Shown here piece after piece: positions 1 through 64,000 of a stretch of DNA of 64,000 nt (its first letter is position 1; every line of letters starts with the position of its first letter). Under the pieces are notes generated by a model. That model worked only from the letters and a program-made list of their open reading frames with translations, was not told the DNA's origin and did no database searches. The translations under genes were made by a program, and so were the position numbers. The stretch is from an uncultured Blastocatellia bacterium (lineage in GTDB: Bacteria; Acidobacteriota; Blastocatellia; Chloracidobacteriales; Chloracidobacteriaceae), in assembly GCA_937934745.1 (NCBI GenBank), contig CALGZC010000008.1:1-64000 (forward strand). Reading direction: 5' to 3'.

Positions 1-936
1 CGGGATTTTGCAATTGAAGCGGCTGTAGTAATGGTCGTCGTGACTGCGGTCAATGCGCAGCGCCTCGTAAAACAGCGGTTCGAGAATATCGTTGAAGAAA
101 TTCTGATACTCGCCGTGCCGCTTCTCGAACAGTTCGCGCAAAAAGCGCTTCGAGCCGGCGCCCCACGCCGCGTCACGCGGAACGCCGAACCAGCCCTTCT
201 TTTGCAAATAATAGAGAAAGACAATTTGCCCCAGCAGTTTCTTGGCTAGATTGACGGTATCCACGCCCTTCGCTTCAAAATCGGACCGCGCGGCGGGGTT
301 CGCCGCGACGGCTTGGTCCAACGCCTCTTTCGTCCGCACGAACAAGTCGCGGTACTTCTCGAAGAACTCCTTCGTCACCCGCTCGATGTTGAACGCCTCT
401 TCCAACTGCGCCAGCGTGGGCGGGGTTTCATCGTTTTCCAGCAGGGGGACGAAGCGGCTCTGGGCGGTGTGACTGCGCTCGTTGACCCCCACCAAAAACG
501 ACCAGCGGCGGGCGGGGGTGAACTCCTCCCGCACCTTTGCGCCCTCCTCGATGCGGTATTCCATCTTGACCAGCGAGAAGCGCCAATCCTCCGCGTTGGG
601 CGAGACAAAAGCCGCCAGCGCGGCGTCTTTCATATCGCGCTGCAAATACCAGGCGACGAAGTTGCGCTGCATGGCGCGGGCGCGCTCGATGGATGTCTCG
701 CGCTTGAGATAGACGATGAACAGCATGACCTCGTTCTTGCCGGTCACATACTTGCCGACGCGCTCTATCTTCTCGACGTAATCCTGAAATTTTTCGGGGA
801 TGCGCGCCCCCTGGTTGACGCGCGCGCTTTCGTTGAATTTGTTCAGCAGTTGGCGCAGGAAGCGGATGTAATGTTCACGGTTGAACACCGATTCAAAGGT
901 CTGCTTGACAAGTTCGATGGCTTGTTGGCGGTTCAT
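1..936 (-). CDS. Partial: N-terminus of probable Eco57I-like N6-adenine methyltransferase / type IIG restriction protein
   Basis: The frame is open on the minus strand from an ATG at 936 to the window edge, giving 312 codons with no stop. An AAGGA ribosome site lies 7 bases before the ATG. The visible protein begins MNRQQAIELVKQTFESVFN and is rich in charged helices. Its overall look matches the N-terminal region of large Eco57I-type restriction-modification methylases, which methylate adenine and are often fused to a nuclease. The catalytic NPPY motif would lie beyond the edge, so the activity cannot be confirmed here. It lies 186 bp downstream of the PLD-helicase gene on the same strand, and the two probably form one operon. 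Family assignment rests on general resemblance and context, so it is moderate. Confidence 0.6.
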   Translation of the reverse strand, partial: MNRQQAIELVKQTFESVFNREHYIRFLRQLLNKFNESARVNQGARIPEKFQDYVEKIERVGKYVTGKNEVMLFIVYLKRETSIERARAMQRNFVAWYLQRDMKDAALAAFVSPNAEDWRFSLVKMEYRIEEGAKVREEFTPARRWSFLVGVNERSHTAQSRFVPLLENDETPPTLAQLEEAFNIERVTKEFFEKYRDLFVRTKEALDQAVAANPAARSDFEAKGVDTVNLAKKLLGQIVFLYYLQKKGWFGVPRDAAWGAGSKRFLRELFEKRHGEYQNFFNDILEPLFYEALRIDRSHDDHYYSRFNCKIP

Positions 937-1122
937 GTAGTCGTCCTTGTCTCTCTATGTACAATCGGTGCAAAAACGATAGGTTACAGCGACAAGCGAA
1001 AGCCCTTGCGGAGCTGTGCCCTGTTATGTCGTACTGTCGCTCATTGCCTCATTCGTTTGGAAGGATTTCCCACCTCATGTAAGGGCTGGCGATCAGGCGT
1101 AGATGAATACGCAGGTGGATAT

Positions 1123-4100
1123 TCACCGGTTGATCAAGCCCATAGACAAAATCACTTCATGTTTACCAATCGAGATCGGGTTTTGCTCGGCGAAGTGACC
1201 TTCCAGCAGGTGCGCGGGAATGGCGGTTTGCAGCGCCGCCAATGCCTTGAGCGGGTTTGCCGCCTGATTGCCCAGCGCTTTGAGCGCCTTCAGCGCCCGC
1301 GCCGTCGTTTCTTTGGGCAAACCGCCTTCTTCTAACCGTCCCATGACCTTCTGGACGTACGCTTCCTGCTCATCGGTGAGTTGCTGCGTGGTGCGGAAGA
1401 CCGCCTTGAGCAGTTTGAGAACCTGATAGGCGCTGTCTCTGCCGCGCGGCGCGAGACCCTCGTCCTCGTCTGCGGTGGTGGCATTCAGGAAGGCTTGTTT
1501 GTTCTTCTCCAGCAGGTCAAAGAAGCCTTTCGGGAGTTTTTGACGCGGCGCATCGGGCGCGCATTCCAGCAGTTGCGCGGCGGTCAGGAAATCCAACTCC
1601 ACGCTTTCGGCATCGGGTGCAGCCAGGAAAAATTTCTGCACCTTCCCCTGCCGCAAGTAAGTCACCAGCACCCCCTCTCCCGCTGGGAACGGGACCGGGG
1701 TGAGGGCCTCCCTCTCCCCCTGGGAGAAGGCCAGGGTGAGGGCCGAGCGCGCCTTTTTGGGCAGCCGCTTGATCTGCTCGAACAGATCGGGCTGCTGGTC
1801 GCGCACCGCCTTGATGACGTTGAGATACTTCAACTCGCTGTTTTCGGCTTCGTTTTCGCCCGTCAGCGTCTGGCGCGAAATCAAACGGTCAAACAACTCG
1901 TGCGAGTCAACCGGCTCGCCTTCGGTCAGCAGCGCCGCATCGCCGCCGAGGAGCGTCAGGAAGGCATTGATCTTGGCTTCGGCGGCTTCCTTCAGCTTGA
2001 TTTCCTCATTGGCCTTTTCGGTTGGGAAGAAGTTAAAGGTGTAAATCTTGTCAAACGTCGTATCTACGCGATTGATGCGCCCCACGCGCTGCATCATGCG
2101 GGTTGGGTTCCAGGGAATATCGTAGTTGATGACCACGTTGGAGCGGTGCAGGTTCACGCCTTCAGAGAGAACATCGGTCGTGACCAGCAGGCGGTACTCA
2201 TCTTTGGGATGGCGCGCTTTGGCGTCGAAGTTTTCAATCACCGCCCGGCGCGCCGCCTCGTCCGAACTGCCCGTGAAACACAACGCCGCGTTGGGGAACA
2301 TCTGATTGACGTGGTTGGTCAAATACTCCGCCGTTTCTTTCGATTCGGTGAACAGAATCAGTTTTCTCTGCCGCAGCAGCGGGTTGGACTGGAGTTGTTC
2401 GAGCAGGGCGAGCAGTTTCGGGTCGCGCTCAACCGTCTGCCACAGGGTTTGTATCTGCCGCAGAATCTCCAGGTCGCTGCACAAATCCTGGAAAAAAGCC
2501 TCGGTGAACTCGGCGGCATCGTGCCGCTCGGCTTTGCCCTCGTCAATCAGCCGCTGTAGGGCGGCGTCGTCATCGCTTTCGAGCGCCTCGAAGAGTCTGT
2601 GGGCGCGCCGTTTACTGACGTACACGTTGCCTTTCTCGTACTCGGCAAGGAACATCTCGTAAGAGCAGATGAAGCGCTCAATGGATTTTCGGAAGGCAAA
2701 GAAACTGCTCTCCAGCCGTTTGACCAGCAGGATTTTCATGAACCTGCCCATGTTGCGCTGCGATTGCGCTTCCAACTGGTCGAGACCCTGCCTGAGATAC
2801 AGGAGCGGTGTGTACCGGGCGTAGGTGAATTTTTGCGAGATGAGTTGGATGGTCTCGGTGAAAACGGCGTCTTCCTGTTCGCTCAGTTCGTAATACAACG
2901 GCGTTGGGTTGGCGACTTCGGGAAACTTCAACCCCTGCGTCTGCAAATCCTGCGCGAAATAACGGGTAATCTCGCTGCGGGTGCGCCGCACCATCAGGTA
3001 TTTCAGGACCTTTTCGCGTATTTCGCGCGCATTTTCGCGGGCTACTCGCAAGTATTCGGCATGGTCTCTTTGTCGGTCTAAATTTTTGAACCGTTTTTGT
3101 AGCTTATCAAAGAAGACTTCGAGGTTGGGCAAATTCGGAATGACGCTTTTGCGCCCGTTTTGGAATAACTTCAGTTGGCTCAGAATGTCCTGGGGCGAAT
3201 TATTGTACGGCGTGGCCGTGACCAGAATCACGCGCTTGCCGCGACAAATCTGGGCCAGTTTTTCGTAGGTCACGTTGGTCTCGACGCGGAAGCGGTGCGC
3301 CTCGTCAATGATGACATTGGCGTACTTCTCCGTTCTCTGCGCGAGGGCTTCATCCAATTTGCCGATGGAGACAAAATCGGCGGCGCGCGCGCCAAAATCC
3401 ACAAAGGCGTTGCGCCACGAGCCGGGATTCCCGGCGTCCAGCAGCGCCGGAGGCGCGATGACCAGCGTCCGTCCGTCTAGCTGCCCCGCCAGCATCGTCG
3501 CAATATAGGTTTTGCCCAGCCCGACCACATCGGAAATAAAAACGCCGCCGTATTCTTCTAGAATCTTTTTCGCATTCAAGACGGCTTGGCGCTGATACTC
3601 CAGTTGCAGAAAGCCTTCGGGCAGATAGTTGGCAAAGACATCATCGGCGCGGTTCAACTCGTCCTTGAAATATTCATACAACAGCTTCAGATATAGGTGA
3701 TACGGCGGGATAGACGGATTGAGCCATGTGCGGGTTGTGATCGCTTGCACAAATTTCTCGTTCAGTTCAACCGACTCTGCCCAGAGCTGCTCGAATTTCG
3801 CCTTGGCAAAGCGATAGTCGGCGCTATTTTTGAGTTCCACGTTGAATTCGAGGTTATCCGCCAGTCCCGATTGGGTTAGGTTGCTCGATCCGGTGATGAC
3901 CCGCCCCTGATCGCGGTCGCCCGCCTTGAACGTGACGATATAGACTTTGGCGTGGATGTTCCGCGCCGGATAGGCGCGAATGGCGAGCTTGCCGCTCCGA
4001 ATCCATTCGACAAATTTCATGACGCCCTGTTCCACGTCGCGGCTGTCGGGCGCCAGTTCGAGTTCCCGGACAATCTGTTCCTCGATGACCTGCTTGGCTT

Positions 4101-4362
4101 CGGCGTGAGAAAGCGGCAGTTCCATCTGCCGCTCCGCTCTAGCTTCGGCGAAGCGCTCGTAGGTTTTCGCATCCGCGCCAATCCCGACCAGAATCCGAAT
4201 TTTCTCGGTCTGTTCCAGCGCCGGGTAAATGGCGGAAAACCCGCTGGCAAAAAAGTAACCGACCAGCGCGTCAAAAAAACGCGCGTCTTTGATGAGCGCG
4301 TCAAATCGCTCCTTGAGCGTGCGTCCGGCCTCGTTGGTGATAAACGTTAGGTCCGTATCCAT
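1123..4362 (-). CDS. PLD-nuclease/SNF2-type helicase fusion, probable anti-phage or restriction protein
   Basis: About 1079 residues. The N-terminal third is a phospholipase-D-like nuclease domain with the HAKVYIV...GSSNLTQSG signature near residues 138-170. It is followed by a superfamily 2 helicase core: Walker A in DVVGLGKTYIA, Walker B DEAH in NVIIDEAHRFR, and the C-terminal VTTDVLSEGVNLH and QRVGRINRV motifs. PLD-helicase proteins next to N6-adenine methylases occur in DNA-modification defence systems; class 1 DISARM, for example, pairs the SNF2 helicase DrmD with a methylase. The partial methylase gene lies immediately downstream. The ATG at 4362 was chosen because the conserved region starts right after it; ATG 4404 and TTG 4413 are in-frame alternatives, and none has a good ribosome site. 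The gene contains an in-frame repeat insertion at 1673-1742. Function is well supported as a helicase/nuclease; the role in defence is inferred. Confidence 0.85.
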   Translation of the reverse strand: MDTDLTFITNEAGRTLKERFDALIKDARFFDALVGYFFASGFSAIYPALEQTEKIRILVGIGADAKTYERFAEARAERQMELPLSHAEAKQVIEEQIVRELELAPDSRDVEQGVMKFVEWIRSGKLAIRAYPARNIHAKVYIVTFKAGDRDQGRVITGSSNLTQSGLADNLEFNVELKNSADYRFAKAKFEQLWAESVELNEKFVQAITTRTWLNPSIPPYHLYLKLLYEYFKDELNRADDVFANYLPEGFLQLEYQRQAVLNAKKILEEYGGVFISDVVGLGKTYIATMLAGQLDGRTLVIAPPALLDAGNPGSWRNAFVDFGARAADFVSIGKLDEALAQRTEKYANVIIDEAHRFRVETNVTYEKLAQICRGKRVILVTATPYNNSPQDILSQLKLFQNGRKSVIPNLPNLEVFFDKLQKRFKNLDRQRDHAEYLRVARENAREIREKVLKYLMVRRTRSEITRYFAQDLQTQGLKFPEVANPTPLYYELSEQEDAVFTETIQLISQKFTYARYTPLLYLRQGLDQLEAQSQRNMGRFMKILLVKRLESSFFAFRKSIERFICSYEMFLAEYEKGNVYVSKRRAHRLFEALESDDDAALQRLIDEGKAERHDAAEFTEAFFQDLCSDLEILRQIQTLWQTVERDPKLLALLEQLQSNPLLRQRKLILFTESKETAEYLTNHVNQMFPNAALCFTGSSDEAARRAVIENFDAKARHPKDEYRLLVTTDVLSEGVNLHRSNVVINYDIPWNPTRMMQRVGRINRVDTTFDKIYTFNFFPTEKANEEIKLKEAAEAKINAFLTLLGGDAALLTEGEPVDSHELFDRLISRQTLTGENEAENSELKYLNVIKAVRDQQPDLFEQIKRLPKKARSALTLAFSQGEREALTPVPFPAGEGVLVTYLRQGKVQKFFLAAPDAESVELDFLTAAQLLECAPDAPRQKLPKGFFDLLEKNKQAFLNATTADEDEGLAPRGRDSAYQVLKLLKAVFRTTQQLTDEQEAYVQKVMGRLEEGGLPKETTARALKALKALGNQAANPLKALAALQTAIPAHLLEGHFAEQNPISIGKHEVILSMGLINR
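1673..1742. repeat. Two tandem copies of a palindromic REP-like element inside the helicase gene
   Basis: Two copies, starting at 1673 and 1710 (period 37), each run from CCCTCTCCC through a TGGGA core to GGGTGAGGG. The type is familiar from extragenic repeats in many bacterial genomes. Here they lie inside the helicase reading frame without breaking it. They add the low-complexity peptide FSQGEREALTPVPFPAGEG between the helicase core and the C-terminal region. This is seen directly; the mobile-repeat origin is inferred from similarity to that common repeat class. Confidence 0.7.
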
Positions 4363-4791
4363 GGCTTGTTCGTAGAGATTCTTGCAAGAGGATTTGAGAA
4401 GCATAACAAGCAATCAAAACAAGGCACAAAAGTGATGCGCCGACCACAAGCACCTTCCACGAGCAGCTCGGAATGAACCGGGTGACGCACGTGCCGTAGC
4501 GGCAAACGGCGGATGTGATGCACAGGCAGGCGCACCGGCAAGGATGGTCGGCAGGGGAGGCCACAATGCATCCGGGCCAAGAGCAGCAAACGTTTGGCCG
4601 CGATGTCGGCACGTCCCGGCGGTGAGGAGAAGGGAGCTGAACGGAGTGTATGACAAATTACAAAATGGAGCTTGGCGTTGAAACCCGTTGCAGTGTAGGT
4701 TGGAAAGGAAAGTATGCGACGGTCAACTGTTTTACCTGTCCCTGTCCTACGTCGCGCTTGACCTCAACATTTTAGGCAAGTGGGAGAAACC
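4363..4791. other. 429-bp non-coding stretch between helicase and the next gene
   Basis: This separates the divergent helicase (minus) and membrane-protein (plus) genes, so it should hold both promoters. Short frames here are not convincing. I saw no RNA gene, no clear -35/-10 pair and no long inverted repeat. It also marks the switch from the defence cassette to housekeeping-type genes. Confidence 0.5.
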
Positions 4792-5967
4792 ATGACCGAG
4801 GGAATGCAGTTGCTGTTCTTTTCGGCGCTCGGTTTGGCTGGGCAAATTGTTGCCGTTGGCGGCGCGCTGCTGGCTTTTCGGCTCGGTACACGGGTGGACC
4901 GCCCCCAGCGGTCGGTGAATCCGGGGTCGCTGCGTAGTGAACATACCTTGTCGGATACCACGTCGGTGTCGCCGGTTGTTGCAAGCGCTCCGGTCGTCGG
5001 GCTGCCGGACGCTCGTTCGGTTTCGTTACTGCGGCAGTTGCGGCTGCCCCAGGTCACAGACCACACTGCCCTGTCGGCCTGGTACGACCGACTTCAAATG
5101 GACGGAATGGCGTTGGTGTCCACGTTGCCGGCTGATATTCAGTCAAACTTTCGGCAGGCGCTGAAGGCGATTCGGGACATTCTGGAAACGCCCAATCTGG
5201 ATGACCGTTACGAACTGCTCGCCGCGGCATTGCTGCCTGTGTATGAAGCTTTGTATGCCGGGCCGGAGGGCAGTCAGGAAGACAGCCGGGGACAGCCGGC
5301 GGCGCACGCCACAGCCTGCGGTAGCACAGTGGGGACGGCCCAGGCGTCCGGGGCGGGGAGTGCTACCGTGGTGTCCACTACAACAACGTACCGTGAGACG
5401 GCGACCCCGGTCGTTGAGAAGAACCGGCTAGCCGCTTTGTTTGAGCAGGTGGAATCGGCTGCGCGGACGTGTGGTTTGTCGGGAAGCCATTCGGCAGGAA
5501 CGCTACCCGGCGATGCGGGGGCGGGTGTGGTGGCGTCTCTGAGGTCTGACAAGTCTGACTCTGACAAGGATGCCGTAGCGGCGACTGCCCAGGGCCACCA
5601 CCCCGCAAACCTAGACACTTCACGGCTTTCCCGCCGGCTGGCAGAGATTCTCAAGACGGCAGACCGAAACGATCAGCCCGAAGCTACCTCAGGGGAACCC
5701 CTGCGGTTGACGGGCAACGGCACACAGGACTTGCATTTAGTGACACCACCGCTCAAATCACGGCTCAAGCGCAGCGGCCAGCTCACACCCGAACAGGAAG
5801 TGGCGCGCAAAGCGGCGCACGTCGTCGGACGGGCGCGGGAATGGTATGGGCGGCCGGACATCACACTCCGTGAGGTACAGTCAGCCTGTGCTGCCTTCGG
5901 CCTGGAATTTAACGAAGTTGCTGCACGGGCTGAACTAGCGAAACCCCTTGCCGAAGAAGCTTCCTGA
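4792..5967 (+). CDS. Membrane-anchored protein of unknown function
   Basis: 391 residues, not recognised as a known family. The start is ATG 4792, preceded by GGGAG 5 bases upstream; an in-frame GTG at 4780 is less likely. Residues about 5-30 (MQLLFFSALGLAGQIVAVGG) form one hydrophobic segment, probably a signal anchor. A long, low-complexity Ser/Thr/Ala/Gly-rich region follows, and then a more ordered, charged C-terminus (about residues 320-391) with EVARKAAHVVGRAREWYGRP. It overlaps the start of the DegT aminotransferase gene by about 20 bp, which suggests co-transcription and possibly translational coupling. No catalytic motif is visible. Confidence 0.75.
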   Translation: MTEGMQLLFFSALGLAGQIVAVGGALLAFRLGTRVDRPQRSVNPGSLRSEHTLSDTTSVSPVVASAPVVGLPDARSVSLLRQLRLPQVTDHTALSAWYDRLQMDGMALVSTLPADIQSNFRQALKAIRDILETPNLDDRYELLAAALLPVYEALYAGPEGSQEDSRGQPAAHATACGSTVGTAQASGAGSATVVSTTTTYRETATPVVEKNRLAALFEQVESAARTCGLSGSHSAGTLPGDAGAGVVASLRSDKSDSDKDAVAATAQGHHPANLDTSRLSRRLAEILKTADRNDQPEATSGEPLRLTGNGTQDLHLVTPPLKSRLKRSGQLTPEQEVARKAAHVVGRAREWYGRPDITLREVQSACAAFGLEFNEVAARAELAKPLAEEAS

Positions 5968-7138
5968 CGCCGCGGCGGACGGCTTTATCCCCATACTCAA
6001 CCTTGAGCCGCAGTACCGGGCATTACGTCCGGCGTTGCAGGCGGCGCTGGAGCGCGTCTGCGCGTCGCAGCAATTCATTCTGGGCGAAGAAGTCGCGGCA
6101 TTTGAGGAAGAAGTTGCCCGGTATTTGGGTGTCAGCCAGGCAATCGGCGTCAATTCCGGCACCGATGCTCTGGTCATTGCGCTCCGGGCGCTTGACATCG
6201 GGCCGGGCGATGAGGTCATCACCACACCGTTTTCATTCTTTGCGACCGCCGAAGCCATTAGCCTAGTCGGCGCGACACTGGTTTTCGCCGACATTGAAGC
6301 CGAAAGCTTCAACCTTGATCCGCACGCCGTGGCAGCCTGCATAACGTCCCGGACACGAGCGCTGCTGCCGGTTCACCTCTTCGGCCGCCCGGCAGCGGTG
6401 GGGGCCCTGCTTGAAGTCGCCGCACGTCACGGTCTAGCCGTGATTGAAGACGCGGCGCAGGCCTTCGGAGCACAGTACCTACCGCCTTGCGTCGGCTGCG
6501 ACGGTCGGGGTTGTGCGCCTGCAACGCAGACTCAGCTTCGGGGGCGGTTTGTCGGAACGCTGGGAACAATCGGCGCTTTTTCTTTTTATCCATCGAAAAA
6601 TCTCGGCGCCTATGGGGATGGCGGTCTGATTGTCACCAATGACAACCGAATTGCCGAACGCTGTCGGAAGCTGCGTTCCCACGGAGCACGTGCCCCATAC
6701 TGGCACGACATGCTGGGCTATAACTCGCGGCTCGACGCGCTACAGGCAGCCATCTTGCGTGTCAAACTCCCCTATGTTGCCGAGTGGAATGCCGCCCGGC
6801 GGCGCATTGCCGCCACCTACCATCAAGGGCTTGCCGGGTTGCCAGGGGTTGTCACGCCGGCCGTGACTCCGGGCCATGTCTTTCACCAGTACACGCTGCG
6901 CATCCAGGCAGGACGGCGTGATGCCGTGCGCCAGTCGCTGCTCGAGCAGGGCATTGGAACGATGGTGTACTACCCAACGCCGCTCCACCAGTTGCCGGTC
7001 TATGCCGGGCAGTTTCCACCGCAACCCGTCAGTGAGGCGGCAGCCGGCGAAGTTCTGAGCTTGCCAATCTGGCCGGAAATGGAAGAAGCCGTACAGGGGC
7101 GAGTCATCAATGCAGTGCGACAGGCCCTCGCAGGGTAA
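5948..7138 (+). CDS. DegT/DnrJ/EryC1-type PLP-dependent sugar aminotransferase
   Basis: 396 residues. The family transfers an amino group to nucleotide-linked keto sugars used in O-antigen, S-layer glycans or glycoproteins. Fold-type I PLP features are present: GVNSGTDALVIALRALDIGPGDEV, a DAAQAFGA segment and the cofactor lysine K217 in FYPSKNLGAYGDGG. The start is TTG 5948, overlapping the upstream gene; no better start occurs before the conserved IPILNLEPQYRAL. Between AQAFGAQY and RFVGTLG there is an unusual insert with three cysteines (C181, C184, C189 in CVGCDGRGC). No other sugar-nucleotide genes are adjacent, so the exact sugar is unknown. Confidence 0.92.
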   Translation: MPKKLPDAAADGFIPILNLEPQYRALRPALQAALERVCASQQFILGEEVAAFEEEVARYLGVSQAIGVNSGTDALVIALRALDIGPGDEVITTPFSFFATAEAISLVGATLVFADIEAESFNLDPHAVAACITSRTRALLPVHLFGRPAAVGALLEVAARHGLAVIEDAAQAFGAQYLPPCVGCDGRGCAPATQTQLRGRFVGTLGTIGAFSFYPSKNLGAYGDGGLIVTNDNRIAERCRKLRSHGARAPYWHDMLGYNSRLDALQAAILRVKLPYVAEWNAARRRIAATYHQGLAGLPGVVTPAVTPGHVFHQYTLRIQAGRRDAVRQSLLEQGIGTMVYYPTPLHQLPVYAGQFPPQPVSEAAAGEVLSLPIWPEMEEAVQGRVINAVRQALAG

Positions 7139-7152
7139 CCCGGCCGTCGGCG

Positions 7153-7166
7153 GCAAGCATGCTTGC
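7153..7166. repeat. 14-bp perfect palindrome after the aminotransferase gene
   Basis: GCAAGCATGCTTGC begins 14 bp past the aminotransferase stop codon and could form a short hairpin or a protein-binding site. There is no T-tract after it, so it is at best a weak terminator. RNase PH follows 120 bp downstream. Confidence 0.35.
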
Positions 7167-7289
7167 TCGGAACCTCGCTTTGAGCGGATCGCTGTGATCG
7201 AACCGATGTTGTAGGGCTTGTCACGCCGGTGAAGTTATGAAACAAACACACGCACAATGCCCACAGTTGCCTAACAGGATGTACCCGAC

Positions 7290-8012
7290 ATGCGAAGCGA
7301 TGGGCGAGTCGCCAACGCACTGCGGCCGGTGCGGTTGACGCCCAACATCAACAAGTATGCCGAAGGTTCGGTACAGGTCGAATTCGGAGACACGCGGGTG
7401 ATCTGTACGGCGAGCGTCGAAGACAAGGTGCCGCCCTTTCTCAAGGGGAAGGGAACAGGCTGGGTGACGGCGGAATACGCCATGCTACCGCGGGCGACCG
7501 ATCAGCGTACCCAGCGTGAAGTCATCCGCGGGACGGCCTCCGGCCGCACCCAGGAAATCCAGCGCCTGATCGGACGCAGCCTGCGCGCCGTGGTGGACTT
7601 TGCCAAGCTTGGCGAGCGCACCATTTATCTGGACTGTGATGTCATTCAGGCGGATGGTGGCACACGCACCGCCGCCATCACCGGGGCGTTTGTGGCGCTT
7701 GTCCTCGCGGCGCGCAAGCTCCAGGCCGCCGGCATCCTCACCACCATGCCCGTGACCGATTACCTGGCGGCCGTCAGCGTCGGTGTTGTCAACGGGACGC
7801 CGATGCTCGACCTCGACTACCACGAGGATGGGAGGGCAGAGGTGGATATGAATGTTGTCGGTACGGGGGACGGCCGGCTGGTCGAAGTGCAGGGCACGGC
7901 CGAACAGCGTCCCTTTACACGTGAGCAAATGAATCAACTCCTCGACCTGGCTACCCAGGGAATTCGGGAACTCATCTCGCGCCAGCGCCAACTGCTCGGC
8001 CTGCTCGAATGA
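7290..8012 (+). CDS. rph: Ribonuclease PH
   Basis: 240 residues, the normal length. RNase PH is a phosphate-dependent 3'-to-5' exoribonuclease that trims tRNA precursors and other stable RNA ends; it forms a hexameric ring in the cytoplasm. The sequence is typical from [16 protein letters not shown] through [36 protein letters not shown] and [19 protein letters not shown]. The start ATG 7290 fits the conserved N-terminus. Spacers of about 150 bp on both sides suggest it is transcribed on its own. The genomic context adds no further clue. Confidence 0.97.
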
Positions 8013-8164
8013 CCGGCTCGACTGCAACGCGGTCGCTTACGCTCTGGTCGCTTGCCGTCCGGTTGCGCTCCGGCCCCGATCTAGCTACGCTCATCGCCAC
8101 ACAATCTTCAAGCCGCTCAGGTCATCTCTCAGATCATCTCAACAAGTAAGGGAGTCACTGTGCT

Positions 8165-8566
8165 ATGGGTCTTGCCGAGCGTCGCGCCATCAAGGATTTT
8201 CGGGATAATGTCTTCCCTAAGCTCAAATCTGCCCTGGACGCCGCTGCCGGGTTTGAAGTCAACCTCGAAGTGGACTGGGAAAACCTGGCGCAGGATGGCA
8301 TTGCGGAAACCGACTACAACCTATTACTCGAGCGCGGCTACTTCAAGCCGGTCATTGAAGCCTTCAAGAGCATTACCATTGACGACCTGGGGCGCGAGGC
8401 GCTGCGCGAGGGACTGAAGAAAGTTTCGATTGGCTACGCGCGATCGCCAGGCGAGTGGTCGTTCAAGGGGGGCGAACTCAAGTTCGACTATGACTTGAAC
8501 TACGACAACGAGGACTGGATGTATCGCAAGACAAACCTTCAGCAGGTGCTGGAAAAGGGTCTATGA
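8165..8566 (+). CDS. Small conserved-looking protein of unknown function (first of a coupled pair)
   Basis: 133 residues, acidic and soluble, without signal peptide or membrane segment. It begins MGLAERRAIKDFRDNVFPKL. The C-terminal half contains IGYARSPGEWSFKGGELKF and a Tyr/Asp/Asn-rich segment (DYDLNYDNEDWMYRKTNL). The TAAGGGAG about 12 bases before ATG 8165 is the likely ribosome site. Its stop overlaps the start of the next gene by four bases (ATGA), which implies translational coupling and probably a joint function. I do not recognise the family. Confidence 0.8.
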   Translation: MGLAERRAIKDFRDNVFPKLKSALDAAAGFEVNLEVDWENLAQDGIAETDYNLLLERGYFKPVIEAFKSITIDDLGREALREGLKKVSIGYARSPGEWSFKGGELKFDYDLNYDNEDWMYRKTNLQQVLEKGL

Positions 8567-9264
8567 CCGATCCGGTCGAGCAAGTGCGCCGCCTGCCGGC
8601 ACGGCCGGTCAGCGATGTCATTGCCGAACTGGCGCGGCTGCGGGAGGAAAACCGTCACGGTTGGGCGCTGCCGCCGGTGACACTGGCGCTGTCGAACGGT
8701 CTCAGCGTGCGCGGCGAGTATGTGGCCGCGCATGAACTGGAGACGCCGCGCGCGACTGTGCTTGTGCGGACCGGCGACCGCTCCGACTCGCTCGATGTCG
8801 CCTACATCCCGGTGGCGTCCATCGTCGCGCTGACCGTTCACCATACGCCCGCCACCCTCGCGCGTTTGTCTTTCGGCGCTGTGCGCGAGCGCTTGGGAGA
8901 AGCCCCCTCGCGGCTTGAGCTGGAGCGCCGCCTGCGCGGCTTGACCGAATGGCTGAGCGCCGAAGTTGGCGTCGCCGTTGCGGCGACGGTGGACTGGGAG
9001 GCGCTGCCGCGCACAGACACGGCGCGGCTCGACGTCGGCGAGCTGCTTGAGGATTTGCGGGCCGCGCTGGCCGGCTTCCTGGCGGATGAGCTTGGCCGAG
9101 CGGCGGTCAGGGCCGGTGTCCGCGCGCTCCGCATAACGGTCGGCGGCAAAGCGTCCGTGACGCTTCAGGACGGTGAGCTGTGCTATGTGGTCGGACTGGA
9201 CGGCAACGAAACCTCCCTGCTTGACCGGCAGGACCTGCGCCGTGCACTTGCCGCGCGGCTGTAG
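8563..9264 (+). CDS. Protein of unknown function (second of a coupled pair)
   Basis: 233 residues, coupled to the preceding gene through an ATGA overlap. The central part (LALSNGLSVRGEYVAAHE and DVAYIPVASIVALTVHH) looks like a small beta-barrel resembling Sm/PRC-like modules, but this is only an impression. The C-terminal half is Ala/Leu/Arg-rich and probably helical. There is no signal peptide, membrane helix or catalytic motif. The binding-lipoprotein gene starts 13 bp later, so all three may be co-transcribed. No function is assigned. Confidence 0.78.
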   Translation: MTDPVEQVRRLPARPVSDVIAELARLREENRHGWALPPVTLALSNGLSVRGEYVAAHELETPRATVLVRTGDRSDSLDVAYIPVASIVALTVHHTPATLARLSFGAVRERLGEAPSRLELERRLRGLTEWLSAEVGVAVAATVDWEALPRTDTARLDVGELLEDLRAALAGFLADELGRAAVRAGVRALRITVGGKASVTLQDGELCYVVGLDGNETSLLDRQDLRRALAARL

Positions 9265-9277
9265 CAAGCCTGTCCGT

Positions 9278-10465
9278 ATGGTGATGCCCGACGCTTGGCG
9301 CGGTTGGCAGCGCATCGCCCTCAGGGTGTTGGCGCTCCTAAGCCTGGCGGCGTTGGCGGTCGCCTGTGAGCGTAAGGGGCAACGCGCCGCCGGCGAAGGT
9401 CTGCCGGCAGTCATCAAAATCGGCGTCTATATGCCGATGACCGGCGATACGGCGACGTTTGGAACGTCTTCCATGGGCGGCATTCGTCTGGCTACGGAGG
9501 AGCGCAACGCTGCCGGCGGGATTCGCGGATCGCGCATCGAGCTGATCCTCGAAGACGACCGTGGGCAGCCCGAGGAAGCCAAAACCGTGGTGACCCGGCT
9601 GGTGACGCGCGACAAGGTCATCGCCGTGCTGGGCGAGGTCGGCTCGGCGCGTAGCATCGTGGCGGCTGCCGTCTGCCAGCAAAAGGGCGTTCCGATGCTT
9701 ACGCCATCCTCCACGAATGAGAAAGTCACACGCAAGGGCGATTACATTTTCCGCGTCTGTTTCATTGACCCGTTTCAGGGCGAGGCGGCGGCGAAGTTCG
9801 CCGCGCAAGTGCTCAAGCTGACCCGCGCCGCGATCATCACCGACGTGAAAAACGACTACAGCGTGGGACTGACCAAGGCCTTTCGGGAAAGCTTTACGCG
9901 ACTCGGCGGCGAAGTCGTGATTGAGAAGAACTACCAGGCCGGGGACGCGAGCTTTAACGCGCAACTGACGAGCATTCGTGACGCCGGCGTGGATTTTGTA
10001 TATGCACCGGGTTATTACGGCGATGTCGGGCAAATCATCAAGCAGGCGCGTGAGCTGGGGCTGCGCGTCCCGTTTATCGGCGGCGATGGGTGGGATTCGC
10101 CCGATCTGTGGCGTGGCGGCAAAGAAGCCCTCAACAGCTGCTTCATCACGAATCACTATTCGGTGGACAATCCCGACCCGCGCGTGCAGGCATTTATTGC
10201 CGCATACCGTCAACGGTACGGCGACACGCCGGATGCCCTTGCCGCGCTGGCTTACGATGGGGCGCGCGTGCTGTATGACGCCATCGAGCGCGCCAACAGC
10301 ACGGATGGCGCGCGCATCCGTGACGCACTGGCCGCGACGCGCGACTTTCCAGGGGTCACCGGAACGATTACCCTGGATGCAAACCGCAATGCCGTCAAGC
10401 CGGCGGTGATTCTTGAACTACGGGACGGCACCTATCACTACCGGACAACCATTGCGCCATCCTAA
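9278..10465 (+). CDS. Periplasmic binding lipoprotein, Leu/Ile/Val (LivJ) type
   Basis: 395 residues. The start is ATG 9278. A signal peptide ends in the lipobox LAVA-C with cysteine 30, so the protein is a lipoprotein facing the periplasm. The mature part is a type I periplasmic binding fold typical of branched-chain amino acid or related substrates: IKIGVYMPMTGDTATFG, LILEDDRGQPEEAKTVV, GVPMLTPSSTNEKVT and ALAYDGARVLYDAI. Such proteins normally feed an ABC permease (LivHM) and ATPases (LivGF), but none are encoded nearby, so this one is an orphan or works with a remote transporter. The substrate is unknown. Confidence 0.93.
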   Translation: MVMPDAWRGWQRIALRVLALLSLAALAVACERKGQRAAGEGLPAVIKIGVYMPMTGDTATFGTSSMGGIRLATEERNAAGGIRGSRIELILEDDRGQPEEAKTVVTRLVTRDKVIAVLGEVGSARSIVAAAVCQQKGVPMLTPSSTNEKVTRKGDYIFRVCFIDPFQGEAAAKFAAQVLKLTRAAIITDVKNDYSVGLTKAFRESFTRLGGEVVIEKNYQAGDASFNAQLTSIRDAGVDFVYAPGYYGDVGQIIKQARELGLRVPFIGGDGWDSPDLWRGGKEALNSCFITNHYSVDNPDPRVQAFIAAYRQRYGDTPDALAALAYDGARVLYDAIERANSTDGARIRDALAATRDFPGVTGTITLDANRNAVKPAVILELRDGTYHYRTTIAPS

Positions 10466-10498
10466 CGCCGATGACCGGGACGAACTGTGTACTGAACC

Positions 10499-12082
10499 AT
10501 GGCAACCGAGCCTTCTAAGACGCCCTCTCAAACGAACCTAACCCAACCCAGACTATCCCGACGTGCTTTCCTTGCTGCTACCACCACGGCCGCCGGCCTG
10601 GCGACGGGCGTGACAACCGCCCAGGCCCAGGGCGTTCCTGCCGGTGGGCGTCCAAAACGGCGACCGGCAGCTTCCAGCCGGCCGGCCGGCAAGCCGTTTC
10701 CGAAGGGGTTTTACTGGGGCGCGGCCACGGCTGCGTACCAGATTGAAGGTGCAGTTGATGCCGACGGTAAAGGACCCTCGATCTGGGATATGTTCGTGCG
10801 CAAGCCGAATGCAATTTGGCGCGGCCACACGGGCGAAGTCGCCTGCGACCACTATCGGCGCTACCGGGAAGACGTTGCCCTGATGAAATCCCTTGGGCTG
10901 CAAGCCTATCGGTTCAGCATTGCCTGGGCGCGCGTCTTGCCCGAAGGCGTAGGCAGTGTCAACGCCGCCGGGCTTGATTTTTATGACCGATTGACGGACG
11001 CCCTCCTTGCCGCCGGCATCACACCGTTTTGCACGCTCTACCACTGGGACCTGCCGCTGGCGCTGCACCAGCGCGGTGGCTGGACGCAGCGTGAGTGCGC
11101 CGACTGGTTTGCCGATTACACAACCGTCGTGGCACGGAAACTCGGCGACCGGATCAAGCACTGGATGACGCTCAACGAGCCGCAGGTATTCATCACGCTC
11201 GGCTATCAGGTCGGACGCCATGCGCCGGGCTTGTCGCTGCCGCTCAAAGACGTTCTCCAGGCCGGTCACCACGCCCTGCTGGCCCACGGCAAAGGCGTTC
11301 AGGCGCTGCGCGCGGCTGTCAACGATGCGCAGATCGGCTTCGCCCCGGCAACACCCATCGCCTATCCCGCGACCGAGCAACCGGAGGATGTCGCTGCGGC
11401 GCGCGCCTTTAACTTTGGCATTCAGGGTTACGGCTTTCTGTTCAACGCCTCGGTTGGGCTGCCGCTCAAAAACCCGTTCAACAACGCCTGGTGGATGGAC
11501 CCGGTGTTTCTGGGCGAGTATCCGGCCGAGGGACTGGCGCTGTACAAGGCAGACGCGCCCAAGGTTGAAGCCGACGACCTGAAGCTCATCTCAACGCCGG
11601 TGGACTTCTGTGGCGTCAACATTTACTTCGGCTTTAAGATTGCATCGGACGGACGCGGCGGCCCGAAAGTCATCCTTCCGACGCCGGCTACACCGCTGAC
11701 CGCTTTTGACTGGCCCGTGACGCCGGAGGCGCTGCGGTGGGGGCCCAAATTGTTCCACGAACGTTACAAACGGCCGGTATACATCACGGAAAACGGCCTC
11801 GCGCTACGCGACTGGGTGGCGCTCGATGGCAAGGTTCATGACCCGCAACGCATTGACTTCACAACGCGCTACTTGCGCGAGCTGCGCCGTGCCATCGAGG
11901 AGGGCGTGCCCGTTGCGGGGTACTTTCACTGGTCAATTATGGACAACTTTGAGTGGGCCGAGGGGTACAAACAGCGGTTCGGGTTGGTGTATGTGGACTA
12001 TGATACGCAGGTACGGACGCCCAAGATGTCATCTGAATGGTACGCGCAGGTCATTGCCACCAACGGTGCATCCCTCGGCTAG
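10499..12082 (+). CDS. Tat-exported family 1 beta-glucosidase
   Basis: 527 residues. The N-terminus carries a twin-arginine signal (SRRAFLAATTTAAGLATG) followed by a low-complexity linker. The catalytic barrel starts near FPKGFYWGAATAAYQIEG. Both retaining GH1 glutamates are visible: acid/base E227 in TLNEPQ and nucleophile E431 in YITENG. GH1 enzymes hydrolyse beta-glucosides and beta-galactosides; most bacterial ones are cytoplasmic and about 450 residues long. Export by Tat to the periplasm is therefore a notable departure and suggests that oligosaccharides are cleaved outside the cytoplasm. The gene begins 33 bp after the binding lipoprotein, so the two may be expressed together. Confidence 0.95.
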   Translation: MATEPSKTPSQTNLTQPRLSRRAFLAATTTAAGLATGVTTAQAQGVPAGGRPKRRPAASSRPAGKPFPKGFYWGAATAAYQIEGAVDADGKGPSIWDMFVRKPNAIWRGHTGEVACDHYRRYREDVALMKSLGLQAYRFSIAWARVLPEGVGSVNAAGLDFYDRLTDALLAAGITPFCTLYHWDLPLALHQRGGWTQRECADWFADYTTVVARKLGDRIKHWMTLNEPQVFITLGYQVGRHAPGLSLPLKDVLQAGHHALLAHGKGVQALRAAVNDAQIGFAPATPIAYPATEQPEDVAAARAFNFGIQGYGFLFNASVGLPLKNPFNNAWWMDPVFLGEYPAEGLALYKADAPKVEADDLKLISTPVDFCGVNIYFGFKIASDGRGGPKVILPTPATPLTAFDWPVTPEALRWGPKLFHERYKRPVYITENGLALRDWVALDGKVHDPQRIDFTTRYLRELRRAIEEGVPVAGYFHWSIMDNFEWAEGYKQRFGLVYVDYDTQVRTPKMSSEWYAQVIATNGASLG

Positions 12083-12120
12083 GGGTAAACCCCGTCGCCG
12101 ATGGCGCTGCCAACTTCCGT

Positions 12121-12150
12121 TTGCCGGCTTGGAGCGATTGACCTTATACT
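12121..12150 (+). promoter_or_regulatory. Candidate sigma-70 promoter for the large kinase gene
   Basis: TTGCCG at 12121 and TATACT at 12145 are separated by 18 bases, about 170 bp before the kinase start codon. The -10 element matches five of six consensus positions and the -35 four of six. A GGGGTAAACCCC palindrome lies just upstream, at the end of the glucosidase gene. This is prediction by eye only. Confidence 0.35.
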
Positions 12151-12318
12151 CTCTCTCTCCTCAGAATGCTCGTGGTTGTTGTGCACCGGCCGCCGGCGTC
12201 ACAAACGGCAGGGCGCACAGGTTTTGAGTGGCTTTTTCTGTTGCTTTTCAGGCTTGTCCGGTTATGCCAGCCGGCGGACGCTATCACTTGAGCAAGCTGC
12301 GCCGATCAGACTACGTCC

Positions 12319-17256
<4,938 letters not shown>

Positions 17257-17280
17257 CCACTGCCATCTGAGGCGCACAGC

Positions 17281-19527
17281 ATGACCGCATCGCTGCCGCC
17301 GCAGTCTTCCCTACGCTTGCTCGGTCGTCCTATGGTGATGGGGGCCGTGCTGTACTTGTTGGCTTTTGTCATCCGGCTGTCCAACCGGGATGGCGTCTTT
17401 ACATCGTTCGGCATTTTTCCCATCTCGACGGATTCATTTTACCACTTGCGCCGGATCCAGGCGGCGGTTGTCAACAACCTGCGCGTTCCGGATGTGGACT
17501 ACTATGTGAATTTCCCCGAAGGAGCCAATGTCAACTGGCCATTCGGCTTTGATTGGTTGTACGCCGTGACGGCGCAGCTTTTGTACACGCTCACACAGGG
17601 TTCGGGCGTGCCGGATGAGGGCTGGACGGTCGCCGTAGCCTGTTTGCTGACACCGCTGATCGGGGCTGCGACACCCTGCGTGACCTACGCGGTAACGGCG
17701 CGTCTTGCCGGAACGTGGGCGGGCCTGGCTGCCGGTTTGATTGTAGCCTGGATGCCGGCAGTGTGGGTCATGAGTGGTGTGGGTTATGTTGACCACCACG
17801 TTTTTGAATCCCTCTGCCTCGCGCTTTACCTGTGGGCTATGGTTCGTGAACGGCCGTTGCCGGGGCATGGTCTGGTTGCCGGACTGACGATGAGTGTCGG
17901 CCTGCTGTGCGCGACGGTCTTGCCCCTGCTCGTTGTGTTTCACGCGCTGGTTACGGCCGGATGGTGTGTGTGGTTGTGGCGGGAGCCGGCAGCCTGGCGG
18001 CTTCACATGCGCGCTGCCTTGTGGGCATGGTTGAGCCTGGTGGTGACAGTAGCGCCGTTTGTGGCGACACGCTATGCCGAACCCGGTGGGGTCAATCCGG
18101 CGCTCACGACGGCGTGGATGGCGGCTTTTGCGGCCGCCGGCGCAACGCTGGGCGTTGCCAGGTGGCGATCTGCGGTGGAAAGCCACCCCAAGCAAGTTCA
18201 GGTGCTGCTATGGGTAACAATGGGGATTGGCGTGATACCACAGTTGGATATCAGGGCCGCTTGGCAGTTTGTTCAGTACGGCGTAGCGCACATCGGTGCG
18301 GCCGATCCGTGGTTGGCAACGATTTTTGAAAGCCAGCCGCTGCTGAGCCAGTCCCTGCCGGATATGACCAACAATTACACGGGGTTTCTGTGGCTGATGC
18401 CGGCGGCCTGGGGCTTGGGCTGGATGCGCGCCCGGCGCGCCGACCGGCCGGTGTGGACGCTGTTGCTGGTGGCAATCCCGGCCACGGGCCTGGCCCTGCT
18501 CCAGCTCAAATTCAGCGGTTTGTTTGCGCCGCCCTTTGCGGTTGTGACCGGATTGGCGCTCCACGAGCTGGCAGCGCAGTTGGCGCGGTCAAACGGATGG
18601 CCGGCCCGGTGGCAGCGGTTATTGCCGATTGGGTTGACTGTCGCGGCCCTGCTCCCCTCGGTCATCTTCACGCTGGGCGCGCCGACCTACATTGTGTCGC
18701 CGACAGGGTCGTTTGTGGACACCGAGCCAGCGTTACGGTGGTTGGCGACACATACACCGGCAACCAGTCGGTGGGGAGCTCGGCCGCACGATTACGCCGT
18801 GTTGTGCGACTGGACGCCGGGCCACTGGGTCATCGGCGTTGCCGGGCGGCCGACCGTTGCCTCCCCACTGGGACACACGGAGGCGTTGCGGCAGGGCATC
18901 CGCGACGCGGCGGCGATGTGGGCGCTACCTCCGGCAGAATCCGTCCGTCTGATGGACAACCGGCGCGTCCGCTACCTTTTGGTCACACCGTTGTCACCGC
19001 GAGCTGTTGCCCGTGACGCAGCCTGGGATCCAAAAACCAAAGCTTTCGGGCCGTGGGAAGACTGGAACGAACTGATGAAGGCCTCACTCTATGCGCAGTT
19101 GGTTGCCGGAGAGGGCATTCCGCGCGGCGAAGCCGCGCTCACACAAATGCGGCTGGTGTACGAAAGCGATGTTGAGACGCACTATCCGCTTTTTACGCAG
19201 TTCCATGCGGCGGCCAAGGTTTTTGAAAGGGTGCGGGGGGCCGTCATCACCGGGCAGACAACACCGGGGGCGCGCGTGCAGATTTCGGCGCGGATTCGCA
19301 CCCATCTCCAGCGTGAGTTTGAGTATGTGGACGAGACGGCAGCGGACGCCCAGGGACGGTTTGAACGGCGTGTTCCCTATGCGCAACAGACCTCGCCGCT
19401 GACAACGCTGGCCGCTGTAACGCCCTACCGGATTATCACCCCGGGGGCAACCTTTACGGCGACCGCCACGGAGGCCGATGTCACGTTGGGCCGGACGTTG
19501 CCACTGACACCGACCCCGAATCGGTAG
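17281..19527 (+). CDS. STT3/PglB-like oligosaccharyltransferase
   Basis: 748 residues: a polytopic N-terminal part (about 12 membrane segments) and a soluble C-terminal domain. STT3-family enzymes move a lipid-linked oligosaccharide to asparagine residues of exported proteins. Diagnostic sites are D51 in TDSFYHLRRI (first external-loop metal ligand), GYVDHHVFE with D171 (second acidic/DHH motif) and DYAVLCDWTPGHWV near 510, which sits where WWDYG occurs in PglB/AglB but is degenerate. The last about 150 residues look like beta-rich carboxypeptidase-regulatory material (GAVITGQTTPGARVQISARI). It lies 24 bp after the kinase gene. The donor-lipid genes are not adjacent. Membership of the superfamily is solid; N-glycosylation activity is inferred. 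Confidence 0.85.
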   Translation: MTASLPPQSSLRLLGRPMVMGAVLYLLAFVIRLSNRDGVFTSFGIFPISTDSFYHLRRIQAAVVNNLRVPDVDYYVNFPEGANVNWPFGFDWLYAVTAQLLYTLTQGSGVPDEGWTVAVACLLTPLIGAATPCVTYAVTARLAGTWAGLAAGLIVAWMPAVWVMSGVGYVDHHVFESLCLALYLWAMVRERPLPGHGLVAGLTMSVGLLCATVLPLLVVFHALVTAGWCVWLWREPAAWRLHMRAALWAWLSLVVTVAPFVATRYAEPGGVNPALTTAWMAAFAAAGATLGVARWRSAVESHPKQVQVLLWVTMGIGVIPQLDIRAAWQFVQYGVAHIGAADPWLATIFESQPLLSQSLPDMTNNYTGFLWLMPAAWGLGWMRARRADRPVWTLLLVAIPATGLALLQLKFSGLFAPPFAVVTGLALHELAAQLARSNGWPARWQRLLPIGLTVAALLPSVIFTLGAPTYIVSPTGSFVDTEPALRWLATHTPATSRWGARPHDYAVLCDWTPGHWVIGVAGRPTVASPLGHTEALRQGIRDAAAMWALPPAESVRLMDNRRVRYLLVTPLSPRAVARDAAWDPKTKAFGPWEDWNELMKASLYAQLVAGEGIPRGEAALTQMRLVYESDVETHYPLFTQFHAAAKVFERVRGAVITGQTTPGARVQISARIRTHLQREFEYVDETAADAQGRFERRVPYAQQTSPLTTLAAVTPYRIITPGATFTATATEADVTLGRTLPLTPTPNR

Positions 19528-19683
19528 AGTGCTGCCCCACGCAGGTTGGGGGTGGTCCGGCATCGGGCCGGCGGTGGAGCGCACCCTGGCCGGTGCCCCT
19601 CCCGGGGCAGGCAGTTCGGCAGACAACGGGCGCACACAGACTTTGTGGTGGTTGTTCGGTCGGCTTCGGTGGTAAGCGCGTGC

Positions 19684-20946
19684 TTACTCGTAGCGCAGCG
19701 CCTCGGCCGGATCGAGTTGTGCTGCGCGCACGGCCGGCAAGATTCCCGACAACAGCCCTACCATGACCGAAATACCAAAGCCCATCCCGACCGACCACAG
19801 CGGAATCAGGGCGGGGATGCTCGGCGCAAAGGTCGTCAGCGCCGTGCTCAGCCCAGACCCGATCCCAATGCCCAATACTCCGCCGATGACCGAAAGGACG
19901 ATTGCCTCGACCAAAAACTGTACCAGCACATCTCGCCGGCGTGCGCCGATGGCGCGGCGCGTCCCAATCTCTTTGGTGCGTTCTGTGACCGAGACCAGCA
20001 GGATGTTCATGACGCCGATGCCGCCGACCAACAGACTCACCGACGCCAAGGAGACGGCAATGACGCCGAGAACCGACGTGATGCTGTCAAACGTAGCGAA
20101 AATGGCATCAGGCGTGCTGATGCCAAAGTTGTCCGGTTGGTCGGCGCGGAGTCGGCGGCGACGGCGTAGTAACTCGGTGATTTCATCCCGCATGGCCTCG
20201 AGCCGCCCTTCACGGGCATGGGCAATGATGGTAATACCGCGCTCGCGCAACAGTTCCGGGTAACGCTGCGCCAGATTGGCATAGGGGATGATGATCTGCC
20301 GGTCTTCCGGTGTGTCGCCGAAAACGCCCGTCGGACCTTTCTCAACGACGCCGATGACGCGGTACAGACGTCCCTCAAACTCGACCATTTCACCCAACGG
20401 GTTGCGGTCGCCGAACAATTGCTGGGCAGCAACCGGTCCGAGAACGGCCACGTCCAACTTGCGATCATGTTCCTCCGGTGTGAAGAAGCGTCCTGCCCGC
20501 AGGTTCAGCCACCGAACTTCTGGGTAATTAGCCCACACCCCGAACGCGATGGGGCGTGTTGCTTCCTGTCCCTTGTACTTCAACCGGTACTGTGTTGCAC
20601 TCGGGCCAAAGCTGCCCACGACCAACTGCGGCGTTGCTGCCCGTACCGACGGCAACCTGGACACTGCCTCGGCGTCCGCTTCTGTGAGGGGTTTGCGCTG
20701 GCGCTCCTCTGGCGTCAGTCGTGAAAAGCGCGGGCCGATGGAGTCATACCGACTCACGTACAGGACTTCTGGCCCAACCTGTGCCGCCAGCTTGGCTGTG
20801 CGGTCTTTGACGCCGGTGAGGACAGAGGATACGGCAATGACCGTCGCCGTCCCAACAAGGACACCGAGGACGGTCAGCAGTGACCGCAACTTGTTGGCCC
20901 AGACGTTGGTCACCGCCAACCACAAGTTCTCTAAGAGCAGTTGCAT
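19684..20946 (-). CDS. MacB/FtsX-type ABC transporter permease
   Basis: 420 residues. The N-terminal membrane segment (LRSLLTVLGVLVGTATVIAV) is followed by a large periplasmic MacB-type core domain, then three C-terminal helices with the FtsX signature (GGIGVMNILLVSVTERTKEIG and RRAIGARRRDVLVQFL). Such permeases power lipoprotein, peptide or drug export through conformational changes driven by a separate ATPase. No ATPase gene is visible nearby. It starts 29 bp after the SPOR/propeller gene on the same strand, so the two probably form an operon. Confidence 0.93.
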   Translation of the reverse strand: MQLLLENLWLAVTNVWANKLRSLLTVLGVLVGTATVIAVSSVLTGVKDRTAKLAAQVGPEVLYVSRYDSIGPRFSRLTPEERQRKPLTEADAEAVSRLPSVRAATPQLVVGSFGPSATQYRLKYKGQEATRPIAFGVWANYPEVRWLNLRAGRFFTPEEHDRKLDVAVLGPVAAQQLFGDRNPLGEMVEFEGRLYRVIGVVEKGPTGVFGDTPEDRQIIIPYANLAQRYPELLRERGITIIAHAREGRLEAMRDEITELLRRRRRLRADQPDNFGISTPDAIFATFDSITSVLGVIAVSLASVSLLVGGIGVMNILLVSVTERTKEIGTRRAIGARRRDVLVQFLVEAIVLSVIGGVLGIGIGSGLSTALTTFAPSIPALIPLWSVGMGFGISVMVGLLSGILPAVRAAQLDPAEALRYE

Positions 20947-20975
20947 ACTTTCAAAGCCTTCTCCGGCGACGTTCG

Positions 20976-22727
20976 CTAGGGGCGATAGCGTAGCACCGTC
21001 CCGCCCTGGCCGACCGCCCAGCCGGTTTGTGAGTCCAGAAAGAAGGCACCGTAGATCTGCGTGCCGGCGAGGGTTTTTTCCTCGCGCCAGGTGCGTCCGC
21101 CGTCGCGCGTGGCCCAGATGGCGACTTCATAGGGGGGCGCTGAGCTATCCCGGGCCAAGAGGGCCCCGATGGTCCATCCTGTCCGCTCGTCGAGAAAGTG
21201 CGTCACGTGGAAGCCCGGCACGGCTGTACGCCGTTCACTCCAGGTTGCGCCACCGTCGTTGGTGAGATGCAGGGTCACGAATCGGGCATCGCCACGGTAC
21301 ATTTCCGAAACGACAAAGCCACGCCGGGCATCAATGAACCGCAGCGATGTAATATCCGCCGTCGTTGTCGCAAACGGAATCGGGCAGCGCTTCCAAGTTG
21401 CGCCGCCGTCCTCCGTCGCAAAGACGCCACCAGGCCGCACCACGCCGCGGCCGACGAAGTTACCTGCCACCCACCCCCGCCGCTCGTCGAGAAACTGAAC
21501 GTGGGTAAACGTCAGCACGGCGTCGGGTAAACCCTCTGGTCGAACAATGGCGCGCTGGATGCTGTCGCAGCTCGTCCACGTGATGCCGCCATCTGTTGTG
21601 CGCAACACCGAACTGTAATTGCCCACCGCATACCCAATGTGCTCGTTGATGAACCACAAGGCGCGGACGTCAATTTCAGCCAGCGTCCGCCACAGCCTAC
21701 CACCGTCATTGGTGAAAAGCAGGGTTGGCTCCACGCCGTCCACACGGGGGTCAAGGCCGTATGTGCCGCCAACGGCTGCCCATCCGATTGTGGCATTGAG
21801 GAAGAACAGGCCCGTGACGTTCGCTTTGGTGCCTGTCACCTGCTCAACCCATCGGCGGCCGCCATCAGACGTATGCAGGATGGTGCCGCGCCGCCCGCCC
21901 ACCCAACCGATTTCGCGGTTGACGAAGTAGGCGCAGTGTAGATCGGCACGCGTTGGCGTTGGCAAGCGTACCCACGGCGACGGGTCAGGATGGAGTTCCG
22001 CGTCCTCCGGGCGAAGCGGCACAGCAAGGTCGCCAAGGAGCAGGACCGGCGTCGGCATTCGACGCGGGATCTGCTGCTTTGGCAAGGGCTGTGCTGTGAC
22101 CGGGTCGGTGGGCAAACCAGGGTTGCCGCCGTCTGCCGTGTGCGTGGTCGGTGCCGAAGTCGGTTCCGTTTGCGGCATCGGCTGTTCCCTCTGGAAGGGC
22201 CCGGGGGGAGTGGACGGCGGTAGGGGCAGTTTACCTTTCGGCTTAATGACCAAGACGGGCGGTGGGAGTGCCAGGGGCTTGGCCGGCAATGACGCAACAG
22301 GTGCCGCTCCAGGGAGGGTGGGGGGCATGATTGGCGTGCGCGTCAGAGGCGCATTTGCCGGTCCATCGTAGGTTGTGATGAAGGCATCACGGGCACCGAT
22401 GGCCCGCGCGTAACGCTGGGCCTCGGTCGGTGTGGCAAAGCGCCCAACCCGCACACGGTAAAATGTGCCCTGTGGTAGCTCGACTTTGACGTAGTACGCC
22501 AGAACGCCGCGCGCCTGGTAGTTGGCCGCCGTGTCGCGGGCGACCGTCTCATCGTTCACCGATGCAACTTGAACCGTGTGCGTCCGCCCCTGCCCATAAC
22601 CGCCGATGGTCAGTAGCCAGAACCAGAGTACACCAACTAAAGCCCATCCCATCATATTCATCGCCATAGTGAGTGACCGAAACAAAGCCGTATCCCGTGG
22701 CTCGTGGTTGCTGGAAACATGACCCAT
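20976..22727 (-). CDS. SPOR-domain protein with Ycf48-like beta-propeller
   Basis: About 583 residues. After a signal anchor (MGWALVGVLWFWLLTIGGYG) comes a SPOR-like module (HTVQVASVNDETV...YYVKVELPQGTFYRVRVGRF; about residues 49-115), which in other proteins binds denuded peptidoglycan glycan strands. A Pro-rich linker (about 120-230) leads to a propeller with repeated DGG-x-x-W motifs (TSDGGRRWVE, TNDGGRLWRT, TTDGGITWTS, TEDGGATWKR, TNDGGATWSE, TRDGGRTWRE), as in Ycf48/HCF136 photosystem II assembly factors and BNR proteins. The start at 22727 is a choice among 22844, 22727 and 22667; none has a clear ribosome site. It is upstream of the MacB-like permease. A cell-wall-anchored assembly or sensor role is inference. 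Confidence 0.85.
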   Translation of the reverse strand: MGHVSSNHEPRDTALFRSLTMAMNMMGWALVGVLWFWLLTIGGYGQGRTHTVQVASVNDETVARDTAANYQARGVLAYYVKVELPQGTFYRVRVGRFATPTEAQRYARAIGARDAFITTYDGPANAPLTRTPIMPPTLPGAAPVASLPAKPLALPPPVLVIKPKGKLPLPPSTPPGPFQREQPMPQTEPTSAPTTHTADGGNPGLPTDPVTAQPLPKQQIPRRMPTPVLLLGDLAVPLRPEDAELHPDPSPWVRLPTPTRADLHCAYFVNREIGWVGGRRGTILHTSDGGRRWVEQVTGTKANVTGLFFLNATIGWAAVGGTYGLDPRVDGVEPTLLFTNDGGRLWRTLAEIDVRALWFINEHIGYAVGNYSSVLRTTDGGITWTSCDSIQRAIVRPEGLPDAVLTFTHVQFLDERRGWVAGNFVGRGVVRPGGVFATEDGGATWKRCPIPFATTTADITSLRFIDARRGFVVSEMYRGDARFVTLHLTNDGGATWSERRTAVPGFHVTHFLDERTGWTIGALLARDSSAPPYEVAIWATRDGGRTWREEKTLAGTQIYGAFFLDSQTGWAVGQGGTVLRYRP

Positions 22728-22880
22728 AGCACGCAATCTATTGAGGAAATACAGCGGGTGGCGCGGAGGCCGGTTCCCCAACAGACTGTGAGGCGCGTTG
22801 TAGGCAGCTTGCCGTCCCCGACTTGGATGGTTATGGTGCGGCATCTAGCAGAGTTGATTTCGTTGCCCGATTGATCTCCT

Positions 22881-24374
22881 ATGGCCTTTGATCCTGACAT
22901 CAACTATACCGCAATTCTTCCTGAGATTTGCCTTGCCGTGACCGGCCTGGGCGTCATGCTGTACGACGCTTTTGCCAAGGATAATCGCCGGTGGGCCGGG
23001 CCGTTCGTCTTAGGCGGCCTGGTTGTGGCCGCGTATAGCGTCTGGCGCTGGACCACCGCCGCACCCGGCAGCAGCTTCAATGGCATGCTTGTCACCGATC
23101 CGATGCGTACGGCATTTGCTTTTTTGTTTCTGTTTATCGCGGCGCTGTCGGTGTTGTTGGCGATGCCGATGTTTGACAATCGCTCACGGAATGGCGGCGA
23201 GTATTTTGCACTCCTGACGTTTGGCACGGTGGGCATGCTGTTGGTCGGTGGGGCCGGCGACCTCGCGATGCTGTTTCTGGGTATTGAGATTCTCTCGCTG
23301 GCCTCCTACGCCCTGGCCGGCTTTCGTCGCAGTGATTTGCGGTCAAATGAGGCCTCCGTCAAGTACTTTATCCTCGGTTCGTTTGCCACCGGGTTTCTGG
23401 TCTACGGGATGGCGCTTGTGTATGGCGCAACCCGGACAACCAACTTGACCACCATCCGGCTGGTCATCCAGAACGGAACGTTGGTTTCGGAAAACTTGCT
23501 GTTGACCGGTGCGGCACTCATGCTGGTTGGGCTTTGTTTCAAGGTTGCCGCCGCGCCGTTTCACTTTTGGGCTCCCGATGTGTACCAGGGCGCGCCGACA
23601 CCGGTGACCGCGTTTTTTGCGTCCGGTCCGAAGGCAGCCGCGTTTGTTGCCCTACTGCGGGTATGTGGTGAGCTGTTTCCGGTTGAAGCCTTTGAGCTGC
23701 ATCGGACGTGGACGCTGGTGTTGGGGGCCGTGGCCGTTTTTTCAATGATTCTTGGGAATGTAGTGGCGATAGTCCAGGACGATGTCAAGCGCATGCTGGC
23801 TTATTCCTCGATTGCGCATGCCGGCTACGCCTTGTTAGGCGTTATCATCGGCGACTGGAAGGTGACATTGTTTTATTTAGCCGGCTACGCAGCGATCACG
23901 TTGGGCAGCTTTGCAGTGGTGGCGTATGTGGCCGGCGCAGAGGATAACCGAACGGACATTGCCGATTATGCCGGTCTTGGCCTGCAGGCAACCGGTGCGG
24001 CGGTGGCGTTGTCCGTTTTTTTGCTGGCGCTGGGTGGATTGCCGTTGACGGCCGGTTTTATGGGCAAGGTTGTTCTCTTTCGGGAAGTCTGGCAGGGCAA
24101 TCATGCCTGGCTGGTTGTGGTCGCCATCCTCAACAGCGCCGTATCGCTGTACTATTACCTGCGGCCGGTGGTGATCATGTTTTTTGAGGAACGCCCGTTG
24201 TCGTCAGATCATTGCCCGGAGCTGCCCTGGCCGCTAACGACAGCCCTATCGCTGACGCTGGCGGCGGTGATGTACATCGGGATGTTCCCCGAACCTCTCC
24301 TGGCCGGACTTGAGCGCACAGAGCGCTCGGGCCAGATTGCCACGCCTACCCTCAGGCGCCTGCCCGGCCAATAA
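22881..24374 (+). CDS. nuoN: NADH-quinone oxidoreductase subunit N
   Basis: 497 residues with about 14 membrane helices. NuoN is one of three antiporter-like, proton-pumping subunits of complex I in the cytoplasmic membrane. Typical segments are FKVAAAPFHFWAPDVYQGAP near residue 222 and VQDDVKRMLAYSSIAHAGYA near 299. The gene starts with ATG 22881, divergent from the SPOR/propeller gene. No other nuo gene is in the window, although nuoN usually ends the nuoA-N operon. It may complete a complex I encoded elsewhere. Confidence 0.95.
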   Translation: MAFDPDINYTAILPEICLAVTGLGVMLYDAFAKDNRRWAGPFVLGGLVVAAYSVWRWTTAAPGSSFNGMLVTDPMRTAFAFLFLFIAALSVLLAMPMFDNRSRNGGEYFALLTFGTVGMLLVGGAGDLAMLFLGIEILSLASYALAGFRRSDLRSNEASVKYFILGSFATGFLVYGMALVYGATRTTNLTTIRLVIQNGTLVSENLLLTGAALMLVGLCFKVAAAPFHFWAPDVYQGAPTPVTAFFASGPKAAAFVALLRVCGELFPVEAFELHRTWTLVLGAVAVFSMILGNVVAIVQDDVKRMLAYSSIAHAGYALLGVIIGDWKVTLFYLAGYAAITLGSFAVVAYVAGAEDNRTDIADYAGLGLQATGAAVALSVFLLALGGLPLTAGFMGKVVLFREVWQGNHAWLVVVAILNSAVSLYYYLRPVVIMFFEERPLSSDHCPELPWPLTTALSLTLAAVMYIGMFPEPLLAGLERTERSGQIATPTLRRLPGQ

Positions 24375-24428
24375 GACGGCACCGCCGGCTCAATGTGCGC
24401 TAGAGGGAGTGTCGCCTTGTGTGGAGGC

Positions 24429-24938
24429 TCACCTAGGGGCCAGTAAACGAAGTTGCTTCGGCGTCAACAACCAGCGTAGGATGGCTTTCCCCGGACGCAC
24501 ACCCGCCAAACAATCTATCCGGCACAGCGCACCTTTCTTGAAGGCAACCCGTTCGGCGTCCAGTCCGCCCCACACAAGGTAAGCAACCAACCGGCTCAGG
24601 TCAGGTTCATGTCCCACCAGCAGCGCACTGGTGCCGCGCCCCAGGCGCGTCAGGGCGCTGACCGCCTGTTCTGTTCCGCCGCTCGGGGCCAACTCCGGCG
24701 CTTCGCGCATCACCGATGTTTTCTTCAAACCTTCGGCCACGATTTCCGCCGTCTGACGCGCGCGCGCCAGGGGACTGGTCCAGATGGCGTCAATGTCCAG
24801 CTCCAGCCACGCCATGGCGCGGGCGGCAGCGCGGGTATTGGCGCGGCCTTCATCGGTCAGAGTTCGCTCAGCGTCCGAACGCGAACCGTCGGCTCCGAGG
24901 TCGTGCGCTATGGCATGTCGCATCAGATATAGTTCCAC
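24429..24938 (-). CDS. sixA: SixA-type phosphohistidine phosphatase
   Basis: 169 residues from GTG 24938, which has AGGA 8 bases upstream; a GTG at 24953 is an alternative. It is a small histidine phosphatase-superfamily protein with the RHA catalytic triad near the start (LYLMRHAIA), a second conserved arginine region in TSPLARARQTAEI and the final histidine in LLVGHEPDLSRL. SixA removes phosphate from phosphohistidine in phosphotransfer proteins. It is divergent, 50 bp apart, from the prephenate dehydratase gene and convergent with nuoN. Confidence 0.92.
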   Translation of the reverse strand: MELYLMRHAIAHDLGADGSRSDAERTLTDEGRANTRAAARAMAWLELDIDAIWTSPLARARQTAEIVAEGLKKTSVMREAPELAPSGGTEQAVSALTRLGRGTSALLVGHEPDLSRLVAYLVWGGLDAERVAFKKGALCRIDCLAGVRPGKAILRWLLTPKQLRLLAPR

Positions 24939-24988
24939 CGTCAGCGTCCTCACTTGAACCTATCAGCTTACGCGCCGGAGACAGCGCC

Positions 24989-25570
24989 GTGATCCGCACC
25001 GGAAGCTTACCGTCAAATGCCGCGCCGCCAAATGCCGCGCCGCGCATTGCCTTTCAGGGGGAATGGGGAGCTTACGGCGAAATCGCCGCCGCCCGTTTCG
25101 GCGAGCCTGTCCCTTACCCAACCTTTGCCGCCGTTTACAGGGCCACGGTCACCCACGAGGTTGAATGTGGCCTCTTGCCCGTCAGCAACATCATCGCCGG
25201 CGATGTGCCGGAAGCGCAGGCGCTGCTGCGCTCGCCCGCGCTACGCATCCTGGAGGAAATTTGGCTTCCGATTGAACATTGCCTGCTGGGCCTTCCCGGC
25301 GCAACCATAACGGAAGCGACCCACGCGTTGTCCCACTGGCAGGCGCTGCGCCAGTGCGCGCAGTTTTTGGCGCGCCAGGCGAGGCTGCGACCGACTGCCG
25401 TGTATGACACCGCCGGCGCGGCGCGGCTTGTTCAAAGGCGCGGCCGGCGAAACCTGCTGGCAATTGCCTCGCGCCGCGCCGCCGCGCGCTATCAGCTCGA
25501 CATTCTGGCCGAGCGGATTGCCGACCGCGCCGACAACGCGACCCGCTTTGCGTTGTTTCAGGCGCGTTGA
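24989..25570 (+). CDS. Prephenate dehydratase catalytic domain without ACT domain
   Basis: 193 residues from GTG 24989, with GGAG 9 bases upstream. The enzyme converts prephenate to phenylpyruvate in phenylalanine synthesis. Family marks are IAFQGEWGAYGEIAAARFG at the start, LLPVSNIIAGDV in place of the usual NS-x-x-G segment, and the catalytic DNATRFALF (TRF) near residue 185. The protein stops right after the TRF motif, so the C-terminal ACT domain that gives phenylalanine feedback inhibition is absent. The 3' end overlaps the convergent SpoIIE gene by 13 bp. An arogenate dehydratase activity is also possible. Confidence 0.85.
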   Translation: MIRTGSLPSNAAPPNAAPRIAFQGEWGAYGEIAAARFGEPVPYPTFAAVYRATVTHEVECGLLPVSNIIAGDVPEAQALLRSPALRILEEIWLPIEHCLLGLPGATITEATHALSHWQALRQCAQFLARQARLRPTAVYDTAGAARLVQRRGRRNLLAIASRRAAARYQLDILAERIADRADNATRFALFQAR

Positions 25571-28500
25571 TCCGGGTTCCCGTTCCGGAGCGAAGCGCAC
25601 TGCCACCGGACGCCGACAATCGTAATATCGTCGCGCTGCGGCTCGCTGCCGCTGTGGGCGGCCAGCTCGGCTTCGAGCTGCGTCAACTGCTGCGCCGCCG
25701 GCTGCGCCGCCAAGCGGGTCAGGAGATCGAGAAAGCGCCGCTTCCCATACTTCTTGCCGCGCTCGTCGGGTTGGTCGGCGAAGCCGTCGGTCGCGAGGTA
25801 CGCCATGGCGCCGGGGGGCGGCGTCAAAGCGTGATTCGTGAACTGCCGGTTGTGGCGCTCGCGCCCGCTTCCGCCCAGCGCTTGCCGGTCGCCCTTGATT
25901 TCCGTCAGCGCGCCGTCCGCCACCAGATAGAGCGACTGGCGCGCGCCGGCAAAGGTCAGCCTCGGCACCGTGCAGTCAATCGTGCACACCGCCGCATCCA
26001 TGCCGTCCGGTAACAACTCGCTGGCGTCTTGCTTGAGAGACTGCCGAATGCCCTGGTGCAACAGGGCGAGAATCCGCGCCGGCTCGCGCGCGCCCTGGTC
26101 GGCGACGATGCGTCCCAGGAGATCATTGCCGATCAGGGACATGAACGCGCCTGGCACGCCGTGGCCCGTGCAGTCAGCGACAACCAAAATCGCCTGCCCG
26201 TCGCTCTGGTGCAGCCAGTAGAAATCGCCCGACACGATGTCTTTGGGACGCCACAGCACGAAGTGCTCGCCCAGCGCCGCCGAGAGCAAGCCCTCGGTCG
26301 GCAGCATGGCCTGTTGGATTGCCTGCGCGTAGGTCAGGCTCTCCAGCGTGTCTTGCCGCTGCCGCTCAATCTCCAGATTCCGCCGCTCAAGCTCCTGATT
26401 CTGATGGGTGATTTGAGCGGTCCGCTCGGCGACCTTGATTTCCAGCTGCCGATTCTGCGCCACCAACTGCCGCAGCCGCCACTTCACCCCGCCATACAGC
26501 GCTAGCCCGCCCGCCAGCGCAAACCCAAGGTACGCCGGCCACGTCCGCCACCACGGCGGTCGAATCTCCGCCTCGAACAGCAACGTCGGCTTCCCCCACA
26601 CCCCGTCGTGGTTCGCCGCCATCGCCCAAAACCGATACCGCCCAGGCGGCAAGTTCGTGTAGCTCGCCTCCCGCCGTCCGCCAGCCGCCCGCCACCCGCG
26701 GTCAAACCCCTCTAGCCAATACTGATACCGATTGTCTTCCGGCACCTGAAAATCTAGCCCCGCATAACCCGCCTCCAGCCCGCTCTCATCCGGACCCAGC
26801 GCCAGCCGCAGCCCATCCACCGCCGCCCGCGCCTGCCCGTTAACCCGCAGCTCCGTCAGCGCCACCGGCGGCGGCAGCGCGTTGTCCGTCAGCTCGCTCG
26901 GATGAAACGCGTTCAGCCCGTTCGTCCCGCCAAAGAAAATCTCCCCCCGCGCGTTCTGAAACGCCGAAAAGCGGTTGAACTCCCGCCCCTGCAACCCATC
27001 CGCCAGCGCGTAGCTCCGAAACGTCATCCGCGCCGGGTCAAACCGCGCAATCCCAGCGTCGCTGCTGAGCCAGAAATAGCCCGCCGCGTCGGGAAACATC
27101 GCGTAGCAGTTGTTGTGCGGCAGCCCGTCCCGTTCCGTGATATGCGTGAAGCGCTCCCGCGCCGGGTCGAACCGGCACAGCCCGGCGCCCTTCGTGACCA
27201 TCCACAGCGTCCCGTCTGCGCCTTCGGCGAAGTGCGTCACGTATGGCTCGCCGTATTCGGGGCGGCTGTTGACGAAATGGGTCTGGATGTCGCCGGTTGT
27301 CGGGTCATAACACACCGCGCCGTTCAACAGCCCGATCCAAAGCCGTCCATCCCGCCGAGAGGCGTAAATGGCTTGCACATCGCCGATGAGGCCGCGTCGG
27401 TCGCCCTTGGTCGCCTGCTGACTGATCCCGAGTTCCGGCGCGCGGTCGCGACAAGTTCTGCGATCGGGCGAGATTTCATAAAGGTTGCCGTTTGGCGTGC
27501 CGACCCACAGATTGCCGCGCGGGTCTTCATACACCAGATTCACATGTATCGGGTCAGGCAGCGCCGGGAGCGTCCGAAAGACGCCTTGCGCGCGATCCAG
27601 GATTTGTAGCCCGCGCTCCGTGCCAACCCACAGAACGCCTTGCCGGTCTTCGTGGACTGCCCAGACCGCATCTGAACGAAGCCCCCGCGGATTGGTCGGA
27701 CGCGCGCGGTAGCGAACGGCCTTTCCAGCGCTTCGGTCAAGGCGGTTCAGTCCGCCAAACTGAGTTGCCACCCAGACTTGGCCGCTGCGATCTTCCCAGA
27801 TGCCGCGAATGTAGTTGTTCGACAGGGATTGGTCGTCAAAAGGGACATGGCGGTACAGCGCAAAGCGGTTGCGCGTCTCTGAAAACTTGATGAGTCCCGC
27901 CACGCCATCGCCAAACCAGAGAACGCCGGAGCGGTCGCGCAGCATGTACATCAATCGCTGGGCCACAAAGCCGTTTGGACGGGCAAGCGATGGCTCGAAG
28001 GTCTGACAGGCGCGCCGTTGCAGATCGATCTTCCGCATCACGCCATTCTCGAAGCCGATCCAAACGGTCACGTCTTCCCACAGTAAGGCCTTCCACTTGA
28101 GCGTCGGAGTTGGCGGCTCGCTGGGAAACGCGTCGCGCAACGCTCCGGTAACGTCAAACCGTTCCAGCAATCGTTCCTGCGCAGGATCAAACAGCGCCAC
28201 GCCGAGCTGGCCGTAAACCAGGCGCAGTCGCCCGTCCGGGGCGATGCCGATGACCTGCCACCCAATCATGGACGGCTCGCCTCGCGCGTGCGCGGCGCGG
28301 TAGCTGTCGGAGGGGACCGCCGTCGTCACGGCGCCCGTCGCCCTGTCAAAACGCAGGAGACCCTGATTGCTGCCGAGCCAGAGTTGACCCGAAGGGTCTT
28401 CGCGGATGCCCAGGACGACGTTGTGATCGCGGCTTGATTGGCCGATGCTATGGAGCCGAAAGTCATCCCGGCGCGGACTCAGGCGGCCAAGCCCGCCATC

Positions 28501-28980
28501 GGTCGCCACCCACAAAACGCCCTGGCGATCTTCGTAGAATTCAAAAACTTTGGCATCGCCGGCCGGCCCGGCCACCCGATAGTGAATAAAGCCATCGGTT
28601 TGCGGGTCGTGCCGACAAAAGCCGACACGACCCAGCCCGATCCATAGCGTTCCATCGCGAGTTTCGTAGAGAGCGCTGACAAGGTTGCTTGGCAGCGAGG
28701 CCGGTTGATCCGGGCGATGGCGATAGACTTTGAACGCCTTCCCGTCATAGCGGTTCAGCCCGTCTTCCGTGCCGATCCAGAGAAAGCCACGCCGGTCTTG
28801 GAGCAAGCAGCGTACGGCATTGTTGGAAAGCCCTTGCTCTTGTGTGATCTGCTCAAAGGTCGAGGTTCGACTAATTTCACCCCAGGCAGTAAGGCCGGCC
28901 ATCACCCAAAGCGCCAGAAGGGCCAAGCTATGCGTTAGTGGCCGCATCAGCCGTTCGTTTACGGAAACTCTGTGTGCCAT
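25558..28980 (-). CDS. Two-component-type beta-propeller sensor with SpoIIE (PP2C) phosphatase output
   Basis: 1140 residues. A signal peptide (about 1-34) precedes roughly 700 residues of propeller repeats with the LLQDRRGFLWIGTEDGLNRY signature. A Y_Y_Y domain (YQYWLEGFDRGWRA and YTNLPPGRYRFWAMA), one membrane helix (LGFALAGGLALYGGVKW), a coiled coil (about 845-880) and a PP2C-like SpoIIE phosphatase with VSGDFYWLH and VVADCTGHGVPGAFMSLIG follow. Periplasmic propellers of this type normally drive histidine kinases; here the output is a Ser/Thr phosphatase, as used in anti-sigma-factor antagonist switches. ATG 28980 gives the longest signal peptide; ATG 28947 is an alternative. The target is unknown. 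Confidence 0.93.
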   Translation of the reverse strand: MAHRVSVNERLMRPLTHSLALLALWVMAGLTAWGEISRTSTFEQITQEQGLSNNAVRCLLQDRRGFLWIGTEDGLNRYDGKAFKVYRHRPDQPASLPSNLVSALYETRDGTLWIGLGRVGFCRHDPQTDGFIHYRVAGPAGDAKVFEFYEDRQGVLWVATDGGLGRLSPRRDDFRLHSIGQSSRDHNVVLGIREDPSGQLWLGSNQGLLRFDRATGAVTTAVPSDSYRAAHARGEPSMIGWQVIGIAPDGRLRLVYGQLGVALFDPAQERLLERFDVTGALRDAFPSEPPTPTLKWKALLWEDVTVWIGFENGVMRKIDLQRRACQTFEPSLARPNGFVAQRLMYMLRDRSGVLWFGDGVAGLIKFSETRNRFALYRHVPFDDQSLSNNYIRGIWEDRSGQVWVATQFGGLNRLDRSAGKAVRYRARPTNPRGLRSDAVWAVHEDRQGVLWVGTERGLQILDRAQGVFRTLPALPDPIHVNLVYEDPRGNLWVGTPNGNLYEISPDRRTCRDRAPELGISQQATKGDRRGLIGDVQAIYASRRDGRLWIGLLNGAVCYDPTTGDIQTHFVNSRPEYGEPYVTHFAEGADGTLWMVTKGAGLCRFDPARERFTHITERDGLPHNNCYAMFPDAAGYFWLSSDAGIARFDPARMTFRSYALADGLQGREFNRFSAFQNARGEIFFGGTNGLNAFHPSELTDNALPPPVALTELRVNGQARAAVDGLRLALGPDESGLEAGYAGLDFQVPEDNRYQYWLEGFDRGWRAAGGRREASYTNLPPGRYRFWAMAANHDGVWGKPTLLFEAEIRPPWWRTWPAYLGFALAGGLALYGGVKWRLRQLVAQNRQLEIKVAERTAQITHQNQELERRNLEIERQRQDTLESLTYAQAIQQAMLPTEGLLSAALGEHFVLWRPKDIVSGDFYWLHQSDGQAILVVADCTGHGVPGAFMSLIGNDLLGRIVADQGAREPARILALLHQGIRQSLKQDASELLPDGMDAAVCTIDCTVPRLTFAGARQSLYLVADGALTEIKGDRQALGGSGRERHNRQFTNHALTPPPGAMAYLATDGFADQPDERGKKYGKRRFLDLLTRLAAQPAAQQLTQLEAELAAHSGSEPQRDDITIVGVRWQCASLRNGNPDQRA

Positions 28981-30171
28981 GCCGGGGCTTCTACAATGGG
29001 ATCATCCATCTATTGTGACCAGCACCGCAAGGTTGGGCATCTTAGACCGGTATTCCTGAAAAGAGCCAGTCCAATGCTCGCAAGACAGGCCGTTTGCGGC
29101 GGAAGAACTGCCGGTAGCCTATGAATACTGCACTGCGATGACTGAGACCACTGTCCGTCGGCCACCTACCACTGGGTATCCTTGAGGGGTCTGCGGTTTG
29201 GACAGGAGTTCGGACACGAGCCGGAAGGGAACCGCCACATCAGGCAAACGAGCGTTGCCGAAACACCACCGATCGGCGGTTCCCATAAACAAGTCGATCA
29301 GCATGCGCCGGTTTTGACCAATGCTCTGCAACGCCAGAACGACGGCCAGAAAGGCCGCCGACAGCGGGGAGGCGCTGCTGCGCGCGCCTTGCGCTTGACG
29401 ACCGGCGCGGCCCCCGCCGGGCAGCAGCCAGGCTTCGGTGACAACGCATCCAACGCCGAATCTGGCAGGCCGATCCTTGGCACACCCTTTGGCGATTGGT
29501 TCAAAAGCAGGCAGCGTTTGCGCTCGGCGACCCGACAGGGATCGGGCGTTCGGCAGGCGCGCAAGACGGGTTATGTGGGCGCGCGCAAAAGACGGCAAGA
29601 CCAGGGGTTCTGGGTGGCCGGCGCAAGCGCGCCCCTGGCGGGGACAGACCAGGCCGCGCGGCCCCGGTCACATACGCCTCCAGGGCGATTGCCGCGCAGC
29701 CGGATTCACGCAACCGGCATCACCGGCGGGTCTTTGGCAGGAGCAAAGACCTGTTGGGAGAGCGCCCGCCGGCATCGGATCGGGAATTCAGCTACCTGGG
29801 AGGCTTGCTGCTCGCGGTCTATGCGGCAGGCATAGGTCTTTGCAGCGGCTTGCCGGTCGGTGAGTGCCTGCACGATTGGCTGGATGGGAAAGCCCCGAAG
29901 CGGGGGCGCCTCCGAAACAGAGTGATGGCCGGCATCTCCCCAACCAAAGCCGGGCAGGCAAGGGGAGCGTTACGCCGGCTTGTTCGTCTTGCTCAAGCAG
30001 CAGAAGTAGGCGGGTGTCGTTGCGGGCTTGGGAAGCAATCCTCAACACGGCGTGAGCATCTTTCCCGGCGATCGCGCGTTACCCTCTCCGAACGCATGTC
30101 TGAACTGCAGCTAAGGGTATCTTGACAAAGATCATCATGCGCCGAATACTTAACTGCCCTGGTGCTTGTGC
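28981..30171. other. 1.2-kb gene-poor stretch before tRNA-Ser
   Basis: Six short frames on both strands overlap each other here (for example 29119-29598 minus and 29496-30125 plus). Their translations are Arg/Gly/Pro-rich and lack domain features, so I call none of them. The stretch may be decayed coding sequence or contain an unrecognised RNA. A repeat resembling the common GTCATTGCGAG...AAGCAATC element occurs at 30017-30043. Confidence 0.5.
30017..30043. repeat. Possible copy of a common interspersed GTCRTTGCG...AAGCAATC repeat
   Basis: TCGTTGCGGGCTTGGGAAGC followed by AATCCTCA resembles the TCATTGCGAG...GAAGCAATCTCA repeat found between genes in many bacteria. Only one copy is visible in the window, so the call is weak. 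Confidence 0.3.
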
Positions 30172-30261
30172 GGAGAAGTCGCATAGTGGTCTAGTGCGCT
30201 GGTTTGCTAAACCGGTGTACGCGAAAGCGTACCGAGGGTTCGAATCCCTCCTTCTCCGCCA
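30172..30261 (+). tRNA. tRNA-Ser (GCT)
   Basis: A complete type II tRNA cloverleaf: GGAGAAG pairs with CTTCTCC, the anticodon loop TTGCTAA lies between CTGGT and ACCGG, a long variable arm GTACGCGAAAGCGTAC is present, and the T arm is GAGGGTTCGAATCCCTC. The anticodon GCT reads AGC/AGU serine codons. A discriminator G is followed by an encoded CCA (30259-30261). Confidence 0.97.
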
Positions 30262-30503
30262 TTTCAGGGTAGGCTCTCCGCAATCTACGGGTTGACAGAA
30301 CTCTTCCAGAGCTGCGCCGTTTTCTAGGAAATTTCGGCCCCGGTACAAGCACTTGCCCGGGTGTGGCGTTTGCTTCTGCCGGGCTTGCTCCTACCAATCG
30401 TTGGCATACAGGATACAAGGGCCACGTACCTGTCTCCCGACCACAGTGCAGTTTCGTGTCCCCCCATCGCCTCGGCCCGGCGCACATTTGGCACCTCAGC
30501 GTG

Positions 30504-33227
30504 ATGGAGTGTTTGCGTATCTTCGCGTTACTTTTGCTCGGTAAGTGGTCGATCACCGGTGGTTCGGCAATGGCAGACTCGGCGACGCTGACCGGGCGCG
30601 TGCGGAGCGTGTCGGGCGCGCCGGTCGCCGATGCGCGCCTGACGCTGCTCACCGCGCGGCAAACGGTCGCCGGCGTCACCGCCAGCGCGGCGGATGGCAG
30701 CTACCGCTTTGATGACCTCGCGCCGGGCGCGTACGAGCTTTCCGTCACGGCCGCCGATGGGTTAGCCGCGCGGCTGGCGGTGTCGCTCAGCGCAGGCGTC
30801 GAAACTCGCCGCGACATCGTGGTTGCCCTGTCGCCGGTCGCCGAAACCGTGACGGTGACGGCCGACGTCGGCCTCGTGCAGGATAAGGACGAGCTGGGGC
30901 AAGCCGTGACCGTCATTCCGCAAGCGCGCCTGCGCGAGCGCGTCACCGGCGGGCTGGCCGAGGCGTTTGCCGAAGAGGTCGGCCTGTCCGTGCAGCAAAC
31001 CGGCCCAACGCTGGGCGGAGTGTTTGTCCGCGGTCTCGTCGCCAGCCGGGTGTCGGTCTTCGTGGACGGCGTCCGCTACACGACCGGGGCGCAGCGCGGC
31101 GGCATCAGCACGTTTTTCAACCTGTTGGAGTCGAGCGACCTGCGCGGCGCCGAGGTTCTGCACGGACCGCAGGGCGCGCAGTACGGCAGCGACAGCCTGG
31201 GCGGGAGCGTCCAGTTGCTGACGGCAACCGCGCCCCTGACGACAAATGGCCCTGAGTTTCACGGCGAAAGCGCCGTCTTCGGAGCGAGCGCCTTTGCCGG
31301 CTTTGGGAACGCGACGCGCCTTGCCCTCGGCGCGCAGCGCTTCGGCGCCGTCGTCAACCTGGCCGGGCGGCGCATCAACACGCTGCGGGCGGGCGGCGGC
31401 CTTGACTCGCGGGCGGCCGTGGCGCGCTTTTTCGATGCGCCTTCCAACCGCTTTTACGGCGCGCGCCAGCCGGATACAGCGTTCACGGCATACGCCGGCA
31501 GCCTCAAAGCCGTGGCGACGCCGGCTGCCGGACACCAGATCGTGGCCCACTACCGGCGCGGACAGCAGGACGGCGGCAAGCGGTCGGATCAACTGCTGGG
31601 CGGCGACGGCAACCTTGTCGCTCAGCTCGGCAACCTGATGCTCGACTTCGGCTACCTGCGCTATGACGGGCAGCGTATCGGCTGGCTGGACAGCCTCACG
31701 GTCACGGGCAGTGTCAACTTTCAGCGCGAGGAACGCAGCAATCAGGGCGGGCAAGGCAACCCGACGGCGCTGATTAGCTCGCAATTCGAGAGAACGCGCG
31801 CGGTCGGCGCATCGCTCTTCGGCTCGAAGGCGCTGCCGGGCAGGCATACGCTGTTGGGGGGCGCGGATGCATACCGCGATGTCATGCGCGCCCGCGCCTT
31901 TGATGTCAACCCGACCACGGGGGGCGCCGCTGCCGCCCGCCCGCGTGTGCCCAACGGCGCGCGCTTCAACAACTATGGCTTTTTCATGCAGGATGTGTGG
32001 GAGGCGCTGCCGAATCGCGCGCGCCTGTCGGCGAGCTTGCGCTATGGCGTGGCGTCATACCGGGCGCGGGCGCGCGACAATGCGCTCGTCGGCGGCCGGA
32101 CCGTGGTCGAGGACGACTCGGTGCGCGTGTCCGCCTGGACCTTTCGCGTCGGCGGCGCCTGGCAGCTCGGACGCGGGCTTGCCCTGGCCGGCAACGTGGC
32201 GCGCGGCTTTCGTCCGCCGAACATGACGGATTTAGGCTCGCTCGGCTTGCAGGGCAACGGCGTGTATGAAGTCGCCGCCCCGGCCGTCGCCGGCCGCAAC
32301 GCATTCATCGGGACGACCGCCGACGCCAGCGCCGTCTCGACAGGGCTGCCCGTCAAGCAGGTCATTCCCGAAAGCAGCCTGAGCTACGAGGGCAGCCTGC
32401 GCTATCGGAACGGACGGGTGGATGCCGATGGCACGGCGTTTGTCACGAATGTCAACGACCTGCTGACGACGCAAACGCTGATTCTGCCGCCGGGCGCGGT
32501 CGGGACGCGCCTTGGCTCGGAAATCATCATTGCGCAGTTGCCGACGGGCGCGGTGTTTGTCGCGCCGGCAGCGAGTCCCGCGCGGGTGCGGGCGAACGTC
32601 ACCAATGCGCGAATCTACGGCGTTGAAAGCGCGTTGGGCGTCAAGCTGACGGAAAGCTGGTCGCTGAGCGGCAATTTCGCTTGGCTGCATGCGGAAGACC
32701 GCGCGACGGGACGGCCGCCCGATGTCGAAGGCGGGACGCCGCCGCCGCAGGGACTTCTGCGGCTGCGCTATCAGCCGCCGCGCCGTCGCTGGTGGATCGA
32801 AGGCGTGGCGGTGGCCGCGCATCGGCAAACCCGCCTGTCGTCCCTCAACCTCGACGACCGCCGGATTGGCGCGACGCGGACGCGAACGCAGATTCAGAAT
32901 TTTTTCCGGCGCGGCGCGACCGTCCGGGGCTTTGTCGAAGCCGGACCTGACGGGCGCTTCGGCACGGCGGATGACCGCCTGCGGCTCACCGGCGAAACGC
33001 TGGCGCAAATCCAGGCGCGGGTCCTGGGGGCGGCAGCCGGCGCGCCGATGTTTCCGGCGCTGCCGGGCTGGATGACGCTCAATCTGCGCGGAGGGTACCG
33101 GCTCGGCGAGCGGCATGAGCTATTCATAGCCCTGGACAACCTTCTGGATCGGAACTACCGGACAATCTCATCCGGCATCGATGCGCCAGGGCGTAACCTG
33201 ACCGTTCGCTATACGGCGCGGTTCTAG
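30504..33227 (+). CDS. TonB-dependent outer-membrane receptor with N-terminal regulatory-like domain
   Basis: About 907 residues from ATG 30504; longer in-frame starts would lack a signal peptide. The signal (MECLRIFALLLLGKW) is followed by a carboxypeptidase-regulatory-like domain (TLTGRVRSVSGAPVADARL), a plug (LAEAFAEEVGLSVQQTGPT and VFVDGVRYTTGAQRGG) and a 22-strand-type barrel ending GRNLTVRYTARF with the terminal aromatic residue. It imports a ligand such as an iron chelate, vitamin or sugar across the outer membrane with TonB energy. No inner-membrane transporter is adjacent, and the ligand is unknown. A GPDGRFGTADD segment may be a loop calcium site. Confidence 0.95.
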   Translation: MECLRIFALLLLGKWSITGGSAMADSATLTGRVRSVSGAPVADARLTLLTARQTVAGVTASAADGSYRFDDLAPGAYELSVTAADGLAARLAVSLSAGVETRRDIVVALSPVAETVTVTADVGLVQDKDELGQAVTVIPQARLRERVTGGLAEAFAEEVGLSVQQTGPTLGGVFVRGLVASRVSVFVDGVRYTTGAQRGGISTFFNLLESSDLRGAEVLHGPQGAQYGSDSLGGSVQLLTATAPLTTNGPEFHGESAVFGASAFAGFGNATRLALGAQRFGAVVNLAGRRINTLRAGGGLDSRAAVARFFDAPSNRFYGARQPDTAFTAYAGSLKAVATPAAGHQIVAHYRRGQQDGGKRSDQLLGGDGNLVAQLGNLMLDFGYLRYDGQRIGWLDSLTVTGSVNFQREERSNQGGQGNPTALISSQFERTRAVGASLFGSKALPGRHTLLGGADAYRDVMRARAFDVNPTTGGAAAARPRVPNGARFNNYGFFMQDVWEALPNRARLSASLRYGVASYRARARDNALVGGRTVVEDDSVRVSAWTFRVGGAWQLGRGLALAGNVARGFRPPNMTDLGSLGLQGNGVYEVAAPAVAGRNAFIGTTADASAVSTGLPVKQVIPESSLSYEGSLRYRNGRVDADGTAFVTNVNDLLTTQTLILPPGAVGTRLGSEIIIAQLPTGAVFVAPAASPARVRANVTNARIYGVESALGVKLTESWSLSGNFAWLHAEDRATGRPPDVEGGTPPPQGLLRLRYQPPRRRWWIEGVAVAAHRQTRLSSLNLDDRRIGATRTRTQIQNFFRRGATVRGFVEAGPDGRFGTADDRLRLTGETLAQIQARVLGAAAGAPMFPALPGWMTLNLRGGYRLGERHELFIALDNLLDRNYRTISSGIDAPGRNLTVRYTARF

Positions 33228-33244
33228 CCTCGTTCCGCTCAAGC

Positions 33245-33264
33245 CGCGCGGGGGCCGCGCGTTT
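33245..33264 (+). terminator. Weak candidate terminator after the TonB receptor gene
   Basis: CGCGCGG-GGG-CCGCGCG forms a 7-bp GC-only stem 17 bp after the stop codon, followed by only three T residues. It could end or slow transcription of the receptor gene. Confidence 0.35.
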
Positions 33265-33448
33265 CTGGCAAGCGCCAGGCCGGTGTACACTCCGGCGCGG
33301 AAGCCGCCGAGGCGCTTTGGGCCGTCGCCCATTCGCCTGTGGCGCCGCCGGCGCTTTCCCGACCGAAACTGGCGCGTAACTTCGACAAAGCGGCGGCGTC
33401 TGTGAAATCATACCCCCTGTCAATTCCTGCGGATGGTGAGCACTGTCT

Positions 33449-34147
33449 ATGAGCCAACCACTACCCGCCCTTGAAGGCACAAAGCGGATTCCGATCTTTC
33501 CGCTTCCGGTGGCGCTGTTCCCCGGAACGATGCTGCCCCTGCATATCTTCGAGGAGCGGTACAAAGCCATGGTGCGCGACTGCCTGGCCGGAGAGAAGAT
33601 TTTCGGAGTCACCTTTGTTATGGGGCGCGAGGGCTTTCCGCCGCCGGTTGGCCGGGTCGGCTGCGCCGCTTTCATCGTCGCCACGGTTCCGCTGGAAGAA
33701 GGGCGGATGAACATCCTCACCACCGGTCTGATGCGCTACCATGCGCTGGAATACTTTCAAGACGAGCCCTACCTGGAAGGACTTGTTACGTTCTTTGACG
33801 ATCAGCCGATACGCACCGATCTGACCGAGGTTGCCGATGCCGTACGTTCTATGTTCCGGCGCGCCATCAAGGCCGTTCGGGCCATGAGTCGCGAAGACGA
33901 CAACTTTCCTGACGAATTGCCAGAAGACCCCCAGGCGCTTTCTTTTCTCGTTGCTTCGCTGCTCCAGATGAGTGATGAACAAAAAATGGCGCTGATGGAG
34001 CTAACTGACACGGGCGAGCGCCTCGAACGCTTACGGCGGCTGTTGATTCCGGCGGTGGAAAAATACGAACTGCGCGCCACTGTCAACGAACTGGCCAAGC
34101 TGAACGGCCATAGCCCGCGTGGGGCGTTTGAACGCTTTGATTCCTAG
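33449..34147 (+). CDS. Lon N-terminal (LON substrate-binding) domain protein
   Basis: 232 residues. It consists of the LON substrate-recognition domain alone (IPIFPLPVALFPGTMLPLHI, RYKAMVRDCLAG and FGVTF), without the ATPase or protease parts of Lon. A C-terminal helical region (SREDDNFPDELPEDPQALSF) follows. Stand-alone LON-domain proteins are common but of unknown role; substrate binding or adaptor function is likely. A GGTGAG lies about 9 bases before ATG 33449. The VWA gene starts 25 bp after its stop codon, so they probably share a transcript. Confidence 0.93.
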   Translation: MSQPLPALEGTKRIPIFPLPVALFPGTMLPLHIFEERYKAMVRDCLAGEKIFGVTFVMGREGFPPPVGRVGCAAFIVATVPLEEGRMNILTTGLMRYHALEYFQDEPYLEGLVTFFDDQPIRTDLTEVADAVRSMFRRAIKAVRAMSREDDNFPDELPEDPQALSFLVASLLQMSDEQKMALMELTDTGERLERLRRLLIPAVEKYELRATVNELAKLNGHSPRGAFERFDS

Positions 34148-34172
34148 TCCTGAGGGAAGCAAACTTAAGGTT

Positions 34173-35192
34173 ATGTTTCGGCACACGGCAGTGTACCGTT
34201 TGACGGCAGGGTACCGTTTGTGGCTGACGACGTGGTGGGCGGTACTCCTGGGAACGCTTTCTGTCGGTGCGCAGGACGTCCCACCCATACCGGATACCCT
34301 AGTGACCCTGCGCGCACAGCAGGTCATAGTGCCGTTCACAGTTGTTGACCGTCTCAATCGTCCAGTCACAAACCTCGTTGCAGAAGAAGTCAAGCTTTTT
34401 GAGGACGGCCTTGAGCAAGACATCGTTTCGCTCCAACCGGCGACCAGCCTCCCATTGACGGCGGCTATCGTGCTGGACTGTAGCGGCAGCATGATTGGCC
34501 GGTTGTCCCTCGCTAAACGGGCGACCGGTAATTTTCTCACCCATCTCCTCCACCGGCCGCAGGACCGGGCAGCACTGTTGGCTTGCCAACAAGACATTCT
34601 CCTTGCGCACCCACTGACCGGTGACATCACAGCCTTGCGCCGTGTCCTTGCCGACCTAGATGCGCGGCTGCCGACACCCCTGGGTCAAACACCGCCGTTT
34701 GATCCCTCGACTATGACACCGCCTGGTACCGCGCTCTACGCCACCATTTATGCGGCCATTGACCTGTTGCTGACCGATGCCGGAGAAGATAGCCGGCGGC
34801 GCCTTGTGGTAGTTGTCAGCGATGGCTTCGACAATGAGGGCATCATCCACCTACGCGAGATTATCGAGCACGCCTGGCGCAGCGGTGTCAGCATCTATGC
34901 TTTGGGCATCGGTGCGCCTGACCTCACGGCAGACACCGTGAACCGGACGGTCAATCGAGCAGAACTGGAGCGGCTCTGCATCTCAACCGGTGGGCAGGCC
35001 TTTTTCCCCCGCCTTGATCGGGAGTTTTTTACAGCCTTTGCCCAGATTGAGGCCGAATTGCGACAGTGCTTTGTCTTGGCTTATACACCGCTACATGAGT
35101 CAGCCGCCTTTCGTACCATTCGGATTGAAATTCCCCGTCATCCAGACTGGAAGGTGCGTCACCGCATCGGCTACTACGCGAGCGCGCCGTAG
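34173..35192 (+). CDS. VWFA-domain protein of the acidobacterial type
   Basis: 339 residues from ATG 34173. A probable signal segment (LWLTTWWAVLLGTLSVGAQ) is followed by a short beta region (VTLRAQQVIVPFTVVDRLN), an FEDGLEQDIV stretch and a von Willebrand A domain. The metal-site motif DCSGSM is in AAIVLDCSGSMIG, and the conserved VVVSDGFDNEG lies further on. It resembles the VWFA-related family frequent in Acidobacteria, which is secreted or periplasmic and of unknown partner. It probably forms a two-gene operon with the LON-domain gene. Confidence 0.92.
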   Translation: MFRHTAVYRLTAGYRLWLTTWWAVLLGTLSVGAQDVPPIPDTLVTLRAQQVIVPFTVVDRLNRPVTNLVAEEVKLFEDGLEQDIVSLQPATSLPLTAAIVLDCSGSMIGRLSLAKRATGNFLTHLLHRPQDRAALLACQQDILLAHPLTGDITALRRVLADLDARLPTPLGQTPPFDPSTMTPPGTALYATIYAAIDLLLTDAGEDSRRRLVVVVSDGFDNEGIIHLREIIEHAWRSGVSIYALGIGAPDLTADTVNRTVNRAELERLCISTGGQAFFPRLDREFFTAFAQIEAELRQCFVLAYTPLHESAAFRTIRIEIPRHPDWKVRHRIGYYASAP

Positions 35193-35313
35193 CAAAGCGG
35201 GGGTTGTAGGGCGATGTGTATGACGAACAGTCTGTACGGTGGCCTTCGCCCCTTCCAACTTAGCCGAACGCGACTTCCACATTTTCACGTTTTTTCCACA
35301 GGAGCGCTTCTCT

Positions 35314-35808
35314 ATGGGTGAACGACTGCATACAACGCGGATAGACCTTGCCGAAGAAATCCGCATCGCCGTGATTCAGCTATTGAACCGGTCGCTCGCG
35401 ACGGCGCTAGACCTGAAAACACAGGTCAAACAAGCGCACTGGAACGTCAAAGGACCGCAGTTTGTGGCCCTCCATGAACTGTTCGATGACATGGCCGGCG
35501 AATTAGACGGCTTTGTTGATGAACTAGCTGAACGGGTGACGGCGCTGGGGGGGACCGCCCTGGGCACGGCCCGGATTGCGGCTGCAACCTCTATCCTACC
35601 TGAGTATCCGACCGACATCGCGGAAGGACGAGAGCATGTCCAGGCCCTGGCCGACCGCTATGCACCGTTTGCTCAGCATGTTCGTGCCGCCATCAACGAG
35701 ACGGATGAACTAGGCGACGCTGATACGGCCGACCTCTACACCGAGATTTCCCGTGCGGTTGACAAGCGGCTGTGGTTCCTTGAGGCGCACTTGCAAGCCG
35801 AGCGCTGA
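35314..35808 (+). CDS. dps: Dps-family DNA-binding ferritin-like protein
   Basis: 164 residues from ATG 35314, with GGAG 9 bases upstream. Dps forms dodecamers that oxidise and store iron and shield DNA during oxidative stress. The ferroxidase and family signature HWNVKGPQFVALHELFDD and the MAGELDGFVDELAERV helix are present. The N-terminus has only a short charged tail. It is a single-gene unit, preceded by 121 bp in which I see no clear promoter. Oxidative-stress regulation is expected from the family but not shown by a visible operator. Confidence 0.95.
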   Translation: MGERLHTTRIDLAEEIRIAVIQLLNRSLATALDLKTQVKQAHWNVKGPQFVALHELFDDMAGELDGFVDELAERVTALGGTALGTARIAAATSILPEYPTDIAEGREHVQALADRYAPFAQHVRAAINETDELGDADTADLYTEISRAVDKRLWFLEAHLQAER

Positions 35809-35921
35809 CGTATCTGTTTGGCCGTTCCTGAACCCGCAGACTTTCGGCCCCGCCAAGAGCAGCCGGAAGACCCATGCTCTGGCGGCAAACGCAGGGAGGG
35901 CTTTACCGAATGCACTGTGCC

Positions 35922-35951
35922 GATGCAGATTGGGCATCAACCCGTTTTTTT
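35922..35951 (+). terminator. Weak candidate terminator after dps
   Basis: GATGC pairs with GCATC around a 7-base loop and is followed, after six bases, by seven T residues. It lies about 115 bp past the dps stop in a 283-bp gap. Confidence 0.35.
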
Positions 35952-36091
35952 AGGCAGTTGGTTGGGCAATATTTCAGGGTGACACGCCTGCCGAGACTTA
36001 CCTTGCCGCACTCTGCCCCTTGGCCGCTTCCGATTGCCTGCACAGCAGCGGCCCCTGTGAAAATGGACTGACGGTCGCCCTGAGGGTCGTC

Positions 36092-36982
36092 ATGAGAAAG
36101 GAACCGCCGCTGGTTGAGTGTGTCCCTAACTTTAGCGAAGGACGGCGGCCTGAAGTGGTTGCTGCTCTAGTTCAGGCCATCGAAGAGGCGCTCGGACAGC
36201 CGGTGTTGGATGTGCACCGCGACGTCGATCACCACCGCGCCGTTGTGACGTTCACCGGGCCGCCGGAAGCAGTAGAAAAGGCCGCCGTGGCCGGCATTGC
36301 CGAGGCTGTGGCCCGGCTCGATCTCAGGACACACACCGGCGTTCATCCGCGTATTGGCGTCGCCGACGTAGTCCCCTTTGTCCCGGTCCGTGGCGTCACA
36401 ATGGACGACTGTGTGGCGCTGGCGCACCGTGTCGGCGCGCAGGTTGCGGCACGATACGACGTCCCGGTGTTTTGCTACGGCGCAGCGGCACGGCAGGCAA
36501 CCTACTGCGACTTAGCAGCCCTGCGACGGGCCATTCGTACCTCCGGCACGTTCCCCACCCCGGATTTTGGGCCGGCACATCCGCATCCGACGGCCGGTGC
36601 CGTTGCCATCGGCGCGCGTGACTATCTCATCGCGTTTAACGTCGAATTGAAAACTGACGCCCTTGATGTCGCACAGTCCATCGCGCGTGAGCTGCGTGCC
36701 GCGCAGGGCGGCTTGCCGAGCGTCAAAGCCTTAGGCTTACGGCTGGCGTCGCGCGGAACCGTCCAAGTCTCTATGAATCTCACGGATGTCCGCCAAACCC
36801 GTCCTGCCGATGCCTACCGAGCTGTTGTGGCCGCTGCCACACGATACGCTGTTGCAGTCGGTCAGCCGGAATTGGTTGGTCTCATACCGACAGCCGATGC
36901 CGCCGTCGGATTTGATGACCGACTTCGGCGGCAACTGTTTCCCGACGAAAAAATTCTCGCTCGTCGGTTACATCTCGAATGA
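36092..36982 (+). CDS. ftcD: Glutamate formiminotransferase
   Basis: 296 residues from ATG 36092 (GAGGG upstream). The enzyme moves the formimino group of formiminoglutamate, a histidine breakdown product, to tetrahydrofolate. Family features are LVECVPNFSEGRRPEVV, the DVDHHRAVVTFTG stretch, THTGVHPRIGVADVVPFVP and the GPAHPHPTAGAVAIGARDYL loop. Only the transferase half is present; the cyclodeaminase half of bifunctional FTCD is absent, as in many bacteria. The phosphate acetyltransferase gene begins 13 bp later. No hut genes are adjacent. Confidence 0.95.
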   Translation: MRKEPPLVECVPNFSEGRRPEVVAALVQAIEEALGQPVLDVHRDVDHHRAVVTFTGPPEAVEKAAVAGIAEAVARLDLRTHTGVHPRIGVADVVPFVPVRGVTMDDCVALAHRVGAQVAARYDVPVFCYGAAARQATYCDLAALRRAIRTSGTFPTPDFGPAHPHPTAGAVAIGARDYLIAFNVELKTDALDVAQSIARELRAAQGGLPSVKALGLRLASRGTVQVSMNLTDVRQTRPADAYRAVVAAATRYAVAVGQPELVGLIPTADAAVGFDDRLRRQLFPDEKILARRLHLE

Positions 36983-36995
36983 AGGAGCCTCTGTG

Positions 36996-38000
36996 ATGAC
37001 ACTACTCGAACATCTCCGCCGGCGAGCCGCAGAACTCAACAAACACATTGTCCTGCCGGAAGGCGACGACCCCCGGACGCTGCGCGCGGCAGCCAGGTGC
37101 CTGGATCAGGGGATTGCGCGGGTGACGCTGCTCGGGGACACAGCCCTGATTCGCGCCCGGGCCGGTGAGCTGGGTCTTGACCCAGACCGCTTCTCGGTCA
37201 TTGAGCCATCCCAGCACCCTGACTATGAAGCGTTTGCGGAGGCTCTCTATGAGCGCCGCAAGGCGAAAGGCTTGACCTTGGAGCAGGCGCGTGAAGTCAT
37301 GCGCGACCCACTCTACTTCGGCGACATGCTGGTTCACACCGGACAGGCCGACGGCTCGGTAGCGGGGGCAACCCACTCGACGGCAAAGACCGTCCGTGCT
37401 GCGCTACAAGTGATCGGCTTGGCAGCCGGCTTCAACATTGTTTCCAGCTTTATGTTGGTCACGGTGCAGGACAAAAACTTCGGGGCAGACGGGAATTTTC
37501 TTTTTGCTGACTGCGCGATTGTGATTGAACCATCCCCTGCCGAGTTGGCCGACATTGCATTGGCGGCGGCCGATAACTGCCGGACATTCCTGGGCGTTGA
37601 ACCGAAGGTGGCGATGCTTTCGTTTTCGACACGGCGCAGCGCCGAACATCCGCTCGTGGACAAGGTGGCGGAGGCAGTGCGTCTGGCCAAGGCACGCCGG
37701 CCGGAGTTGCTCATAGATGGTGAAATGCAAGCTGATACGGCGATTGTTCCGGTCGTCGGGACGCGTAAAGCGCCGGGAAGCCCCGTTGCCGGGCAGGCGA
37801 ATGTCCTGATTTTTCCCAGTTTAGAGGCCGCCAACATCAGCTATAAGCTCGTTGAGCGACTCGGCAACGCCACAGCCATCGGTCCGATCCTGCAAGGTCT
37901 GGCCAAACCGGCCAACGATCTATCACGGGGCTGCGACGCCGATGATATTGTGGATGCCATCGCCCTTACCGCACTGCAAGCCGCGCAGTATGCGGCTTGA
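36996..38000 (+). CDS. pta: Phosphate acetyltransferase
   Basis: 334 residues from ATG 36996, with GAAGGAG 8 bases before it. It interconverts acetyl-CoA and acetyl phosphate in acetate metabolism. It is the short, single-domain form: IVLPEGDDPRTLRAAARCL, GMLVHTGQADGSVAGATHST, RTFLGVEPKVAMLSFSTRRS and DGEMQADTAIVP are all in place. No acetate kinase is adjacent. It is convergent with bchP; the two stop codons lie inside one inverted repeat. Confidence 0.95.
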   Translation: MTLLEHLRRRAAELNKHIVLPEGDDPRTLRAAARCLDQGIARVTLLGDTALIRARAGELGLDPDRFSVIEPSQHPDYEAFAEALYERRKAKGLTLEQAREVMRDPLYFGDMLVHTGQADGSVAGATHSTAKTVRAALQVIGLAAGFNIVSSFMLVTVQDKNFGADGNFLFADCAIVIEPSPAELADIALAAADNCRTFLGVEPKVAMLSFSTRRSAEHPLVDKVAEAVRLAKARRPELLIDGEMQADTAIVPVVGTRKAPGSPVAGQANVLIFPSLEAANISYKLVERLGNATAIGPILQGLAKPANDLSRGCDADDIVDAIALTALQAAQYAA

Positions 38001-38020
38001 TCTCGCACATCGAGAGATCA
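37998..38020. terminator. Inverted repeat linking the pta and bchP stop codons
   Basis: TGATCTC and GAGATCA flank a 9-base loop; the first TGA is the pta stop and the last three bases are the complement of the bchP stop. It may act as a small bidirectional terminator, though no T-tract is present. Confidence 0.35.
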
Positions 38021-39214
38021 CACCGAGGCGGTGGCCAGTTGCGCCGGACGGTACAGACCCAGCAGCGCCCGCGTCAGGTGATAGACATTCTTACTCATGA
38101 TGCGAATGCCGTCGCGCAGCGGCATGCGAACGAGTGTTTTGTACATGTAGGATTGAAACGTTAGGTCCTGCACTCCACGGTCACGGCAAATCGCTACAAA
38201 GGCTTCGCGCCGGGCGTCGTTTTTGTAGTACAGGTTTTGCATAACCTCCAGAAAGCGGAACGTTGCGCCGTACTGTTTCAGAAACGCCTTCTGGTACGCT
38301 CGATAAAGCTTTTCTGCCCGTAAGTCCTGGCGACATTCTAGGACGGCTTGCGCCGCCATCTGGCCACTTTTCATGGCGTAGAAAATCCCCTCGCCGGAGC
38401 TGGACGCTACTAGCCCAGCGGCATCGCCCACTAGGACCACACGATTCGCTACCCACCGGTCGTAGGGGCGGAGCGGAATTGGGGCCCCCTCGCGGAGGGT
38501 CGGACGCTCTGTGATCCCGAGGTGACGTTTGAACGCCTCCAGGTGGGCCTTGATGTTGGCGCTGCGGATGGCCGTTCCAGTGCCAATGGCAACGTGGTCG
38601 GCTTTGGGGAAAACCCATCCGTAGAAATCGGGTGAATAGCGTCCGTCATAGTAAATCTCACAGCGTTCGTTGAGTCGCCGTGCCGTTTCGGTGTCGAGCG
38701 CAAACCGCTCCTGGACGGCCGCAGCAACTAATCCCCCTTTGTGCAGGCCGAATGTCCGGGCGACAAAAGAGTTGGCACCGTCGGCCCCGATGATGGCGTC
38801 GGCGACCAAGGTCTGCCGTTCGCCACGTGGTGTCGTATAGGTCACGGTGGCTCCGCGCTCGGTGGCATCCACACTTTCAACCCGCCCCTCCATCACCAGC
38901 GTACCCAGGTCGCCGGCGCGTTGACGAAGAAAAGCGTCAAACGCCTCGCGACACACCATCCCGACATAGCCGTTCTGAATGTTCATCGTCACGGCGCGCC
39001 CGGACGGGGCGTACACAGCCACCGCCGAGACCCGGCGCTGGATCAGGCGTTCGGGAATGTCAAAGTCCCTGACCAGCACCGGCGGGATTGCTCCGCCACA
39101 GGGCTTGATGCGCGAAAAGCTTTTCTCGATGAGAACCGTTTCCACGCCCGCACGGGCCAGCGTCGCCGCTGCCGTAGAGCCTCCCGGACCTCCTCCGCAA
39201 ACAATGACCCGCAT
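38018..39214 (-). CDS. bchP: Geranylgeranyl reductase, BchP type
   Basis: 398 residues from ATG 39214, with a strong GGGAGG 7 bases upstream; an upstream TTG at 39262 is less likely. It reduces the geranylgeranyl tail of (bacterio)chlorophyll, or its diphosphate, to phytyl. The FAD motif MRVIVCGGGPGGSTAAATL, the GADGANSFVARTFG segment and the later VVLVGDAAGLVASSSGEG are clear, as is SFSRIKPCGGAIPP, typical of the family. Related reductases in archaea act on membrane lipids, but the neighbouring PucC-like gene favours a pigment role. The spacer upstream is unusually rich in repeats. Confidence 0.9.
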   Translation of the reverse strand: MRVIVCGGGPGGSTAAATLARAGVETVLIEKSFSRIKPCGGAIPPVLVRDFDIPERLIQRRVSAVAVYAPSGRAVTMNIQNGYVGMVCREAFDAFLRQRAGDLGTLVMEGRVESVDATERGATVTYTTPRGERQTLVADAIIGADGANSFVARTFGLHKGGLVAAAVQERFALDTETARRLNERCEIYYDGRYSPDFYGWVFPKADHVAIGTGTAIRSANIKAHLEAFKRHLGITERPTLREGAPIPLRPYDRWVANRVVLVGDAAGLVASSSGEGIFYAMKSGQMAAQAVLECRQDLRAEKLYRAYQKAFLKQYGATFRFLEVMQNLYYKNDARREAFVAICRDRGVQDLTFQSYMYKTLVRMPLRDGIRIMSKNVYHLTRALLGLYRPAQLATASV

Positions 39215-39273
39215 GCAATGTCCTCCCACCCCACAAGCTTCGTTACTGACTGGCTGGGTCAACCATCATCGTG

Positions 39274-39295
39274 TTTGACTCGGTATTTGACTCGG
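39274..39295. promoter_or_regulatory. Tandem direct repeat upstream of bchP, candidate operator
   Basis: TTTGACTCGG occurs twice, 12 bp apart (39274-39283 and 39286-39295), about 60 bp before the bchP start. Sites on the same face, roughly one helical turn apart, suggest a regulator-binding site. No known regulator is assigned. Confidence 0.35.
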
Positions 39296-39387
39296 CTGCT
39301 CCTCGGCAAAATCGGGCCGTAGCACGGTGCAACGTGTGTAACGCTACAGAGAAAAAACGGCGAAAGGCGCAACGTACTTGCGCCGCC

Positions 39388-39532
39388 CCCACTCAACAAG
39401 AACACGCCTTCCTAACAACGTCGGCTGCGCTTCCCACCGAAACGCAGCGTGTTCCCGGTGATTCAATTTGCAGGGAAGGAAGCGTCTGCTTGCTGCGTCC
39501 CCACTCAACAAGGACACGCTCCTCCCTGCAAA
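39388..39532. repeat. Direct and inverted repeats in the spacer between pucC-like and bchP genes
   Basis: A 20-base repeat, CCCACTCAACAAG then A or G then ACACGC, occurs at 39388-39407 and 39500-39519. TTTGCAGGGA at 39467 pairs with its complement near 39532, so the second copy sits within an imperfect hairpin (39467-39532). A GGCGCAAcgtacTTGCGCC hairpin lies just before the first copy, at 39366-39384. The RNA read from the pucC-like gene towards bchP would be highly structured here. Confidence 0.6.
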
Positions 39533-39592
39533 CTCGGCCGTACCATCAACACCGGCATGTGATACGGACTTCATCTCTCGAACGGCCGTCAC

Positions 39593-40984
39593 CTATGAGC
39601 CGGCACTCACGATGTCGGCGAGTCGCTCGACACCCCGGCGGTCATCCTGCCGAACAACATCGGGATGCGGCGTCGTCCGCCTCATCCACAGCAACAAGCA
39701 GGACGTGGCGACCAAAGCCAAAGCTTCCAAGGCAAACACACCTTGGTAAGCCAAACCGAGCTGACCGGTGATGACTTCCAGGCCGGCGCGACCGACTCCG
39801 GCAGTCAACCCGGCAAACCCCTGCGCCAGTGCCTGGGCAATCCCCCACACACCAAGATACGTGGCCGCCTGACCTGGGCGCGTCATATCCATCATCATGG
39901 ACAGAGCGCCGACGGCGAAAATGCCGCTGCCGGCGCCCAGAATAAACACGCCTACCCGCAGGGTGGCTGCTCCTAGATTGCCGGCCGCAATCACCAACAT
40001 CAGTCCGACGGTACTCAGGATGGCGCCGGTCAGCGCCATTTGCTTCCGCGACAGTCGGCGGGCAAGGACAAAGCCGGCAAACAGCATTGCTATCAACGTG
40101 GCACTGCCCCAGGTCGGCTGCAAACGTGTTGTATCGGACAGCGACATAGCAAGCACCTGGGCACCGTACGGTTCGAGCAACACATCCTGTGCATTGACCC
40201 CAAAGATACCCAGCGCGATGACGGCGAAGAAAATTTTGGAGTCCCGATCGGCGGTCATCACGGCGATTGTCTCCCGTAGCGTCGGTGGTTTGTCATCTGC
40301 GCCCGCCGATGGCTGATGACGCGGCTCGAGGCCAAGGAGGGCGGCAAACACCAGAACAACCGATAGACCCGCAACGGTGTAAAACAACTGCTCCAACACC
40401 CGATCAAGCGCAGCAGTATCTAGTGCCGTCATATCTGTCGAGAGCTTCGACAGGTTCAAATCAAAGAACTTGGCGATGAGAATACCGGTCGCCACAATCC
40501 CAAACGCCACCATCATGAACCAGGCGACGGAAATCGTCCGCGCCCGGTGTGGACCGGAAAGATCGCTCATCAGCGCCAGGTACGGCACCGAGGCCGCATT
40601 CAGACCCAGACCCCAGAGAGCAAAAGCCACACCACAGGCAATCCCACCAAGCACAGGTTGCGTGCGCATCCACTGGGCCGCGTGCAGAATCAGCAGCAGC
40701 GATGCAAACGCAACAAGCATCCCTCCGATAATGTAGGGCGTCCGCCGGTATCCCCAAAGGGGCCTTGTGTCCGAAGCGTAACCGGCCAGCGTCCGCATCG
40801 GGCAAACCACATAGTGCGCACATACAAAAACCCCTACCAAGGCGGCGCTGATTTGCCACTCGCTGATCATGACGCGGTTGAGGACGCCAAAAACCAGTAG
40901 GGCATTCATCCCAATCGTGACATTGAGCAAACCTAACCGAACTGTGCTGAATAAGGACAGAGATGGGACCGTTGGGGATGACAT
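39593..40984 (-). CDS. PucC/LhaA-family (BCD) major facilitator membrane protein
   Basis: 463 residues, 12 membrane helices. The family (PucC, LhaA, Bch2) is specific to phototrophs and helps light-harvesting or reaction-centre assembly, possibly by moving bacteriochlorophyll. Family segments include FGVLNRVMISEWQISAALVG, TLAGYASDTRPLWGYRRTPY and GIFAVGALSMMMDMTRPGQA. It lies upstream of bchP on the same strand, 378 bp away, so a joint transcript is possible. The gene shares a 265-bp divergent region with the MoaD-like gene. Confidence 0.88.
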   Translation of the reverse strand: MSSPTVPSLSLFSTVRLGLLNVTIGMNALLVFGVLNRVMISEWQISAALVGVFVCAHYVVCPMRTLAGYASDTRPLWGYRRTPYIIGGMLVAFASLLLILHAAQWMRTQPVLGGIACGVAFALWGLGLNAASVPYLALMSDLSGPHRARTISVAWFMMVAFGIVATGILIAKFFDLNLSKLSTDMTALDTAALDRVLEQLFYTVAGLSVVLVFAALLGLEPRHQPSAGADDKPPTLRETIAVMTADRDSKIFFAVIALGIFGVNAQDVLLEPYGAQVLAMSLSDTTRLQPTWGSATLIAMLFAGFVLARRLSRKQMALTGAILSTVGLMLVIAAGNLGAATLRVGVFILGAGSGIFAVGALSMMMDMTRPGQAATYLGVWGIAQALAQGFAGLTAGVGRAGLEVITGQLGLAYQGVFALEALALVATSCLLLWMRRTTPHPDVVRQDDRRGVERLADIVSAGS

Positions 40985-41180
40985 ACGGTTTTGCCTGGCT
41001 TGGAGGGAAATTCAGCTCATCTACCTACTAACCTACTTTCAACACGGCGTAAGTCAAAATGGAAAAATGTATCTTTCCGCACAAAGGCCGACGGCACCGA
41101 CGGCCGAGCGGGAGGGGGCGTTCCTGCGGGTCGCAATTGCAGACTTGAGTCGCAGCAACTCTTAACGTAAGAAGGAACTA

Positions 41181-41199
41181 CGCCGGAATTTCTCCGGCG
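41181..41199. other. Short perfect hairpin in the divergent pucC-like / MoaD-like region
   Basis: CGCCGGA-ATTTC-TCCGGCG (7-bp stem) lies about 50 bp before the MoaD-like start. It could be a 5'-leader structure or a protein-binding site; no T-tract follows on the plus strand. Confidence 0.35.
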
Positions 41200-41249
41200 G
41201 GCGCTGCGTCCTCGAACTTTTGAAGCCTGGACTGCGGAGTCTTTTCGAT

Positions 41250-41543
41250 ATGGCTGTCACTATCGAACTTTCTTCGGTGTACCTTCCCCTGACGGAGAAC
41301 ACCCGCGCCGTGTCGGTTGAAGCGAGCACGGTTGGCGAGGCGTTGCGGAAACTGACCGAAAAATACAGCAAGTTGAGCAAGGAGATTTACAACGGACGCG
41401 GACTACGGCAGCCAACCGTCAGCATTTATGTCAACAGCCGTGACATCAACACGCTGGATGACATCAACACCCGTCTGGAAAACGGTGATGTTGTCACAGT
41501 TGTGCCCTTGGTGGGGTGGAAACGCCCATACGGGGCGGTTTGA
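41250..41543 (+). CDS. MoaD/ThiS-like ubiquitin-fold protein lacking the C-terminal Gly-Gly
   Basis: 97 residues from ATG 41250, with GGAG 10 bases upstream. The beta-grasp pattern of sulphur carriers is visible: VTIELSSVYLPLTENTRAVS, VGEALRKLTEKYSKL, VSIYVNSRDINTLDD and LENGDVVTVVPLVGW. Sulphur carriers of this type end in a diglycine that is adenylated and loaded with sulphur. Here the position reads GW and is followed by seven further residues (KRPYGAV). Either a protease exposes a different end or the protein does not carry sulphur. It is followed 5 bp later by the DUF1684 lipoprotein gene. Confidence 0.85.
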   Translation: MAVTIELSSVYLPLTENTRAVSVEASTVGEALRKLTEKYSKLSKEIYNGRGLRQPTVSIYVNSRDINTLDDINTRLENGDVVTVVPLVGWKRPYGAV

Positions 41544-41548
41544 CGACA

Positions 41549-42304
41549 ATGGGGTGCGTTGGCGGTATTGATCCCGCGGGGCGGCGGACGGAAGGGTGGG
41601 GCCTTGCCGGCCGCAGCCTCCTTGTAGCCGGTATTGTATGGAGCCTCCCCGGCTGTGCCACGGATGCGCCGCGCCTCGTGCGGCCGCCGGCGGCTTCGGC
41701 CGAAGCGGCATCTGGCGGTGCTCTCACGCAGGTGCTGGAAGATCCGCTGACGCCGGTCGAAGTGGCCGCCCAAGCGATCCTGGCCCAGCGTCAGATGAAA
41801 GATCGCGCCTTCAAGCAGGCGGACGACTCACCGCTGCCACCCGACCGCCGGGCAACCTTCACGGGATTGAATTACTTCCCGTTTGACGCACGGTATCGTT
41901 TCGTCGTCAAGCTCGAACCGTGTCCGCAGGAATCCCGCATTGAAACGGCGACGACCCAGTCAGACGATGTTCGCCGCTACCGCTGCGCAGGTGTCTTTCG
42001 GTTCAAGGTGGATGATGTGCCCTGCACACTGCTGGCCCTGACACCGGACCTAGGTGTTCCCGATGCTGCGCCAGATCTGTTTATCCCGTTTCGGGACGCG
42101 ACCTCGGGTCAGGAAACGTATGCTGCCGGGCGCTACCTACAGCTCAAACGACGAAGTCCAGAAGCAGCCTATGTTTTGGACTTCAACCAGGCGTTTAATC
42201 CCTACTGCGCGTACGGGGGCAACTACAGCTGTCCCCTTCCACCGCCGGAAAATCACCTACCGGTAGCAATTCGCGCCGGCGAAAAGCAGCCATCTTGGGA
42301 CTGA
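41549..42304 (+). CDS. DUF1684-family lipoprotein
   Basis: 251 residues from ATG 41549 (GTG 41516 is an alternative). A lipoprotein signal ends in LPG-C (WSLPGCATD). The conserved DUF1684 region includes FTGLNYFPFDARYRFVVKL, a GRYLQLKRR segment and the C-terminal DFNQAFNPYCAYGGNYSCP, PPPENHLPVAIRAGEK. The family is widespread but has no established function. It is probably co-transcribed with the MoaD-like gene, 5 bp upstream. Confidence 0.88.
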   Translation: MGCVGGIDPAGRRTEGWGLAGRSLLVAGIVWSLPGCATDAPRLVRPPAASAEAASGGALTQVLEDPLTPVEVAAQAILAQRQMKDRAFKQADDSPLPPDRRATFTGLNYFPFDARYRFVVKLEPCPQESRIETATTQSDDVRRYRCAGVFRFKVDDVPCTLLALTPDLGVPDAAPDLFIPFRDATSGQETYAAGRYLQLKRRSPEAAYVLDFNQAFNPYCAYGGNYSCPLPPPENHLPVAIRAGEKQPSWD

Positions 42305-42858
42305 GGGGATCGCCGAGAGCCAAGCTGGACGCGGAGAAGCTGGCCTGAACTAAGAAGCTGGGCCTGTAGGTGTCGGCGCACAACACAACCGGGAGCCGGC
42401 GGAGGCAGAGGGCACGCAGGCCAGAGGCGCGCAGCACTGTTGCTCAACCTTGGTTGCTAAACGCACGGCGCGACGTTCTACTGCCCCAAACGTAGAGGTG
42501 ACTGCCGACGCACGGCATCCCGCATGCCGGCAGGCACTGGAAGCGCAGGGGCAGGCAAAACAATGCGACATCCGACCAGCTTCTCTGCCACAGGGTGCGT
42601 TTTTCAACTACTATTACTATTGTTGGTGAACACTCGGACGGCGTTCCGATGGGTTGTTCTGTGGAACGGTGGATGGAAACCCTCATGCTCAGCCGGTGCC
42701 TCCGGAACGGAAGGCCGCTTGGTGATACGCGGCTTGAGTCACACGCCGGTCAGGGCTATCGTCAGACACACTGCCCGGTTAGGACTGACCGACAACCGGC
42801 CGCGCCGTCCTGCCCATCTCTGCCGGCCATAACCGCCTATTGAGCGAGGTGCTTTGCC
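42305..42858. other. 554-bp non-coding stretch before the SpoVR gene
   Basis: Short frames overlap here, but none has a supported start or recognisable content; one at 42524-42832 has a short hydrophobic run. No RNA gene is seen. It is probably the leader and promoter region of the SpoVR-ThiC operon. Confidence 0.45.
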
Positions 42859-44274
42859 GTGGACAAAGAAATCGCCGATCTTGAGCAATCCCTGGAGCGT
42901 ATTTGGGCGATTGCCCGTGATTTTGGGTTAGACCCGTTTCCGGTCAACTTCGAGATTGTTCCTGCGACGGTGATGTACGAAATCGGCTCGTATGCCCTAC
43001 CGGGACGTTTCTCACACTGGACATTCGGCAAGGCTTACCACCGGATGAAAACCCTGTATGACTTTGGGCTATCGCGCATTTACGAAGTTGTCATCAACAC
43101 CAATCCGGCCTACGGCTTTCTGCTGGATACCAATTCACCGTTGCAGAACAAGCTTGTGATGGCCCATGTCCTCGGGCACGTGGATTTCTTCAAAAACAAC
43201 GCTTACTTTGCCTATACCAACCGCCGGATGGTGGATGAGGTCAATCTCCATGCAGCACGCATTGAGGAATACGAATTCAAATATGGACGCAAAATCGTCG
43301 AAGCTTTCTTAGACGCCGTACTGTCTATTGAGGAGCACATTGATCCTGATTTCTTTATTCGTAAGGAACGGAATGTTCCTGCTTCGCCGGAAAAGAAAAA
43401 GCCTGCACCGGGCAAGGAAAATCCCTTTGAAGACATCCTCCGGCTTGGTGAAAAGCCGGTGACTGAAACCATGCCCTCGCCTAAGCGGAAACCCGGTGAG
43501 CCTGTCTATCCTGAAAAAGACCTGGTCTGGTTTATTGCGACCTATTCACCGGTGCTCGAAGACTGGCAGCGCGACATCATGATGATGATTCATGATGAAA
43601 TGCTGTATTTTGTTCCACAAATGCAGACGAAGATCATGAATGAAGGCTGGGCTAGTTACTGGCATGCGCGCATCATGCGTGAGCTGTGCGAAAGTACAGA
43701 TGAGTTTGTCGAATTTGCAGAACTCCACGCCTCGGTTGTGTCACCACACAAAGGACAACTCAACCCGTATTACCTGGGCTTTAAAATTTTTGAAGATATT
43801 GAGCGCCGCTGGGACAACCCGACACCGGAGGAGCGCGAAGCCTACGGCCGCCCCGGCGGTCAAGGGCGTGAAAAAATCTTTGAGGTGCGCGAAGTCGACA
43901 ATGACGTGTCGTTTTTGCGCAATTACCTGACCGAGGAACTCGTTGAAGAGCTTGACCTCTATGTGTACGAGTTGGTGGACGACGAGGAGTGGACCATCAC
44001 CGAAAAACAGTGGGAGCGCGTCCGGGATCAGTTAGTAGCCAACATGACCAACTTTGGGTTTCCTTACATTGAGGTCACGGATGGCGACTACAACCGCAAC
44101 CGTGAGCTGTACCTGACGCACCGGTTTGAAGGGGCGGAGTTGGACTTAAAGTATGCCCGCAAAGTCCTGGAGTATGTCTATCAACTCTGGGGACGTCCGG
44201 TTCATTTGGAAACGCGCGTGGATAATGAGCCACGCACGCTGCATTACGATGGTAGTAGCCACGGTGAAGATTAG
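42859..44274 (+). CDS. SpoVR-family protein
   Basis: 471 residues from GTG 42859, with GAGG about 10 bases upstream. The family is named for a Bacillus cortex protein and is widespread; in other bacteria it is linked to stress operons with PrkA and YeaH, neither of which is present here. Typical segments are [38 protein letters not shown] and [19 protein letters not shown]. An acidic region with a Lys/Pro-rich insert (residues about 165-215) interrupts the middle. ThiC begins 76 bp downstream. The molecular function is unknown. Confidence 0.92.
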
Positions 44275-44350
44275 CGGCACTTGATGCCTCGATGACTTCA
44301 TGATCCCCGGACCGGGCGGATCCGACGCTTGAATAAGGGAGGAAACCACC

Positions 44351-45703
44351 GTGCGTGGTGAGTATCAGACGCTTCGCATGCTGGCCCTGGAGGGCAAAAT
44401 CACCGGGGAAATGATCGCTGTCGCCGAAGATGAGCGGCTAGACCCAGAATTTATCCGCCAGGGACTTGCCGACGGGACAATTGTCATTCCCAAAAACATC
44501 TACCACGACTTCCGCCCGATTGGGATCGGCAAGGGACTGCGGACAAAGGTTAACGCCAATATCGGCGCGTCGGGCTACCACCAGTTGCTTGAAGAGGAAA
44601 TCATCAAGCTGCGCACTGCCGTTCAGTACGGTGCCGACAGCGTCATGGACCTCTCCACGGGTACTGACCTGGACTTGATCCGTGAAACGCTCATCCGTGA
44701 AAGCCCGCTGATGTTGGGGACGGTGCCGATTTACCAAGTGGCAGCCGAAGGCTCCATTTTGAAGATGGACCCGGAAACATTGTTCGCCGTGATTGAGAAA
44801 CAAGCCCGGCAAGGCGTGGACTACATGACGGTGCACTGCGGCGTCACAAAGGAAACAGTTGCAAAGTTACGCCGTCACCAGCGGATTGAGGGCATTGTCA
44901 GTCGTGGCGGAGCGCTGCTGGCAGCTTATATTGAGGCGACGGGGAACGAAAATCCTCTCTATGAGCAGTTTGACCGTTTGTGCGACATCTTTGCGCGGTA
45001 CGATGTGACCTTTTCGCTCGGTGACGGGCTGCGGCCGGGCGCAACCGGTGATGCCAGCGACCGCGGTCAGTTGGCTGAACTCCTCGTGCTCGGCGAACTA
45101 GTGGCGCGCGCACGTGACAAGGGCTGTCAGGTGATGGTGGAAGGCCCGGGCCATGTTCCGCTTGACCAGATTGTAGCAAACGTCCAGCTCCAGAAGCGCG
45201 TTTGCGACGGCGCGCCGTTTTACGTGTTAGGGCCGCTGACCTGCGACGTCGCGCCGGGCTACGACCATATTACCGGTGCAATCGGCGGTGCTATTGCGGC
45301 TGCCGCCGGTACGGATATGCTGTGCTATGTGACACCGGCCGAACATTTGCGCCTCCCCGACCGGCAAGATGTGATTGAAGGCGTGATTGCGACGCGGATT
45401 GCGGCGCATTCGGGTGATTTGGTCAAGGGGGTCAAGGGCGCCAAGGCGTGGAACGATCAGATGTCCCGCTACCGGAAACAACTGGATTGGGACGGGATGT
45501 TCCGGTTGGCGATGGACCCGGAGAAAGCACGGCGGTACAAGGAGGAATCTGAAGCGGCGAATGCCAAGGTCTGCTCCATGTGCGGCAGTCTGTGCTCGAT
45601 CAATCTGGACAACGCTGCGCTTGAGAAATTTGCCCGCGAACAACCGGACACGTCGGAGAAAGTCATCGGCACGGGGTCGGCAACGGTCGCTGTCGGGCGC
45701 TGA
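44351..45703 (+). CDS. thiC: Phosphomethylpyrimidine synthase (short form)
   Basis: 450 residues from GTG 44351. ThiC is a radical-SAM enzyme that rearranges aminoimidazole ribotide into the HMP-P pyrimidine of thiamine. Features include [63 protein letters not shown] and [11 protein letters not shown]. The C-terminal iron-sulphur motif reads C408-S-M-C411-G-S-L-C415, a CX2CX3C spacing, one residue shorter than the CX2CX4C of E. coli ThiC. Short-form ThiC paralogues (BzaF) make hydroxybenzimidazole for cobamides and cannot be excluded. No TPP riboswitch is seen in the 76-bp leader. Confidence 0.9.
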
Positions 45704-45788
45704 AGTCACGCGCGTCGGCTTGAAAAGCCGCTTGACATTAGGCGTCAGCCCACCTACCCTGTCGTTCTCCGGCATTGGGTGCGGTCAC

Positions 45789-45863
45789 GGGCGGTTAGCT
45801 CAGTGGTAGAGCATCGGTCTTACACACCGGAGGTCACTGGTTCGAGCCCAGTACCGCCCACCA
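45789..45863 (+). tRNA. tRNA-Val (TAC)
   Basis: GGGCGGT pairs with ACCGCCC; the anticodon loop CTTACAC carries TAC; the T arm is ACTGGTTCGAGCCCAGT. CCA is encoded (45861-45863). The anticodon reads GUA/GUG valine codons. Confidence 0.97.
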
Positions 45864-45928
45864 CGTCACAGGCGAACGGTCGTAGGCGATGTGGTTTGCC
45901 GGAGCAGACAGGTTGTGAGGTAAATTGT

Positions 45929-46005
<77 letters not shown>

Positions 46006-46015
46006 CACTTTCACG

Positions 46016-46060
46016 GGGAAAAGCCGTTCTTCAGCGCGTGGAGGGCGGCTTTTCCCTTTT
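46016..46060 (+). terminator. Intrinsic terminator after the tRNA pair
   Basis: GGGAAAAGCCG pairs perfectly with CGGCTTTTCCC over an about 19-base loop and is followed by TTTT. It lies 10 bp past tRNA-Asp and is the clearest intrinsic terminator in the window. Confidence 0.8.
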
Positions 46061-46104
46061 CCTTGCCTATCGCACGTCTGACTTGTCCCGGCTGCCCTGC
46101 ACCC

Positions 46105-46581
46105 ATGCCGCTCACTCATACTGACGAAACCGGACGGGTCGCCATGGTGGATGTGACGGACAAACCTTCCACCGACCGAACGGCTGTCGCCACCGGGGCA
46201 GTGTACATGCAACCGGAAACACTCGATGCCATTCGGGCACGAACGACGCCAAAAGGCGATCCGCTTGAAACGGCACGGTTGGCGGGGATTCTGGCTGCGA
46301 AGCAAACCGACCGCTTGATTCCGCTCTGCCATACGTTGCCGCTGACCTATGTCAACGTCGAGTTGACGCTTTCAGCCGACCACATTGCGATTACGGCAAC
46401 GGCACGCACGCGCGCCGGCACCGGCGTTGAGATGGAAGCCCTCACGGCCGTGAGTGTGGCGGCGCTAACGTTATTTGATATGTGCAAGGCCATTGATCGG
46501 ACCATGCGGATTACTGACATTCGGGTGCAATCCAAAACCGGTGGCAAGTCTGACCGGAGCACTGCCGGTGGGGAAGCGTAA
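46105..46581 (+). CDS. moaC: Molybdenum cofactor synthesis protein MoaC
   Basis: 158 residues from ATG 46105. MoaC with MoaA converts GTP to cyclic pyranopterin monophosphate, the first step of molybdopterin synthesis. Typical segments are [38 protein letters not shown], the [20 protein letters not shown] region and [17 protein letters not shown] 46063 is an alternative start with no better ribosome site. The cheR gene begins 2 bp after its stop codon. Confidence 0.95.
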
Positions 46582-46583
46582 GG

Positions 46584-47429
46584 ATGCCGGCTAGGAAGCG
46601 ACAACCGTCCAATCCCCATTTTCCACTTCTGGAACGGGCGCTGGCCGATGTGTACGGTTGGGCTCCAAACGTCGGCCTGCGGGCGGCATTGCAGGCCGTC
46701 GTCACAGACAAAGCGCGGCGCTTGCTGTTCGATGAGGTCACATACTGCCGTGTGGCAGCGCAGTCACCCGGTGAACTGCATTCGGTCGCCGAAGAAATTG
46801 CCCTGGGAGAAACGAGCTTCTTTCGTGAACCGGAGCAGTTTCGTGCGCTATGGCACCTTGTGCTGCCGGAACTCATTGAGAAACGGTCCGGCGTCAAGCG
46901 GCTTCGATTGTGGAGCGCCGGGTGTTCGACGGGTGAAGAGCCGTTTTCACTGGCCATGTTACTGGAGGATTTGCTCGGTGATGCGCCTGACTGGCGACTT
47001 GAAATTCTGGCCGTCGATCTGCGCAGTAAAGCGCTACTGCATGCCAGTCAGGGGCGCTACCATCCGCTCCAGTTGCGCAATCTTGACCCGACGTTGCGTG
47101 ACCGCTTTTTCCACGGGGTCTATGCGCCGGATGCGCCGCCGGGTGAACTTGACCGGCGACTGCGGCGCAACATTCGGCTCCGTCACGCCAATCTCTATGA
47201 CCCGCACCTGTGGCAGCACCTGCCAGGGCCGTTTGATGTCATTGTATGCAGTAATGTCCTGACCCACATGCACCACACGGCCATTCAGCAAACAACTACC
47301 CGTCTGCAACAAGCGCTGGCACCGGGCGGCTATCTGCTCGTGGGGAGTACAGAAGCCGGCCTTGTCGCCCAACCGCGTTTACGCCCCTCACCGACGCTGC
47401 CCGGCGGCTTTTTCCACCGGAACGAGTAA
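46584..47429 (+). CDS. cheR: CheR-type chemoreceptor methyltransferase
   Basis: 281 residues. CheR methylates glutamates of methyl-accepting chemotaxis proteins with S-adenosylmethionine. The SAM-binding motif LRLWSAGCSTGEEPFSLAML, the EIALGETSFFREPEQF region and PFDVIVCSNVLTHMH are present. It follows moaC with a 2-bp gap, so the two are co-transcribed, an unusual pairing. No other chemotaxis gene is in the window; it may serve a remote cluster or another signalling pathway. Confidence 0.92.
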   Translation: MPARKRQPSNPHFPLLERALADVYGWAPNVGLRAALQAVVTDKARRLLFDEVTYCRVAAQSPGELHSVAEEIALGETSFFREPEQFRALWHLVLPELIEKRSGVKRLRLWSAGCSTGEEPFSLAMLLEDLLGDAPDWRLEILAVDLRSKALLHASQGRYHPLQLRNLDPTLRDRFFHGVYAPDAPPGELDRRLRRNIRLRHANLYDPHLWQHLPGPFDVIVCSNVLTHMHHTAIQQTTTRLQQALAPGGYLLVGSTEAGLVAQPRLRPSPTLPGGFFHRNE

Positions 47430-47565
47430 AAAACCGTGGGGCGCTTGTTCACGGCATCCTCCCGACACCGTCCAACTGCGTCTCGCCTGGCGAAGAACTC
47501 GGTCTTGAGGCTGCGTCGCAAGCAATCGTCCAACTGTGCAGTCTTCGCAGTGACGGTGTGGTGAA

Positions 47566-50500
47566 CTAAAACCGCTTGGTCACACGCACGTCAAACCCAA
47601 AGTTACCTTGCTGGTCACGCAAACCGATAATCGAAAGATTGTTTCGCAGGCGATACTCAATGAGAATAATCTGCTCCTCGGCTGTGGCCAGATTGGTTGA
47701 GAAGGTCACAGTCAGGTCCTTTGTAATCCGTCGTCCGACGGTTAGCCGTGCCGTCGGATCACCCCCGCGGCCGACAAGCAACGGGTCAATTTGAAACCGA
47801 TTGATCCCGAACAGTCGTCCGGTCTGCTCTTCAATGCGCTCGGTCAACAACTCGGACAGCAACGTCGTCGCGGCGCTGATGTTTGCCTGCTGGGCAGCCG
47901 TCATCGTATTGGCGATCTCTGGTGGCGGCAACCGCCCGGTAGCCAGTAAGGACAGAATACTTGACTGGGGCAAGTTGGGTTCGGAACGCAAAATCGGGTT
48001 GAAGTTGTCGGCCGTCCCGGTCAGGCCGACAATGATGCGATAGCCCTGAATGGTTGCCTCGGCCTGAATATCATAGAACGTTCCGCCTGTTGGTCCTTCG
48101 GGTAGGGAGACAACGCCACGTGTCACTTCAAAGCGGTCATTACGAAACTCCAACTGCCCGCGCGTAATAAGAATCCGGCCGGAAACGTCGGGATTGTCCA
48201 GCGAACCGCGCAGACGCAGCGAGGCCGACCCAACGACGTCCGCAATGTTGTTCCGAATAAACAGCGTATCGGGCGCTTCAACACGCACGTCAAGCGTCGT
48301 AAACGTGCTGCGCCGGTCACGTGTTTGAAGAGAGGTGCCAACGCCGCCCAAACCGATAAACTGGGTGCGCACCAGCGTCGCCAAATCGGTGTTGGTTGTG
48401 TATTCAGCCCGCTTAATGCGCACCACGCCACTCAAAACCTGTAGCGACCGATTTCCCTGCAGGATCAGATCGCCATCGGCCAGCGACCGAATATCGCGGG
48501 GATACTTCACGCGGATGTTTTCCGCACGCAATCCAAAACGCCACCGCACGTCGGTCAGCCTTTCAAAAACGGCCCCACCTGTCGCTTCAATCTTGCCGCC
48601 GCCGGCATCGGCCGTCAGTGTTTCGATTTGCGCCCGGTTGGCGTTGAACAAGATGCGCCCGCCGCCGTTTTCAATTGCCAGCGGAAATTCCGTAATCCGC
48701 AGGCCAAAGTCGTCAATATCGGTGTAGCCCGTCAGACGTGGATTCAGCAAGCTCCCGGTGATCTTCGCCTTAATGGTCAACAAACCACGGGAAGTCACCC
48801 GTCTCGAAAACGCCCGCAGCAGCTTGAGATCAATGCGCCCCTCGGCCGTAATGACGTCGCGTCCGCCGGTCAGGCCTAGCCGTCCACTCAGGTTCAGTGA
48901 AGTGGTATCGCCTTGTTCATCTTTCAGGTGAAACTGCGTGAAGTCCAGGGCGCGGTCGCTGAGCGAAAACCGGAGTGGCCCATCGTTGACCACAATGTAG
49001 TTGTCAACCGTTGCCCCCAGCTCACCCAACGGCACAATCAGACGCAGGGTGGCAATGTCGCCGGTGAGGGTGAGTTTGCCGGTCGTGAAGCCACCGACAT
49101 CGGTTGCCGGATCAACGCTGTAGAGCGGGCCGGACAAGCGCAGCCGCCCGGTGATGTCACCCCGGAGGTTCTGCGGCCCGATGTCAAAAACGGCCAGAAC
49201 CGGTGTGAGCGGCGTTTGGTCGAAGTCGAATTGGCTTTCAACCAGCAGCGCCAGCTCGCCATCTGGGTTGAGGTACGTCACGGTGGCATCAGCGTAGTAG
49301 GTATAGTCACGGTACCGCGCTGCAAGCCTGACGGCAGCTTGTTCACCGGCAGTATCGCTGGCGGCAGTCAACCGCACATCCGTAAAGTCGTCCCCTGCAA
49401 CGGTTAGCTTGTCGCTGCCCACTTGAAGGGCAAAGTCAAGGTGGCCGGACAAGATGCGGTTGACGGTTGAAGTTGAGGTGGCGTCGAACGTGACCAAACC
49501 GGTAACGGATAAGTCTGACCGTCCAACGGCACGCGCCAAGGTCATCACGTCGAGGCCGTCTGAACGTAAGGTCACACTGTAGGCACCATCTGCCGGACGA
49601 TAGCTCCCATAGCCGGTGACAACACCGGATGGAAAGCGCGCTTCAAGTCCTTTCAGCGTCAAGCCATTGTCCTGGAACACCACCCGTGCTTCACCGCGCT
49701 TCAGGTCTCCAAGTGGCGTTTTGACCATTGTCAACGCCAGTGTGCCGCCACCGCGCACCTGCTCAACGACTGTCACCCAGTCCCGTGGCGACAGTCCGAC
49801 TTGCAGTGCCTTGAGCGTTGGCAGCCCGGTCAGAGCAAGCTTCCCATCGGCGCGTCCACCTAGGGCACTGAGCTGCTCGCCGAGCGCCTTGGTCGCCGGT
49901 ATGGCACGGGCAATGGCACCGAGCGAAGTCAACTTGAGTTCGTATGCATCGAGCTTGACGCGCGTCGGTCGGTTGTCCGTCCAACCGCTGTCAAAGGCGA
50001 CGATCAGGCAGCCGCCGTCGGGCTGAACCAGCGAGGCTTCTCTGACAATCACGCCAGTCGGAGAGGTCTCAAACTCAATGGCGGCGCGTCCGATATGCTG
50101 GTCGTTGACACGAATATCCCCGACGCTGGCCGTGCCGGCAGCAGTGAGCGCCGATAGCTTACCGGAAACCAGCTTACCGGAAACTGTTGCCGTGATGTCA
50201 CCGGTGCCGTACACCTCCAGTCGGGTGTCTGCGGTTTGGTCCGCCGAAGCCGGCAGGGTGAGGCCAAGCCGACGGGCTAGAATTTGCACTTCGTGGACTT
50301 CCGGTGTGTGATAGTCGAGTGTGGCTTCGACGGCACGCGCCCGCCAACGGTAACGCCCAGAACCGGTCAGCGTCCCCTGCCCGACATGCGCGACCAGTGA
50401 TTCAACGGCTACGACGCCCGGTGTTATGACCACCCGCGCTTCGGTTGTCAGGGGCAGCTTGTCGGCGTCAGGCGCACCTTCCGGCGGTGGCGACTGTCCG

Positions 50501-51861
50501 GTGAACTGGGCCTGCACGCGCCCCTGAACTTGTCTGGTGTCTAATCCCGGCCAGCTCAGATCGGCCTGCACACGGCTGCGCCCGGTTACGCCTCGCTGTG
50601 GAAGGCGCGCAAGGCGAAGTAGGTGGGTGGCTTCCAATCCTTCTGCCGTAAGCTTTGCCGTTGAGCGCTCGCGCGCGCCGGCCAAGTAAGCCAGCCGGGC
50701 CTGGCCACGCACCTGTCCGCCCCAAATCCGCCCTGTCAGTTCGGTAACGTCCACAAACGTTGGCGAAACGCTGACGTGGGCGCTGAATCCATCTAGGGCA
50801 TTGCCACTCAGGGCCACCCGACTGGCTTTGACATCGGTTTCGGCACGGCTGGGAAAACCGCCGAACGGCATCGCCAGCCAGTAGTCGGCGGTCAACCCCG
50901 TCACGGCCACATCGAAGAGTTGTCCGGTCAACGGTTCGAGATGGCCTTCGAGCGTGAGGTTGGCCAGATCGCCCCCGAAGCGGGCCGGCATCTGGACACG
51001 TCCTTGGAGCGGGAGGCCGCCAAGCAACCGTTGACCGGCTTGCGCGAGATCGAGGGTCAGGTAAGCATTGCCGGTATAACGCACTTGCCCGCCGGGCCAA
51101 CTGACCGCACCGGCAGCGGTCAGCTCACCGAATGGCGTGGTGACAACTAGGGACTGCAGTTCGGCCGCCTCCCGTTTGACCGTCGCGGCAAGCCGTAACT
51201 GTGCGGCGTCCAGCGCGCGTCCTGCCCCTGTGGCATCGGTAATGTCAATGTGGCCGTGATCAAAACGGGCCTCAATGTTTACCGTCTTCCCGTTGCCGGT
51301 GTAACCAAAGATTCTGAAGTCGGTGACTTGTCCCGTTACACCGTACGCCGCAGCCCCCAGGCGGACGACCCCATCCCGGACGACGATCCGCCCACCGTGG
51401 AAGGTCTCATCTACCAGGGATTCATCAGGCTCCTGCGGTAAGGTGCGCTTCCGGCGCGGCGGCGTTCGAATCCGGGCGAGATTGAAGCCCCGTTCGTCAA
51501 AGGCCAACTTGAGCACCGGATGGTCAAGCGCGGCCTGCCGCAGCGAAAAGCGGCGTCGCCACAGGCTTTCGACGGCGATTTCGGCCGTCAGGCGGTCGGC
51601 TGTTAGGAACGGCTCGGTGTCGCCAGGGAGAAAGCAGACTAGGCGTCTGGCTTCCACCGTTGTGGAGAACAGGTGGATGCACAGCTCGCCGATGTCGGCG
51701 CGGACATCGGTTTGGCGTTCGAGTTCGGCAATGAGTGTGCGCCGCGCCCAGTCATCCAGACCGCCGCGCGTGACCCAGACCGTCAGTGCCGTCAGCAACG
51801 CGGTGACAACCAGCGCCAACCCCAAACTGAACCCTAGGAGCGTTCGCCCACGTAAGGCCAT
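47566..51861 (-). CDS. tamB: TamB-like translocation and assembly module protein
   Basis: 1431 residues from ATG 51861, with GAGG 8 bases upstream. An N-terminal membrane anchor (LLGFSLGLALVVTALLTALT) is followed by a very long beta-rich periplasmic region and the C-terminal DUF490/TamB domain ending GFDVRVTKRF. AsmA/TamB-like proteins span the periplasm and are implicated in lipid transport to, or protein insertion in, the outer membrane. Its TamA/Omp85 partner is not in the window. The GWxTD gene is 104 bp upstream on the same strand. Confidence 0.92.
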   Translation of the reverse strand: MALRGRTLLGFSLGLALVVTALLTALTVWVTRGGLDDWARRTLIAELERQTDVRADIGELCIHLFSTTVEARRLVCFLPGDTEPFLTADRLTAEIAVESLWRRRFSLRQAALDHPVLKLAFDERGFNLARIRTPPRRKRTLPQEPDESLVDETFHGGRIVVRDGVVRLGAAAYGVTGQVTDFRIFGYTGNGKTVNIEARFDHGHIDITDATGAGRALDAAQLRLAATVKREAAELQSLVVTTPFGELTAAGAVSWPGGQVRYTGNAYLTLDLAQAGQRLLGGLPLQGRVQMPARFGGDLANLTLEGHLEPLTGQLFDVAVTGLTADYWLAMPFGGFPSRAETDVKASRVALSGNALDGFSAHVSVSPTFVDVTELTGRIWGGQVRGQARLAYLAGARERSTAKLTAEGLEATHLLRLARLPQRGVTGRSRVQADLSWPGLDTRQVQGRVQAQFTGQSPPPEGAPDADKLPLTTEARVVITPGVVAVESLVAHVGQGTLTGSGRYRWRARAVEATLDYHTPEVHEVQILARRLGLTLPASADQTADTRLEVYGTGDITATVSGKLVSGKLSALTAAGTASVGDIRVNDQHIGRAAIEFETSPTGVIVREASLVQPDGGCLIVAFDSGWTDNRPTRVKLDAYELKLTSLGAIARAIPATKALGEQLSALGGRADGKLALTGLPTLKALQVGLSPRDWVTVVEQVRGGGTLALTMVKTPLGDLKRGEARVVFQDNGLTLKGLEARFPSGVVTGYGSYRPADGAYSVTLRSDGLDVMTLARAVGRSDLSVTGLVTFDATSTSTVNRILSGHLDFALQVGSDKLTVAGDDFTDVRLTAASDTAGEQAAVRLAARYRDYTYYADATVTYLNPDGELALLVESQFDFDQTPLTPVLAVFDIGPQNLRGDITGRLRLSGPLYSVDPATDVGGFTTGKLTLTGDIATLRLIVPLGELGATVDNYIVVNDGPLRFSLSDRALDFTQFHLKDEQGDTTSLNLSGRLGLTGGRDVITAEGRIDLKLLRAFSRRVTSRGLLTIKAKITGSLLNPRLTGYTDIDDFGLRITEFPLAIENGGGRILFNANRAQIETLTADAGGGKIEATGGAVFERLTDVRWRFGLRAENIRVKYPRDIRSLADGDLILQGNRSLQVLSGVVRIKRAEYTTNTDLATLVRTQFIGLGGVGTSLQTRDRRSTFTTLDVRVEAPDTLFIRNNIADVVGSASLRLRGSLDNPDVSGRILITRGQLEFRNDRFEVTRGVVSLPEGPTGGTFYDIQAEATIQGYRIIVGLTGTADNFNPILRSEPNLPQSSILSLLATGRLPPPEIANTMTAAQQANISAATTLLSELLTERIEEQTGRLFGINRFQIDPLLVGRGGDPTARLTVGRRITKDLTVTFSTNLATAEEQIILIEYRLRNNLSIIGLRDQQGNFGFDVRVTKRF

Positions 51862-51965
51862 CTGTAACGCCTCACCCACGTTTCACGCCGGCAGGGAGCT
51901 TGCGCAGGCAGCCGTGCCTCCCACACACCCGCACACAGCGTTGCCAGAAGGGATGGCAAAATCGC

Positions 51966-53624
51966 CTAGGACTTTGCCGGTTCAACGGTGAAAAAAGTTT
52001 TGGGTGTCAGGGTTTTCCGCGCCACCTTGTCCGTAATGACCACTGTGACCTCGTAGCTTCCCGGCTCGAAGTCTTTCAGTGGGATGAGCCGACCCAACAC
52101 AATCTGTTGTCCGTAGCCGCTCAGGTCGGAAATGCCGTTCTTGCCGTCTTCGCGGACACGCTGGACAACCTGCCCAGTCTTGACGTTGGTGATAACGTAC
52201 TCCGCCTCAACGGCCGGGCGCAGTGAAGCCTGGTCAATCTGGACGTTGTACACCTGCATGTAAATACCCAGGTTCTGGTTCTGTTTGAAACGCTGCGTGA
52301 CGCTCGGCCGAACCTTGTTGGCCCCGATGATGAACTGACTCCCGGAAACGTGCGTCACCGGTTCAAGGACATCAGCCAGGATCAACGAACTCGTCGAAAG
52401 TGCCTCCGGCGAATAGCGCGGCACTTCAAAACCTTGCCGCACAATCCCGGTGTGACCGCTTGTTACGTCGCGGACGACAAAATCGATCTTGTAGTTGCCC
52501 GGCGGCAAAATCAGGCTCTTCTGATACACGGAGCTGAGTTTGCGTCCGACTTCAAACTGGGACTGCTGGTAGGTAATCATCGGCGCTTCCTCAAAAATCC
52601 CGACCCGCTTGCCGGTCAATGCCGACACCCGCGCATAAATGTTGAGCTGCGCCTTCTGAATACCGCCCTCATCCCTGAAGCCAAGGTCGCTGTTGTTGAA
52701 CATCAGCGTGAAAGTTGTCACGATAGACGACTCGCCGGCGCGTAGGAAATCCGTTCGCACGTCAAACGGCAGCACGTCGAACTCCACCTGCTGATCGACT
52801 TTCTCGGCAAGCTGCCGGTAACGCACGGTCGGCGCGCGTTGCAGGTTGGTCAGAATCGCCAACCGCTCAAACGGCATGTCTTGTGTCCGCATTGGATACA
52901 GTGGGTTGTTGCCGTACCGGTTGCCGGGGTTGAAGAAGGGACGGTCCACCTTTGAGGCCAAACCAAGTTGCTCGGCAAGCGTCAGCCCGGCATTCGGCAC
53001 AAAGAGCAGGGCATCTTTCTCGTCCGCATGGCGGGCAATGCGGTATTCACCGCTGCCTGTCGGATCGACAAACTCGATTTCGATGCCTGAGCCAACCCCT
53101 TCCAAATAGCGGTAGAACCAAATCTCAAACGGGTAGGTTGACGTTGTGCCGCCGCCTTCATAAATCGGGCGCTCGTAAGGTCCGCCGGCCGGACGTGATT
53201 CGATGCTATCCGGTGGGCCCCAGGTAATGTAAATCCGCCCGCGGTCGGTTTTCCAACCGGGGATACCGGAGGTAAACTTCTCATTTGCGTACGCAATGCG
53301 CCGATAGTACTCCTCGCGGTATTCATTTTCCGGCGTGTCCGGATCCGGGTCGCGACGCAGCCAGAACTGCTCAATAAACTCTTCCCGTTCCTCGTCGGTC
53401 TGGAGCTTTTTGAAAGCAGCGCGTTCTTCAGGCGTGATGATGTAGTCCACGTCCTCATTGACCCACCGCTGGTAGATTTTGTCGAGTTCGATCTTGCGTG
53501 CTTTCTTTTTCTTCGCGGGTGTCTCATCCTGCGCATAGGTGGTCAACGGCGTCAGCGCCAGCGCCAACCCGAGACCGAGCGCCACACTGATGCGGGACAG
53601 ACGGGGCATCCCCAAGACGAACAT
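51966..53624 (-). CDS. GWxTD-domain exported protein
   Basis: 552 residues from ATG 53624; TTG 53633 is an alternative nearer the GAGGAGG site. A signal peptide ([17 protein letters not shown]) precedes a Lys-rich linker and the GWxTD domain, seen in [20 protein letters not shown] and [14 protein letters not shown]. Beta-rich C-terminal domains follow. The family is characteristic of Acidobacteria and related phyla; its role is unknown. It precedes tamB on the same strand, so a shared envelope function is plausible. Confidence 0.93.
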
Positions 53625-53810
53625 AGGTGGCAAAAAACCTCCTCGACCGTATCCTTAGGCTTAGCTTACGGGAGACCCGGCAAACACACGGGCTATGACC
53701 GAGCGCAGCCCGGAAGCTGGACTCGGCAGAGAATTAGAGCAAACCGGTGGGTGTCACGGCAAGTGACCGGCGGCCAACCTCCCATGCAGGTGGGACTTGG
53801 TGCGGCAGCG

Positions 53811-55127
53811 CTAGGTCGCGCCGACCGGCATTGTTGCCGAGGGCCGCTGCCGCAAAATCGGCGAGACCACAGCGAAAATCAAACCGCTCAACGCCGTCGT
53901 CACAACACATAGCCCCATGGCCTGGCGTAACGCCTCGGTGGTGACCGGGGCAGCAGCCTGCTCGCCGGCAAGCACGTCCGAGAGGAAGCCGACGATGACC
54001 GGTGACGGCATATCCCCCAGAATGTGGATGGCAAACATGTAGAAGCCAATGGCTGCCGACCGCAATGAAGAGGGGACAAGATCGGTGACAATGGCGGCAA
54101 CCGGCCCGTGGTAGAAGCTCATGAAAAAAGTGGCAACGAAGCCTGCGAAAAGAAACTGATTCAGTGTCGGTGCGTAGAGGCCCCAGTAAAGAAACGGTGT
54201 GCCAAGTAAAAAGGCACCGGCCATGGTGAGTGCGCGTCCAGCAGCGAACCGCTGTTGAAGCCAGTCCGCTACCACCCCTCCGGTGATGACACCCAAGAAG
54301 GCGGCGACGACAATCGGAGTCAACCGGATGGCCGCTTCGGACGAGCTGACACCGTACAGCTCCGTCACCAACTTCGGCAGAAAGTGCACGAGCGCTCCGG
54401 CTGCGAAGGTGACGCTGGCAGCTCCGGCAATGACCAGCCACAACGATTTGATAGAGAGCAACTGCACAATGTCAGACCACTGCGGCGGCCCAAGCGTGTG
54501 GCTGCGCACCGGTTCGCGGAACAACCAGACAATGATCGTCAGGATGAGGCCCGGCAATCCGACGACAAGAAAACACATGCGCCAGCCGATCTTCTGACTC
54601 AACACCCCGCCCAAGACCAACCCCAGCGCTGCACCGACCACTAGCCCCAAGTTGAAGATGCCGATGACTTTGGCCCACATTCGCGCCGGGAACATATCAC
54701 TGAGGAGCGAAGTCGCTGCTGGCGCATAGGCTGCTTCGCCGACACCGACTGCGCCGCGCGCCAGCAGTAGGTGGGTGTACGAGGTTGCAAACCCGGCGGC
54801 CGCCGTCGCCAAGCTCCAGAATCCAACCCCGGCGGCAATGATTTTCCGGCGGGTGAAACGGTCGGCCAGCATACCCAACGGCACAGCTGCCAGTGAGTGC
54901 ACTAGCATGAATGCCGTCCCCAGGAAGCCGACTGCTGTATTGCTTAGGTTGAGTTCATCCTGGATTGGCTTGAGCAGGGGCGGAATCACCTGCCGATCAA
55001 TGTAGTTGACCACCTGCACAAGCGTCAGAATCAACAGAACATACCAGGCATAGCGAGACGCTGATGCCATGGCATCAGCGTCTCCAGCGATAGGCGCACC
55101 CAAGTCGGGGGCCGGAACATGGCTCAT
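53811..55127 (-). CDS. Spinster-type major facilitator transporter
   Basis: 438 residues from ATG 55127, chosen because upstream starts overlap the preceding bacilliredoxin gene. Twelve membrane helices are expected. The spinster-like signature VVNYIDRQVIPPLLKPIQDE, LADRFTRRKIIAAGVGFWSL and GVGEAAYAPAATSLLSDMFP are present. Substrates in the family include lipids and organic anions; none can be named here. It starts 34 bp after the bacilliredoxin gene, suggesting an operon. Confidence 0.93.
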   Translation of the reverse strand: MSHVPAPDLGAPIAGDADAMASASRYAWYVLLILTLVQVVNYIDRQVIPPLLKPIQDELNLSNTAVGFLGTAFMLVHSLAAVPLGMLADRFTRRKIIAAGVGFWSLATAAAGFATSYTHLLLARGAVGVGEAAYAPAATSLLSDMFPARMWAKVIGIFNLGLVVGAALGLVLGGVLSQKIGWRMCFLVVGLPGLILTIIVWLFREPVRSHTLGPPQWSDIVQLLSIKSLWLVIAGAASVTFAAGALVHFLPKLVTELYGVSSSEAAIRLTPIVVAAFLGVITGGVVADWLQQRFAAGRALTMAGAFLLGTPFLYWGLYAPTLNQFLFAGFVATFFMSFYHGPVAAIVTDLVPSSLRSAAIGFYMFAIHILGDMPSPVIVGFLSDVLAGEQAAAPVTTEALRQAMGLCVVTTALSGLIFAVVSPILRQRPSATMPVGAT

Positions 55128-55161
55128 AGGATGTTTGGATACGTATCTGGCCGTGACGCCA

Positions 55162-55614
55162 CTAGGCGGTTGCCGCGCCGGACTGGGCACAGTGCTTTTG
55201 CAATGCCGCCCGGATGTCGGCGGCAATGTCGGCTGCCGTACGATGCTCAATCTGGTGCCGTTCTAGCTTAAACACCACGTCACCGTCTTTGAGCAACCAG
55301 ACCGATGGCGACGACGGGGCAAAGCCTCTGAAGTATTCCCGCGCACGCGCCGTAGCTTCTTTGTCCTGCCCGGCAAAAACAGTCGTGATATGGTCGGGAA
55401 GCACGGTACTCGTCTTGAGTGCCTGAACGACGCCCGGTCGTGCCGCGCCGGCAGCGCAGCCACAAACCGAGTTGACGACAACCAGTGCCGTGCCCTGTTT
55501 CTTACCTAACACAGCATCCACTTCCTCGGGCGTCCGCAGTTCCTTCACACCGTGGTCGGTCAGTTCCGCCCGCATTGCTTGGAGCGCACGCTCCATATCG
55601 TAGCCGTACATCAT
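55162..55614 (-). CDS. BrxA/BrxB-family bacilliredoxin
   Basis: 150 residues from ATG 55614 with GGAGG about 9 bases upstream; longer frames overlap the divergent tsaD. The family (YphP/YqiW) has a thioredoxin-like fold with a CGC active site, here C51-G52-C53 in VVNSVCGCAAGAARPG. In Bacillus these proteins remove bacillithiol from proteins. Bacillithiol is not established in Acidobacteria, so the thiol partner is uncertain. Confidence 0.93.
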   Translation of the reverse strand: MMYGYDMERALQAMRAELTDHGVKELRTPEEVDAVLGKKQGTALVVVNSVCGCAAGAARPGVVQALKTSTVLPDHITTVFAGQDKEATARAREYFRGFAPSSPSVWLLKDGDVVFKLERHQIEHRTAADIAADIRAALQKHCAQSGAATA

Positions 55615-55771
55615 AGGGGGTATCCTCCAGCGAAAAGGAATCATAGGCCGGTGCGCCGGTGCAAAGCTAGCAAAACGCATTCGGCCGCCGGTTAGTACGT
55701 GCACCCTAGCATGACCGGCAGAAGTTCGTCGCCTTGTGCCGCCGCGTGGAATCCTAGTATCGTTTTTTATC

Positions 55772-56857
55772 ATGCGGGTTGTCTTGGGAATTGAAACGTC
55801 ATGTGACGAGACGGCAGCGGCCGTTGTCCTGGACGGACGACAGGTCCTGTCGAATATCATCGTCTCACAGATTGCAGCACACCGGCCCTATGGCGGTGTG
55901 GTCCCGGAGATTGCTTCCCGGCGGCACCTCGAGACGGTGGCGGACGTTGCAGCGCGCGCCGTCGCCGTTCTTCCGGACAGCTTTCGCAGTGTGGATGCCA
56001 TTGCCGTCACCTATGGCCCTGGTTTGGTCGGGGCGCTGCTGGTCGGTCTGTCCTACGCCAAGGCGCTTGCACTCACCCTGGGTGTGCCGCTCCTCGGCGT
56101 ACATCACATCGAGGGCCATTTGTTCTCAACGGTGTTTGAATACGGTGACTGGGACTATCCGGCGTTAGGCCTGATCGTATCAGGCGGGCACACCGATTTG
56201 TTCTACATTCCGGCGCCACTGACCTACGAACGGCTTGGGCGCACCCGCGACGACGCAGCCGGCGAGGCCTACGACAAAACGGCCCGCCGGCTCGGTCTGG
56301 GGTATCCGGGCGGCCCAATTCTTGACCGCCTGGCACAAACTGGACAGCCTGACCGCGCGCCGCTGGTGTACCGCCCACCGCTGATACCGGAAGCGCCCTA
56401 TGATTTCTCATTCAGCGGTCTGAAAACTGCCGTTCTGCGCTACATCCGCGAACACGCGGTGACGCTACTGCCGGAAGGTCTCAGTCAGGAAGAGGTACTT
56501 GCCCGTGCACCTGAGGCCATCCGTGACTTGGCGGCCGGCTTTCAGCACGCGGTCGTGACAACGCTCGTCGGCGTCCTGGAGCGCGCCATTCAGGCCTACC
56601 GTCCGCGATTGGTAGTGACCGGCGGCGGCGTGGTGTGCAATGCTGGACTCCGGCAAGCGCTCAACAAGTTGTCGCAGCAGTATGGAATCGAGATTCGTAT
56701 CCCACACCCGACATACACAACCGATAACGCCGCCATGATTGCAGCCGTTGGGTACACGCGGCTCATGCAAGGTGAACGCCATGACTGGTCGCTAGAGCCG
56801 GTGCCTTCTGCGCGCCTCGGCGCTCCGCTGACTGCCGGCGGCATGGAGCACAACTGA
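55772..56857 (+). CDS. tsaD: tRNA N6-adenosine threonylcarbamoyltransferase
   Basis: 361 residues from ATG 55772. TsaD, with TsaB, TsaE and TsaC, makes t6A at position 37 of ANN-decoding tRNAs. The family signature is complete: GIETSCDETAAAVV, the metal ligands in LGVHHIEGHLFS, LIVSGGHTDLFYI and DDAAGEAYDKTARRLGLGYP, with PHPTYTTDNAAMIA near the end. It starts a plus-strand operon; the TMTC-like gene begins 1 bp after its stop codon. Confidence 0.97.
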   Translation: MRVVLGIETSCDETAAAVVLDGRQVLSNIIVSQIAAHRPYGGVVPEIASRRHLETVADVAARAVAVLPDSFRSVDAIAVTYGPGLVGALLVGLSYAKALALTLGVPLLGVHHIEGHLFSTVFEYGDWDYPALGLIVSGGHTDLFYIPAPLTYERLGRTRDDAAGEAYDKTARRLGLGYPGGPILDRLAQTGQPDRAPLVYRPPLIPEAPYDFSFSGLKTAVLRYIREHAVTLLPEGLSQEEVLARAPEAIRDLAAGFQHAVVTTLVGVLERAIQAYRPRLVVTGGGVVCNAGLRQALNKLSQQYGIEIRIPHPTYTTDNAAMIAAVGYTRLMQGERHDWSLEPVPSARLGAPLTAGGMEHN

Positions 56858-56858
56858 C

Positions 56859-58808
56859 ATGACACAACTGGCGACGCACACCGGCGGTGCGCCCCAGTCG
56901 TCGGTGTGGATGCTGCTACTCTGGGGGCTGTGGATTGGGGTTTGTGGGTGGGGGCTTTACGGGCGGACTGCTGAGCACGGCTATGTCGTGGATGACGTTG
57001 CCATTGTACAAACTAACCCGAACGCGGCGGCAGACGCCGATCTCCGGCTGGTCTTCAAAAAACACTACTGGCAAGACGTCCCCGCAGATGAGGGTGCGCG
57101 CCGGAACTTTCGCTATTTTCACTATCGCCCGGCAACGATTGCCTCGTTTGTTTTGGTCGCACGCCTGTTAGGCGACGGCCCGCGACAACAGCATTTGGTC
57201 AATGTCGTGCTACACGTTTTGGTTGCCTGGCTGGTCCTTGTCAATGTGTATGCCTGGCTCCGTGACACCCTGGTTGCCGGACTGACTGGGCTGTACTTTG
57301 TCGTTCACCCGCTACACACTGAAGCGGTGGCCATGCTGGTCGGGCGTGCAGAAATGCTGGCGGCGCTGGGCGCCCTCGGTGCGCTGGGCCTGGCCCAGTT
57401 GGCGCTGCAACGGGCGCCGTCACCGGCGCAACGGTGGTTGTGTGCGATAGCCTCCGGTTGCTGCCTGCTGTTCGGTTGGCTGTCTAAGGAGTCGGCCGTG
57501 TTGTTTTTCCCGCTCTGGTTGCTCGTCTTCTGGTCGCGTTTTCCGAAGGGGCAACCGTCCCGGCAGCGTGCCTGGGCAACAGTCGTCTGGCAGGTTGGCC
57601 TGGCCTGTGGATTGGCTACGCTCTGCTTCTGGGCCGTTCATCAACGCCTGCAAGCCGGCGTACAGCTCGCGCCCATAGATTTCCCACTGAATCCGCTGGC
57701 CTACGTGAGTTTGGCCCAACGTTGGGCAACCGGTGTCGTGCTGGTGATGAAATACATCGCCATCCACCTATGGTCCTTTCCGCTACAAGTAGACTATTCC
57801 TACAACAGCATTCCGGTTGTGACCGACCAGTACGACAGACGCTTGTGGATCGCCCTCCTCGGCTGCCTGGGCGTTGTAGGCCTGCTATGGGTAACCTACC
57901 GTTGTCAGTCGCCGGCCTGGGTTGGGATCGCCTTTCTGCTGGTGGGCACGACCCTGTTTGCCCATTTCGTTCGGCCGCTCGGCTTTGTCTTTGCGGAGCG
58001 CGTGATGTACCTCCCAAGCGCCGGATATTGCCTGGTGGTTGCGGTCGGCTTTCGCGCTGCCTGGAATGCCGTCTGGAATACCATGCCCCGGACAATAGCG
58101 TGCGGGTTGCCGGCAGCGATGGTGCTGCTCATCGGCAGCGCAGGGTGGCAAACCTGGCGGGAAGTTCCCTTTTACCGCGACACCCGGACGACAGTCGCGC
58201 ATGCACTGGCCGTTGGAAACCGGCAGAGCGTTTGGTTATGGCATGCCTACGGCACAGAGTTGCTCAACGCCGGACACGTGACCGAAGCCATTACTGCTCT
58301 CGAACGCGCCCATGCAATTTTGCCGTCGGCCGAAGGATGCGCCGTTCGGGCAAAGGCCTACTTTGCGCTGGGGCAGCGCGCCCTGGCGCTTAATGCCGCC
58401 CGCGAAGCCGTCCGGCGCGACTCGACGTGGGCGCCGTACCGGGAGCTGTACGCAGTCCTGCTGTTTGACAACGGGCAACTCGACGAAGCTGCTGCTCAGC
58501 TTGAAGTCGCTCTGACATTGTTGCCCGACGACGGCCAGTTACATGCTCAACTGGGCGTGATCCGCCGCCACCAAGGCCGCCTGGCGGATGCAATTCATCA
58601 CTACACCCTGGCCGTCACCAGCATGCCCACCAAGGCAGTGTGGTGGAACACCTTGGGCGACTTGCTGGCTCTGGACGGCAACCTTGTGCAAGCCCAGTTT
58701 TGTTACCGTAAGGTTCTTGAGATCAGTTCCGATGTGGCGGTGCGCCGTGAGGTCGAACACAAACTGATGCAGCTCACCCTACACCGCGCAACCGACCACC
58801 ACCCTTGA
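56859..58808 (+). CDS. TMTC-like membrane glycosyltransferase with TPR repeats
   Basis: 649 residues. About 11-12 membrane helices are followed by three to four TPRs (from about 465). Family-like motifs are YVVDDVAIVQTNPN with the conserved acidic pair, the YFHYRPATIASFVLV stretch, YFVVHPLHTEAVAMLVGRAE and LLFGWLSKESAVLF. Eukaryotic TMTC proteins (GT105) transfer mannose from a dolichol donor to Ser/Thr of exported proteins. A similar role in a bacterium is inference. It is co-transcribed with tsaD and meaB. Confidence 0.88.
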   Translation: MTQLATHTGGAPQSSVWMLLLWGLWIGVCGWGLYGRTAEHGYVVDDVAIVQTNPNAAADADLRLVFKKHYWQDVPADEGARRNFRYFHYRPATIASFVLVARLLGDGPRQQHLVNVVLHVLVAWLVLVNVYAWLRDTLVAGLTGLYFVVHPLHTEAVAMLVGRAEMLAALGALGALGLAQLALQRAPSPAQRWLCAIASGCCLLFGWLSKESAVLFFPLWLLVFWSRFPKGQPSRQRAWATVVWQVGLACGLATLCFWAVHQRLQAGVQLAPIDFPLNPLAYVSLAQRWATGVVLVMKYIAIHLWSFPLQVDYSYNSIPVVTDQYDRRLWIALLGCLGVVGLLWVTYRCQSPAWVGIAFLLVGTTLFAHFVRPLGFVFAERVMYLPSAGYCLVVAVGFRAAWNAVWNTMPRTIACGLPAAMVLLIGSAGWQTWREVPFYRDTRTTVAHALAVGNRQSVWLWHAYGTELLNAGHVTEAITALERAHAILPSAEGCAVRAKAYFALGQRALALNAAREAVRRDSTWAPYRELYAVLLFDNGQLDEAAAQLEVALTLLPDDGQLHAQLGVIRRHQGRLADAIHHYTLAVTSMPTKAVWWNTLGDLLALDGNLVQAQFCYRKVLEISSDVAVRREVEHKLMQLTLHRATDHHP

Positions 58809-58841
58809 GACGATTGTTCGCTGGCTTCAGAAACACTCCCC

Positions 58842-59828
58842 ATGCCTGATCCATTGTTTGCTGACAACCTTGCCAAAAGTATTCGGGAAAGACGCCCGCG
58901 CGCAATTGCGCGCGGTATTTCCCTGATTGAAAACGACGACCCAGCCGCGACCGACCTACTCAAACGCCTTTTCCCGCACACCGGCCAAGCGAAGATCATC
59001 GGGTTGACCGGTGCGCCCGGCGCCGGCAAAAGTTCCCTGACCGACAAACTGGCGCAGGTCTATGTCGAGCGTTGTCAGCGCGTCGGGATCATTGCCGTCG
59101 ATCCATCAAGTCCATTTTCGGGTGGGGCAATCCTTGGTGATCGCATCCGCATGCCCAAGCTGGCGACGCATCCCAACGTCTTCATTCGGAGCATGGCGAC
59201 GCGCGGCAATCTTGGCGGACTGGCGCGCGCAACAACCGAAGCCGTTCTCCTACTCGATGCGGCCGGTTATGATGTCGTCATCGTCGAGACCGTCGGCGTC
59301 GGGCAGGATGAGGTGGACATTGTCAAGGCTGCCGATGTGACGGTGGTGGTTGTTGTTCCAGGCATGGGCGATGACATTCAATCGATCAAGGCCGGCATCA
59401 TGGAAATCGGAGATGTGTTCGTCATTAACAAGGCTGACCGGGACGGCGTTGAGCGCACCCAGATGGAGCTGGAAGCCCTGCTCGAACTCGCTGTCCGCGC
59501 CGACGGGTGGCGGCCGCCGATTGTCCGCACCGTTGCCACGGCGACGCCGCCGGTCGGCGTGGAAGACCTGGCAGCCGCCATTGCGCGTTACCTGTCCTTT
59601 GTGACCGCGCACCCCGAAGTGCGCGCCGAGCGCCGGCGGCGGATTCTCGAACGACGGATTATCGAGCTCATCCGCGACCGGATTCTCAGTCACATCTGGC
59701 AGCAGGCCCTCCGCGACGGCCGGTTGAAAGATACCATTGAGCGCATCCAGAACCGCGAACTCGACCCGTATACCCTGGTGGATTATATTGTGCGGAAATC
59801 ACTGAAAGAGCCGCCGCCTGGGTCGTAA
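58842..59828 (+). CDS. meaB: MeaB/ArgK-type G3E GTPase
   Basis: 328 residues. These GTPases load adenosylcobalamin into methylmalonyl-CoA mutase and protect it from inactivation. Walker A GAPGAGKS (57-64), the switch region IIAVDPSSPFSGGAILGDR, ETVGVGQDEVDI, the NKAD motif (VFVINKADRDG) and a C-terminal helical dimerisation arm are visible. The mutase genes are not in the window. The gene starts 33 bp after the TMTC-like gene. Confidence 0.95.
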   Translation: MPDPLFADNLAKSIRERRPRAIARGISLIENDDPAATDLLKRLFPHTGQAKIIGLTGAPGAGKSSLTDKLAQVYVERCQRVGIIAVDPSSPFSGGAILGDRIRMPKLATHPNVFIRSMATRGNLGGLARATTEAVLLLDAAGYDVVIVETVGVGQDEVDIVKAADVTVVVVVPGMGDDIQSIKAGIMEIGDVFVINKADRDGVERTQMELEALLELAVRADGWRPPIVRTVATATPPVGVEDLAAAIARYLSFVTAHPEVRAERRRRILERRIIELIRDRILSHIWQQALRDGRLKDTIERIQNRELDPYTLVDYIVRKSLKEPPPGS

Positions 59829-59962
59829 CAACCGGCTGAAGCCCTCGCGCCGATGGACACTTGCCCGACATTGTGGCGGTGGCGCTCAGCTTCGCCGTGC
59901 CCGTCGGGCCGTCGTCCGGCAAGAGACACCAGTACAGCGCTGCCCCCACGCGGACCAGGCCG

Positions 59963-60772
59963 CTAAACTCCGATTCGCACCATTTCAAGTTGCGTCACCG
60001 GCTCTCCAAGGCACAGGGTAGCAACAGAGCGAAACCGGTCACTCGCATCGGTGACGTAAAACCGTGTGGACGGCGGTGCCTCCGGTGGCGCGACGGCGGC
60101 ACGTTGCTCAAGCAGGGCTGCGACCTCCTGAGCGGCACAAGCACCCGAGTCCACCAAGGTTACACCGGCCCCGACCACCTGTTGGATGGTTGCCGCCAGC
60201 AGCGGGTAATGCGTACAACCAAGCACCAGCGTGTCTATGCGCGCTTGGCATAGGGGCGCAAGGTACTCGTTGGCCACCATCGCCGTGACCGGATGTGCAG
60301 CCCAGCCTTCTTCCACCAAGGGGACAAACAGCGGGCAACTCCGGGCCCAGACCTGAACGCCGGGCGCTACAGCCTGAATGGCGCGGGGGTAAGCCGTACT
60401 GGCGATGGTGGCTTCCGTCCCGATGACGCCGATCCGGCCGACGCGCGTGACCGCGACGGCTGCACGCGCACCCGGCTCGATGACGCCGACCACCGGTACA
60501 GGGCACTCATCTTGCAGCAGTGTGAGCGCCAGTGACGAAGCCGTGTTGCAGGCGACGACCACAACTTTGACGCCGCAGCGGAGTAAAAATTCTGCATCCT
60601 CGCGCGCATACCGCCGGACGGTCTCTGGTGAGCGCGTCCCATAGGGAATGCGCGCCGTGTCGCCTAAATAGACAAATGATTCCTGCGGCAGCCGGGCGCG
60701 GAGCGCACGATAGACCGTCAGGCCGCCAACACCGGAGTCAAATACCCCAATCGGGCGCGCGTCACCCAGCAT
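59963..60772 (-). CDS. murI: Glutamate racemase
   Basis: 269 residues from ATG 60772. It makes D-glutamate for peptidoglycan. Both catalytic cysteines are present (C75 in VVACNTASS and C186 in LVLGCTHYPLL), as is the N-terminal IGVFDSGVGGLTVYRAL motif. The start overlaps the end of the upstream suppressor-of-fused gene by 11 bp, so translation of the two is probably coupled. TTG 60787 would overlap further. Confidence 0.97.
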   Translation of the reverse strand: MLGDARPIGVFDSGVGGLTVYRALRARLPQESFVYLGDTARIPYGTRSPETVRRYAREDAEFLLRCGVKVVVVACNTASSLALTLLQDECPVPVVGVIEPGARAAVAVTRVGRIGVIGTEATIASTAYPRAIQAVAPGVQVWARSCPLFVPLVEEGWAAHPVTAMVANEYLAPLCQARIDTLVLGCTHYPLLAATIQQVVGAGVTLVDSGACAAQEVAALLEQRAAVAPPEAPPSTRFYVTDASDRFRSVATLCLGEPVTQLEMVRIGV

Positions 60773-61802
60773 GCTCGGTGGGTACAACCGTTACGACGAC
60801 GTCGCCGCCAATGTCGAAGCGGTACGTCCCCGGTATCGGTTTGAGCGTTTGTGCTAACCGATCCACCAGGTCCGGCGTAATGTCGAGAACCAACACACCG
60901 CTGCCGGCATCTTGAAAGCCGGCAGTCGTTGCCGGCCGGAAGACAATCGTTTGCTTCGTACCCCAGATCAGAAACTCCCGGTCAAACTTGAGACGCGCCG
61001 GAAATAGCTCGGCAAAATCTCCCAAACCATCGGCATCCAGCTCAATATCCACCCCCTGGCGTGGTGGGTCGGCAATTTGCCACCGTGCCACTGCAACATA
61101 TTCACCTTGCAGGGCCGAGCCTTCGGCGGCAATGCCATCGCGGATGTGTGCGGCCACATCCGCCCGGTCTGTGATCGAGGAACGCTCCAAATCGGTAATC
61201 CACAACGGACAGCTCTCCTCCAGAAGCCTCAGGATGCCCCGCGTATTCCACCGCTTTGCGGCTTGCAGTTCGTCTTTGGTCAGCCCGACAATCTGCAGGA
61301 AATGCAGGCGACCATTTGGTGTGTCAATCGGTTCTAGCTCCGGGTCAGCGACAAAGGCGACTGCCGAGAGCAAGGTTGGAAGAGCCTCAAGGGTCAGCGG
61401 ACCGCGCAAATCCATGTGGTGGCCCGGACGGAATGGGTTGCCGGAGTTGAAGACGTACCGCGCCAAGTTGTTGAGGAATGGAATCACCCACGTCGGGACG
61501 TTTTTATCGTCAGTAGCGCGCGCCACCCGAAACGTAAACTCGAAGCCCCACCCGCTAATGTCTGGCGCGCTACCCGGCGTCTTGGCATAAAGCTCGCTCA
61601 TGCCAAAAGAAATACAGTGCCAGTGCGGCAGCGGTGTTTCACGCTCATAGAAGGAAATGCCGTCAAGTGGATCAGGTCCACCAAGGCTGTAGCGCATAAT
61701 CGTGCCGAAATGGATCGGCGCGGTGTTTGGGTAGAGGCGTTCTAGGGCTTCCCGAATAGCATCAATACCGTAATCGGCCGAAGAAGAAGTAAGCGAACCC
61801 AC
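60762..61802 (-). CDS. Suppressor-of-fused (SUFU) domain protein
   Basis: 346 residues from GTG 61802, with AAGGA about 9 bases upstream. The SUFU domain occupies about residues 10-185 (PIHFGTIMRYSLGGPDPLDG, PHWHCISFGMSELY and GWGFEFTFRVAR). A C-terminal domain of about 150 residues follows and is unrecognised. In animals SUFU regulates Hedgehog signalling; in bacteria SUFU-superfamily proteins are often immunity proteins of polymorphic toxins, but no toxin gene is adjacent. It overlaps murI by 11 bp. Confidence 0.9.
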   Translation of the reverse strand: MGSLTSSSADYGIDAIREALERLYPNTAPIHFGTIMRYSLGGPDPLDGISFYERETPLPHWHCISFGMSELYAKTPGSAPDISGWGFEFTFRVARATDDKNVPTWVIPFLNNLARYVFNSGNPFRPGHHMDLRGPLTLEALPTLLSAVAFVADPELEPIDTPNGRLHFLQIVGLTKDELQAAKRWNTRGILRLLEESCPLWITDLERSSITDRADVAAHIRDGIAAEGSALQGEYVAVARWQIADPPRQGVDIELDADGLGDFAELFPARLKFDREFLIWGTKQTIVFRPATTAGFQDAGSGVLVLDITPDLVDRLAQTLKPIPGTYRFDIGGDVVVTVVPTEHAG

Positions 61803-62140
61803 AATACACGTTCCTTTCTGGTGAACCTGTTAGTCAGAACTGTTGACCTGCTCTCCGGCTGAAAGCCGGACCTCCCAGGGGAGCGACGGACAGCGTACGC
61901 CCTCATTGAGCTGATGGCGTGTTGCCGAGATCAGTCGTGGAAGCCGTGCCCTGCTTGCCGTTCGCCGCGCACCGGCCATGTCATCCACGGACAACTGGCC
62001 CGCTATGGCAGCGCCGGCGTACACCGGCTCAGTGCAACCTAACGCACGGCAGTACACGCCGAACTCTATGCCGACCGTGTCACATTTCTGTGACCGAATC
62101 ACCCAGACCAAGGGCACCCCTCCAGTCATACCCCTGGTGG
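61803..62140. other. 338-bp non-coding stretch with one hairpin
   Basis: It lies between the SUFU gene start and the hmgA stop (both minus strand), so it should hold the SUFU-murI promoter. TCCGGCT-GAA-AGCCGGA at 61854-61870 is a perfect 7-bp hairpin about 50 bp before the SUFU start. Nothing else was seen. Confidence 0.45.
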
Positions 62141-63223
62141 TTAGCGCCACGACAGATGATAGTCCCGCCACTCAACGGCGCGCGCCGCATCGGTAACCCG
62201 GAGTGGCCGGCGCGTATCTAGCATAACGGCGTACTCATCGGTGTGGGTCTTGCCCGGAGCCCAGCTTTTCTCGATAGCTTTCGGATGTGGTCCATGGTGG
62301 ACGCCGTGTGGATGGAGGGTCAGCATGCCGGCGGCAATGTTGTCCCGACTGAAGAAATCGCCAGCGTGGTAAAACAGTACTTCGTCATAGTCAATGTTGC
62401 GGTGGTAAAACGGTACGCGTTGTGCACCGGGGGTTTCCTCTAACGGACGCGGTACAAACGAACACACCACGAATCCTTCCCCGACGAATGTCACATGCAC
62501 GCTTGGTGGGAGATGCGCCCGATGACTCATCACCGGACAGAAATCACCGATGTTGAGCGCCCATGGATAGAGATCGCCTTTCCACCCGGCAACATCGAGC
62601 GGATGGAACGGGTAGAAAATGTGCGTCAGCTTCCCTTCTCGCCGAACACGCACCTCGTACTCCGGGGTGGTGGCCACAACCGGGACGAGTTCAGGCGTCC
62701 GAATCGCCGTGGCATCGTAGAGCGAATACTGACCCAACAGACCCCGTTCCGGCTGGCGGAGGCGCGTCCCGGCGCTTTGGATGACGAGAAAAAAACACTC
62801 GTCGGCGCAGGCAAAACGGTAGGTGGTCCCGCGCGGTATGACCAGATAATCGCCGACGCCAAAGCGCAACTGTCCGTAGTCCGTTTCTAGCACACCACAT
62901 CCGCGGTGCGTAAACCACAACTCATCCCCATCGGCATTCCGCTCAAAGTAGGCGGGCGTGCCGCGTCGTCGCGCGACACCGAGCTGCACGTCAGCGTTTT
63001 CAAGCAGCACAGTCAGTCGGTCGGCGGCCGTTTCGGCCCGGTCGGCGTAAAACGCTTGGGGACGGCATTCTCCTTCAATGCGCGTCCAGCCGGTCGGTGG
63101 ATGACGGTGGTAAAGATGGGAAACCGGCCCGAAAAAGCCTTCACGCCCATGTTGTTCTTCGTAGGTACCGGCAGGAATGTCCACATGCGCCTGTTTTGTG
63201 ATGAGTCCCTTGGTTTGGTACAT
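62141..63223 (-). CDS. hmgA: Homogentisate 1,2-dioxygenase
   Basis: 360 residues. The enzyme opens the ring of homogentisate in tyrosine and phenylalanine breakdown; in phototrophs homogentisate is also a tocopherol or plastoquinone precursor. Iron-binding and family features include PVMSHRAHLPPSVHVTFVG, FYHAGDFFSRDNIAAGM and HPHGVHHGPHP. It is the shorter bacterial type (canonical human-type enzymes have about 440 residues). Fumarylacetoacetase genes are not in the window. It is divergent from the SufR-like regulator by 99 bp. Confidence 0.92.
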   Translation of the reverse strand: MYQTKGLITKQAHVDIPAGTYEEQHGREGFFGPVSHLYHRHPPTGWTRIEGECRPQAFYADRAETAADRLTVLLENADVQLGVARRRGTPAYFERNADGDELWFTHRGCGVLETDYGQLRFGVGDYLVIPRGTTYRFACADECFFLVIQSAGTRLRQPERGLLGQYSLYDATAIRTPELVPVVATTPEYEVRVRREGKLTHIFYPFHPLDVAGWKGDLYPWALNIGDFCPVMSHRAHLPPSVHVTFVGEGFVVCSFVPRPLEETPGAQRVPFYHRNIDYDEVLFYHAGDFFSRDNIAAGMLTLHPHGVHHGPHPKAIEKSWAPGKTHTDEYAVMLDTRRPLRVTDAARAVEWRDYHLSWR

Positions 63224-63322
63224 CGTGCTACTCCGGGTGATCGTCGGTTGCCTTGGGAGACCAGGCTGCCAGGTCGGGCCAGTCGGGTTTCTTCTGACGG
63301 CGCGCTATGGCAAAATGTTCTC

Positions 63323-63985
63323 ATGAAGGTCAACCCTATCAGCGGAAAAGATACGCGCGAAAAGATCGTTTTTCTACTGAAAACGCGCGCTCCCCTAAGC
63401 GTTGAAGATTTAGCGACCGAGCTTTCCACCTCCGGTGTCAACGTCCGGCGCTACCTTGACGCTTTGGAGCGCGACGGGCTGATTGAGTCAACCGTCCAGC
63501 GGCGGGAGCGTGGGCGGCCGGTCCACCTGTACCGCTTGACCGAGCGCGCCGATGACCTTTTTCCGCACGCTTACGATGTGTTGAGTGTCGAAATCCTCAA
63601 CCAAATCGAGCGCCGCTTTGGCCGCGATGTGGTGTGCTCGATTTTGCACGGCCGCGCCGATACCATCACCGCCAAAATCAAGCCCCGGCTGCGTGGGAAA
63701 CCCCTCAAAAAGCGCGTCGAAGAGTTTGCTCGGGCATTTGAGGAAATGGGCTACCTGGTGCGGGTGGAAAGCGGGGCATCGGATGAATACATCGTCGTGA
63801 TGCACCACTGCCCAGTACTGCTCATTGCGCGCGATTTTCCCGAAATCTGCGATGGCGACTGTGTGATTGCCTCTGCCACTCTGGAAGCGGAGGTGACACG
63901 CCAGTGCGCCTTATCGGAGGGAGCATCCTGTTGCCGATTCATTATCCGTCCCCGGCCGGCTGCTTCGCCGGTGACCCTGGTGTAG
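63323..63985 (+). CDS. SufR-like iron-sulphur transcriptional regulator
   Basis: 220 residues from ATG 63323. The N-terminal winged helix reads DTREKIVFLLKTRAPLSVED and LSTSGVNVRRYLDALERDGL. The C-terminus has clustered cysteines: MHHCPVLLIARDFPEICDGDC, then C and CC after EVTRQ and EGAS, with spacings CX12CX3C, as expected for a bound iron-sulphur cluster. SufR represses the suf Fe-S assembly operon when clusters are plentiful; suf genes usually follow directly and would lie beyond the window edge. No operator was recognised. Confidence 0.88.
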   Translation: MKVNPISGKDTREKIVFLLKTRAPLSVEDLATELSTSGVNVRRYLDALERDGLIESTVQRRERGRPVHLYRLTERADDLFPHAYDVLSVEILNQIERRFGRDVVCSILHGRADTITAKIKPRLRGKPLKKRVEEFARAFEEMGYLVRVESGASDEYIVVMHHCPVLLIARDFPEICDGDCVIASATLEAEVTRQCALSEGASCCRFIIRPRPAASPVTLV

Positions 63986-64000
63986 GTCTTGCTCCCGCGT

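Follow-up and report, generated by a model that had tools for sequence, protein, structure and literature searches.

The question raised by this locus is which kind of system is built from a PLD-type nuclease fused to an SNF2-class helicase and a methylase gene that begins 186 bp further on. The original prediction had left two readings, a compact variant of DISARM or a separate two-gene system. The window, by which we mean the whole stretch of DNA analysed (64,000 nucleotides; G000:C8:1-64000), covers the first 64 kb of contig C8, which is 96 kb long and belongs to a genome of 3.29 Mb. Its position 1 is the end of the contig, and half of the two-gene cassette sits at this edge, with both genes on the minus strand. 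We propose, with a probability of about three in four, that the two genes of the cassette form an ATP-dependent restriction-modification system, much like a Type ISP enzyme that has been split in two and has a PLD nuclease. The features on which the analysis is based are the following.

1..936, minus strand: N-terminus of an N6-adenine methylase, 312 aa; the gene runs off the contig
367..936, minus strand: conserved methylase N-terminal domain of ~190 aa, with no Pfam or PDB sequence relative
937..1122, minus strand: intergenic gap of 186 bp with no ORF; accessory genes often lie here in homologous loci
1123..4362, minus strand: PLD-SNF2 fusion, 1079 aa, predicted restriction/translocation subunit (domain matches; conserved start MDTDLTFITNE at 4362)
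1126..1962, minus strand: C-terminal region, aa 801-1079, RapA-like in overall arrangement (RapA aligned to the C-terminus, with high rmsd)
1651..1734, minus strand: GC-rich in-frame insertion within the helicase gene, found in none of 77 aligned homologues and present once in the window
1963..3666, minus strand: SNF2/SF2 motor core, aa 233-800 (Walker A GLGKT 3522-3508, DEAH 3306-3295, TATP, QRVGR)
3718..4362, minus strand: N-terminal PLD/HKD nuclease domain, aa 1-215 (PLDc_2 3.1e-9; RE_NgoFVII 2.7e-5)
3880..3954, minus strand: single HKD active-site motif H137-A-K139 ... G158-S-S-N161, invariant in 42 aligned sequences
4363..4647, no strand: non-coding end of the cassette on its upstream side; from 4648 on there is homology with the empty site of a sister species

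The PLD-SNF2 fusion protein

The helicase ORF spans 4413..1123 (minus), with the conserved start ATG at 4362. PLD nuclease and SNF2 helicase do occur in one polypeptide, as had been claimed: a single chain matches PLDc_2 (3.1e-9), SNF2-rel_dom (1.6e-10) and Helicase_C (9.2e-20), and the motifs H137-x-K139, G158SSN, GLGKT281-285, DEAH353, TATP382 and QRxxR758-762 are intact and invariant or nearly so among 42 aligned homologues. The aligned homologues likewise have PLD and motor in a single fused chain. The predicted structure (mean pLDDT 77) matched SNF2 ATPases at Z 17-18, and a Foldseek search with this model matched RapA and the PLD-helicase SauUSI. Because there is one HKD motif per chain, the catalytic centre is expected to be dimeric; we take the BfiI-type nucleases as an analogy for dimeric catalysis with a single HKD motif in each chain.

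Defence-system HMMs were run on both proteins. The best model for the helicase was PADLOC C3a139 'HKD+Snf2' (2.8e-50, 170 bits), and the methylase was matched best by REase_MTase_IIG (1.8e-129, profile positions 1-321 of 1148). A compact DISARM variant would share the part classes seen here (SNF2, methylase, PLD), and the helicase does match the DrmD model (2.7e-33). At 113 bits, however, this falls below the 170 of the generic HKD+Snf2 model, and against the NCBIfam cut-off of 610 the DrmD match reached 132.7 bits. Nor did a search of the genome return any match to the DUF1998/MZB domain, which leaves the DrmA plus DrmB core without its counterpart, and no third gene is constant across the homologous loci. 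We regard a DISARM variant as very improbable, and the absence of a DrmB-type (DUF1998) gene from a genome of 99.9% completeness largely refutes it.

The methylase partner and the empty site

The methylase ORF starts at 936, exactly 186 bp 3' of the helicase gene and on the same strand, as originally described, and continues off the contig end. Elsewhere in this genome the methylase model was matched only at the very start of a second contig, C41. The first ORF there has an open 5' end, carries NPPY and an Eco57I domain (2.7e-24) and is followed by selB. The Eco57I-like character assigned to the methylase is thus borne out by motifs that lie outside the window. Extending the search past position 1 had been proposed in order to find NPPY, DUF1998 (DrmB) and DrmA genes; it recovered NPPY on C41, and DUF1998 was not found in the genome.

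The genus contains a sister species (G006) with an empty site: its selB and the homologue of window 4648-7081 are separated by 228 bp that hold no gene. From this synteny of selB and the flanking gene it follows that C8 and C41 face each other across an assembly gap; there is no exact sequence overlap joining them, so the join rests on empty-site synteny together with gene homology. By homology to the loci L061 or L020 (the latter the closest homologue), the gap inside the methylase gene is estimated at ~0.9-1.1 kb and ~300-370 aa are missing. The gap interrupts the methylase gene of this genome, which is therefore only presumably intact. As reconstructed, the insert that separates selB from the gene at window 4780 holds just two genes, and the cassette was either inserted since the split from the sister species or lost in the latter. 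Housekeeping genes next to the cassette had been named as evidence against a defence role. The immediate neighbours (selB and the gene at 4780) are indeed housekeeping genes, yet the cassette sits cleanly between the two as an insert.

Another species of the genus (G002) has a helicase N-terminus 95% identical to that in the window, cut by a contig end (G002:C111:26813-26995; L101 end). The rest of this helicase and any methylase were not found in that assembly, and the ancestral recognition domain is not recoverable there. In a complete genome of the same genus (G005:C2:691223-691369; L102 about 7224-7370) a 49-residue remnant of the helicase C-terminus, with 69% identity, adjoins MNT-HEPN and VapBC-like genes; judged by its homology, it is a lost copy of the system. 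A further member of the genus (G001:C1:233671-240200; L013, L114) contains a second, divergent PLD-helicase (~30%) followed by an N6-methylase relative, which suggests a wider family of such pairs.

Full-length homologues of the methylase possess the Eco57I domain and, in several cases, a TaqI_C specificity domain. Full-length proteins were folded, and the structure comparison mostly covers residues 186-1085. The model of the L020 methylase (mean pLDDT 82.7) aligns from residue 187 on with BrxX from residue 1 (Z 25-27, ~690 residues), and also with CamA, M.BseCI, DrdV and Type ISP enzymes; against LlaGI/LlaBIII the values were Z 23.4, rmsd 7.4-7.8 and 555-573 aligned residues.

The first ~186 residues of the methylase are well conserved (64% mean column identity), and neither Pfam nor a PDB profile search returned a relative of this domain. 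Its nature bears on a further reading, in which the methylase would be a Type IIG enzyme sufficient by itself, its N-terminal domain being the nuclease and the PLD-SNF2 protein serving as auxiliary or as second effector. The PADLOC label REase_MTase_IIG agrees with this, as does the layout of the domain, which is alpha/beta with a conserved Asp on a strand, a Lys and a Gln. It has no E-x-K, however, as the residue two before the Lys is not acidic across the family, and in the window branch Met replaces the conserved Asp. The distribution of the domain also argues against independent use. Among 347 genomes of the same phylum the full-length helicase occurs in seven, all seven of which have the methylase N-domain; the domain itself occurs in nine, the eighth having a helicase split by contig ends and the ninth being a 75-residue fragment. 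It is therefore found together with the helicase in 8/9 genomes, and solo use was not seen in that sample. We judge the Type IIG reading unlikely. On the preferred reading of a two-gene system, the N-domain may have a coupling or structural role, with nuclease work left to the PLD domain; this is the least secure of our structural assignments.

Conserved pairing and exchange of recognition domains

A scan of 84,980 species identified 80 loci whose best segment is 57-76% identical to the helicase. They are spread over many phyla, among them Chloroflexota, Spirochaetota, Desulfobacterota, Bacteroidota, Nitrospirota, Omnitrophota, Planctomycetota, Atribacterota, Calditrichota, Armatimonadota, Elusimicrobiota and Patescibacteria. 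Together with four loci from the bacterium's own class, three of them only 25-34% identical, these make up the 84 loci compared. Relatives of the helicase on plasmids or phages showed 24-35% identity among the matches listed, with none closer there. A methylase partner is present in 76 of the 84 loci, always on the same strand, and the pairing is therefore not chance. In the scoring, 46 of these pairs came out as directly adjacent and 30 as separated by a gap. Of the eight partnerless loci, at least some end at contig edges.

Most loci of the gap type have extra genes between helicase and methylase. These include AlbA_2/RecG-like genes (18 loci in all), Bro-N antirepressor-like genes (9) and DUF3800, HigBA-like, MNT-HEPN, PIN and AbiEii genes, the names being mostly read off the sequences, with Bro-N confirmed. 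At L020 an AbiEii-like nucleotidyltransferase gene (13549-14199) occupies the position where the window has 186 bp. Neighbours of the homologous pairs include RhuM, YhcG, GajA/OLD-like, SIR2 and SMODS genes and integrases; genes of the RhuM and YhcG types are well known as accompanying Type I restriction operons. In the comparison of homologue neighbourhoods put forward with the original prediction, toxin-antitoxin and defence-type genes were often found within or beside the pair, as would suit the putative defence role of the cassette.

An all-against-all comparison of up to 10 kb of flank at the 84 loci revealed no third constant gene. This result bears on whether the cassette could be a reduced member of the BREX-related family (BR type 2 / Hma-like), which comprises an HKD-SNF2 helicase, an N6-methylase, a DUF499 ATPase and DUF3780. 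That family has the same HKD-SNF2 fusion and N6-methylase (PMC12839542), the helicase matches the HmaA model (1.4e-26), and its RapA-like arrangement would fit as well. Against these likenesses stand the lack of a third conserved gene and the absence of DUF499 from the genome studied here and from most of 25 homologue genomes searched. We consider a reduced BR type 2 system quite improbable.

How the two genes of the proposed restriction-modification system have evolved can be followed by comparing loci. Over most of their N-terminal and catalytic part the methylases are 57-81% identical between loci; beyond residue 800, in the recognition part, this falls to 15-24%. Helicase distance is correlated with methylase-core distance (r 0.61; 0/2000 permutations as high) and not with recognition-domain distance (r 0.01). 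As judged from these alignments, helicase and methylase core travel as a unit and the recognition domain is exchanged. Conserved pair, empty site and co-evolution together lend strong support to the separate two-gene system that had been offered as one of the two original options.

The methylase of this genome appears to record one such exchange. Its N-part has 83% DNA identity to L020. The recognition part on C41 is AT-rich (GC 0.25-0.45, as against 0.55-0.8 beyond), shows 52% protein identity to L061 from end to end and has its own stop at 1429. At C41 1420-1566, in another frame, there follows a segment with 73-77% protein and 74% DNA identity to the C-terminal 47-49 residues of the methylase of L020. 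C41 (L100) 1-1566 thus consists of an AT-rich recognition module and then the out-of-frame tail of a former allele. On the simplest reading this looks like a recent swap, in which an L061-type module replaced the original recognition domain and left the old C-terminal tail stranded.

Proposed function and comparison with known systems

A methylase with a target-recognition domain, an SF2 motor and a nuclease, linked and co-inherited, are the components by which an ATP-dependent restriction-modification system is broadly defined, and homology points to all of them here. The mechanism that we propose would run as follows. The N6-adenine methylase, using its own C-terminal target-recognition domain, would find an asymmetric DNA site and methylate the host chromosome there. 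Where incoming DNA, such as that of a phage, is unmethylated, the site-bound methylase would form a complex with the PLD-SNF2 protein by recruiting or activating it; the latter would hydrolyse ATP and move along double-stranded DNA. The PLD active site would then cut, probably where two complexes run into each other, a dimeric catalytic centre being what a single HKD motif in each chain implies. A swap of the recognition domain would change the specificity.

The pair is widespread and apparently unnamed in the searchable literature. No paper describing it was found in the literature searched, the coverage of which did not extend to many subscription papers or to REBASE, and no functional data for any member were found there either. 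Perhaps these genes constitute an unnamed, phylum-hopping class of ATP-dependent restriction-modification systems, in which a PLD-SNF2 motor-nuclease is used exclusively with a PglX-like methylase bearing a new ~190-aa coupling domain, and which evolves by wholesale replacement of recognition domains; the chances for and against this seem to us evenly balanced. If the proposal is right, the pair is a minimal, widespread split version of the motor-driven restriction enzymes, equipped with a PLD-type nuclease and with a modular specificity that comparison of genomes reveals directly. It would offer a simple two-protein model of the handover from a site-bound methylase to a DNA motor, and would be a natural source from which new specificities for asymmetric adenine methylation could be drawn. 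PADLOC lists C3a139 'HKD+Snf2' and REase_MTase_IIG, the best HMM matches of the two genes, as single proteins, which suggests that defence annotation files both genes as unrelated single-protein entries.

In addition to DUF1998/MZB, neither DUF499 (PF04465; Hma/BR) nor PglZ (PF08665; BREX) had a match in this genome, so that, within the sensitivity of these searches, the genome has no complete DISARM, Hma/BR or BREX system. The methylase resembles BREX PglX/BrxX from residue 187 on and differs in its extra 186-residue N-terminal domain. BR type 2 systems combine the HKD-SNF2 fusion and an N6-methylase with DUF499 and DUF3780 (PMC12839542); the cassette likewise has HKD at the N-terminus of the SNF2 helicase and an N6-methylase partner, and is without DUF499 or a third conserved gene.

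Cleavage by a PLD plus helicase with ATP is established for SauUSI (PMC7913695), and CglI/NgoAVII are examples of an ATP-dependent restriction enzyme made up of a PLD nuclease and an SF2 motor (PMC4267653, PMC5737866). The latter divide PLD (R) and helicase (H/N) between two proteins and have their methylase as a third gene, whereas here one chain holds both PLD and motor, and it is presumably the methylase that must supply recognition. Type ISP enzymes carry the same set of activities in one chain (PMC4666363). With LlaGI and LlaBIII the cassette shares a nuclease, an SF2 motor, an N6-methylase and one target-recognition domain. In contrast to their single nuclease-helicase-coupler-methylase-TRD polypeptide with an Mrr-family nuclease, it is divided between two genes and two proteins, with a PLD nuclease, an SNF2-type motor and an extra N-terminal domain on the methylase.
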